Below, piece by piece: positions 1 to 39,529 of a stretch of DNA of 39,529 nucleotides. The notes under the pieces were generated by a model, which had not been told where the DNA came from, searched no databases, and saw nothing but the letters and a program-made list of their open reading frames with translations. The position numbers and the translations under genes were made by a program. This DNA is from an uncultured Ectothiorhodospiraceae bacterium (GTDB taxonomy: Bacteria; Pseudomonadota; Gammaproteobacteria; Nitrococcales; Nitrococcaceae), in contig CAJXKP010000026.1 of assembly GCA_913055565.1 (NCBI GenBank), positions 1 through 39,529 of the forward strand. Reading direction: 5' to 3'. Position 1 is the first letter of the stretch. Every line of letters begins with the position of its first letter.

Positions 1-1
1 C

Positions 2-2284
2 CAGGGCCGGCCGGCGGTGGAGCTCGATCTCAAGCGCAGCGCCAACGGCGACACCCTGGAGGCCGCCCGCATCATGCAGCGCTGGGCGACGCAGACCCGG
101 GCGACCCTGCCCCCAGGCGTCGGGCTGACGACCTTTGACGAGTCCTGGAGCCTGCTGCAGGAACGCATTATGCTCCTCATCAAGAACGGCGCCACGGGGC
201 TTTTGCTGGTCCTCCTCGTGCTGTTCCTGTTCCTGCGTGGCTGGGTCGCCACATGGGTCGCGCTGGGCATACCCACTGCCTTCCTCGCCGCGCTCGCGCT
301 GCTCTACGCCTTCGGCGGCTCCATCAACATGATCTCGCTGTTCGCGTTCATCATGACGCTAGGCGTCATCGTCGACGACGCCATCGTCGTCGGCGAGCAG
401 GCCCTGTCGCGCTATCAGGAGCGCGGCGAGAGCGCGGTGAGCGCCTCGGTCAACGCCGCACGCCGGATGTGGCCCCCGGTTCTGTCGTCGAGCCTGACCA
501 CCATCGCCGCCTTCCTACCACTAATGCTCGTCGGCGGCGTTATCGGCAACATCCTCTTCGATATCCCGTTCGTGCTGATATGCGTCATCCTGGCCTCCCT
601 GGTCGAGGCCTTCCTGGTGCTACCGGGCCACCTCGCCCAGACCTTCCCGGGCATGTCACGTCAAGACACTGGCAGCGGCCTGCGCGCGCGCTTCGACCGG
701 GCCTTCAACCGATTCCGCGACGGGCCCTTTCAACGGAGCGTGGCGCTTGCCGTGCGCTGGCGGACCACAACCCTGGCCACAGGCGTCGCGCTACTGCTCA
801 TCACCACCGGGCTGCTGGTGGGTGGCCGTCTGCCTTTCTCGTTCTTCCCCTCGCCCGACAGCAACATCCTCTACGGCAACGCCAAGTTCGTTGCCGGCAC
901 CCCCGAGAAGGACGTCAACGCCTTCATCGACCACCTTCGCGAGACGTTATATGCCACCGAGGACGCGCTGGCCGGCGAGCCGGTCAACCTGGCCGTGGCA
1001 CGTCGCGGTACTACGGCCGGCGAGCAGGAGGCCGGCGGCTCCCAGTCCGGCGACCAGTTCGGTGCCCTCGTCGTCGAGCTGGTCAACCCCAGCCAGCGCG
1101 CCATTAGCGCCTCGGACTTCCGAGACCGCTGGCGCGCCCGGATCGAGCCGGCCGCCGGCCTGGAGTCGCTGAGCCTGAGCGTGCGTAGCGGCGGCCCGCC
1201 CGGTCGGGATCTCAGCATCCGCCTCACCGGGGCGGACGCCAACGCCCTAAAGGCGGCCGCCACCGATTTAACGGGCGTCCTAGAGGACTTCGCGGGCGTA
1301 TCAGCCGTCACCGATGACATGCCCTACGGACGCCAGCAGATCCTCTACCGGCTCAACGACCAGGGGCAATCCATCGGCCTCACCGAGGCCGACGTCGGCC
1401 GCCAGCTTCGCGCCGCCTACGCCGGCGATCTGGCCCAGATCTTTACCCGCGGCGAGGACGAGTTGGAGGTGCGCGTGGGTGTCACGCAAACGGCCCGGAA
1501 CGATCCCGCGGCCCTGGGCTGGCTGCCCATTAAGACCCCACGAGGCGAAACGGTTCCCCTCGAAGGGGTGGTCGACTTTCGCACCCAGCGCGGCTTCGAG
1601 GCGTTGCGACATGCCGAGGCCCAGCTCGCGGTACAGGTTCAGGGGGACGTCGATCGCGAGGTCACCAACGCCAACCGCATCCTGGATCAGCTTAAAGCGG
1701 ATGCACTGCCGCGCATCAGCTCGCAGTACGGTGTGGCCTGGGAGTACACCGGCCGCGCCGAGGATCAGCGCGACACCCTAGCCGACATGAAACGGGGCCT
1801 AGTCCTGGGGTTGGTCCTGATCTATCTGGTCCTGGCCGCCGTCTTCGCCTCCTATATATGGCCCCTGGTCGTCATGGCCGTCATCCCCTTCGGCCTGGTC
1901 GGCGCGCTAACCGGTCATTGGCTCCTGGGCATCGATCTCACGATCCTGTCTCTATTCGGTATCTTCGGCCTATCCGGCATCGTGGTTAATAACTCCATCA
2001 TCCTGGTCAGCTTCTACCGCGACCTGCGCACGGAGCAGATGAGCGTCTATGATGCCCTCGTCGGCGCGAGCTGCCGGCGTCTACGCCCCATGCTGCTGAC
2101 CAGCCTGACCACCATGGGCGGACTCACCCCGCTGTTGTTCGAGACCAGCCTCCAGGCGCAGTTCCTGATTCCTATGGCCGTCTCGCTCGTCTTCGGCCTG
2201 GCCTTCGCAACCGTCATCGTGCTCTTCCTCGTCCCGGCCATGCTGTCGCTGGAGCAGGGCATCGCGGCCCGGTTCAGCGCCTAG
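2..2284 (+). CDS. RND efflux permease, C-terminal part (5' end outside window)
   Basis: This is an inner-membrane proton-driven efflux permease of the RND superfamily (AcrB/MexB-like), which works in a tripartite pump with a periplasmic adaptor and an outer-membrane channel. The reading frame is open from base 2, so the gene begins upstream; a GTG at 17 is only an internal codon. What is visible is about 760 residues: a hydrophobic block with the TM4 motif GVIVDDAIVVGEQ (bases ~370-400), TM5-7, a second periplasmic porter region, and a closing TM8-12 block with GLSGIVVNNSIILVSFYRD. The N-terminal TM1 and first porter half are missing. No adaptor or outer-membrane partner lies downstream, so they are presumably upstream. 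The substrate cannot be told from sequence. It could equally be an uncharacterised RND-family permease rather than a drug pump. Confidence 0.93.
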   Translation, partial: QGRPAVELDLKRSANGDTLEAARIMQRWATQTRATLPPGVGLTTFDESWSLLQERIMLLIKNGATGLLLVLLVLFLFLRGWVATWVALGIPTAFLAALALLYAFGGSINMISLFAFIMTLGVIVDDAIVVGEQALSRYQERGESAVSASVNAARRMWPPVLSSSLTTIAAFLPLMLVGGVIGNILFDIPFVLICVILASLVEAFLVLPGHLAQTFPGMSRQDTGSGLRARFDRAFNRFRDGPFQRSVALAVRWRTTTLATGVALLLITTGLLVGGRLPFSFFPSPDSNILYGNAKFVAGTPEKDVNAFIDHLRETLYATEDALAGEPVNLAVARRGTTAGEQEAGGSQSGDQFGALVVELVNPSQRAISASDFRDRWRARIEPAAGLESLSLSVRSGGPPGRDLSIRLTGADANALKAAATDLTGVLEDFAGVSAVTDDMPYGRQQILYRLNDQGQSIGLTEADVGRQLRAAYAGDLAQIFTRGEDELEVRVGVTQTARNDPAALGWLPIKTPRGETVPLEGVVDFRTQRGFEALRHAEAQLAVQVQGDVDREVTNANRILDQLKADALPRISSQYGVAWEYTGRAEDQRDTLADMKRGLVLGLVLIYLVLAAVFASYIWPLVVMAVIPFGLVGALTGHWLLGIDLTILSLFGIFGLSGIVVNNSIILVSFYRDLRTEQMSVYDALVGASCRRLRPMLLTSLTTMGGLTPLLFETSLQAQFLIPMAVSLVFGLAFATVIVLFLVPAMLSLEQGIAARFSA

Positions 2285-2380
2285 CCGCGCGCTTGAGAAC
2301 CTAGCGAAACCCTGGCTTGTGGTGCCAACCGCGGTGTCGCGCTAGGCTATCGGCGTGGTGCGCACTGGCGTTGGTAGAAC

Positions 2381-3409
2381 GTGGCACGAAGACAGACGAT
2401 CATCCGTACGCTAATGGCAGGACTCATCCTGCTCGTCCTCCTGGTCATGGCGTGCCCGGCGGCGATGGGCGCGCCGGGCAACGATGAGCCCGTTGTTGTC
2501 CAAACGGGGGTCTATGTCGCGTCGATCAACGATTTCGATATCCGAGAGGGCTCCTATGAGTTCACGGGCTACCTGTGGTTCCGCTGGCAAGAACGGTTGC
2601 CACCGGGGACGGAGAACCGCATCGACTTCGTGCTGGTCAATGGGGAAATGCTGGCCATCGACGACGTCGATGTCCGCGAGCACAACGGTTGGTACCGCCA
2701 GAGCCATCGCTTTAGCGCCAAGCTGCGCAACGTCTTCCCTCTGCATAAGTATCCCTTCGACCAGCAAACCCTGGAGATGGTCATCGAGCATCGCTGGCTC
2801 GGCACCGACCATATCGTGTTTCAACCCGACGAGGAGGCGCTGCCCAGCGCCTCCCTAGCGACGGCCGCCCTGGGGCCAGACGTCCAGGTCCGCGATTGGT
2901 CGATCATCGACGACGACGTCACGCATACGAGCCGAGTCCAGGAGTATTCCACGAATTTCGGCTGGCTCGACCCCAACAAATGGGATCGCAAGTCCTCGCG
3001 TTACGCCTTGCGGATCCCGATGGACCGTTCGCTGACCCCGTACGTCATTAAGTCGGTGGTGCCGCTCGCGATCATCGTGCTAATGAGCTTCTGCGTTTTC
3101 TACATCGATGCCAAGGAGTTCCAGGCCCAGATCAGCATCACCATAACGGCGCTGCTGTCAGCGATCGCCTTCCACATCTCGCAGGCCAACACCCTGCCGA
3201 AGGTGGGTTACCTGGTTGTCGCCGACATCTTCTACCTCCTCAGCTACTCCGTCATCTTCCTGGCGCTGGTACAAGTCATCATCACGCACGTTAGCCACCA
3301 CCGCGGCTATCCAAGGCAGGCCGAGCGCATCGACGATTACGCCCGCGTCGTTTTCCCGATCCTGTTCTTCCTGCCCATTGGCTACCTCATCGTCTACGGC
3401 TACCAGTGA
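2381..3409 (+). CDS. Prokaryotic pentameric ligand-gated ion channel (Cys-loop superfamily, GLIC/ELIC-like)
   Basis: Predicted homopentameric ligand-gated ion channel of the inner membrane, with the ligand domain in the periplasm. The 342 residues begin with a signal peptide (about 1-30). An extracellular beta-sandwich (about 36-215) contains the signature YPFDQQ (residues 124-129) of the loop that is disulfide-bonded in animals; as in other bacterial members, no cysteine pair is present. Four helices follow: M1 about 220-242 with the conserved proline (SVVPLAII), pore-lining M2 about 248-268 (ISITITALLSAIAFHI) ending in NTLPK, M3 about 276-302, and M4 about 322-341. The M2-M3 NTLPK is typical of GLIC-like channels. 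The start is GTG with no strong ribosome site. It lies alone after the RND gene, 96 bases away. Gating ligand and ion selectivity are not predictable here. Confidence 0.93.
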   Translation: MARRQTIIRTLMAGLILLVLLVMACPAAMGAPGNDEPVVVQTGVYVASINDFDIREGSYEFTGYLWFRWQERLPPGTENRIDFVLVNGEMLAIDDVDVREHNGWYRQSHRFSAKLRNVFPLHKYPFDQQTLEMVIEHRWLGTDHIVFQPDEEALPSASLATAALGPDVQVRDWSIIDDDVTHTSRVQEYSTNFGWLDPNKWDRKSSRYALRIPMDRSLTPYVIKSVVPLAIIVLMSFCVFYIDAKEFQAQISITITALLSAIAFHISQANTLPKVGYLVVADIFYLLSYSVIFLALVQVIITHVSHHRGYPRQAERIDDYARVVFPILFFLPIGYLIVYGYQ

Positions 3410-3594
3410 CGCAGGCGAGCTATAAGGGAAACGCTAAACCATTCACGTGCCCCGGAGCGGCTGGGCGTGACCGGACTAGCGCTGACATGCGGCCGAGGGA
3501 TGCATGAGAGTAGGGTGCGGAAGCGAACCGAGGTAGATAACTCGCCGGGATTGATCATACTAAGTTCGATCAGTTAGGTCGGTAGCCCGGATAC

Positions 3595-3630
3595 GCCAGG
3601 GAGACGCTTCATAATTCGCGTCTCCCTGGC
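3595..3630. other. Perfect 13-bp inverted repeat
   Basis: GCCAGGGAGACGC (3595-3607) and its exact complement (3618-3630) enclose a 10-base AT-rich loop. No T-run follows, and the repeat ends about 10 bases before the ribosome site (AAGGAG) of the transporter remnant. It could be a terminator for the channel gene or a leader hairpin that affects translation of the downstream gene. The rest of the 245-base gap 3410-3654 shows no gene. Confidence 0.6.
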
Positions 3631-3654
3631 AAACCATCACAAGGAGCGGGGAGC

Positions 3655-4581
3655 ATGCCGGACGCGGAGAGCTTGGTCAGCATCCCGCTTTACTTCCAGA
3701 AATCCGAGCTGGTCGTCACCTTCCTGATCGCCCTCGCCGGCATCGCCTTCGGTAACCTGACCGTTAAGGGCGTCGGCTTTGGCTCTAGCGGCGTGCTGAT
3801 CGCAGCCATGGTGGCCGGCTACTCCTTCCAGTTCGACGCGGTAAACATCCTCGCCGACCTCGACATCGTGCTGTTCCTGCTCTGCGTGGGGCTGGAGGCT
3901 GGGCCGAGCCTCTTTCGCGCCTTCAAGCGCGACGGCAAGCGCTTTATCAGTAACGTCCTTGTCCTGCTCGGCGTATCGGCCGTCAACACGGTGGTGCTCA
4001 TCGCCATTACCGGCGTGCCCATCGGCATCGGGTTGGGCCTGTTCGCCGGGGCGTTCACCTCCAGCCCGGCCCTGATTAGCGCCCTGCAGTTCAGCCCCGA
4101 GCAAGAGGTTATCTTCGGCTACGGTGTGGCCTACCCCTTTGGCCTGATCGGGGTGATCCTGTTCATCAGTATCGTCGTACGACTGATGAAGCGTCGCATG
4201 GATGACGAGTTGCGCGGCCGCAGCCAGCTCAATGCCGCGGTCTACAAGCTCGATAGCGACGCCTACCACGGCTCCCGCATCGCTGACGTGCCCCTATTCC
4301 AGGAACACGATGTCGTTGTATCCGGCATCCTGCGGGATCTATCCATCCACTCGGCGAGCGGTGGCACCGTCCCCCAGCAGGGTGACACCCTGCGCCTGGA
4401 GGGACTGCCCGAGAACGTGGCCGCCGTCGGCAGCGCCTTGGGGGCAGAGGTTCAAGGCCCCTTCGACGAGCAATCGGAGCTGAACACGCGCTCGATCGTT
4501 GTGGAGAACACCTAGGTGGTGAACCGCTCCCTGCGTGACCTCGGGCTGCGGCTACGCTTTAACGTCTCGCTGACACGATTG
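3655..4581 (+). pseudogene. Truncated AspT/YidE/YbjL-type (AAE family) transporter
   Basis: Full-length AAE-family transporters are about 550 residues: membrane half, two TrkA-C (RCK) domains, second membrane half. Here only the first half remains. The 286-residue open frame (ATG 3655, ribosome site AAGGAG) has five or six hydrophobic segments in residues 15-185, including LCVGLEAGPSLF and AFTSSPALISAL, then one TrkA-C domain (about 195-275). It stops with TAG at 4513-4515. Directly after the stop, in the same frame, bases 4516-4581 encode VVNRSLRDLGLRLRF followed by NVSLTRL, which looks like the start of the second TrkA-C domain. Then the homology ends and the second membrane half is absent. 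I infer a decaying gene with a premature stop and a large 3' deletion. A functional half-length protein is possible but unlikely. Confidence 0.75.
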
Positions 4582-4664
4582 GCCCCCGCCCAGGCCGTCA
4601 AGAAGAGGCCGCTGATGCGCGCAACTCGCCGACGACGCCGGTCGGGGACAGGAGAAACGACGCC

Positions 4665-5398
4665 ATGGCAGCCAGCCTGTTCGTTGTGACCAATCGCGCG
4701 TCTGCCAAAAACCGCTCCGCTGATGACTATCGCCTGCGCGACGTGCCCAACAGCAAGGGCTTGAAGGAACTGCGATTGTTCCAGGCAACGCCGCAGGACA
4801 AGGACCTCCAGGACTGGCGGTTGGAACTGATTAAGGACCGTCCGCGGCAGCAGGACTTCGCGGCCTATAGCGTCCAGACCGCCCGCCGCCGCAACAGCTA
4901 CCGTGGCAGCGATCTCGCCGCCGCGCGCCTGGTGGATCGGCTACGACGAGAGAATAAGAATCTGGTCGTATTCATCCATGGCTATAACAACAACGCCGAG
5001 GACGCGTTCCGGCGAGCCTGGCGCCTCGCCGAGCGCTACCAGGCCGATACCAATCACGCCGACCACGCCCGCTGGGTTGAACGCCTGCGTACCATCCGCC
5101 GCGTCTACATCGCGATCAATCAAGATGACGCCGCGCTACGCCTTTCTGCGATGACGATCGGCGACCAACAGCAACCGCGTTTAGGCAACACCCTCGCCGA
5201 GCACAGGCCGCCGGCGCCTGTTACATCGACTTCACGCCCTACGTCGGCGACCGGCATTCCTACTTCGAGAAACACGACCTGGAGCGGGATGCCGCGTCAC
5301 CATTGACCGACTTCTTCCAACAAGCCCTTAAAGGCGAGATCGCGGAGGACCGACTCGCCTACCGACCAGCAACCAACACCTGTCGCATTGAGGGCTAG
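4665..5398 (+). pseudogene. Decayed alpha/beta hydrolase (DUF900-like) with lost core and frameshift
   Basis: The open frame 4665-5306 starts with ATG behind AGGAG and contains the oxyanion-strand motif VVFIHGYNNNAEDAF (about residues 100-114), typical of DUF900-like serine hydrolases. The segment that should carry the nucleophile motif (HSMGN-type) is missing: only about 30 residues separate the HGYNN helix from the late INQDDAALRLS strand. After RLGNT (about base 5195) the frame becomes nonsense. The correct C-terminus continues in another frame over about 5211-5398, reading YIDFTPYVGDRHSYFEKHD and ending in CRIEG before TAG at 5396-5398. So there is an internal deletion plus a single-base frameshift near 5200-5215. 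It lies next to another decayed gene, suggesting a region under relaxed selection. Confidence 0.8.
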
Positions 5399-5572
5399 CG
5401 CACGTATCTTCCCGTCTTCGGTCCCTTTCGCCGGGGTGGGTGTAATAGCCCGAGGGAGTCACTAGGGCCGCCACAACAGGCGCGGTTCAACATGGAAGCA
5501 CTGCCCCACGACATACGTCGGAGCAGGCGCGATAATCGCCACGTTCGTTGCCTATTGAGCAACCGGGCCGCT

Positions 5573-5580
5573 GGGAGAAG
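5573..5580 (+). promoter_or_regulatory. Ribosome binding site deciding a TTG start
   Basis: GGGAGAAG lies 5 bases before TTG at 5586 and 11 bases before the alternative GTG at 5592. The spacing favours the TTG codon as start of the oxoprolinase gene. Confidence 0.55.
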
Positions 5581-5585
5581 CAACT

Positions 5586-9197
<3,612 letters not shown>

Positions 9198-9311
9198 GCG
9201 CGATCCGTAGCGATGGCCTCAAGCCGGGGCTCTCTGGCAGGTGATGGTTGCGGCAGCCGCCTACGGCCGGAGGCCCCATCCACACCTCGTCATCGCGGTG
9301 CCAGGCGTCGC

Positions 9312-10103
9312 TCACGCCGCTTCGCCGGCGATGGGTTCCGGCTGTTCCGCCGTCGTCGCCCCGCCCACCAGCGCCAGCGTACCGTCGCGCTCCTCCACCA
9401 GAGCCGTGCAATTATCGATCCAGTCGCCGGCATTGCAATAGGTAATGTCGCCGTAGCGCAGCGTTGGACGATGGCTGTGGCCGCAGACGATGCCGTCCAC
9501 GCCACGCTGGCGCGCGGTGTGGATAGCGGCCTCCTCGAAGCGCCGAATGAAAGGCGAGGCGTCGCGCGACTGGTGCTTGAGGAAGCGCGCCAGCGACCAC
9601 GGCGGCAGCCGAAGCCACCGGCGCAGGCGACTCAAGGCCTGATTGACGCGAATCAACGCGCCGTAGGCACGCGTGCCGCCAATGGCGATTAGCCGCGAGA
9701 ACTGGACGGCGCTATCGAACTGGTCGCCGTGGACTACCAGTAGCCGCCGGCCATCAGCCGTGGTGTGGACCAGGCGATTGACGACGCGAATATTGCCCAG
9801 GGCGGTGCCGCGATGGACCCGCAGCATCTCGTCGTGATTACCCGGAACGTAGATAACGCGTGTGCCCCGCCGGGCCTTGGTCAGGATCGCGCGCAGGACG
9901 TCATTACAGGCCTGCGGCCAGGCGAAACCGTGCTGCATGTACCACAGATCCACGATGTCACCGACCAAATACAGGCGGTCGCACTCCACGGACTTAATGA
10001 AACGCCGAGCGTTGTCGGCCCGCGAGCCGGGGAAGCCGAGGTGGAGATCGGAGAGCCAGACGCTGCGATAGTAATGGGCGCTGGGGTGGCTGTGGACGCT
10101 CAT
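9312..10103 (-). CDS. plcP: Calcineurin-like metallophosphoesterase, PlcP-type phospholipase C
   Basis: A 263-residue metallophosphoesterase with the full motif set: SDLHLG (18-23), VGDIVDLWYMQ, YVPGNHDEML, VVHGDQFD and CGHSHRP near the C-terminus. Such proteins are usually labelled UDP-2,3-diacylglucosamine diphosphatase, but LpxH proper has GNRD where this has GNHD. PlcP, described in Sinorhizobium and marine heterotrophs, removes the head group of phospholipids during phosphate starvation to leave diacylglycerol. PlcP-encoding genes typically neighbour a GT4 glycosyltransferase (Agt), exactly as here, where agt is transcribed divergently. A strong candidate Pho box lies 49 bases upstream of the start. 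I therefore prefer PlcP over LpxH; the family is certain, the substrate is inferred. Confidence 0.8.
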   Translation of the reverse strand: MSVHSHPSAHYYRSVWLSDLHLGFPGSRADNARRFIKSVECDRLYLVGDIVDLWYMQHGFAWPQACNDVLRAILTKARRGTRVIYVPGNHDEMLRVHRGTALGNIRVVNRLVHTTADGRRLLVVHGDQFDSAVQFSRLIAIGGTRAYGALIRVNQALSRLRRWLRLPPWSLARFLKHQSRDASPFIRRFEEAAIHTARQRGVDGIVCGHSHRPTLRYGDITYCNAGDWIDNCTALVEERDGTLALVGGATTAEQPEPIAGEAA

Positions 10104-10152
10104 GGGCGCGCTTCTCGTTTTGCCTCATCACCCGTAAATCTGCCCCAAGGGC

Positions 10153-10170
10153 ATGACAAACGGATCACAG
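10153..10170 (-). promoter_or_regulatory. Candidate Pho box for plcP
   Basis: Read on the minus strand: CTGTGAT-CCGT-TTGTCAT. Each 7-base half matches the PhoB consensus half CTGTCAT at 6 of 7 positions, with the standard 4-base spacer. It ends 49 bases before the plcP start codon. Best scoring of the six candidates together with the 13912-13940 site. Confidence 0.6.
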
Positions 10171-10216
10171 GCAGGCGTCACTAGGATGACGGGCGCTGTG
10201 ACCACTGACACGCCTG

Positions 10217-10232
10217 TGACGCTGCAGCGTCA
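10217..10232. promoter_or_regulatory. Perfect 16-bp palindrome TGACGCTGCAGCGTCA
   Basis: Perfect dyad in the plcP/agt divergent promoter region. A related near-palindrome, TGACGTTGCAACGACA, lies at 13935-13950 upstream of the Mpo1-like gene. Each palindrome is separated by 73 bases from the start codon of the gene it precedes. The downstream half of each overlaps the first half-site of a candidate Pho box, so it may be part of that site or a second regulator's operator. Confidence 0.4.
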
Positions 10233-10244
10233 TGGCCCTTTAAC
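10227..10244 (+). promoter_or_regulatory. Candidate Pho box for agt
   Basis: GCGTCAT-GGCC-CTTTAAC on the plus strand; each half matches the PhoB half-site at 5 of 7 positions. It ends 61 bases before the agt start. Weaker alone, but it resembles the first two half-sites of the 13912-13940 site (ACGTCAT-GCGC-CTTTCAA), which also end 61 bases from their start codon. Confidence 0.4.
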
Positions 10245-10305
10245 CCGGGCCTGCCAGCCTCGTGATTGCCCCGGCGAGCCCGCCGGCAACCAACGAGGTG
10301 AGGCC

Positions 10306-11334
10306 ATGCGGATAGCCATTGCCACCGATGCGTGGTTCCCCCAGATCAACGGCGTGGTGACCACCCTATCCCGAACCGCCGACGCGCTACGCGAGGGTGG
10401 CGACACCGTCCAGCTGCTCACGCCATCCGAGCACCCGACGATCGCCCTGCCGAGCTACAAGGAGATCCGGCTAGCGCTGGCACCCTATCGGCGGCTGGCG
10501 GATCGGCTCGACGGCTTCGTGCCGGACGCCATCCATATCGCCACGGAGGGACCGATCGGCTGGGCGGCCCGGCGATACTGCCGGCGCCGCGGCCTGCCGT
10601 TCACCACCGCCTACCATACCCAGTTCCCGCGCTATGTCCGGCTCCGCGCTCCCATCCCCGAGACGGCGACCTACGCCTGGCTGCGGCGGTTTCATGCGCC
10701 CGCCCGACGCACCCTGGTGCCGACACCCTCCATGCGCCAGGAGCTCGCCGACTGGGGCTTCCGCGGCCTGAGCCTGTGGCCGCGGGGTGTCGATACGGAG
10801 CTATTCCACCCCGCGGCCGCGACGGCACTCGATGTGCCAGGCCCCATCCAGCTCTACGCTGGCCGCGTAGCGCGGGAGAAGAACCTGGAGGCCTTCCTGG
10901 CCGTGGATACGCCCGGTACCAAGGTCGTCGTCGGCGATGGGCCCGACCGCGAGGCGCTGGCGCGCGATTATCCGGACGCCGTGTTTACCGGCTATCGCCG
11001 CGGCCGCGACCTTGCGGCCACCGTGGCCACCGCCGACGTCTTCGTCTTCCCCAGCCGCACGGATACCTTCGGGCTGACCATGCTCGAGGCCATGGCCTGC
11101 GGCGTGCCGGTAGCCGCCTACCCGGTCACCGGCCCGCGCGATGTCGTCACCGAGGGCGTGACCGGCGCCCTGGACGAGGACCTAGGCGCCGCCATGGCGC
11201 GCGCCCGTGGCCTGGACGGCGCCGACTGCCGCGCCGTCGCCGAGGGTCACACGTGGTCGGCCTGCGCGGCGCGCCTGCGCAGCCAGCTAGCGCCCATCAG
11301 CCGAGTGCCGATGCCCGCCGCCGAGCCGGCCTGA
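10306..11334 (+). CDS. agt: GT4 glycosyltransferase, Agt-like (glycolipid synthesis)
   Basis: GT-B fold glycosyltransferase of family GT4, about 342 residues. The N-terminal half starts MRIAIATDAWFPQINGVV with a glycine-containing acceptor loop. The C-terminal half carries the nucleotide-sugar site: LYAGRVAREKNLE (R and K of the donor phosphate site), then VVGDGPDRE, and the EX7E-like DTFGLTMLEAMACGVPVAA. I chose ATG 10306 because GAGGTGAGG lies just before it; the open frame extends 51 codons further up without a good start. Divergent from the PlcP-like gene, it matches the known plcP-agt pairing in which Agt glycosylates the diacylglycerol released by PlcP to give mono-glycosyl or glucuronosyl diacylglycerols. 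Sugar specificity is not visible. Confidence 0.78.
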   Translation: MRIAIATDAWFPQINGVVTTLSRTADALREGGDTVQLLTPSEHPTIALPSYKEIRLALAPYRRLADRLDGFVPDAIHIATEGPIGWAARRYCRRRGLPFTTAYHTQFPRYVRLRAPIPETATYAWLRRFHAPARRTLVPTPSMRQELADWGFRGLSLWPRGVDTELFHPAAATALDVPGPIQLYAGRVAREKNLEAFLAVDTPGTKVVVGDGPDREALARDYPDAVFTGYRRGRDLAATVATADVFVFPSRTDTFGLTMLEAMACGVPVAAYPVTGPRDVVTEGVTGALDEDLGAAMARARGLDGADCRAVAEGHTWSACAARLRSQLAPISRVPMPAAEPA

Positions 11335-11382
11335 GCCCATTTGATAACGTTTAGGAAGCAATTCTCGTTTTGGCCTTCGAGG

Positions 11383-11484
11383 TGCTCGCGTTACCCCCTG
11401 CCGAGGGCGTCTGCGGCCAGGGAAGGCCGCAGTCGAGCCTCCACGGAAGGTTTATGGCGTCCCTCGATAGGGGTAACGCGAGCA
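11383..11484 (+). other. 102-base structured element (nested inverted repeats)
   Basis: A perfect 15-bp inverted repeat, TGCTCGCGTTACCCC at 11383-11397 against 11470-11484, brackets a further 6-bp pairing (CGAGGG 11402-11407 with CCCTCG 11461-11466) and an inner perfect 8-bp hairpin (CTGCGGCC 11411-11418, GGCCGCAG 11425-11432). Together they suggest a branched RNA in the leader of the aminotransferase gene. No T-run follows, so a simple terminator is unlikely. No direct repeats flank it and no transposase is near. The rest of the 206-base gap has no gene. Confidence 0.55.
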
Positions 11485-11540
11485 TGCGCCCTCCTGCTGG
11501 GGATCACATAATTCAAATTGCTGACGGTTAGGAGCATCGC

Positions 11541-13208
11541 TTGATCACCGAGATCGGAGCCCTGGTCGGGGCAACGACGGCCGGCTACCTCGGCCTCAAG
11601 GCGCCCAACCGGCTGCGCTTGAGCCTCGCCAAGCATCCCAGTCTCGCGGGCCACCCTCGCCTGGCGCGCCGCGTCGCCCGGCGCCTGCCCTATTACCGGC
11701 ATACTGGCGACGCCTTCTTCGTCTGCGACGGCGCGCCGCCCGCTATCGTCGAGCGACGCCGGCGGGGCTTCGAGACCCTTGCCGGGGAAGCGGCGCAGCG
11801 CTGCCCCCGCAGCATCGCCTACGCCCGCTCGCTAGAGGCCAGCGTCGCCGATGCGGCCTTCATCAACCGCCACCGCGTGCCCTTCCCGTTTCGCGAGGGG
11901 GTGCGGGACGCCCTGCCGCTGGCCAGCATCATCGAGGCCACCGAGGGCAACCGCGTCCGTGATGCCGACGGCAACTGGGCCTGGGACGTCACCGGCTCCT
12001 ACGGCATGAACGTCCTCGGCCACGAGGCCTATCAGGCCTGTCTGGAGCGCGGTGCCGAGCGCGCCCGGGCGGTGGGGCCCTATCTCGGCGGCTACCACCC
12101 GGTGGTCGCCGATAACGCCGAGCTCCTCCAGCGGCTGGCCGGATTGGACGCCGTCTCGTTCCATATGTCCGGCACCGAGGCTGTGATGCAGGCCGTGCGC
12201 CTGGCGCGCTACCACACCGGCCGGCGCCGAATCGTGCGCTTCGCCGGCGCCTACCACGGCTGGTGGGACGGCGTGCAGGTGGGTGTCGGCAGCCAACGCC
12301 CGGCGCCGGATTGCCTCACCCTGCGCGACGCCGACGAGCGCAGCCTGCGCATGCTGGCCAAGCGCCGCGACATCGCCGCCGTCCTCGTCAGCCCACTGCA
12401 GGTCCTCCACCCCAACCAGGCCGCCCCGGGCGACGGCACGCTCGTCGGCGCCCGCGCGGTTAGCAACCCGGATACGGCGGCCTACGCGCGGTGGCTGGCC
12501 CAGCTGCGCTCGGTCTGCACCGAGCGCGGCATCGCGCTGATCTTCGACGAGGTCTTCTCCGGTTTCCGGATCGCCGCCGGCGGCGCGCAGGAATACTTCG
12601 GTGTCGCCGCGGATCTGGTGACCTACGGCAAGAGCCTGGGCGGCGGGCTCCCGGTGGGTGTGCTTTGCGGCCGGGCTAGCCTGATGAAACGCTATCGCGA
12701 CGACCGGCCTGCCGATATCTGCTTCGCCCGCGGGACGTTTAACGCCCACCCCTACGTCATGACCTGCATGAACGAGTTCCTGCTGCGGCTCGACGCCGGC
12801 GATCTCGCTACCAGCGGCGCGGACAGCGGGCCTTGGCAGGCCCGCGTGGCGCGACTCAATGCCGCGCTCACCGCCAATGAGCTGCCGCTCGCAGCCGCGC
12901 ATATCGGCTCCGTGGTCACGCTCGGCTACACTGCCCCGAGCCGCTACAACTGGATGTTCCAGTTCTACCTGCGCGCCCAAGGGCTGGCGCTGAACTGGAC
13001 GGGCACCGGGCGGCTGATATTCAGCCACGATTACTCGGAAGCGGATTTCAACGCCGTCATCGACGCCATTGTGGACGCCGGCCACGCCATGCACCGCGAC
13101 GGCTGGTGGTGGCATCCCGCAGGCCAGACCAATCGCCGCATCGGTCGCCAGATCACCGGCGAGATGATTCGGGCGCGCCTCGGCCGCGAGCCGAGAGCAG
13201 CCGAGTAG
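11541..13208 (+). CDS. Class III aminotransferase, glutamate-1-semialdehyde-aminomutase-like, with N-terminal extension
   Basis: PLP-dependent fold-type I enzyme of 555 residues, about 120 longer than HemL. A basic N-terminal extension (about 1-125, with a weak hydrophobic start GALVGATTAGYLGL) precedes the catalytic domain. That domain has SGTEAVMQAVRLAR (PLP phosphate contact), RIVRFAGAYHGWWDG, the cofactor aspartate in LIFDEVFSGFR, and the Schiff-base lysine in TYGKSLGGGLPVGV, then RGTFNAHPYVMTCMNEF. The start is TTG, supported by GGAG about 8 bases upstream; no ATG fits. It follows agt on the same strand after a structured 102-base element and lies inside the phosphorus island, so a role in making an amino-modified lipid or metabolite is possible. 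The substrate is unknown; it is not a standard HemL because of the extension. Confidence 0.8.
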   Translation: MITEIGALVGATTAGYLGLKAPNRLRLSLAKHPSLAGHPRLARRVARRLPYYRHTGDAFFVCDGAPPAIVERRRRGFETLAGEAAQRCPRSIAYARSLEASVADAAFINRHRVPFPFREGVRDALPLASIIEATEGNRVRDADGNWAWDVTGSYGMNVLGHEAYQACLERGAERARAVGPYLGGYHPVVADNAELLQRLAGLDAVSFHMSGTEAVMQAVRLARYHTGRRRIVRFAGAYHGWWDGVQVGVGSQRPAPDCLTLRDADERSLRMLAKRRDIAAVLVSPLQVLHPNQAAPGDGTLVGARAVSNPDTAAYARWLAQLRSVCTERGIALIFDEVFSGFRIAAGGAQEYFGVAADLVTYGKSLGGGLPVGVLCGRASLMKRYRDDRPADICFARGTFNAHPYVMTCMNEFLLRLDAGDLATSGADSGPWQARVARLNAALTANELPLAAAHIGSVVTLGYTAPSRYNWMFQFYLRAQGLALNWTGTGRLIFSHDYSEADFNAVIDAIVDAGHAMHRDGWWWHPAGQTNRRIGRQITGEMIRARLGREPRAAE

Positions 13209-13246
13209 GGCCGGGCCGCCTGCCGCGTTACCCGGCCCCCAGCCGT

Positions 13247-13861
13247 TTACCAGCGCTGCTGTTGCTGGACCTCGTACATGGGATCAATGAGCTGGCCGCG
13301 CGCCAGATGGAGCGGCGCCCGCCAGTACTGGCGTACGTCGTTAATGGGGTCGGTCGCGATCTTCAAGAACCACCCGAGCCCGGTCCAGACACCGCGGATG
13401 AAGAACAGCTGGACGGTGCGGGCGATCAACGCCGCGAAGCCCAGCGCGATCCAGGTGACCGCCAGATGATGGGCATAGCCGTAGGGCCCGGACCAGGGCT
13501 CCAGGAGACCCAATAGGCCCGGCGCCAGATAGACGGCCACCGGCGTCAGTCCCCAGACGGCGAGCAGGATGCGCTTGCGCTGGAGGTTGTAGCCGATCTT
13601 TATCGCCTCCTTATTCTCATGGCTGAGGTGATTGACGTCATCGTAGCGGTGCGGCTCGAAGAAGAAATGCCCGATCTGGCGCGAGACCATTGCCACCAGC
13701 CAGCCGAGAACGGCCGCCACGACCGGATCCACGAAGACGTAGTAATAGGCGCCCAAAAAGCACAGGGCGCTGAGCAGATGCAGGCTCTGATTCACCCGGC
13801 TGTGGTGGTAGTAGCGATGGTCGTCCCAGCGCTGCTCGCGCAATTCGTCGAGTAGTCTCAT
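13247..13861 (-). CDS. Mpo1-like (DUF962-related) membrane protein
   Basis: A 204-residue multi-pass membrane protein. Its N-terminus has a DHRYYHHSRVNQSLHLL pattern (about 14-30) and, after two hydrophobic segments, RQIGHFFFEPHRYDDVNHL. These paired histidine motifs resemble the Mpo1/DUF962 family, whose yeast member is an iron dioxygenase shortening 2-hydroxy fatty acids by one carbon. Two further hydrophobic segments lie in the C-terminal half. The start ATG 13861 follows AGGG; an upstream in-frame extension to 13951 would overlap the regulatory site. A three-half-site candidate Pho box precedes it. It lies downstream of psd on the same strand. The family assignment is from motif resemblance and is moderate; a fatty-acid role is inference. 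Confidence 0.6.
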   Translation of the reverse strand: MRLLDELREQRWDDHRYYHHSRVNQSLHLLSALCFLGAYYYVFVDPVVAAVLGWLVAMVSRQIGHFFFEPHRYDDVNHLSHENKEAIKIGYNLQRKRILLAVWGLTPVAVYLAPGLLGLLEPWSGPYGYAHHLAVTWIALGFAALIARTVQLFFIRGVWTGLGWFLKIATDPINDVRQYWRAPLHLARGQLIDPMYEVQQQQRW

Positions 13862-13911
13862 GGCGTGCCCTATGGTCGCTTGGTAATCACCGCCTAGCTT
13901 GGCGCCCGGGC

Positions 13912-13940
13912 ATGACAGCGGCTTGAAAGGCGCATGACGT
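13912..13940 (-). promoter_or_regulatory. Candidate Pho box with three half-sites
   Basis: Minus strand: ACGTCAT-GCGC-CTTTCAA-GCCG-CTGTCAT. Three 7-base half-sites repeat at an exact 11-base period; the last matches CTGTCAT at 7 of 7. It ends 50 bases before the Mpo1-like start codon, close to the 49 and 48 bases seen for plcP and the phytase-like gene. Confidence 0.62.
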
Positions 13941-13960
13941 TGCAACGACACACGCCGGGA

Positions 13961-14848
13961 CTAGCAATGAGCCAATAGGGCCGTGCCGACGCGCTGGGTA
14001 GTGCCCGCCGCCACATCCGGGGCGGTCTCGAGCCCCGGCGGCGCGACGACCACCATGGTGGAGCCCTGGAGGAAATAGCCAAGCTCGTCGCCGCGGGCGA
14101 CGCGTCGGCGGCACGGCAACCGTCGGCCCATGGGCTCGTGGCCGGCGAGGATCTCGCTGATGCCGTGAACACGCAGACTGGCCACACCCACGGCCGCGAC
14201 GGGCACCAGCAGTAGCGGGGCAGCGAGGCCGTCCACAGCCAGCGGCAGCACGGCCCGCGTGTTGCGGCAGTAAAGTCGGGGTAACCGGCGGACGTTGCGC
14301 GGATGGACGTTGTGGACGTCACCGCCGATATGGCGTATCTCGTCGATGGCCCCGCCGTCCGGGGCATGGAAGCGGTGGTACATGTTGGGCCGTAGCCGCA
14401 GCGTGGCGAAGACGCCGCCGCGATAGCGGCCCGCCAGAGCGGCGTCGCCGAGCAGCTCGCTCAGGCGATACGACAGCCCCTTGGCCTGGATGAGCCGACC
14501 CTCGGTGATCGCCCCGCAGGCCATGACCTCGCCGTCGCAGGGGCTGACCAGCACCCCGGGGCCTTGATCGAGCGGCCGCGCGCCGGGGGTGAGCTCACGG
14601 GTAAAGCAGTCCTGGAGGCTCTCGAAGCGCTGGCGCTGGGCCTCGTGCAGGCGCAAATCACCCGCGAAGAATTGCAATATTCGCATGCTGCAATGGGCGA
14701 CGAGCGGCTGACGGCACCGCGCGATGAAGCCGATGACGGCCGTGACACCGCGGCGCCAGCGCTGACCCAGCACGATACGCCTTTGCGGGGTGGCAGCATG
14801 CGCGCCCCGCCGGATGAGTGGCTGCAAGGGGATCTCGCTTGGGGCCAT
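13961..14848 (-). CDS. psd: Phosphatidylserine decarboxylase proenzyme
   Basis: Membrane-associated pyruvoyl enzyme converting phosphatidylserine to phosphatidylethanolamine. It is synthesised as a proenzyme that self-cleaves before the serine of a conserved (L/Q)GST site, here FLQGSTMVV near the C-terminus, leaving a short alpha chain. The catalytic aspartate (SPCDGEV) and histidine (NMYHRFHAP) motifs are present, so it looks active. Length about 295 residues, normal for the family. I chose ATG 14848: the longer TTG start at 14902 would place the start upstream of the candidate Pho box at 14878-14895, so the box would fall inside the coding region. Divergent from the PE N-methyltransferase-like gene, 71 bases apart. 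Being inside a phosphorus island, it could be a second, condition-specific copy. Confidence 0.9.
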   Translation of the reverse strand: MAPSEIPLQPLIRRGAHAATPQRRIVLGQRWRRGVTAVIGFIARCRQPLVAHCSMRILQFFAGDLRLHEAQRQRFESLQDCFTRELTPGARPLDQGPGVLVSPCDGEVMACGAITEGRLIQAKGLSYRLSELLGDAALAGRYRGGVFATLRLRPNMYHRFHAPDGGAIDEIRHIGGDVHNVHPRNVRRLPRLYCRNTRAVLPLAVDGLAAPLLLVPVAAVGVASLRVHGISEILAGHEPMGRRLPCRRRVARGDELGYFLQGSTMVVVAPPGLETAPDVAAGTTQRVGTALLAHC

Positions 14849-14877
14849 GGATGAGCCTGTAAGGATGCCGACCGGCC

Positions 14878-14895
14878 GTGACACGAAGATGACCC
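14878..14895 (-). promoter_or_regulatory. Candidate Pho box for psd
   Basis: Minus strand: GGGTCAT-CTTC-GTGTCAC; 5 of 7 and 6 of 7 matches to the PhoB half-sites. Located 29 bases before the psd start, in the 71-base divergent region shared with the methyltransferase-like gene. Confidence 0.5.
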
Positions 14896-14919
14896 CAAGC
14901 AACCAAAAGGAGTGCCCTC

Positions 14920-15459
14920 GTGCTGTACGCCGGAATCGCGCTTTGTATCTTGCTATTGAGCCTGGAGCGGCTGAGCTACATCGGCGTCTCGCGCTACCCC
15001 GACGCCTGGCGGGCGCGCTGCGGCCGTTGGCCGTTGAACCGGCTGGCCGATGATCCCGTCGTCGTAGTGCGCCGTTTATTCCTGGCCTTTAAGACCGTCC
15101 AGGTGGGTGTATTCCTAGCCTGGTGCATGATCGCCGCACATACCCTGGTGCCGCTGCCGACAGCGCCCCTGTTGGCAGCCATCATCGGGCTGGCGATCAT
15201 CGCCGCCGGCCAGTGGCTCAACGCGCTAGTCTTCCGCCAACTCGGTCCCCGGGCGGTCTTTTTCGGCAGCGAGCTCGGCGACGAGGGCCGCTATATCACA
15301 GGCTTCCCTTTCTCCCTCATCCCCCACCCGCAATACGCCGGGGCCGTGCTGTCCGTTTGGGGCTTCTTCCTGGTGATGCGCTACCCCAACCCCGATTGGA
15401 TGGTCCTGCCCCTGATTGAGACGGCGCTCTACATCGTCGGCGCCCGACTTGAGGCTTGA
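14920..15459 (+). CDS. Phospholipid (PE) N-methyltransferase-like membrane enzyme
   Basis: A 179-residue integral membrane protein with about four hydrophobic segments. Its C-terminal half reads GRYITGFPFSLIPHPQYAG, then a hydrophobic segment, and ends in ETALYIVGARLE. This closely parallels the SAM-binding region of eukaryotic PEMT/Opi3 (pattern RVTxFPFnxxdnPMYxGS, closing with E-E), rather than soluble bacterial PmtA. Such enzymes methylate the amine of phosphatidylethanolamine with SAM towards phosphatidylcholine. GTG start at 14920 with AAAAGGAG 8 bases upstream. Divergent neighbour psd makes the PE substrate, which supports the assignment. The wider family includes isoprenylcysteine carboxyl methyltransferases, so substrate is inferred. 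Confidence 0.72.
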   Translation: MLYAGIALCILLLSLERLSYIGVSRYPDAWRARCGRWPLNRLADDPVVVVRRLFLAFKTVQVGVFLAWCMIAAHTLVPLPTAPLLAAIIGLAIIAAGQWLNALVFRQLGPRAVFFGSELGDEGRYITGFPFSLIPHPQYAGAVLSVWGFFLVMRYPNPDWMVLPLIETALYIVGARLEA

Positions 15460-15595
15460 TCGCTACAGCTGGCGCGGCAGACTGGCAGGCATCAGCGCAA
15501 CAACGACCTTAGATGGCTCCGCCTCGCCTACCCACCGGCAAGGCGTGGGGCGCTGTCCCAGCGTTGTGTACGGGGTAGACGGGTGCGCGTTCGAT

Positions 15596-16768
15596 TCAGC
15601 AGCCGCCGACGGCGGCCTGCTCCTGGCTCGACGTGTTGGCGCGATAGAGCCAGCGGGCCAGGTCCGCGTTGTAGCGGAAGAACGCCGGCGCCGGGGCGTC
15701 GGGGGCGTTGTAGATGATTAGCGGCACGGCACGCTCGTGGGTCGAGCCGTAGCTGCGGTAGGTGGCCGGCAGCTCCTCGCAGTCGCTATCGAGGTGGCCG
15801 AACACCGTCTCGCGGTCACCGAGCACGACCAGATCCCCGATGCGCTGTGCCATGAGGCCGAAACTCGCCACCGCCTCCTCGCGCGCGAGCACGCGCTCGA
15901 CGCCGGCAAGCCCCTCTAGGACCCGACGCACATCCTCCTGGTCCGCCCTGTCCTTGAGATAGACCCACGCGGTGCCCCCGAGACCGCGGTGATGTCGCAG
16001 GTGTTGGTCCCGCTCCGCCGAGATCGCCATGCGCAGCGGCACGCCTCGCCGCTCGCAGGCCTTGTTGAGGTCCCAGCAACGGCGCTTGGCATTCATACCG
16101 TGATCCGCAGCCACCAGAAAGGCGGCATCCGGCGCGGTGGTCTCCAGAGCGGCGAGCTGCTCGTCCATGCCGCGCAGGTGCTCATCCGAATCGGCGTGCT
16201 CGGGAGGCCAGGTATGCATGGCGTAATCCGTGGTGTGGACGTAGACACAACCGATATCGGGGCGCTCGCGCAGTACCGTCTCGGCGGCCTGCAGGAGCCA
16301 GTAGTTGATCTCGCGGGAGTAGATGGCCGGCGGTTGGCCGAGACGCGCCACCCATTCCGGCTCCGGCGCCTCGGCGGCCAGCTTGATCTCGGCGCCACTG
16401 CCGAGCAGCGCGGTGGTCTTGCTCTTGCTAGTCAGCAGTGCCGAGCGCACACCCAGGCGCGCGGCGCGGTCGAATAGGGTCGCTGTGCTCAGCAGCTCGC
16501 TGCTCTCCAGGTACTCCTCGCGACCGCTGTCGGTATCCAGGTACGAGTTGCCTATGACGCCGTGCTGGGCCGGGAAGGCGCCGCAGCAGATGGAGGCGTT
16601 ATTGGTGTTGGTCACGCTGGGCATGACCGCCTCGACATCGCGATAGATGCCGCGCTCGGCCCAACGCGAGAGGGTTGGCATCACGCCACGCTTGAAATAG
16701 TCCGGGCCGAGCCCGTCGCACATGATGATGACGCGGCGCTGCGCGGTCGGATCCTGAGTGGTACTCAT
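15596..16768 (-). CDS. phnA: Phosphonoacetate hydrolase
   Basis: Alkaline-phosphatase-superfamily metalloenzyme that hydrolyses the C-P bond of phosphonoacetate to acetate and phosphate, the last step of one 2-aminoethylphosphonate degradation route. The 390 residues contain the metal site CDGLGPDYF, the nucleophile threonine region MPSVTNTNNASICCG, then YSREINYWLLQAAE, VYVHTTDYAMHTWPPEH, ADHGMNAK and GSTHERAVPLIIYNA, all matching the family. The start ATG 16768 follows AGGAGATGCCCC; a longer in-frame extension to 16804 is less likely. It lies downstream of the phytase-like gene on the same strand with a 270-base gap. No phosphonoacetaldehyde dehydrogenase or PhnW is in the window. Confidence 0.93.
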   Translation of the reverse strand: MSTTQDPTAQRRVIIMCDGLGPDYFKRGVMPTLSRWAERGIYRDVEAVMPSVTNTNNASICCGAFPAQHGVIGNSYLDTDSGREEYLESSELLSTATLFDRAARLGVRSALLTSKSKTTALLGSGAEIKLAAEAPEPEWVARLGQPPAIYSREINYWLLQAAETVLRERPDIGCVYVHTTDYAMHTWPPEHADSDEHLRGMDEQLAALETTAPDAAFLVAADHGMNAKRRCWDLNKACERRGVPLRMAISAERDQHLRHHRGLGGTAWVYLKDRADQEDVRRVLEGLAGVERVLAREEAVASFGLMAQRIGDLVVLGDRETVFGHLDSDCEELPATYRSYGSTHERAVPLIIYNAPDAPAPAFFRYNADLARWLYRANTSSQEQAAVGGC

Positions 16769-16875
16769 GGGGCATCTCCTGATGGGCGGCGGGCATCGAT
16801 CCATTCGCCGCCGCGGCGGTTTTATTTGACACCACCTGTTCTACGGCTCAGCGATTGCCGATTGGTTGCGGGCCA

Positions 16876-16893
16876 GTGACAAGCTGATGAAGC
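16876..16893 (-). promoter_or_regulatory. Candidate Pho box for phosphonoacetate hydrolase
   Basis: Minus strand: GCTTCAT-CAGC-TTGTCAC; 4 of 7 and 6 of 7 matches. It lies 107 bases upstream of the start codon, further than the others. Weakest of the set. Confidence 0.35.
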
Positions 16894-16913
16894 CGATCCC
16901 TGGGCGCGGAGCG

Positions 16914-16949
16914 GCCGCCGTCCCTAACGGCGGCAGGCCTTGGAGGCCT
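16914..16949. other. Two adjacent hairpins in the intercistronic gap
   Basis: GCCGCCGT-CCCTA-ACGGCGGC (16914-16934) is followed directly by AGGCC-TTGGA-GGCCT (16935-16949). With the 17004-17030 hairpin they make three stem-loops between the phytase-like gene and phosphonoacetate hydrolase. They could be transcript-stabilising structures or a processed small RNA. No coding sequence is seen in the gap. Confidence 0.45.
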
Positions 16950-17003
16950 AAGCCAGCCGGGCAGATTGTGTTGGGGGGAGGGTAAGCGGCCCATAGGTGG
17001 GGC

Positions 17004-17030
17004 GCCGCGCACCGCACAGCGGTGCGCGGC
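17004..17030 (-). terminator. Hairpin after the phytase-like gene
   Basis: Perfect 11-bp stem (GCCGCGCACCG / CGGTGCGCGGC) with a 5-base loop, 8 bases past the stop codon. No U-run follows on the minus strand, so termination may be weak or Rho-assisted. Confidence 0.5.
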
Positions 17031-17038
17031 CGTGGGGC

Positions 17039-19414
17039 CTACTCGGCGTTGGGGAAGAGCGCGCTATACGCGCCGAGCGCGCGGAAGGTGGTCTCGCCGC
17101 TCCAGCCCTGGACGCCGTCGTTGTCCGTCGCGAGATAGACGGTACCGTCGGCATCGATGGCCACTCCCTCGGGCTTGTCCGAGATCCAGCCATTGGTTGC
17201 CGCGAGGTGCGGGATCAGATCGATCCGCGTGGTCTCGCTGGCCTCGATACGCCCGTCACGGAGGGCGCCGGCCGGAACGCGGACCAAGTCCTTGACCGCG
17301 GCGTACTCCCCGGTGCGGTTGTCCCGCTCGATGAGCAGATAGGCCCCGTCCGGCGCCCGCTTGATCTCGGAGAGCCCCACCCAGCTGGCGTCCTCGGGCG
17401 TGGCCTGGAGCTCGTAGGCGATACTGTCCCAGCGCTGGTTGACCGGGTTGTAGCGCCATAGGCGCGTCATACCCTTGGCATCATCGCGGTCTTGGCAGTG
17501 GCTGCCGCTGGTGTAGGTCCAGGGCAGCTGCTGCGCGACGAGCAGCCGATAACCATTGTTGCCGGGTTGAACAGCCACACCCTCGAAGCCGTTATCCAGA
17601 TTTGCCGTCTGGCCGGACTGCGCCCGGCAGTGGCGGATCGAGGGCGGCAGCTCCGCGGTGGTCTCAACCGTCCCGTTCGAGTCGGTCTGGAGCAGCTGAT
17701 TGGCAATGCCGTCAGGCTGACCGCCCTCGCTGGCCAGCCAGCGGGAGCCATCCGGGGCGATGGCGATGCCCTCAAGATCCAGCTCACGCTCGCCGTCGCC
17801 GACCTGCTGGCGATCGGTCACAACGGCCGGACGCTCACTACTATCGATAGTTAGAACATGCGCGGGCTGGTAAAAGGAGTCCTCAACCGCGAGGATCCTG
17901 CCCGTACCATCGCGCACCCCGGCCGAGCCGGACAGCGCCGACCACGGCAGCGGCCGCCCATTGCCGTCATTGGCCGAGACCAGCTGCGGATAGGACGGCG
18001 CGCCCTCGCCCAGACGATAGACCATGGTCGTCGAGCGCACGCCATGGGGTGGATCATCCTCCTCCGCCGCGACCACGAGTAGATCGCGCTCCGGCAGCGT
18101 GAGGATATCTTCCGGGCTCAGCGGGGCCGGCAGGAGCTGGACGAAGCGCGGCTGCGTGCCCCACAGCTCGTAGACGGCGATGAAGCCCCCTCGCTCGCTG
18201 GCAACGAACAGATACTCCGAGCCGCCGTAGGAAGCGTAGCCAATGCCCTCGGGCTCGGTGCCCTTGGCGCCGGCACGGCGCTCCGGGAACTGACCGTGGC
18301 GGACAGCGCGGTGCTCCAACGCCTCGCCGCTATCAAAGATGACCTCACCGTGGCTGTTGAACAGCGTGAATCCGCGGCTACCGCCACGCAGATCGCCCTC
18401 GTTGGCCGTTGCCAACAGGCCCGATCCGCTGGCGACGCCGCCCAGCCAGGTCACGGAATCCGGCTCCCGCGGTACGTTGCTGAGTCGATCGTCGAGCGCG
18501 ATCCGACCGTCGGTGGTGGCATCGACGCCAGACAGTGAGACCGCACCGGCCGGGAAATCATTGATAACCTCAGCCGACGCCACATCAACGATGACGATAT
18601 GGTTGTTCTCCTGGAGCGTCACCACCGCCTTACCGGCGTCGTTGACGGTAACGAACTCCGGCTCCGGATCGCCCGGGGCATAGCCCGCCAGCCCCGTGAC
18701 ATCCACGCGGCGCAGGGTCTCGCGCTGATGATCGTAGATCGCCACGTGACCGGGCGGATTGCTAAAGTCTGTCTGCGGCAGGCCGCCTGGCACGCCACCG
18801 GACCCGCGACAGGCCTCCATAGCCCGGGTGTCATCCTCCGGAACCGCGCCACCGTCGAGCTCACCGCCGACGCAAACCTCTTCGTTACGCTCGTTCTCGA
18901 TAGCCACCACGGTGTAGCGACCATTGGGTCCGACAGCCACGGCGTCGGGCTGACCGCCGAGATCCAGCCGCTCGCGGACGCGCGGCTGCCCAGGATTGGC
19001 GATACCCACGATGAGTAACTGGCCCGATGGGTCGGTGTAGCTGGCGCTGGTGTCCACGCTCACTACGGCCTCTTGCGCGCTGCGAACCGCGACCGACGTG
19101 GGTTCACCCCCAACCTCAACTGCGCCTAGGTGACGCGGGTTAGCCGGTTTCGCGATGGCAACGGTACGCACCAGTTCGCGCTCGCTATCGGTCTCGAGCA
19201 CCGTCTTGCCGTCCGGCGTGGCGTCGATGATCTCCGCCACGGTCTCCTGCGACGGATCATCGTGGCCGCGGTAGTTCGGGAAGGTAGCCACGCGCTCGAA
19301 GCGCTGCTCGTAGTGCATCCCCGCATGATTCGTTGGGGCATCGGCGGCGCCCGCGCTGAGCGGTATGCCAAGGATCGCCGTAGCGAGCCAAACGGCATGC
19401 GTGTTTCGTCTCAT
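17039..19414 (-). CDS. Secreted esterase-like / phytase-like beta-propeller protein
   Basis: A 791-residue exported protein. A signal peptide (about 1-23, ending SAGAA) is followed by WD-like repeats such as TSVAVRSAQEAVVSVDTSA and PDAVAVGPNGRYTVVAIEN, typical of the choice-of-anchor/alkaline-phosphatase-associated propeller. The C-terminal 330 residues match the esterase-like activity of phytase domain, with LDLEGIAIAPDGSRWLASE, NGFEGVAVQPGN, WVGLSEIKRAPDG and DKPEGVAIDADGTVYLATD. Such proteins are thought to act in the periplasm or outside the cell on organic phosphate or esters; activity is not proven for most. A candidate Pho box lies 48 bases upstream, and a phosphonate-degrading gene follows downstream, so organic phosphorus scavenging is a reasonable inference. 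Confidence 0.8.
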   Translation of the reverse strand: MRRNTHAVWLATAILGIPLSAGAADAPTNHAGMHYEQRFERVATFPNYRGHDDPSQETVAEIIDATPDGKTVLETDSERELVRTVAIAKPANPRHLGAVEVGGEPTSVAVRSAQEAVVSVDTSASYTDPSGQLLIVGIANPGQPRVRERLDLGGQPDAVAVGPNGRYTVVAIENERNEEVCVGGELDGGAVPEDDTRAMEACRGSGGVPGGLPQTDFSNPPGHVAIYDHQRETLRRVDVTGLAGYAPGDPEPEFVTVNDAGKAVVTLQENNHIVIVDVASAEVINDFPAGAVSLSGVDATTDGRIALDDRLSNVPREPDSVTWLGGVASGSGLLATANEGDLRGGSRGFTLFNSHGEVIFDSGEALEHRAVRHGQFPERRAGAKGTEPEGIGYASYGGSEYLFVASERGGFIAVYELWGTQPRFVQLLPAPLSPEDILTLPERDLLVVAAEEDDPPHGVRSTTMVYRLGEGAPSYPQLVSANDGNGRPLPWSALSGSAGVRDGTGRILAVEDSFYQPAHVLTIDSSERPAVVTDRQQVGDGERELDLEGIAIAPDGSRWLASEGGQPDGIANQLLQTDSNGTVETTAELPPSIRHCRAQSGQTANLDNGFEGVAVQPGNNGYRLLVAQQLPWTYTSGSHCQDRDDAKGMTRLWRYNPVNQRWDSIAYELQATPEDASWVGLSEIKRAPDGAYLLIERDNRTGEYAAVKDLVRVPAGALRDGRIEASETTRIDLIPHLAATNGWISDKPEGVAIDADGTVYLATDNDGVQGWSGETTFRALGAYSALFPNAE

Positions 19415-19462
19415 CAGTCATATCCTCTCTACTGGGCGAGCTCAATAGCTTGGCAAGTCGAT

Positions 19463-19480
19463 GTAACAATGGGATGACAC
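19463..19480 (-). promoter_or_regulatory. Candidate Pho box for the phytase-like gene
   Basis: Minus strand: GTGTCAT-CCCA-TTGTTAC; 6 of 7 and 5 of 7 matches to the PhoB half-sites, ending 48 bases before the start codon. Confidence 0.5.
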
Positions 19481-19612
19481 GAGAAATCTCGGACTAGCTA
19501 GCCCGCGCCTACCGAAATGCGCGCTGATAGATGGTCTAACGGGCTAACCCGTCGTCCCCCTTGGGTCGAGCCACGGCCACGCGTTGTTGCCTCGCGCTTA
19601 CTATTGCTCGTC

Positions 19613-19631
19613 TTGACACGCCTGATCAGGC
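19613..19631 (+). promoter_or_regulatory. TTGACA followed by 12-bp palindrome
   Basis: TTGACA at 19613-19618 is followed one base later by GCCTGATCAGGC (19620-19631), a perfect palindrome where an operator could sit. No clear -10 box and no plus-strand gene follow, so this may be chance. The 291-base gap 19415-19705 otherwise holds only the candidate Pho box. Confidence 0.2.
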
Positions 19632-19705
19632 AGTAGTGGCGGAACCCTGGCGAATGACGCGCACGCAGTAGATCGGTCTGCGCCTGTGAAGACGCTGAGC
19701 AAAAC

Positions 19706-20140
19706 CTAGTCGCCGTTCCCGTGCCCCCAGGGTTGGTAGCCGATCAGGCGCGCGACGACGTCATCGAGCTTGCCCAAGCTACGACCGAGGGGCGTCAGGC
19801 ACAGCGCGCCACCGAGTGCGACGCCGATGGCGTTGGCAGCCATGTCCGTGACCTGGAGCTGGCGCGCGCTACCCAGGCCCTGCAGCAGTTCCAGCGCTAG
19901 GCCCAACGCGAAAACCACGGCCGCCGTCACGGGCCAGCGGCGGCCGCGGGTGGCCTGGACCCAGGCCGCGGCCAACACGAAATAGGCGAGCACGTGCTGG
20001 GCCTTATCCCATGACAGCGCGCCGGGCGGCTGCGGCGGCTTGGGCATAAGCGAGAGCACGATGACCGCTAGCGTGGCGAGCGCGGCCAGGATCTGCCATA
20101 AGCGGGGGAAGGTGAATTCAGGGAACGAGCTCTGCGGCAT
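19706..20140 (-). CDS. VanZ-like membrane protein
   Basis: Small inner-membrane protein of about 144 residues with four hydrophobic segments. It carries the family's typical pattern: LSLMPKPPQPPG after TM1, a DKAQHVLAYFVLA helix, FALGLALELLQGLGSARQLQ and TDMAANAIGVALGGAL. VanZ-family proteins have no firmly known biochemical role; the founding member gives low-level teicoplanin resistance. I chose ATG 20140; a TTG at 20191 would add 17 residues and neither has a clear ribosome site. Divergent from the antiporter gene. Confidence 0.8.
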   Translation of the reverse strand: MPQSSFPEFTFPRLWQILAALATLAVIVLSLMPKPPQPPGALSWDKAQHVLAYFVLAAAWVQATRGRRWPVTAAVVFALGLALELLQGLGSARQLQVTDMAANAIGVALGGALCLTPLGRSLGKLDDVVARLIGYQPWGHGNGD

Positions 20141-20212
20141 GTTCGTTGCGCTTTGTCGGCTGCCCGGGGGATTGGGGCGAAGGTCGGTCAACCGGCCTAC
20201 CCACTAGTCAGC

Positions 20213-20218
20213 TATAAT
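20213..20218 (+). promoter_or_regulatory. TATAAT -10 element for the antiporter gene
   Basis: Exact TATAAT 31 bases before the antiporter start; the -35 region is weak. The reverse complement also reads TATTATAG, so it may serve the divergent VanZ-like gene as well. Confidence 0.4.
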
Positions 20219-20249
20219 ACTCCTATCCCGTTAGTGGTAAGGACAGTTC

Positions 20250-22091
20250 ATGTCGCTCTTCCTGGAGATCGCGATCTTCCTCGCGGCCGCGGTTATTGCT
20301 GTGCCCATCTTCAGGTGGCTGAGGCTGGGCTCCGTGCTGGGCTACCTCACGGCCGGCGTGGCCATCGGTCCTTGGGGTCTCGGGCTCATCGACGCGGATA
20401 CCCAGACCGTCCTGCACTTCGGCGAGATCGGCGTGGTCTTCTTGCTATTCGTCATCGGCTTGGAGCTGCGACCCAGCCGGCTCAAGGCCATGCGACGTAC
20501 CATCTTCGCACCCGGCGCGGCCCAGGTGTTGGGCTCGGCTACGTTGATCACCCTGGCGGCTGCGCTACTGGGGTTGGGATGGCGAGCCGCCCTGATCGTG
20601 GGCCTCGCGCTGTCGCTGTCATCGACGGCGTTCGTGTTGCAGCTACTCACCGAGCGCGGCGAGCTCCAGACGGCCCACGGGCGCGGTGCCTTTGGTGTCC
20701 TGCTGTTCCAGGACATCGCCGTGATCCCGATGATCGCCCTGGTCCCCCTCCTTACACCGGGCGACGTCGATGCCTCCGCCAGTGCTATCGCGCTGGAGAC
20801 CGGGCGCGTGATCGCGGTGATCACCGCCTTCGTGATCGGCGGCCACTTCCTGTTACGCCCCATCTTCCGCTTGGTCGCCAAGACCGACCAGCACGAGGTC
20901 TTCATCGCCGCCGCGCTGCTGCTGGTGCTGGGCTCGGCGCTGCTCATGGATAGCATCGGCATCTCCATGGGACTGGGGGCCTTTATGGCCGGGGTGCTGG
21001 TTGCCGACTCCGAGTACCGCCATCAGCTCGAGGCCGATCTGGAGCCGTTCAAAGGGCTGCTCCTGGGGCTTTTCTTTATGGCGGTGGGGATGGTCACCGA
21101 CGTCGGCTTGTTGCTCACCAAGCCCCTGGTGGTCCTCGGGCTGGCCGCCGCCTTGATGGCCATCAAGGCGGCAATACTTGCCATCGTGGCCTCCCTGGAG
21201 GGCTTCCGGGGCCGGGATATCGCCCGCTTTAGCGCGGTCCTGGCTCAGGGCGGCGAGTTCGCGTTCGTGCTCCTTGGGGCCGCCGCCGGCCAGGCCTTGC
21301 TTGATCGATCCCTGGTCGATCTGCTCACGCTCGTGGTTACCGTTTCCATGGCCGCGACGGTTCCCCTGGTCGCGCTCGTGCACCAGCTGCTGGATCATCC
21401 GCCGTCTCGGGCCAATTACGACACGCACAACGAGCGCTCCTCGCCGGTATTCATCGCGGGGTTCGGACGCTTCGGTCAGGTCATCGCGCGCATCCTCGGC
21501 TCACGGCGCATCCCGTTCACCGCTTTAGAGATCAGCCCCGGCCTGGTGGATTTCGTCCGCCAATACGGCAACAAGATCTTCTACGGCGATGCCCGCCGCG
21601 TGGATCTGCTGCGCAACGCCGGCATCCAGCAGGCGGAGGTCTTCGTCATCGCCGTCGATGATGTCGAGACCTCCATGACCATCGCCGAGACGGTGCGCCA
21701 CCATTTCCCGCATCTAACGATCTGTGCGCGAGCACGTAATCGCCAGCACGCGCATCGGCTGATGAGCCTGGGCTGCCAGGCGATTATCCGAGAGACGTTC
21801 CTATCCAGCAGCTGGCTGGGCGGCGAAGTCCTCAAGGCCCTAGGGGGTAACGCCAACGAGGCCGACGAGGCGGTTGCCATCTTCCGCCGTCACGACCAGG
21901 AGACGCTAGTCAAGCAATACGCCTTTCGCAACGACCGCGACGCCCTCATCCAGTCCAACCACGAGGCCGCCCGCGAGCTGCGCGAGCTCTTTGCCTCGGA
22001 TCGCGCGGATGACCAAGCGCCGGACGACGGTGCCTTTGAGGAGGTAGAGCCCCCGCCAACGCAGTGGCGCGAGGAGGATACGCGCCGCTAA
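20250..22091 (+). CDS. KefB/KefC-type monovalent cation:proton antiporter (CPA2)
   Basis: Inner-membrane potassium/proton antiporter of the CPA2 family, 613 residues. The membrane domain (about 1-390) shows VVFLLFVIGLELRPSRL, ALSLSSTAFVLQLLTERG and GVLLFQDIAVIPMIAL, all typical of KefB/C, and AQGGEFAFVLLGAA late. A cytoplasmic TrkA-N (RCK) domain starts with VFIAGFGRFGQVIARIL (about 395-411), the Rossmann nucleotide site, and includes FYGDARRVDLLRNAGI. The C-terminal 40 residues are acidic and low in complexity. ATG with AAGGA upstream and TATAAT at 20213. No KefF/KefG quinone-reductase subunit is adjacent, so glutathione gating is not assured. Confidence 0.92.
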   Translation: MSLFLEIAIFLAAAVIAVPIFRWLRLGSVLGYLTAGVAIGPWGLGLIDADTQTVLHFGEIGVVFLLFVIGLELRPSRLKAMRRTIFAPGAAQVLGSATLITLAAALLGLGWRAALIVGLALSLSSTAFVLQLLTERGELQTAHGRGAFGVLLFQDIAVIPMIALVPLLTPGDVDASASAIALETGRVIAVITAFVIGGHFLLRPIFRLVAKTDQHEVFIAAALLLVLGSALLMDSIGISMGLGAFMAGVLVADSEYRHQLEADLEPFKGLLLGLFFMAVGMVTDVGLLLTKPLVVLGLAAALMAIKAAILAIVASLEGFRGRDIARFSAVLAQGGEFAFVLLGAAAGQALLDRSLVDLLTLVVTVSMAATVPLVALVHQLLDHPPSRANYDTHNERSSPVFIAGFGRFGQVIARILGSRRIPFTALEISPGLVDFVRQYGNKIFYGDARRVDLLRNAGIQQAEVFVIAVDDVETSMTIAETVRHHFPHLTICARARNRQHAHRLMSLGCQAIIRETFLSSSWLGGEVLKALGGNANEADEAVAIFRRHDQETLVKQYAFRNDRDALIQSNHEAARELRELFASDRADDQAPDDGAFEEVEPPPTQWREEDTRR

Positions 22092-22391
22092 GCGGCCAAG
22101 GGCGAGGGTCGGGTTACAGGCCGCAACGAGCGGCGGTAAACCACCAGCATGGCGCTACGAGGCTGTTAGGTGTCATGGTGATAGGCTATTAGCGGCTGGA
22201 CCTGGTATCGAGCGACCTCGAACGACAACCAGGGCGCCTGCCGAATCAGGGAGGGCGCGCCAGCGCCGCCGGACGTAGGGGAAACCGCGACAAGGCGCTG
22301 CTCGGCGCTGGTCACAAGTTGCACGGCGCTCGTGGCGGGACGTTACTAGGCCAACGCGCTACACGGGTAGGCGGGATACGGGACGGGATTT
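22092..22391. other. 300-base gap without a recognised gene
   Basis: Region between the antiporter and the response regulator. I find no convincing coding frame, terminator with T-run, or tRNA. GGGACGGGATTT immediately before ATG 22392 may serve as a weak ribosome site. Confidence 0.5.
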
Positions 22392-23588
22392 ATGACGCAG
22401 CCATTCAGCAAGGCGCTCGTCGTGGACGACTCGCGCATGGCCCGCGCAACGCTAACAAAGCTGCTGAACAAACGCGGTATCGATGTCGATACGGCCGCGT
22501 CGGGGACCGACGCCCTGGCGTACATGGATGCCAACGCCGCGCCCGACGTTGTGTTCATGGATTACACGATGCCGGATTTCGACGGCCTAGAGACCGTGAG
22601 ACGCATCCGCGAACGCCACGGTGACGTGGCCCCAATGGCGATGTATACCGGCCATGATGAGGCCGAGGATCGTGAGCGAGCACACCAGCTCGGCATCGAT
22701 GCCTTCCTCACCAAGCCCGCTAGCGACGAACTCCTCGGCGAGATCCTGGAGGGATTTGCTGAGGCAGCCGCCGCTGACGCGGCGACGCCAAGCACGACGA
22801 CAGCCGATGACGAGACCTTGCCGCCAGCCGCGGGGCCACAGGATGGATTAACAGCGCCAGAGCACAGCGCCGTAACGGCAAGCACCGTTGCCCCACCCCC
22901 GGATGCAACCATGGGCGAAGTCGCGGCGAGCGACGAGCGCCCTGGCGATACCGAGACCGTGACACCGATCACCGAGCCGGAACCGCCGTCCAACCCCGAG
23001 GCATCCGAGGATGGCCGCGAAACCACGGACGAGGCCCTTACCACCGCTCGTGAAGCGGCCCTGGTTGCGGCCGAAGCGGTGGCCATCAGCGCCGCCGAAC
23101 AGAAGGCGCGCGAGATCGCCGACTCGGTGGCACGCGAGGCAGCGGAGCCGATTGCTCGGGAAGCGGGTACAAACGCCGCCCGCGAGGCCATGGGCAAGAT
23201 CCGCGAGGACGTTAAGGGCCAGATCAAGGAGCTCCTGGAGTCCGAAACCTTCTCACAACGGGTCACCGACGTATTCGTCAGGACGGCCTGGCCGAGCGTG
23301 CGGGCGCAGATCACCGGTGAGGTCACGGAGCTATTACGTGACGAGGTCCGCCACATCGCCCGCCAGGCCACGGCCGCCGATGGTGGCCGCCCGGTCGATG
23401 AGGCAACCCGCCAGGCCAAGCAGATGGTCAAGGAGCGCACCAACGAGCTGCACAAGGTGGTCAACCGGGACATGGCCCAAAGCGCTCGGCAGATCGAGGC
23501 GCGGCTCACGCGGCTCATTATCGGTGTCGGCGGCGGCCTCGGTGTCGCCATCGTGCTGGGCTTCGGCTACCTACTGCTGTTCGGCTGA
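22392..23588 (+). CDS. Response regulator with C-terminal membrane anchor
   Basis: A 398-residue protein with an N-terminal receiver domain (about 7-122). Acidic pair D12-D13 (VVDDSRMAR), phospho-acceptor D57 (VVFMDYTMP), switch threonine T86 and lysine K108 (FLTKPAS) are all present, so phosphorylation is expected. No known output domain follows. Residues about 123-215 are a Pro/Thr/Glu-rich, probably disordered linker. Residues about 215-370 are Ala/Glu/Arg-rich and likely helical, including EAALVAAEAVAISAAEQKAR and repeated EVTELLRDEVRHIARQ-type amphipathic helices. Residues about 378-397 (IIGVGGGLGVAIVLGFGYLL) form one transmembrane helix at the extreme C-terminus. No histidine kinase is adjacent. 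The architecture, a tail-anchored receiver, is unusual; its output is unknown. Confidence 0.85.
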   Translation: MTQPFSKALVVDDSRMARATLTKLLNKRGIDVDTAASGTDALAYMDANAAPDVVFMDYTMPDFDGLETVRRIRERHGDVAPMAMYTGHDEAEDRERAHQLGIDAFLTKPASDELLGEILEGFAEAAAADAATPSTTTADDETLPPAAGPQDGLTAPEHSAVTASTVAPPPDATMGEVAASDERPGDTETVTPITEPEPPSNPEASEDGRETTDEALTTAREAALVAAEAVAISAAEQKAREIADSVAREAAEPIAREAGTNAAREAMGKIREDVKGQIKELLESETFSQRVTDVFVRTAWPSVRAQITGEVTELLRDEVRHIARQATAADGGRPVDEATRQAKQMVKERTNELHKVVNRDMAQSARQIEARLTRLIIGVGGGLGVAIVLGFGYLLLFG

Positions 23589-23605
23589 GGCAGCGCTCAG
23601 GGCCA

Positions 23606-25129
23606 TCACAGATCGAGCTCGCCCTGGGAGGGGTTGCTACTACCACGCGAGCGCCGGCTCTCGGCCGGGCGTTTGCGGCTAGCATGCCGCTGGCGGATGC
23701 GATCGGCCTCCGCGTGCATGTCGTTGCCGGCGCGGTGCGCCTTGATCCGCCGCCGAGCCTCGCGGGCGGCGGCCTGGTGATCGATTACCGGGGCCGGATA
23801 GTCGGTACCGATCCGCACGCCGTAGTGGCGCTGCCATTCCGGCGGCAAGCGCCACGGCTCATGGATCCACGGCGCCGGCACCTCGGCGAGCTGGGGCAGG
23901 AAACGCCGCAGGAAGGCACCATCCGGATCCTGATCATGGGACTGCTTGACCGGGTTGTAGATGCGGATCGCGTTAATGCCGGTCGTGCCCGTTTGCATCT
24001 GCGACTGCGAATAGTGGATACCGGGCTCGTAGTCGGTGAAAACGCGGGCCAGGTGGAGCGCGGGCTCGCGCCAGTGCAACCACAGATGATACCCCGCGAA
24101 CGCCATGAGCATGGCTCGCATGCGGAAGTTCAACCAGCCGGTCTGGTGCAGCATGCGCATGCAGGCATCGACGAAGGGAATACCGGTCTCGGCCTCTGCC
24201 CAGGCCCGGAATAGACCCGCGTCGAACTCGTGCTCGCGCATGCCATCGTAGCCGCGATGAAGGTTGCGGAACTCGATATCGGGCTGATCCTCGAGCTTTT
24301 GGATGAAGTGGCAGTGCCAGTGCAGGCGGGACTCGAGGCTCTGCAACGACTGCGGCCAGCCCGAGCCACGCTTGGCCTCGGCCCAACGGCGGCGATGGGT
24401 CTGCACGATCTCCCGCAGGGACAGGGTCCCGTAGGCGATGTGCGGCGACAGGCGACTGCAGGCCCACTCCCCGGTAAGCGGTGACGACATCGCCGAGCGG
24501 TAGCCCTGGCCGCGCTCCATGAGGAAGCTCGCCAGCAATCCCTGCCCGGCCTGCCGGCCGCCACGCTGGCGTTCCGGGCAGGGCCGGTGCTCGTACCCCA
24601 GTACCATGGGCAGCCCCTCTGCGACCAGCGCCCCCGGCGGCGCGGCGGGGCGGATCCGCTGCGGCGGCTCGAGCACCGATTCACGCATCCGGGCCTCCCA
24701 ACGCGCATGCCAGGCATCGCGGTCGCGCAGGCCGCGAACAACGCCGAAGTTGGGGTGCTCGCGAACCACCACGCCACGGTCCCGACACCAGGCCCGTACC
24801 GCCTCGTCGCGTTGATAGCTCCAGTGGTTACCCGTCTCCTCGTGGGCGTAGAGCGTATCGATGCCGTGCTCGGCGTGCACGGCGGCGAGGACTTCCGTGG
24901 CCTCGCCCGTGCGCACCATCAGGCCGATGCCGCGCTCGCGTAGCGCCCCGTCGAGCTCGACGAGCGATTCCCGAATGAAATCCCAGTGGCGCTGGGCCGC
25001 ATCCGGCTGGGCCCAGTAATCCGGCTCGATGATGTAGAGGGCCAAAACCGCCCCAGCCTCAGCGGCCGCCGCCAGCGGTTGGTGATCTTGGACGCGCAGA
25101 TCGCGCTTAAACCAGACGATCTGCGCCAT
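23606..25129 (-). CDS. Cryptochrome/photolyase family protein (deoxyribodipyrimidine photo-lyase)
   Basis: Flavoprotein of 507 residues. The N-terminal alpha/beta antenna-binding domain begins VWFKRDLRVQDHQPL. The C-terminal helical FAD domain contains SRLSPHIAYGTLSLREI, the substrate-contact helices around ESRLHWHCHFIQKLE, GIPFVDACMRMLHQTGWLNF and RAMLMAFAGYHLWLHW. The later segment NAIRIYNPVKQSHDQDPDG with IHEPW is typical of class III-like photolyases and related cryptochromes. The likely role is light-driven repair of cyclobutane pyrimidine dimers. The start ATG directly follows the DUF2256 stop (TGAATG), so the two genes are translationally coupled. A basic, low-complexity tail of about 40 residues follows the FAD domain. 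Photoreceptor instead of repair function cannot be excluded. Confidence 0.9.
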   Translation of the reverse strand: MAQIVWFKRDLRVQDHQPLAAAAEAGAVLALYIIEPDYWAQPDAAQRHWDFIRESLVELDGALRERGIGLMVRTGEATEVLAAVHAEHGIDTLYAHEETGNHWSYQRDEAVRAWCRDRGVVVREHPNFGVVRGLRDRDAWHARWEARMRESVLEPPQRIRPAAPPGALVAEGLPMVLGYEHRPCPERQRGGRQAGQGLLASFLMERGQGYRSAMSSPLTGEWACSRLSPHIAYGTLSLREIVQTHRRRWAEAKRGSGWPQSLQSLESRLHWHCHFIQKLEDQPDIEFRNLHRGYDGMREHEFDAGLFRAWAEAETGIPFVDACMRMLHQTGWLNFRMRAMLMAFAGYHLWLHWREPALHLARVFTDYEPGIHYSQSQMQTGTTGINAIRIYNPVKQSHDQDPDGAFLRRFLPQLAEVPAPWIHEPWRLPPEWQRHYGVRIGTDYPAPVIDHQAAAREARRRIKAHRAGNDMHAEADRIRQRHASRKRPAESRRSRGSSNPSQGELDL

Positions 25130-25297
25130 TCAGGGCCCCACCTGATGCCGATGGCGCCGGCAGCGCTCGCTGCAGTAACGCACATTGGGCCAATCGCGGG
25201 CCCACTTACGGCGCCATTTGAAGGGCCGTCCGCATACGGGGCAGGTCTTCTCGGGCAACGGCTTGTGGCTAATGGCAACCTCGCTCGCGCCAGACAT
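25130..25297 (-). CDS. DUF2256 small zinc-finger-like protein
   Basis: A 55-residue basic protein with four cysteines in a treble-clef-like spacing: [16 protein letters not shown] and later [12 protein letters not shown]. The core [13 protein letters not shown] is the hallmark of DUF2256, found commonly beside cryptochrome/photolyase genes, as here. I chose ATG 25297; the longer open frame to 25558 overlaps the divergent DUF924 gene. The stop abuts the photolyase start. Function unknown; nucleic-acid or partner binding through zinc is a guess from the cysteines. Confidence 0.85.
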
Positions 25298-25357
25298 TAG
25301 TGCGCAATTGGACGCGTCCAGGCGCGCCGGGTTCGCCACCCTGTTAGCATATTCAGC

Positions 25358-25969
25358 ATGAGTGACGAGCATATCCAAGGCATCCTGGACTTCTGGTTCG
25401 GCGACCGAGAGGCGAGCGACAGCGCCATCGCCGAGCGGCAGGCGCCGCTGTGGTGGCACGCCCGGCCCGAAGACGACCAGACCATCGGCAACAACTTCGG
25501 CGACCTGGCCCGCCATGCGGTCGAGGGGCACCTCGACGAATGGGCCGAGACCGCCCACGGGCGGCTAGCGCTAATCCTGTTACTGGATCAGTTCCCGCGC
25601 GCGATCTACCGCGGCGAGGCGGAGGCCTATACCCAGGACCACAGCGCCCTCGCCCATAGCCTGCAGGCCCAAGGGCAGGGCCAGGATCACGAGCTACGGC
25701 CGGTCGAGCGGGTCTTCATCTACACGCCCATGCTCCATGCGGAGTCACTGATGGTGCAGGATGAGTGCGTCCTGCGATTCCAGGCGTTGCTGGACCAAGT
25801 GGCTAGCGCTGATCGACCCGTTTTCGAGCGCCTGCTCGACACGGCGCGCCATCGCCGCGAGGTAATCCTCAGGTTCGACCGCTTCCCTCACCGCAACGCG
25901 CTTGTCGGGCGCGTGTCCACGCCGGCGGAGTCGGACTTCCTGGCCAGCGAGGACAGCACGCTCGTCTGA
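25358..25969 (+). CDS. DUF924 family protein
   Basis: A 203-residue soluble protein of the DUF924 family (TPR-like helical fold). Family features seen are ILDFWFGD near the start, [14 protein letters not shown], the [15 protein letters not shown] motif, and the [22 protein letters not shown] signature near the end. Function is unknown in the family. Divergent from the DUF2256-photolyase pair with 60 bases between starts. A TAGCATATT sequence just before the ATG could be a very close -10. Confidence 0.9.
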
Positions 25970-25987
25970 GGTCTTCCCGCGAGGCGG

Positions 25988-27085
25988 TTACTGATAGAAG
26001 GGGTAGTCGGTGTAGCCGCCCTCGTCGCCGTCGTAGAAGGTGCTCGAATCCCAGTCGTTGAGCGGCCAACCGTGGCGCAGCCGCTCCGGGAGATCGGGAT
26101 TGGCGATGGCGGGGCGGCCGAAGCTGACGAGATCACAGCGCCCGGCATCGATGCGTTGACGCGCCTCCTCCGGGGTGTAGCCCCCGTTCGCTATATACGG
26201 CCCCGTGTAGGCACCGCGCACGGCGTCGATAACGGACTCCGGGCGCCCCTTCGCGTGATTGCACTGGAAGGAGTCCTCCACCATCTCCACGTAGCCGATG
26301 CCGGTGGCCTGGAGCTGTTCCGCGAGGACCCGGTAGGTGGTCATGGGGTCGTCATCGCCCATGTCGTTAAAGCTGCCCGTGGGGCTGATGCGGATACCGA
26401 CCCGCTCGGTCTCCCAGACCTCCTTAACCGCCTCGACCACCATCATGGTCAACCGCACCCGATTCTCGGGCGAGCCACCGTACGCGTCGGTGCGCTGGTT
26501 GCTGCCGCTGCGAAGGAACTGGTCGAGTAGATAGCCGTTGGCGGCGTGGATCTCCACGCCGTCGAAGCCCGCGCGCTTGGCGTTCTCGGCGCCGGCGCGG
26601 AACTGCTCGACCACGCCCGGCAGCTCGTCGGCCGCCAGGGCACGCGGCTCTAGGACATCGACCATGCCGGATTCGGCGCTAATGAATGTCTGGGCATTGG
26701 GTTTGATCGCCGATGGGGCGACAGGCGTGTCGCCGTGGGGCTGGAGCTCGGGGCGCGAGATACGCCCGACGTGCCAGAGCTGGAGATGCATGCGCCCGCC
26801 GGCCTGGTGGACGGCATCGGTGACCTCGCGCCAGCCCGCAACCTGCTCATCGCTATGGATGCCGGGCGTGAAGGCGTACCCCTTACCCTGCGGCGATACC
26901 TGGGTCGCCTCGCTAATGATTAGCCCCATGCCAGCGCGCTGACGGTAGTACGCCGCGTTCATGGCATGCGGGAAGTCGCCCGGCTCGCCGGCACGCGCTC
27001 GCGTTAGAGGGGCCATGACGACGCGATTGGGGAGCGTCAGGGGGCCCAGCTGGAAGGGGTGGAAAAGGGGATCATCCTGGCTCAT
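25988..27085 (-). CDS. Old yellow enzyme family alkene reductase (NemA-like)
   Basis: FMN-dependent, NAD(P)H-using ene-reductase of 365 residues. TIM-barrel motifs in order: FQLGPLTLPNRVVMAPLTRAR, ISEATQVSPQGKGY, LQLWHVGRISRPEL, the substrate-binding pair in EIHAANGYLLDQFL, SPENRVRLTMMVVEAV, and the FMN-phosphate site near VSFGRPAIANPDLPER. These match N-ethylmaleimide reductase and related enzymes that reduce activated alkenes and nitro-esters in electrophile stress. ATG 27085 with GGAG 10 bases upstream. It follows the GAF-GGDEF-EAL gene by 44 bases on the same strand but need not be co-regulated. No nemR-like repressor is nearby. Confidence 0.92.
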   Translation of the reverse strand: MSQDDPLFHPFQLGPLTLPNRVVMAPLTRARAGEPGDFPHAMNAAYYRQRAGMGLIISEATQVSPQGKGYAFTPGIHSDEQVAGWREVTDAVHQAGGRMHLQLWHVGRISRPELQPHGDTPVAPSAIKPNAQTFISAESGMVDVLEPRALAADELPGVVEQFRAGAENAKRAGFDGVEIHAANGYLLDQFLRSGSNQRTDAYGGSPENRVRLTMMVVEAVKEVWETERVGIRISPTGSFNDMGDDDPMTTYRVLAEQLQATGIGYVEMVEDSFQCNHAKGRPESVIDAVRGAYTGPYIANGGYTPEEARQRIDAGRCDLVSFGRPAIANPDLPERLRHGWPLNDWDSSTFYDGDEGGYTDYPFYQ

Positions 27086-27129
27086 GCAGTAGGCTCCATC
27101 GGGGTGGTTGGATCGTTTTCGTGGCGACC

Positions 27130-29290
27130 CTAGCGAGCGAGCTGTGCCGCCAGTGCCTGCAGGGCGGCTTTAGTCGCCGCCGTAACATCCTCGGGTGGAG
27201 GGCGCTGACGACGACATTGATCATGGTAGACCGTCATCGCCTGCATGGCCTCGGCGCCTGCGGGATCGTCGCCGAGCAGACCGCGGAACCACGCGGGCAC
27301 GGGCTCGACCCAGAGCGGCCCCGTGCCGGGCTCGACGGCGTGCAGGCTCGCGAGCCAACGCCACACCAGGCCCAACAAGGGATGGTAGCTCGGCACACGG
27401 GTATCGCGGGTACTGCCTCGCGCGCCAAGCCAGTCGGCGAACGCCGCGCCGTCCAGGGGTCGCGCGTAGGCGAAGCCCTGGCCCACCCGGCAGCCAATGC
27501 CGCCCAACACCTCGGCCTCCGCGCCGCGTTCGATACCCTCGGCGACGACCTCCAGACCAAGGCCCTCGGCGGCCACGAGCAGGCTCTCGACCAGCGCGAA
27601 CGGGCGCGGCGAGTAGTCCAGACCATCGATGAACTGCCGGTCGATCTTAATCTGATCCACCGGCAGTGAGATGAGCTGGCTATAGGAGGCGAACCCGGTG
27701 CCGAAATCGTCCAGGGCCACGCCGATGCCACGCGCCCGCAGTCCAGCCAGGGCATCATGGGTGCCGGCCGCGTCGGTGAGGGCCGCAGATTCCGTGATCT
27801 CTACCATCAGCCGCTGTGCTATCTCGGGCTGTTGGGTGAGGACGGCGTCAACGTCGTCCAGAAACCGCGGATGCAGCAGATGCCGAGCCCCAATATTCAC
27901 GCCCACGACCGGGAGCTCGTCGGGGCCGTAGTCGGCGAGGCAGCGCGCCGCCTGCGTCATCACCCAGCAGCCGATCTCACGGATCATGGCGGAATCCTCG
28001 GCTGCCGGGATGAACTCGCCCGGCGGGACCAATGTGCCGTCGGCGCGATACCAGCGTATGAGTGCCTCCGCACCAACGAGCTTGGTCGGATCGGACAGGC
28101 TCACCTGAGGCTGATAGAACAAGGCCAACTCATCGCCGTCCATGGCCCGCCGCAACTGCGCCAATAGGTCCTGGGGGGCTTCGACGAGCGGCGTGCCATC
28201 GCCCTGGTAGCAATAGCGCGCGCCCGGGCCCAGCCGCTGCGCCTCGTGCTGGGCGGCAGCCGCGGCTTGAGTACTGGGCCGCCCGCCCGCCTCGACCACA
28301 ACGTAGCCCGCGGTGACACTCAAGGCCAGCTCGCGCCCGGCGGCCGGCATGGTCTCGCTGACGCAAGCCTGAACCGCCTCCACCAGCGACGGCGCTTGAT
28401 CGGGGTCGGCCGTCGCGAGCCCGACCAGGAATGTATCGGCGGTGCTTCGCGCGACGAGGCCATGCCCACCAACCCACTCAACCAGCCGCTGCGCGACGGC
28501 GCACAGGACCTCATCACCGGCCGTTTGGCCCAGACCCTCATTCAGCGCCGCGAAGTCGTCGATATCGAGCTGGATGAGGATGGCCGCCTTATTCGCGGCC
28601 ACGACGTGCTGTGACCAGTGTTGCTCGAAGCCAGCCTGGTTGAGCAGGCCGGTCACCGGATCCTGGCGTCGGACATGCTCCAGATCGGCGCGCGTACGCT
28701 GCTCCGCCTCACGCAGTGCTACCCGATCAAGGCCGACGCGCGCCATCCGACTCAAGGCGTGGACGGGATTCAGGCCAACGGCATCGAAATAGCCCGGCGT
28801 ATCCGCATAGACCACGGTCACACCCCAACGATCGCCATCACTGAGCGCGAACGGCAGCGCGAGCACCGAGCGCACACCCGCTTGTAGGGCACGGCGATGC
28901 CAGCGCCGCACGCCGGGCATTAACCGGGCGATGCTTCCCAAGGTCTCCGGGATATCCTGAACAACGCTCTCGCCGGTCTCCAGCGCACGGCGCACCGGTC
29001 CGCGCATCATGAGCGCCGAGCGATCAATCACCAGGCTTTCGCCGTAGGCCCGCTCGACGCCGGCACAGTATTGGGGGGGTAATAAGGGGCGCGAGCGGGT
29101 CACCGATGTAGAACCAGGCCAGGGGGAAATGCGGCGTCGCCGCTGCCAACAGATCGGCAAAGCTCTGCAGCAACACGGCGGCGTCGAACTGATCTTCCAG
29201 ATCCTCGGTGCCGTTGACGAGGGCAGCCGCTAGGCGGGAACGCTCCTGCTGCGGATCGAGGCTAGCGTCATCGATGGCCGCTAAAGAAAT
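27130..29290 (-). pseudogene. GAF-GGDEF-EAL c-di-GMP phosphodiesterase, frameshifted at a C7 run
   Basis: The main frame (27130-29160) encodes a GAF-like sensor (VRSVLALPFALSDGDRWGV), a degenerate GGDEF domain (the GGDEF signature is replaced by STADTF, so no cyclase activity expected) and an EAL domain with intact motifs: AEALIRWY, VEITESAAL, ALDDFGTGFASYSQL, IKIDRQFI, VVAEGIE. An EAL phosphodiesterase active on cyclic di-GMP is likely. About 90 C-terminal residues are unassigned. Upstream coding continues in another frame from about 29290 (LDPQQERSRLAAALVNGTED, then FADLLAAATPHFPLAWFYIG) and joins at a run of seven Cs on the minus strand (29073-29079); six would restore one frame. No clear start codon exists upstream in that frame: an ATT at 29288-29290 abuts GAGGGG. 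This could be a sequencing error, phase variation or true decay. Confidence 0.75.
29073..29079 (-). repeat. Homopolymer run (seven Cs on the coding strand)
   Basis: Seven Gs on the plus strand at the exact frame junction of the GAF-GGDEF-EAL gene. Removing one base joins the upstream and downstream frames. Such tracts are prone to slippage and to sequencing miscounts. Confidence 0.7.
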
Positions 29291-29326
29291 CCCCTCAAAC
29301 GGGCTGCGGTCGCAACCGCGGTGGAG

Positions 29327-30199
29327 TTACGCCGAGGTCGGCGCGCGGCGGCCTTCGAGCTGACCGAGGCCGTGATCACAGGGGACGGCCGCGCGGAACG
29401 CGAGCTCGGCGTCGGCGCGGGTTCGGCCCAGGTTGATGGCGGCGCATGGCAGGCCGCGCTCGCGGGCGGCGCGAATGAACCGCAATCCGGACCAGACCAT
29501 TAACGACGACCCCACGACCAAGACCCCATCGCAATCATCCAGGGCCGCCATCGCGGTGTTCACTCGGGCCATGGGCACCGACTCGCCAAAGAAGACCACG
29601 CTCGGGCGCAGCGTGCCACCGCAGCTATGGCACCCCGGAACCCGGAACGCACTGTAGTCGCTGCGCTCGAGATCGGCGTCGCCGTCCGGCGCGGCGCCGC
29701 TGTCGAGCTCGGCCCAATCCGGATTGGCTGCCACGAGCTCGGTCTGCAACGCGTCGCGCCCCATAACCCCGGCGCAATCGAGGCACTGTACCCGACCCAA
29801 GCGGCCATGCAGATCGATCACGCGGCCGCTGCCGGCCTGTTGATGGAGGCCATCGACATTCTGAGTGACGATACGCGCGATGTGGCCGCCCCGTTCGAGC
29901 CGGGCAAGGGCATGATGCGCCGCGTTGGGGCGCGCGGCCGCCATGCGCGACCACCCCACCATGCTTCGGGCCCAGTAGCGCTTGCGTGCCTGCTCGCTAC
30001 CAGCGAATTCGGCCCACTGCATGGGCCGGCTGCGCTTCCAGGCGCCCGCGCCGTCGCGGTAATCGGGTATCCCCGAGTCGGTGCTGCAGCCGGCGCCAGT
30101 GAGCACGTAGAGGCGCGGGTGGTCGGCGATGAACCTCGCCAAGGCCTGGTCGGCCGTATCGCCGGTCAGTCCTGGCGTTGGCGATTCAGCACTGCTCAT
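29327..30199 (-). CDS. Sir2-family NAD-dependent protein deacylase
   Basis: Sirtuin of 290 residues that removes acyl groups from lysines using NAD. The NAD pocket is seen in VLTGAGCSTDSGIPDYRD (32-49) and TQNVDGLHQQAGS; the catalytic histidine is in DLHGRLGRVQC. Zinc ligands are the pairs CLDC and CHSCG. VVFFGESVP and VVGSSLMVWSGLRF complete the fold. A 30-residue insertion between the zinc pairs is rich in Asp/Ala. The start overlaps the DUF2845 stop as TAATG, indicating translational coupling. Substrates are unknown. Confidence 0.93.
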   Translation of the reverse strand: MSSAESPTPGLTGDTADQALARFIADHPRLYVLTGAGCSTDSGIPDYRDGAGAWKRSRPMQWAEFAGSEQARKRYWARSMVGWSRMAAARPNAAHHALARLERGGHIARIVTQNVDGLHQQAGSGRVIDLHGRLGRVQCLDCAGVMGRDALQTELVAANPDWAELDSGAAPDGDADLERSDYSAFRVPGCHSCGGTLRPSVVFFGESVPMARVNTAMAALDDCDGVLVVGSSLMVWSGLRFIRAARERGLPCAAINLGRTRADAELAFRAAVPCDHGLGQLEGRRAPTSA

Positions 30200-30738
30200 T
30201 ATTCGACCCTATCGACGTTATCGAGGCGCCCGTCGATGAACTCTAACTCGCGAGGATAGTGGCGCGAACCGAACTCGTAGACCCACTCATCAACACGCTG
30301 AACACCGCGCTCGTAGAGTCGCCAGCGGGTCTGACGAAACTGCGGCTCACCGCAGACGCGCCGGACCGCGTATTTACTCAGGCCGATCTCGAAGCCGTAC
30401 GGGCTGCAGCGCTCGGCGACCACCCGACTCGACCCATAGCCAGCCTTCGCGATGCGATCCAGGTCACCCTCGCGAAAATACAAGACCCGAATCAGGCGCT
30501 GGCCCCCCAGATTATAATACCACTCCGTCACCGAGCCGATGACGCCAACCCCCGGTATATCGACCGCCTCTTGCTGATGGCGGTAATCGGGCTCGCCACA
30601 GGCGCGCTTGACCTGCCAGGTGCCGTCCCCGAGCCGAACCAGGCCACCGCTGCAGCGCAGGCTGCTCTCCGCAGCCACCGGCTGGGCCAGGACCAACGCA
30701 AGGAGCGGCGTAACAAGCCATCCTAAGATCGTGCGCAT
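30199..30738 (-). CDS. DUF2845 family exported protein
   Basis: A 179-residue protein with a signal peptide (about 1-23, ending PVAAES). Two repeated modules follow: LRCSGGLVRLGDGTWQVKRACGEPDYRH and, after a linker, RCSPYGFEIGLSKYAVRRVCGEPQFRQ; each has a cysteine pair and a CGEP motif, the DUF2845 pattern. The fold resembles the small beta-lactamase-inhibitor/SmpA-type periplasmic modules. Function unknown. It overlaps the sirtuin start. Confidence 0.85.
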   Translation of the reverse strand: MRTILGWLVTPLLALVLAQPVAAESSLRCSGGLVRLGDGTWQVKRACGEPDYRHQQEAVDIPGVGVIGSVTEWYYNLGGQRLIRVLYFREGDLDRIAKAGYGSSRVVAERCSPYGFEIGLSKYAVRRVCGEPQFRQTRWRLYERGVQRVDEWVYEFGSRHYPRELEFIDGRLDNVDRVE

Positions 30739-30914
30739 GATCCGTCCCCAGCCCTAATAAGGATCGCGTCGCAACCATCTGTACCAAACAATGGTTTCCC
30801 GGCGCCGTTATCGCCTAGTCCCGAGGACGCCATGGATGGCGATGCGATCCATATGCGGCCAACAGCTCACCATCTTCGGACAGCGATCGGCCGCTGGCGT
30901 TGCACCCATGGGAA

Positions 30915-32141
30915 TCAGCCCATTCCAGCGGATGCGGCGAGCAGTGTACGGCGCACCCACAAGGTCACCCAGAAACCGAGGAAGGCCATCGCGAACCAGA
31001 TCCAGCCGTGCAAACTTGCCGAGGCAATGCCGCCGAGCATAGCACCAATGTTGCAGCCGAACGCCAGCCGAGCGCCGTAGCCCATGGCCAGCCCGGCGGC
31101 GATGGCCGAAGCGCTCGCCGCCAGACCGGGACGTTGAGCGGCATTCGCGCGGAACTGGCCCCCCAACCCAGCCGCCAGGAAGGCCCCCAACAGGAGGCCG
31201 AGATCGGTCACGGAGGTGGCGTTGACCCAGACTCCTTGCGCCAAACCCTGGCGGGGATAGGCCCAGCGCCAGTACTCGAATTGCGTCATATCCACGCCGA
31301 GCGCCGTTAGGGCCTCCGCGCCCCAGAGGCTAAAGCCGAAGGTAATCCCCCAGGGCGCGCCGGCGACCCAGAGTACTGCGGCCCCAAGCCCAGCCAGGGC
31401 GACGGCACCCCAGAGCAGCGGCCACGGCCCGGTGACCGCCGCCGTCAGCCGGGGGCGGCTCGGGCCAACTCCAAAAAGCGCATGGGCCTCGCCGTGTCGC
31501 CGCCGTTCGAGGGCGCTCAAGGCGGCCCCTAGTCCCGCGAGGACGGCGAGCTGTAGGGCAAGCGCGGGCTGGCTACCGAACTCGCGGGCCAGGCTGATCG
31601 CCGGTAGACCCGGGGTCTGGAGCCACCACGGCAGATGGAGGCTGCCGATAACGGAGCCCACGATGAATGCGACCAGGACGATGAACATGCGCGGCTTGCC
31701 AGCGCCCGTCAGGAACAATGTCCCGGAGCCACAGCCACCGGCCAACGCCATGCCGACCCCAAACAGGAACGCCCCGACCACGAGGGCGACGCCCACGGGT
31801 GCAACGGCGCCCGCTAGACCTCCATGCCAGGTCAGCAGAGGAACGAACGCGATGCTGGTCAGCGCCAGCACAAGGAGCTGAGCGCGCAGGCCCAGGGTGC
31901 GCCTTTCGAGCACGCAGCGGCGCCAGCCGCCGCTAAAACCGAAGCCGGCGTGGCATAGGCTCATGCCGAGGCCCATGCCGAGGATAAAGAGCAACAACCT
32001 ATCCGCTGGCGCCCGCCATGCCAGCACAGCGAGCAGGCCGAGCGCTCCCAGGCAGGCCGTTAACACGACCGGGCGATCGCTAGGGCCGCTCGCCGCCGAC
32101 CCCTCAGCGGGCGCCCCAGCGATCGGCATGACCGCCCTCAT
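30915..32141 (-). CDS. YeeE/YedE (TsuA-like) thiosulfate/sulfur transporter
   Basis: Inner-membrane transporter of 408 residues with about nine to ten hydrophobic segments. Family signatures with key cysteines: GMSLCHAGFGFSGGWRRC, MALAGGCGSGTLFLTGAG and, near the end, ARLAFGCNIGAMLGGIAS. In TsuA these cysteines relay thiosulfate across the membrane. I chose ATG 32141 (weak site GCGGGA); an ATG at 32129 is also possible. It starts 34 bases after the DUF302 gene, suggesting an operon. The cargo could be thiosulfate or another sulfur or selenium compound. Confidence 0.88.
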   Translation of the reverse strand: MRAVMPIAGAPAEGSAASGPSDRPVVLTACLGALGLLAVLAWRAPADRLLLFILGMGLGMSLCHAGFGFSGGWRRCVLERRTLGLRAQLLVLALTSIAFVPLLTWHGGLAGAVAPVGVALVVGAFLFGVGMALAGGCGSGTLFLTGAGKPRMFIVLVAFIVGSVIGSLHLPWWLQTPGLPAISLAREFGSQPALALQLAVLAGLGAALSALERRRHGEAHALFGVGPSRPRLTAAVTGPWPLLWGAVALAGLGAAVLWVAGAPWGITFGFSLWGAEALTALGVDMTQFEYWRWAYPRQGLAQGVWVNATSVTDLGLLLGAFLAAGLGGQFRANAAQRPGLAASASAIAAGLAMGYGARLAFGCNIGAMLGGIASASLHGWIWFAMAFLGFWVTLWVRRTLLAASAGMG

Positions 32142-32175
32142 GGTCCCGCTACGTACGGCCTGACGGATACGGCGG

Positions 32176-32637
32176 TCACTCGTCTGGCGCGACGGTGTCC
32201 TGGGCCACCCTGGCCAGGATCTTCTCGACCTTAGCCAGCGGCGGGCAATCCGACATACCATGCCGCTCGGCGAGATAGGCCGGGTCGTTGTAGCCCAGCC
32301 AGACCTGACCCTCGGCGTCTTCCCAGACCAGGGCCTTCATCGGCAGGTCGATGCCCGCCGTCTGGGCACACTGCATCAACGGCGTCCCGCCCTTGGGGTT
32401 GCCAAAGATCACCACCCGGGTCGGGCGCAGCTCCATATCAACATCCGCCGCACCCGCGGCGTGATCGATGCGGTTAAAGATCGTGAGCCCGCGCTCGTTG
32501 GCCTGAGCCACGAAACGCTCGGCGGTCTTTGCCAAGGGGTAGGGACTCGCCAGGCGCACCAGTCCCTTGGCCGCCTTAGCCGTCCCGGCAACCAAGAGCA
32601 AGGCGAGCGCCAGGGCGAAACGCTGCAATCGGTGCAT
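32176..32637 (-). CDS. DUF302 family exported protein
   Basis: A 153-residue protein with signal peptide (about 1-22, ending AKA) and one DUF302 domain: LAKTAERFVAQANERGLTIF, then NRIDHAAGA, VVIFGNPKGGTPLMQ and PMKALVWEDAEGQVWLGYND. The ATG at 32637 is preferred over 32643 because GAGGAG lies 6 bases before it and directly abuts the other. DUF302 proteins often occur with sulfur or metal genes, but no activity is established. Same strand as YeeE/YedE, 34 bases upstream. Confidence 0.9.
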   Translation of the reverse strand: MHRLQRFALALALLLVAGTAKAAKGLVRLASPYPLAKTAERFVAQANERGLTIFNRIDHAAGAADVDMELRPTRVVIFGNPKGGTPLMQCAQTAGIDLPMKALVWEDAEGQVWLGYNDPAYLAERHGMSDCPPLAKVEKILARVAQDTVAPDE

Positions 32638-32734
32638 CGGCATCTCCTCAGTAGCTGTACGGTGTCAGGCGATTAGCCGCCGGCACTCGGCTATTTGGCC
32701 GCCGCGGCAAACGGCGTGCTCGCCGCGGGCTTGA

Positions 32735-32960
32735 TCACTGACCCTCGGCCTCGCCTTCCGCCTCGGCCTCTCCTTCCGCCTCGGCTTCGGACTCCGCTTC
32801 CGCCTCAGGCTTGGCTTCGGACTCGCCCTCGGCTCCGGACTCAGCCTCAGCCTCGGCCTCCCCTTCCGGCTTGGCCTCGGATTCACCCTCGGCCTCCGCC
32901 TCGCCTTCGGCGTGAGCCTCCCCCTCGGCCTCACCCGCACCTTCGCCCTCGGCCTCACCG
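32735..32960. repeat. Low-complexity GAG/GCC-rich repeat tract (copy B tail)
   Basis: Imperfect short-period repeats encode the alternating Glu tail. Such tracts can change length by slippage and should be checked in long reads. Confidence 0.7.
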
Positions 32961-33118
32961 GCCGCCGCCATGCTGTAGCCCTGTTGCGGGCGCGCCGCAT
33001 CCGAGTAGATGGCGTCAGCGGCCGCATAGCCGGCCACGGCAACGAGTACCGGCGCCGCATAGGCCACCGTTCGCGAGACGGTCTTAATCAACTGTTGGCG
33101 CTTATCGTCAGTGGGCAT
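32735..33118 (-). CDS. Small protein with leader-like N-terminus and acidic Glu/Ala/Gly tail (copy B)
   Basis: A 127-residue protein of no known family. Residues 7-34 hold a basic stretch (RQQLIKTVSRT) and a hydrophobic helix (VAYAAPVLVAVAGYAAADA). From about residue 54 to the end, glutamate alternates nearly perfectly with Ala, Gly or Ser (EAEGEGAGEAEGEAHAEGEA pattern), interrupted by two EAKP units. The end is EGEAEGQ. The N-terminus aligns without gaps to copy A (34443-34793): 9 of 21 positions identical over RQ-L----SR-----AP--VA. ATG follows AGGAGG; TGATCACT lies 13 bases upstream, as in copy A's leader. I infer a substrate or precursor for the divergent TTL-like ligase; a simple acidic periplasmic or metal-buffering protein is the alternative. 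Confidence 0.7.
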   Translation of the reverse strand: MPTDDKRQQLIKTVSRTVAYAAPVLVAVAGYAAADAIYSDAARPQQGYSMAAAGEAEGEGAGEAEGEAHAEGEAEAEGESEAKPEGEAEAEAESGAEGESEAKPEAEAESEAEAEGEAEAEGEAEGQ

Positions 33119-33178
33119 CTCAACCTCCTGTGATCACTAGTTGTTCGGTCGCATCCGGCAGTCAGGTCACCGCGGCGC

Positions 33179-33598
33179 TCAAACCTCGTTGCCGCGCACG
33201 AGGAAATAGATGGCCACTACCAGCAGTGTGACCTCGAACATCATGCCGCCCATGGGATAGCCCGGCGACGGCATGAAATGCCATTGACCCCACTTCGCCA
33301 TGAAGATCGCCCCCAGCAGGATGCCTATCATGGCCGCGGCACCGAGCCGCGTGACCCAGCCGTTGGTTACGCCACCAACCAGGATCAGCACGCCGCCCGT
33401 GATCTCGCCGAGCGCCACCAGGGTGGCCAGGAAGACGGGCAGGCCGAAGACCGTCGCAAAACCCGCGATACCGCCGCCCATGAACTTATCGATGCCCATG
33501 TAGAGGAAAACGGCCGCCAGGCCGACACGCAGGACCCAGTGGCTATGCCGCCCCAGGTCATCGAGGACTTGATCACCCGTATGAATCGGTGCACCCAT
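33179..33598 (-). CDS. DoxX family membrane protein
   Basis: A 139-residue inner-membrane protein with four hydrophobic helices. The first carries VLRVGLAAVFLYMGIDKFMG, then FGLPVFLATLVALGEITGGVLILVG, the usual DoxX pattern, and a final EVTLLVVAIYFLVRG. Strong ribosome site GGAGGAGG. DoxX proteins act in redox or thiosulfate-related complexes in some organisms, and also sit beside peptide-maturation operons. It lies between the DinB gene and acidic copy B on the same strand, 60-82 bases from each. Confidence 0.88.
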   Translation of the reverse strand: MGAPIHTGDQVLDDLGRHSHWVLRVGLAAVFLYMGIDKFMGGGIAGFATVFGLPVFLATLVALGEITGGVLILVGGVTNGWVTRLGAAAMIGILLGAIFMAKWGQWHFMPSPGYPMGGMMFEVTLLVVAIYFLVRGNEV

Positions 33599-33680
33599 GA
33601 TTACCTCCTCCTTTCTTGTTAGCGGCGCCTCAACCCACGCCTGTATTGAACATATCGCTCCATCGACGCAACGGGAGCCC

Positions 33681-34223
33681 TCAGCCCGCCTGCGCCGTCG
33701 GCATCCGGCCCGAACCCTGCACCCGCGTGGCCCTCGCGACGCCGAACTCCGCCGAGGGCTCGACGCCCATATGAACCGCCAGCATCCGGATGAGCGCCAT
33801 GTGATGGAGGGTATGACTGGCCACGAATGCAAGCTCCCTGGCCACCGTCGTCGCCAGCCGCAACTCGGCCTCGCTAGCGCCGTCATCCGGGTGGTAGTGG
33901 AGGGCCATGGGGGCGTCGGCGCGCGCTGTCTCCGCCAAGGCCTCCAGCTCGTCACACAGCCCGTCGAGGCGGCGGCGAGCCGCCGCGATCGAGCGCTGCG
34001 GGTCCGGATTACGTTGCCGGCGGTCGTAATCGACGCCCGAGCCACTGCCGAGCAGCGCCTCGTAGTGCTCGATGAGATGACGCACATGTTCGCCGAGGCT
34101 ATTGCTGCCGAGCGCCGAGTGCTGGCGTTGGTACTGCTCCGCCGTGAGCTCGGCGATGAGCTCCGCCGTCTGGAGGATCAGATTACGATTCTCACCGGTT
34201 AACAGTGTCAGGTCGTGATCCAT
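33681..34223 (-). CDS. DinB family metal-binding four-helix protein
   Basis: A 180-residue DinB/YfiT-like protein. Its three likely metal-ligand histidines are in GEHVRHLIEHYEALL, TTVARELAFVASHTLHHMALI and around HYHPDDG. These proteins form a four-helix bundle with a bound metal and often act as thiol transferases or unknown hydrolases. It ends before DoxX. A 219-base gap with a hairpin separates it from acidic copy A upstream. No clear Shine-Dalgarno is seen before ATG 34223. Confidence 0.82.
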   Translation of the reverse strand: MDHDLTLLTGENRNLILQTAELIAELTAEQYQRQHSALGSNSLGEHVRHLIEHYEALLGSGSGVDYDRRQRNPDPQRSIAAARRRLDGLCDELEALAETARADAPMALHYHPDDGASEAELRLATTVARELAFVASHTLHHMALIRMLAVHMGVEPSAEFGVARATRVQGSGRMPTAQAG

Positions 34224-34392
34224 AAGCCGCCCTTACGTAGTCGTTCAGCGCACGTGCGTGCGCCTGGCCGCGATCAAGCGACGCGCCCTGATGTGCCAAA
34301 AGCCACCACCATGGCCGAGTCGTATGGCGTGACGCGCGCTTGCGTAGTCGTCACCGGCAGCGACGCATCGCCTACCCCACTGCCGTGTCCCG

Positions 34393-34419
34393 CCCATGGG
34401 CCCAACATGGGACCATGGG
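34393..34419 (-). terminator. Hairpin downstream of acidic copy A
   Basis: CCCATGGGCCCA and TGGGACCATGGG pair over 12 bases with one mismatch and a 3-base loop, about 24 bases past the copy A stop. No T-run follows, so function as terminator is uncertain. The rest of the 219-base gap shows no gene. Confidence 0.4.
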
Positions 34420-34442
34420 CGTCTCGAGCCCCGGCTCAGGAT

Positions 34443-34625
34443 TCAGCCCTCGGCTTCGCCCTCGGCCTCGGCCTCACCTTCGCCTTCACCTTCGCCTTCG
34501 CCTTCGCTCTCACCTTCGGCCTCGGCGAGATCAAGGCTGTCGGGGGTGTTTAGGCTGGCTTCGCCCTCGCCTTCACCCTCGCCTTCGCCCTCGCCCTCAC
34601 CTTCACTCTCACCCTCGGCTTCAGC
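34443..34625. repeat. Tandem and low-complexity repeats in the copy A tail
   Basis: Two near-identical coding units (about 100 bases apart) plus short GAAGGC/GAGGGC repeats encode the Glu-Gly tail. Confidence 0.7.
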
Positions 34626-34793
34626 GAGATCGAGGCTGGCGGTCGCCTCAGGGGCAGCATGGCTGCCGGCACTGGCATCCGCCCCGGCAAAGGCACTGCC
34701 GGAAACGGCCGCCACCATGAGCGGGGCCGATACCAACAGGCTCCGCGAGAGGGCCGTCTTGAGTGCTTGACGGCTGGCATTCGTCTCGGACAT
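34443..34793 (-). CDS. Small protein with leader-like N-terminus and duplicated Glu-Gly tail (copy A)
   Basis: A 116-residue protein of no known family, divergent from the TTL-like gene. Residues 8-28 (RQALKTALSRSLLVSAPLMVA) resemble copy B. A hydrophobic segment ending SGSAFAGADA (about 19-40) could be a signal or membrane helix. The tail contains two copies of a unit SLDLAEAEGESEGEGEGEG (about 53-71 and 86-104), each followed by more Glu-Gly pairs; the chain ends EAEGEAEG. Glu alternates with Gly or Ala throughout. Acidic Glu/Gly tails with this look are the kind TTLL ligases polyglutamylate or polyglycylate on tubulin. ATG 34793 with AAAGGAGGT 5 bases upstream. Substrate status is inference. 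Confidence 0.72.
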   Translation of the reverse strand: MSETNASRQALKTALSRSLLVSAPLMVAAVSGSAFAGADASAGSHAAPEATASLDLAEAEGESEGEGEGEGEGEGEGEASLNTPDSLDLAEAEGESEGEGEGEGEGEAEAEGEAEG

Positions 34794-34810
34794 GAGACCT
34801 CCTTTATGTT

Positions 34811-34818
34811 TGATCACT
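34811..34818 (-). promoter_or_regulatory. TGATCACT shared by both acidic-protein leaders
   Basis: TGATCACT is at 34811-34818 upstream of copy A (start 34793) and at 33131-33138 upstream of copy B (start 33118), in each case just ahead of an AGGAGGT ribosome site. It may reflect common ancestry of the two genes or a shared translational signal. Confidence 0.35.
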
Positions 34819-35028
34819 CGTCAACGCTCACAGGCGTGACATTATTAAAGTAGCAGTCATTCAGGCCCGTGCTTTATACGCGAAAAAACGTAGGCGCGCG
34901 CCGACAACACGGTGTTAGTCTCAGCTCGCCGAGCGGCGGCCAATGGCAAGGCTAGCGCAACGCTGAACGATTCGCGCGGGCCTGCGGGCCATTCGGTAGA
35001 AGCGGTCACAGAGTAAGGGGAGCGGCCG

Positions 35029-37413
35029 ATGAAGCGAGCATGGTTTGGTGGTAAGCGTGAGCCCATCCAGGATCGGTACTTCCGTGATGCCCTCGATCCG
35101 AACCACTGGCGTGAAGGCGATGCCGAGGACTGGCAGACCTGCTGGTTTACGGGCATGCCCAAGCCGGCCGTCTTCGAGCAGCTCGACGCCACCAAGACGG
35201 TAAATCACATCCCGGGCAACAACAGCCTGACGGTCAAAAGCAACCTCTACGCCACCCTGGCCGCCGCGCACGAGCGCCTCATCGCCCAGGAAGGCACCGA
35301 CGGCGAGCGCCCTCGCCGCCTGCGTTTCTTCCCGACGGTTTACAGCATGCCGCAGGATTATCACGCCTTCCTGGCGGCTGCTTGGGCCGCACCCGACAAG
35401 CGCTGGATCCTCAAGCCTAAGAACGGCTCACGCGGCAAGTCTATCCGGCTGATCACGGATCCAGCCGCGGTACCCGCGGGCGACCGCTGGATGGTCCAGG
35501 AATACCTGGATCGGCCCCACACCATGTTCGGGCGCAAGTATGTCCTTCGCCTCTACGTCCTCATCACATCCGTCGATCCGTTGCGCGTCTACCTCTATCA
35601 CGAGGGCTCGGCGAAGCTGGCCTCCGCCGCCTACGACCCCGATGACAGCGACAACCTCTACGCCCATCTGACCAACCCCGACGTCAACGCCACCAACCAG
35701 GCCAACGCCTCGCCGGTGGTGTTCGTGAATCTGGATCAGTACCGCGAATGGCTCCAGCAACAGGGCCACGACGACGGCGTCCTCTTCGAGCGGCTGCGCG
35801 AGATGGTGACGCTGACCGTGCTGAGTGCGCGCGAGAAGATGCACCAGCGCCTGCAGGCGGTAAGCGCGGACACCTCGGGCTGCTACGAGCTGCTTGGGCT
35901 CGACTGCCTGGTCGATGCCGACCTCAACCCGTGGCTGCTCGAGTGCAACCTCAGCCCATCGCTGGAGACCTGTGCCGCCCCTGAGGACGGTGGCGACACC
36001 GAGACCCGCAACAAGCGCCAGATGATCGAAGACATGGTGCGCCTGCTCGGCCTCAATGAGGCGCCACCCGAGCGCACAGGGCAGGCGGAGCCCGAGCGCC
36101 TGATCGACCACGCCGAGGCGGAGCGCCTGCGAGCCGGCGGCTTTAAGCGCGTCTTCCCGAACGCCGACGCCGCCGACTATCTGCCCTTCCTCCCCATGCC
36201 GCGCCTGGCCGATATGGTGCTCGCCGAGCACGCCAGTGGCCGGAGCCTGACCCGGCCGGTCATGCAACCGCGTGCCACCCAGGAGCTAATCGCCGACGAC
36301 CGGCTGAGCCTCTACAACGAGCTCACGCAGACCCTCTACACCCCCAACCCGTCAGCGGCATGGATATGGCTGCAGGCCGTCGATGGCGCCGATGCCGACC
36401 GTATCGCCGAGGCGCTGGCGACGGCCCGCGGCGAGGCCGGGGAGGAGACGAGCTGGAGCACGCGTCAGGAGGTATGGGATCTTCTGGCCGACTGGGCGGC
36501 AACGGGGCTCCTCGTCCAGGCAACGGGCGAGGCGACGCGTGAGGCAACGCCCCCGACAACGGCCCATGCCGCTGCCAGCGCACCACCGACGCGCTACCTG
36601 GTCCTCGGCGACGCTATCATGGCCGTCACGATGCCGGACTGGGGGCTCGACGAGCGGCTGCAGCAGGCCTTCGCACCGCTGCTCGCCAGTAACGTGACAA
36701 CCTCACCCGAGCGTGAGCTACAGGTCCTGACGATGGGGGGCGGCTACGCCCTCGCCTGCTCGGGCGAGCTCACGGCAAGCGGCCTATCCGTGGCGGCTGT
36801 CCTACCGACGCTGCAAGGGCAACTCGGCACCGAACTGGCACGCATCCGTTGCGGTAGCGTGTTGCTAGGCGCCCTGGTGCCGATCGGGATCAGCGACCAG
36901 GCCCTATGGGTGCTGCCCGTTAGCCGCGATGGCGACACGGCGATGGCCCTCAGCCTCGCGGAGCGGCTCGGCGCTGGCCACAGCGGCGGTATCGAGCTCG
37001 GCGACGACGGCAAGGCTCAGCCTCTTGGTCTGCCAATTGCCACGAAGACAGAACCGAGATCGGATGAGCATGCCTTCCACCATGGCCGCGACGGCGAGGC
37101 GCCCTATTACCTCGCGGCATCAACGGCACCATCCATGCACGCCGGCTATACGGTGGTCGGCGTCGTTCAACCGAGCACCGATGACAGCACGGGCGGCGAC
37201 GCGCTTAGTTTGCACGAACTCATGCCGGCGGTGATCCATGGCCTCGCCACCGGTGCCGAGGGCGGCCTGGATGCGGCGACGGCCGGCTGGTTTTGGGACT
37301 GGCTCGGCCAGCGGCAACTGCTCACCGCCGATGCGTCCCAGACCAACGCCCTCGAGCGCGTGGTACAACGGCTTGCCCCCGCCTGCGAGTGCAACGACGC
37401 ATCGGCGCCGTAG
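35029..37413 (+). CDS. TTL-like ATP-grasp ligase fused to PqqD-like recognition and HPr-kinase-like domains
   Basis: A 794-residue protein. Residues about 45-345 match tubulin-tyrosine-ligase-like enzymes closely: WILKPKNGSRGKSI (K129, nucleotide loop), WMVQEYLDRPHTMFGRKY, then VLRLYVLITSVDPLRVYLYH, AHLTNPDVN and LLGLDCLVDADLNPWLLECN followed by LSPSL, keeping the metal-binding E305 and N307. TTLL enzymes join amino acids (Tyr, Glu, Gly) to protein tails using ATP. Residues about 425-497 resemble PqqD-type RiPP recognition domains (YTPNPSAAWIWLQAVDGADA, then the VWDLLADWAATGLLV helix). Residues about 521-690 resemble HPr-kinase-like proteins, but the phosphate loop reads PVSRDGDTAMAL with no GKS/T, so kinase activity is unlikely. 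Start ATG with AAGGGGAG. Divergent from acidic copy A. Ligation to the acidic tails is inferred. Confidence 0.85.
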   Translation: MKRAWFGGKREPIQDRYFRDALDPNHWREGDAEDWQTCWFTGMPKPAVFEQLDATKTVNHIPGNNSLTVKSNLYATLAAAHERLIAQEGTDGERPRRLRFFPTVYSMPQDYHAFLAAAWAAPDKRWILKPKNGSRGKSIRLITDPAAVPAGDRWMVQEYLDRPHTMFGRKYVLRLYVLITSVDPLRVYLYHEGSAKLASAAYDPDDSDNLYAHLTNPDVNATNQANASPVVFVNLDQYREWLQQQGHDDGVLFERLREMVTLTVLSAREKMHQRLQAVSADTSGCYELLGLDCLVDADLNPWLLECNLSPSLETCAAPEDGGDTETRNKRQMIEDMVRLLGLNEAPPERTGQAEPERLIDHAEAERLRAGGFKRVFPNADAADYLPFLPMPRLADMVLAEHASGRSLTRPVMQPRATQELIADDRLSLYNELTQTLYTPNPSAAWIWLQAVDGADADRIAEALATARGEAGEETSWSTRQEVWDLLADWAATGLLVQATGEATREATPPTTAHAAASAPPTRYLVLGDAIMAVTMPDWGLDERLQQAFAPLLASNVTTSPERELQVLTMGGGYALACSGELTASGLSVAAVLPTLQGQLGTELARIRCGSVLLGALVPIGISDQALWVLPVSRDGDTAMALSLAERLGAGHSGGIELGDDGKAQPLGLPIATKTEPRSDEHAFHHGRDGEAPYYLAASTAPSMHAGYTVVGVVQPSTDDSTGGDALSLHELMPAVIHGLATGAEGGLDAATAGWFWDWLGQRQLLTADASQTNALERVVQRLAPACECNDASAP

Positions 37414-37553
37414 CAGCCGCTCGATGGGGCGTCCGCGCTCGCACCTTGGCCAGACCCCCTACGTAGTCACCCCAATAGCCCCGCTCGGCCGCCCGCTGGC
37501 ACGGTTATCTCCGACGTTAGAAGACCAGCTCACAGCAGTAGAGGAGATAACCG

Positions 37554-38081
37554 ATGGCCAAGATCCCGTACGCCGAGGAGGGTCACGAGGCCCAGGGCGC
37601 CGGCGCGGTCTACACGCAGTTCAAGGAAGGCCTGGGCGTGGTGCCGAATGTCATGAAGCTTGTGGGGCATTCGGGACCCGCGACCCAGGCGATGGGCAGC
37701 GTCTTGGACGCCTATTTCAATCAGCTCAGCATCGACGCCAAGCTCCGCGAGATCGCCTATCTGACGGTCGCGCGCTACAACGGCTGCGCCTACTGCCAGG
37801 GGCATCACGTGCCGGCCGGCAAGCAGGCGGGCCTGACCGATGGCCAGATCGAGCAGCTTGGTGAAGCCGGGTTCACTAGCAGCGACTTCACAGAGGCCGA
37901 GCAGGCCGTGATCCGCTTCGCCTACGAGTCCTCGCGCGACGTGGCCGCCTCGGACCAGACCATCGAGGCGCTCAAGAGGCACTACGATAATAAGGCCATC
38001 GCCGAGATCACCTACGTGGTGGCCACGGGCAACTTCATCCAGCGCATCGGCAAGAACTTGGGCGTGGAGCTAGAAGGCTAG
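37554..38081 (+). CDS. AhpD-like / carboxymuconolactone-decarboxylase family protein
   Basis: A 175-residue all-helical protein. The redox motif CAYCQGHH (about residues 82-89, in NGCAYCQGHHVPAGKQAG) is the AhpD-type CXXC with a following histidine, seen in alkylhydroperoxidases and related peroxidase reductases. LREIAYLTVARYN precedes it, and EITYVVATGNFIQRIGK follows. Ribosome site GAGGAG. It is 140 bases downstream of the TTL-like gene on the same strand, with a terminator after it, so the two may form a transcription unit. Function in that context is unknown. Confidence 0.88.
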   Translation: MAKIPYAEEGHEAQGAGAVYTQFKEGLGVVPNVMKLVGHSGPATQAMGSVLDAYFNQLSIDAKLREIAYLTVARYNGCAYCQGHHVPAGKQAGLTDGQIEQLGEAGFTSSDFTEAEQAVIRFAYESSRDVAASDQTIEALKRHYDNKAIAEITYVVATGNFIQRIGKNLGVELEG

Positions 38082-38100
38082 TCAATCGGCTCGCGCACCG

Positions 38101-38134
38101 ACCCCGGCGCGGCCATTGCGCCGGGGTGGTTTTG
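38101..38134 (+). terminator. Rho-independent terminator
   Basis: ACCCCGGCGC-GGCCATT-GCGCCGGGGT: perfect 10-bp GC stem, 7-base loop, then GGTTTTG. Ends the AhpD-like gene. Confidence 0.82.
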
Positions 38135-38138
38135 ACAA

Positions 38139-38165
38139 CAAGCATCGCCGTAAGACGGTTGCTTG
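38139..38165 (-). terminator. Candidate terminator for the porin gene
   Basis: On the minus strand CAAGCA-A-CCGT-CTT-ACGG-CGA-TGCTTG forms a stem with a small internal loop, followed by TTGT. It lies 14 bases past the porin stop. Confidence 0.5.
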
Positions 38166-38179
38166 GCCCTTGCCGCCCC

Positions 38180-38905
38180 TTAGAAAGAGCTGGAGAGCAT
38201 CAACTCAATGCGCTCATCGGCGACAGTGTCGCCTCCCTGATCGTCGTCGACATCCGTTCCGACACCCGTAACGGTAGCGGTGTAGTGGTCAGCGAACGAA
38301 GCGCTGATGTTCACCCCATAGTGGGTATAATCATCAACACCAAACTTGGCATTATCGTCGATGGCTTGATAGCCAATGTTGCCGCCAACGCTGATGACAT
38401 CGTTAATGGGCACGGTCACGCTAGACCGATAGTTTTGGGCGTCACCGGTTTCGTCAAAGAATTCGTTGGTAACATCAAAACCCGCGCTGACGGACGCGAC
38501 GCCAAAGTCGTAGCTCACCGTGCCGTAAACCTCGCCGTAATCGAAGTCATCACCCGGCTCGCTGGTGTCGGGGTAGAAGAAGTAGACGGCGCCGACATCG
38601 ATGCCAACGTTATTAAAGCTGCCTGCCCAACCGGCGTAGGTATCCATCTCCAGGCTAGCGTCACCGAACTCCACATTGGAATTCCAGTTCCCGACATAGA
38701 ACCCGGACTCATGCGCGAGGTCAAAGCCACCCTGTAACGCCGGCCCCTCGTCCGTTTGCGTAAACCCACGAAAAGTATAGTCGCTAGTGAGGGCGATGTT
38801 ACTGGATAGATCCCACCCGGTATCCCCGATCTCAGTGGCCGGTGCGCCGGTGGCGAACAGGCCTAGCGTAGCCGCGAGCGCGGCGGGCACACACTTCGTT
38901 GTCAT
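38180..38905 (-). CDS. TorF family putative porin
   Basis: Outer-membrane beta-barrel of 241 residues with a signal peptide (about 1-23, ending ATGAPA). The first strand is the family's characteristic LSSNIALTSDYTFRGFTQTD, with GPALQGGFDLAHESGFYVGNW after it, and alternating strands such as DTYAGWAGSFNNVGIDVGAV to a terminal aromatic (LMLSSSF). Strand loops are Asp/Glu-rich. ATG 38905 with AAAGGAG upstream; the longer open frame to 38965 lacks a site. Hairpins occur in its leader. Solute unknown. Confidence 0.88.
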   Translation of the reverse strand: MTTKCVPAALAATLGLFATGAPATEIGDTGWDLSSNIALTSDYTFRGFTQTDEGPALQGGFDLAHESGFYVGNWNSNVEFGDASLEMDTYAGWAGSFNNVGIDVGAVYFFYPDTSEPGDDFDYGEVYGTVSYDFGVASVSAGFDVTNEFFDETGDAQNYRSSVTVPINDVISVGGNIGYQAIDDNAKFGVDDYTHYGVNISASFADHYTATVTGVGTDVDDDQGGDTVADERIELMLSSSF

Positions 38906-38938
38906 GGCCCTTCTCCTTTTAAGACAGGCTGTATTTAA

Positions 38939-39002
38939 AGCCCCAAAATCGGGGCTACCTGCCAAAGAGGATGCATAGGCCGTGCCAAGCCCGTCCGGGC
39001 TT
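38939..39002 (-). promoter_or_regulatory. Two hairpins in the porin leader
   Basis: AGCCCC-N6-GGGGCT (38939-38956) lies 33 bases before the start. A second palindrome, AAGCCCG-TC-CGGGCTT (38987-39002), lies upstream. On the minus strand the first is followed by TTTAAATAC. They may stabilise the message or act as an attenuator. A TATAAA at about 39020-39025 is a possible -10. Confidence 0.4.
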
Positions 39003-39121
39003 ACGCCATAGGGCTGCTACTTTATAGACAGGTTCGACACAAGAGAAAAAGCGCGCATACACGGTGCCTCCCACTGGACGTGCGCACCAAAAGGAGGCAA
39101 GACTGAGAGTTCTAGCCCTTT

Positions 39122-39364
39122 CTAGAGTGCCAGACCGACGATGATGACTAGGCCGAGCAATACCGCGGCGATAAGGAGCATCAGCCAGCCCGTGGAACGG
39201 GCACTATCACTGTGCGCGTCGAGCTCATCCAGATGCGCCCGGAGCTGGGCGTCATCGAGCTCGCTGCAATGGGGGCAAGATGATTCCCCTTTTGGGTGGC
39301 GCTGGCCGCAGCGGGTGCAGCGTCGGCTGCGCCTTATAGGGGGCAGGAAGCCCGGTAGTGGCAT
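39122..39364 (-). CDS. Small zinc-ribbon membrane protein
   Basis: An 80-residue protein. CTRCGQRHPKGESSCPHC is a C-X2-C...C-X2-C zinc-ribbon; an amphipathic acidic stretch follows, and residues about 60-79 (WLMLLIAAVLLGLVIIVGLA) form one C-terminal transmembrane helix. The ATG at 39364 is chosen; a TTG six bases further up is also in frame. It follows purL by 30 bases on the same strand. No function is known to me for this small family. Confidence 0.7.
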   Translation of the reverse strand: MPLPGFLPPIRRSRRCTRCGQRHPKGESSCPHCSELDDAQLRAHLDELDAHSDSARSTGWLMLLIAAVLLGLVIIVGLAL

Positions 39365-39394
39365 AACCAATGCTCGCCGTAATCGCTGCCGCGC

Positions 39395-39529
39395 TCAGCC
39401 TAGCGCGCACCGCGCGTTGCGGAACAGCCGTAGCCAGGGACCGTCCTCGCCCCAGCACGGCGGATGCCAGGAGTGCTGGACACTGCGGAAAACGCGCTCG
39501 GGATGCGGCATGGTGATGGTCACGCGGCC
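39395..39529 (-). CDS. purL: Phosphoribosylformylglycinamidine synthase, C-terminus (partial)
   Basis: The last 44 residues of the purine-biosynthesis enzyme FGAM synthase; the rest lies beyond the window edge. The glutaminase triad end is visible as [19 protein letters not shown] (catalytic His and Glu in HPE), then [15 protein letters not shown], typical of the long proteobacterial form. Ends in TGA at 39395-39397. Confidence 0.95.

Follow-up and report, generated by a model that had tools for sequence, protein, structure and literature searches.

The window, i.e., the whole analyzed stretch of 39,529 nucleotides of genomic DNA from an uncultured Ectothiorhodospiraceae bacterium, appears to encode a leader-guided tail-modification system. 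In this system the RRE domain of a TTLL-type ligase would dock the leader of small proteins, the ligase would modify the glutamates of their tails, and the leader would also direct their export. We assign this reading a probability of roughly 0.7; the binding of the leader by the RRE and the catalysis are inferred. The pairing of a TTL ligase with leader-bearing acidic substrates had already been proposed in a sequence-only reading of this DNA. The pairing holds across genomes and the RRE has gained support, but the HprK-like kinase domain of that proposal could not be retained.

The ligase gene (35029..37413, forward strand) encodes a protein of 794 aa with a TTLL core, a PqqD/RRE domain, and a poorly conserved C-terminal domain, and the open reading frame and the quoted motifs were present as had been described. 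Pfam and PDB profile matches as well as invariant residues place the TTLL-type ATP-grasp catalytic domain at residues 55-318 (35191..35982, forward strand). The HMM search of the TTL region, which had been suggested as a check, gave a Pfam TTL match with an E-value of 3.3e-53 and 181.3 bits, far above the curated cut-off of 20.1, and all 19 ligase homologues matched this family. The residues K129, R174, T215, N216, D292, E305, and N307, which we take to have roles in ATP-grasp catalysis, are identical in 19/19 homologues, and in the HLTN motif the histidine is found in 17/19 and the leucine in 13/19. The top PDB matches of the ligase profile were TTLL6 (2.6e-62) and TTLL7 (1.5e-57), while TTL itself reached only 4.7e-17 and 5vlq, presumably a TTLL3, 3e-21. 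By these profiles, the ligase is closer to the side-chain polyglutamylases than to the tyrosine ligase. The position of TTLL6 Q180 is occupied by arginine in 18 homologues and by lysine in one, and that of H362 by leucine in all 19. According to two publications, arginine at the former position together with an aliphatic residue at the latter characterizes enzymes of the initiating type (PMC7970040, PMC12366701), and the acceptor site of the ligase is, as judged from these residues, of the side-chain-initiating type. The first 60 residues do not contain a hydrophobic stretch. A single-chain structure prediction, based on an alignment of two sequences, did not give a usable model (mean pLDDT 32.6).

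The catalytic domain is followed by a PqqD-like RRE (about residues 428-497; 36310..36519, forward strand), the presumed leader-binding domain, which was recognized by matches to PqqD, lasso_PqqD, and TfuB1/TbiB1. The earlier claim of a PqqD-like domain was borne out by the family, of which 17/19 members matched PqqD at E≤0.05 (best 5e-8), but not by the window protein alone, which stayed below the Pfam cut-off (E=0.0054). The lasso_PqqD family NF033530 was matched by 12/19 homologues at E≤1 (best 8.4e-5), TIGR04353 (PqqD) was weakly matched by two, and the top PDB matches of the RRE were TfuB1 (E=0.0051) and TbiB1 (E=0.0072). This supports the view that the lasso B1 proteins are its nearest relatives; binding of the leader is inferred. 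In the ligase of G413 the reading frame is broken within the RRE, and only positions 6-42 of the 67 PqqD positions are covered.

The C-terminal domain (residues 518-794; 36580..37410, forward strand) is variable, is missing from short ligase homologues, and gave no meaningful match in Pfam. The previously suggested HprK-like domain was not confirmed, and an active kinase is rejected, as a scan of the 19 homologues against NCBIfam at E≤1 did not reveal any HprK family or kinase and the region aligned to HprK_rel_A lacks a P-loop. The alignment with HprK_rel_A using hhalign was collinear but weak (P 0.089 and 0.0051, probability 0.6% and 7%), and a dead HprK-like remnant is possible on this weak basis. 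The HPr-rel-A pair of a TIGR04352 kinase and a TIGR04353 PqqD protein is similar in that a PqqD-type domain is accompanied by such a region, but here both are part of a single protein that is fused to TTL and has neither a P-loop nor a kinase family match. In G000, no HPr-rel-A kinase (TIGR04352) was found at E≤0.001 among the eight of 15 candidates that were scored.

Two substrate candidates are encoded on the reverse strand. The class-1 protein (34443..34793; 117 aa, leader match E=1.9e-14) is separated from the ligase gene by a divergent intergenic region of 235 bp (34794..35028), in which a simple scan did not detect a sigma-70 consensus site. It is the small protein with a duplicated Glu-Gly tail that had been predicted across the divergent gap, with a revised start: the ATG at 34793, which has an AGGAGG immediately upstream, is preferable to the GTG at 34817. 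Its leader, the putative export signal, is encoded by 34680..34793 (positions 1-38 of the A1 model, by alignment), and its tail, the presumed modification site, by 34446..34625 with mixed codons (GAA12/GAG12, GGC10/GGT6). The second acidic-tailed protein was likewise found 1.3 kb further on, as class-2 protein with a Glu/Ala/Gly tail (32735..33118; 127 aa, leader match E=1.2e-17) and a leader encoded by 32999..33118 (positions 1-40 of the A1 model). The alignment shows that the two leaders are homologous, and the two proteins, both of which were seeds of the leader model, are its only matches at E≤0.01 in the window genome. Together with the mixed codons and the preference of the tails for Glu over Asp, this indicates that the observation goes beyond chance.

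The leader is not confined to the Glu-Gly proteins. Across genomes, it is also found on proteins whose tails are of the (PEAT)n type and on cytochromes c, in which it precedes a heme CxxCH domain of the SoxA/TsdA or MauG type. Most members have a [YF]xxP feature in the leader, which probably serves as export signal, too, although export is only inferred from the protein sequences. The tails are specific for Glu: the last 40 residues of 32 leader proteins, excluding the cytochromes and the disrupted G031 gene, contain 433 Glu versus 17 Asp, compared to 869:1062 in the ligases. A bacterial glycylase, which would add glycine or another amino acid to the tail glutamates, is an unlikely but not negligible alternative. 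It would fit with the Gly-rich tails of many genomes and with the observation that TTLL glycylases likewise accept on glutamate side chains (PMC12340829). However, the ligase profile is far nearer to TTLL6/7 (about 1e-60) than to 5vlq, and the tails of genus g5 have kept Glu but mostly swapped Gly for Pro, Thr, or Met, so that Gly amounts to 1-10% in seven of eight tails and to 17% in G010.

The co-occurrence of ligase and leader proteins had been set beforehand as a check that could refute the proposal, and the proposal passed it. Ligase homologues are present in 17 of the 54 genomes of the order, in 3/3 genomes of another order, and, in a phylum sample of 398 genomes, additionally in G541 and G795. 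All 22 genomes in which a TTL-RRE fusion was found contain leader proteins, nearly all of which have a Glu-rich stretch after the leader; 11 of these genomes had contributed seeds to the leader model, and the remaining 11 also match. In 17/22 genomes a leader protein is encoded within 1 kb of the ligase, while the genes are non-adjacent in the other five, including G016, G018, and G040, where they lie on separate contigs and therefore a contig break cannot be excluded. In the order, 17 genomes contain both, two only the leader, none only the ligase, and 35 neither (Fisher 3.6e-12, within-genus 1.6e-4, seed genomes included); without the 11 seed genomes the distribution is 6/2/0/35 (4.6e-6 and 0.015, respectively). 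The raw Fisher values overstate the association, because the relatives are not independent by descent and the seeds of the leader model came from half of the genomes. The two genomes with leader proteins and without a detected ligase, G010 and G019, are 84 and 86% complete, and the other 35 of the 37 fusion-free genomes of the order lack a strong leader match.

In a class sample, in which at most 20 leader and two ligase candidates were scored per genome, strong matches of both models coincided in 4/369 genomes, including G000, and none of the 365 fusion-free genomes had a strong leader match among the candidates scored. In this sample, six leader matches at E>0.002 and six ligase matches that spanned only the TTL part (the strongest in G246, 6.6e-41) were counted as negative; the same applies to the leader match of G046 (E=6.8e-4), which is to a protein without an acidic tail. 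In the phylum sample, Pfam TTL was matched in 48 genomes, and among these only the neighborhoods of G000, the fusions G541 and G795, and the weaker G727 were covered. G541 and G795, which were found via Pfam TTL alone, encode leader proteins with Glu-Gly tails beside the ligase, and these are the sole leader matches there. No leader matches were found in their ligase-free congeners G478 and G416, in the family member G323, or in G246 and G727, the TTLs of which lack an RRE.

A DoxX-family membrane protein (33179..33598, reverse strand; Pfam DoxX 6e-10) is encoded directly upstream of the class-2 gene and is a conserved partner: of the 21 genomes in which a leader gene was classed as class-2, 20 have the two genes side by side. 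The association of class-2 leaders with DoxX is as close as that with the ligase, and therefore the link could in part be operon inheritance. The leader might even be a plain export signal of a DoxX-linked family, with acidic tails as a salt adaptation and a ligase that acts elsewhere, which would agree with the inferred halophily of several hosts. We regard this as improbable, slightly more so than a glycylase: salt adaptation would be expected to use Asp as well, there are leader proteins of class-1 and of the cytochrome type that have no DoxX match in their vicinity (e.g., L029 and L093), and the ligase co-occurs with leader proteins even when the genes are unlinked.

The ligase might instead use the small protein as a scaffold and extend its C-terminus, by analogy to TTL, TTLL11, or peptide aminoacyl-tRNA ligases, to build a metabolite that is released; small leader-bearing scaffold peptides that are extended at the C-terminus are known (PMC9016710, PMC11962472). 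Here, however, the C-terminal residues of the leader proteins are variable and the Glu-rich stretch of the cytochrome versions is internal, and therefore side-chain modification is favored over C-terminal modification. In addition, no recurrent protease or tailoring gene was found among the window genes that were compared, although other neighbors in the relatives were not systematically covered, and this explanation has little left in its favor. Least credible of all is a crosslinked RiPP similar to graspetides, which arise through intramolecular links formed by ATP-grasp enzymes and have the same outline of leader and Glu-rich core, as Lys and Arg together do not exceed 5% of the tails (with the exception of one disrupted gene) and a conserved Thr, Ser, or Lys partner is absent from them. 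The main text of PMC8939145 does not contain the word "tubulin."

For the preferred leader-guided modification of the tails, the following course is inferred. The small proteins, together with cytochromes c in some of the genomes, would be made with an N-terminal leader that doubles as export signal and is followed by a low-complexity, Glu-rich stretch. The cytoplasmic ligase would bind the leader via its PqqD/RRE domain, and its TTLL-type ATP-grasp site would attach amino acids, with glutamate as the most likely one, to the gamma-carboxyls of the tail glutamates at the expense of ATP, resulting in branched and more strongly anionic tails. The leader would then direct the product to the membrane, the location of the DoxX partner, and either insert it there or take it across. 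The final role might be the binding of cations or metals or a surface charge next to redox proteins. The boldest version, a bacterial "tail code" in which an RRE-aimed TTLL glutamylase branches glutamates on exported small proteins and cytochromes c, has even odds in our view.

The system meets a RiPP-type criterion, namely, a homologous leader on several precursors that are encoded near the modifying enzyme. It has the lasso-B1-like PqqD domain in common with lasso peptide and other RRE-dependent RiPP maturation, and the [YF]xxP feature is reminiscent of the lasso leader motif. In contrast, the enzyme is a TTLL ligase, the leader resembles a signal sequence, modification presumably affects a long Glu-rich stretch, and neither a B2 protease nor a lasso cyclase was noticed in the loci read. 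Bufferins and oxazolins (MNIO RiPPs, e.g., Buf_EGKCG, HvfA-HvfX) are also similar, as their precursors combine signals of the Sec type with a repeat region of the EGKCG type and have doxX genes as neighbors, and the signal peptide is assumed to contribute to recognition by the enzyme (PMC12452194). However, cysteines after the leader are absent from all 33 listed non-cytochrome leader proteins, so that the EGKCG-type cysteine criterion is not met, and TTL-RRE replaces MNIO and its DUF2063 partner. No bufferin or oxazolin precursor family was among the NCBIfam matches, which do not include the profiles of PMC12452194 itself.

The closest eukaryotic parallel is the glutamylation of the Glu-Gly repeats of RPGR by TTLL5 (PMC13052805). 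With TTLL5 and RPGR-ORF15, and with TTLL4/6/7, which act on tubulin tails, the system has in common the catalytic residues of a TTLL-type ATP-grasp core, an initiating-type acceptor site, a Glu-Gly target, and a recognition element apart from the modified stretch (PMC13052805, PMC4890669). The differences are that the system is bacterial, that its substrates are apparently exported, and that recognition presumably involves the RRE and an N-terminal leader, in place of a domain specific to TTLL5 and of a basic C-terminal domain. An RRE survey reports fusions to many Pfam domains, and its main text mentions neither tubulin nor TTL (PMC12710340). Open-licence papers did not yield any report on TTL combined with PqqD and ATP-grasp, TTL with a RiPP leader, or bacterial TTL/TTLL, which does not prove that the system is undescribed.

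The branched glutamylation that TTLL enzymes carry out on Glu-rich tails is studied as a modification of the eukaryotic cytoskeleton and cilium. The presence of a ligase of this type together with small, probably exported proteins suggests that amino acids are also added to glutamate tails in bacteria, by a signal-guided machinery of their own. If true, tubulin and RPGR glutamylation would have a counterpart in bacteria, ribosomal peptides would be subject to a new kind of modification with one signal sequence for both enzyme docking and export, and leader-guided peptide modification would gain an enzyme class. Such a system, with a defined enzyme, a defined leader, and natural substrates that are about 70-130 residues long, would open TTLL chemistry to tests in E. 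coli and would be a model for the handling of Glu-Gly repeats by TTLL ligases, which is relevant to RPGR. A role is also suggested for Glu-Gly proteins that have no other explanation and for Glu-rich cytochromes.

Two further genes lie in this region. The carboxymuconolactone-decarboxylase-family gene (37554-38081) is probably not a part of it, as tblastn at 1e-5 gave no match in 16 homologous loci; in L094, there is one weak match of this type (25% identity, E=3e-5) at a distance of about 5 kb from the ligase. A DinB_2-family protein (33681..34223, reverse strand; Pfam DinB_2 4.6e-15) is a frequent neighbor, with homologues in 7/16 homologous loci and also in L062, L064, L075, L076, L093, and L094.

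The two Glu-Gly proteins encoded on the minus strand, class 1 (34443-34793) and class 2 (32735-33118), have an N-terminal leader in common, and in their own genome the leader model matches only these two genes. An alignment of 15 leaders, all drawn from ligase loci, has invariant M, R, L, S and P residues and the consensus RQxLLxxLSRGLxYSAPLL. Behind the same leader, the relatives carry tails of (GE)n or (EGEA)n, and of (PEAT)n and (PEAM)n in g5, one genus of the order. The last 40 residues of 32 tails (cytochromes and one disrupted gene excluded) contain 433 Glu versus 17 Asp, compared to 869 Glu versus 1062 Asp in the ligases. Judged from this bias and from the variable spacer residues, what the tails conserve is glutamate itself, not acidity, with exchangeable residues in between. 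Among 33 non-cytochrome members none has a Cys after the leader, and Lys and Arg together make up at most 5% of the tail, the disrupted gene excepted, and are absent from 17 tails. That gene, a class-2 gene of genome G031 (loci L030 and L048), appears disrupted by a frame change after the leader, which leaves a short EGEAES remnant. The Glu-Gly tail protein at L028:12150-12464 scores above the cut-off of the Pfam TrAA12-like model (PF22807), which suggests that low-complexity Glu-Gly columns are part of this model.

The sequence-only reading had proposed these proteins as substrates of the TTL-like ligase, and the distribution of both partners bears on this proposal. Among 54 genomes of the order the ligase is present in 17 and strong leader matches (best E<=1.2e-14) in 19; 17 genomes contain both, two the leader only, none the ligase only, and 35 neither. 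The leader-only genomes, G010 and G019, are 84% and 86% complete, and G046, with a weak leader match and no tail, was counted as having none. Fisher's test on the full table gives 3.6e-12, and shuffling only inside the four varying genera gives 1.6e-4. The leader model was seeded from 11 of the 17 ligase genomes, so that these had to match. After their removal the table reads 6/2/0/35, with a Fisher value of 4.6e-6 and a within-genus value of 0.015. The seed-free statistics are fairer, yet the Fisher value is still inflated by common ancestry.

Beyond the order, strong matches of both models fell in the same four genomes (G000, the window's own, G207, G317 and G413) of a class sample of 369, which includes a few genomes of the own order and in which up to 20 leader and two ligase candidates were scored per genome. 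The data set has no further genomes from the order to which G207, G317 and G413 belong; the ligase frame of G413 breaks inside the RRE. A Pfam TTL search of 398 genomes of the phylum uncovered the fusion in two more genomes, G541 and G795, which represent new families; each fusion matches PqqD. In both, a small protein with leader and Glu-rich stretch directly adjoins the ligase, a leader-bearing Glu-rich cytochrome lies less than about 5 kb away, and the genome has no other leader matches. No leader match was found in the TTL-free congeners G478 and G416, nor in G323, which is of the same family as G795. Adding the genera of G541 and G795 moves the seed-free within-genus value from 0.015 to about 0.004. 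In total, leader proteins are present in 22/22 fusion genomes, including all 11 that gave no seed; in 17 of the 22 a leader gene is no more than 1 kb away from the ligase, and in five (G009, G014, G016, G018 and G040) it is far off or on another contig. The TTL proteins of G246 and G727 have no PqqD match, and neither genome has a leader match. In G246 the shorter TTL is encoded next to a protein whose start is Tat-like (L095:8759-9862 and 10058-10804), and the two may form a TTL-substrate pair of another type. In the 875-residue protein of G727 (L096:9045-11672) a TTL domain is joined to a 2OG-Fe(II) oxygenase and a GlcNAc-type glycosyltransferase.

The ligase itself (35029-37413, plus strand, 794 residues) matches Pfam TTL over residues 55-318 (E=3.3e-53), the sole TTL match in the 2.7 Mb genome. 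A PDB search with a profile built on 19 homologous sequences, from 17 genomes of the order and from G207 and G317, retrieved TTLL6 first (2.6e-62) and TTLL7 second (1.5e-57), and also TTLL11 (6e-31), 5vlq, which we take to be a TTLL3 (3e-21), and TTL (4.7e-17). All 19 homologues share K129, R174, T215, N216, D292, E305 and N307, and 17 keep H213; by analogy with TTL structures, ATP- or metal-binding roles are assumed among them. The TTLL6 structures comprise two differing sequences, one with Cys-Gln and His, as in two longer TTLL6 chains, the other with Ala-Arg and Ile, and the bacterial profile is nearer to the latter (214.7 versus 207.1 bits). According to a review, TTLL6 owes its elongase character to Q180 and H362, and Arg in place of Q180 favours gamma-linked addition (PMC7970040); another paper names Q180 the primary determinant (PMC12366701). 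At the Q180 position the bacterial enzymes carry Arg (18) or Lys (1), and at the H362 position Leu in 19/19; from sequence alone, this predicts branch initiation on glutamate side chains.

Behind the TTLL core, 17/19 homologues match Pfam PqqD (E<=0.05) and 12/19 the NCBIfam lasso-peptide PqqD family (E<=1). When the RRE segment alone (15 sequences) was compared with the PDB, TfuB1 (0.0051) and TbiB1 (0.0072) ranked on top, and the next match followed at 0.48. Conservation is poor over the last 277 residues, which the six g5 homologues lack and which have no relevant family match. Their end-to-end alignment with the kinase family HprK_rel_A (TIGR04352) is weak, and the HprK_rel_A P-loop has no counterpart in the aligned region.

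A DoxX membrane protein is encoded directly upstream of the class-2 gene in 20/21 genomes, including those with a distant ligase; class 2 was called by a leader end like ..HAI.SDA, and G541 and G795 were not classed. The exception is G031 with its disrupted class-2 gene, at which locus no DoxX was detected. In a third class of leader proteins, of which five sequences were examined (L028:14312-15058, L031:11578-12246, L064:1501-2181, L093:5595-6491 and L094:2487-3200), the leader and a Glu-rich stretch precede a cytochrome c domain; in the four scanned, the heme domain is of the SoxA/TsdA or CCP_MauG type. These proteins are possibly electron carriers with modified tails.

The ligase needs ATP and its first 60 residues contain no hydrophobic stretch, and therefore it should act in the cytoplasm. 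Heme-binding CxxCH domains mature in the periplasm, and the leader, which precedes them, should double as an export signal. The RRE would hold the leader, the ligase would attach amino acids to glutamates of the tail, and export of the product, or its anchoring next to DoxX, would follow; neither binding, activity nor product has been observed. Glutamate is favoured as putative donor because glutamylases are the closest match of the enzyme, and C-terminal addition is disfavoured because the end residues vary and the Glu-rich stretch is internal in the cytochromes. From the neighbouring genes it might be guessed that the polyanionic tails bind cations or metals, or tune charge near redox proteins.

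The component parts, a TTLL ligase, an RRE and a signal-bearing precursor, are of known kinds; no description of their combination was found in the literature, of which only the open-licence part was covered. Bufferin RiPPs are a parallel for a signal peptide that is part of enzyme recognition, and their clusters often contain doxX genes (PMC12452194). A parallel for TTLL modification of Glu-Gly repeats is that of RPGR by TTLL5 (PMC13052805; PMC4890669). The antibody GT335 was obtained, according to PMC4890669, with the peptide EGEGEEEG bearing two extra glutamyl units, and this peptide is similar to the tail in the window.

A DinB-family gene is another frequent neighbour (7/16 loci), and the carboxymuconolactone-decarboxylase-family gene at 37554-38081 has no match at 1e-5 in 16 loci and one weak match in L094. 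In the four g5 genomes with an unlinked leader gene (G009, G018, G014 and G016; loci L012, L013, L014 and L015) the short TTL-RRE gene adjoins a sirtuin-family gene, a homologue of which is found in the window at 29327-30199, some 5 kb away from the ligase. The region next to the class-2 gene, 30915-32643, encodes a membrane protein, presumably YeeE/YedE-like, and a small protein whose start is signal-like; homologues of the membrane protein occur at 4/16 loci and also in L093.
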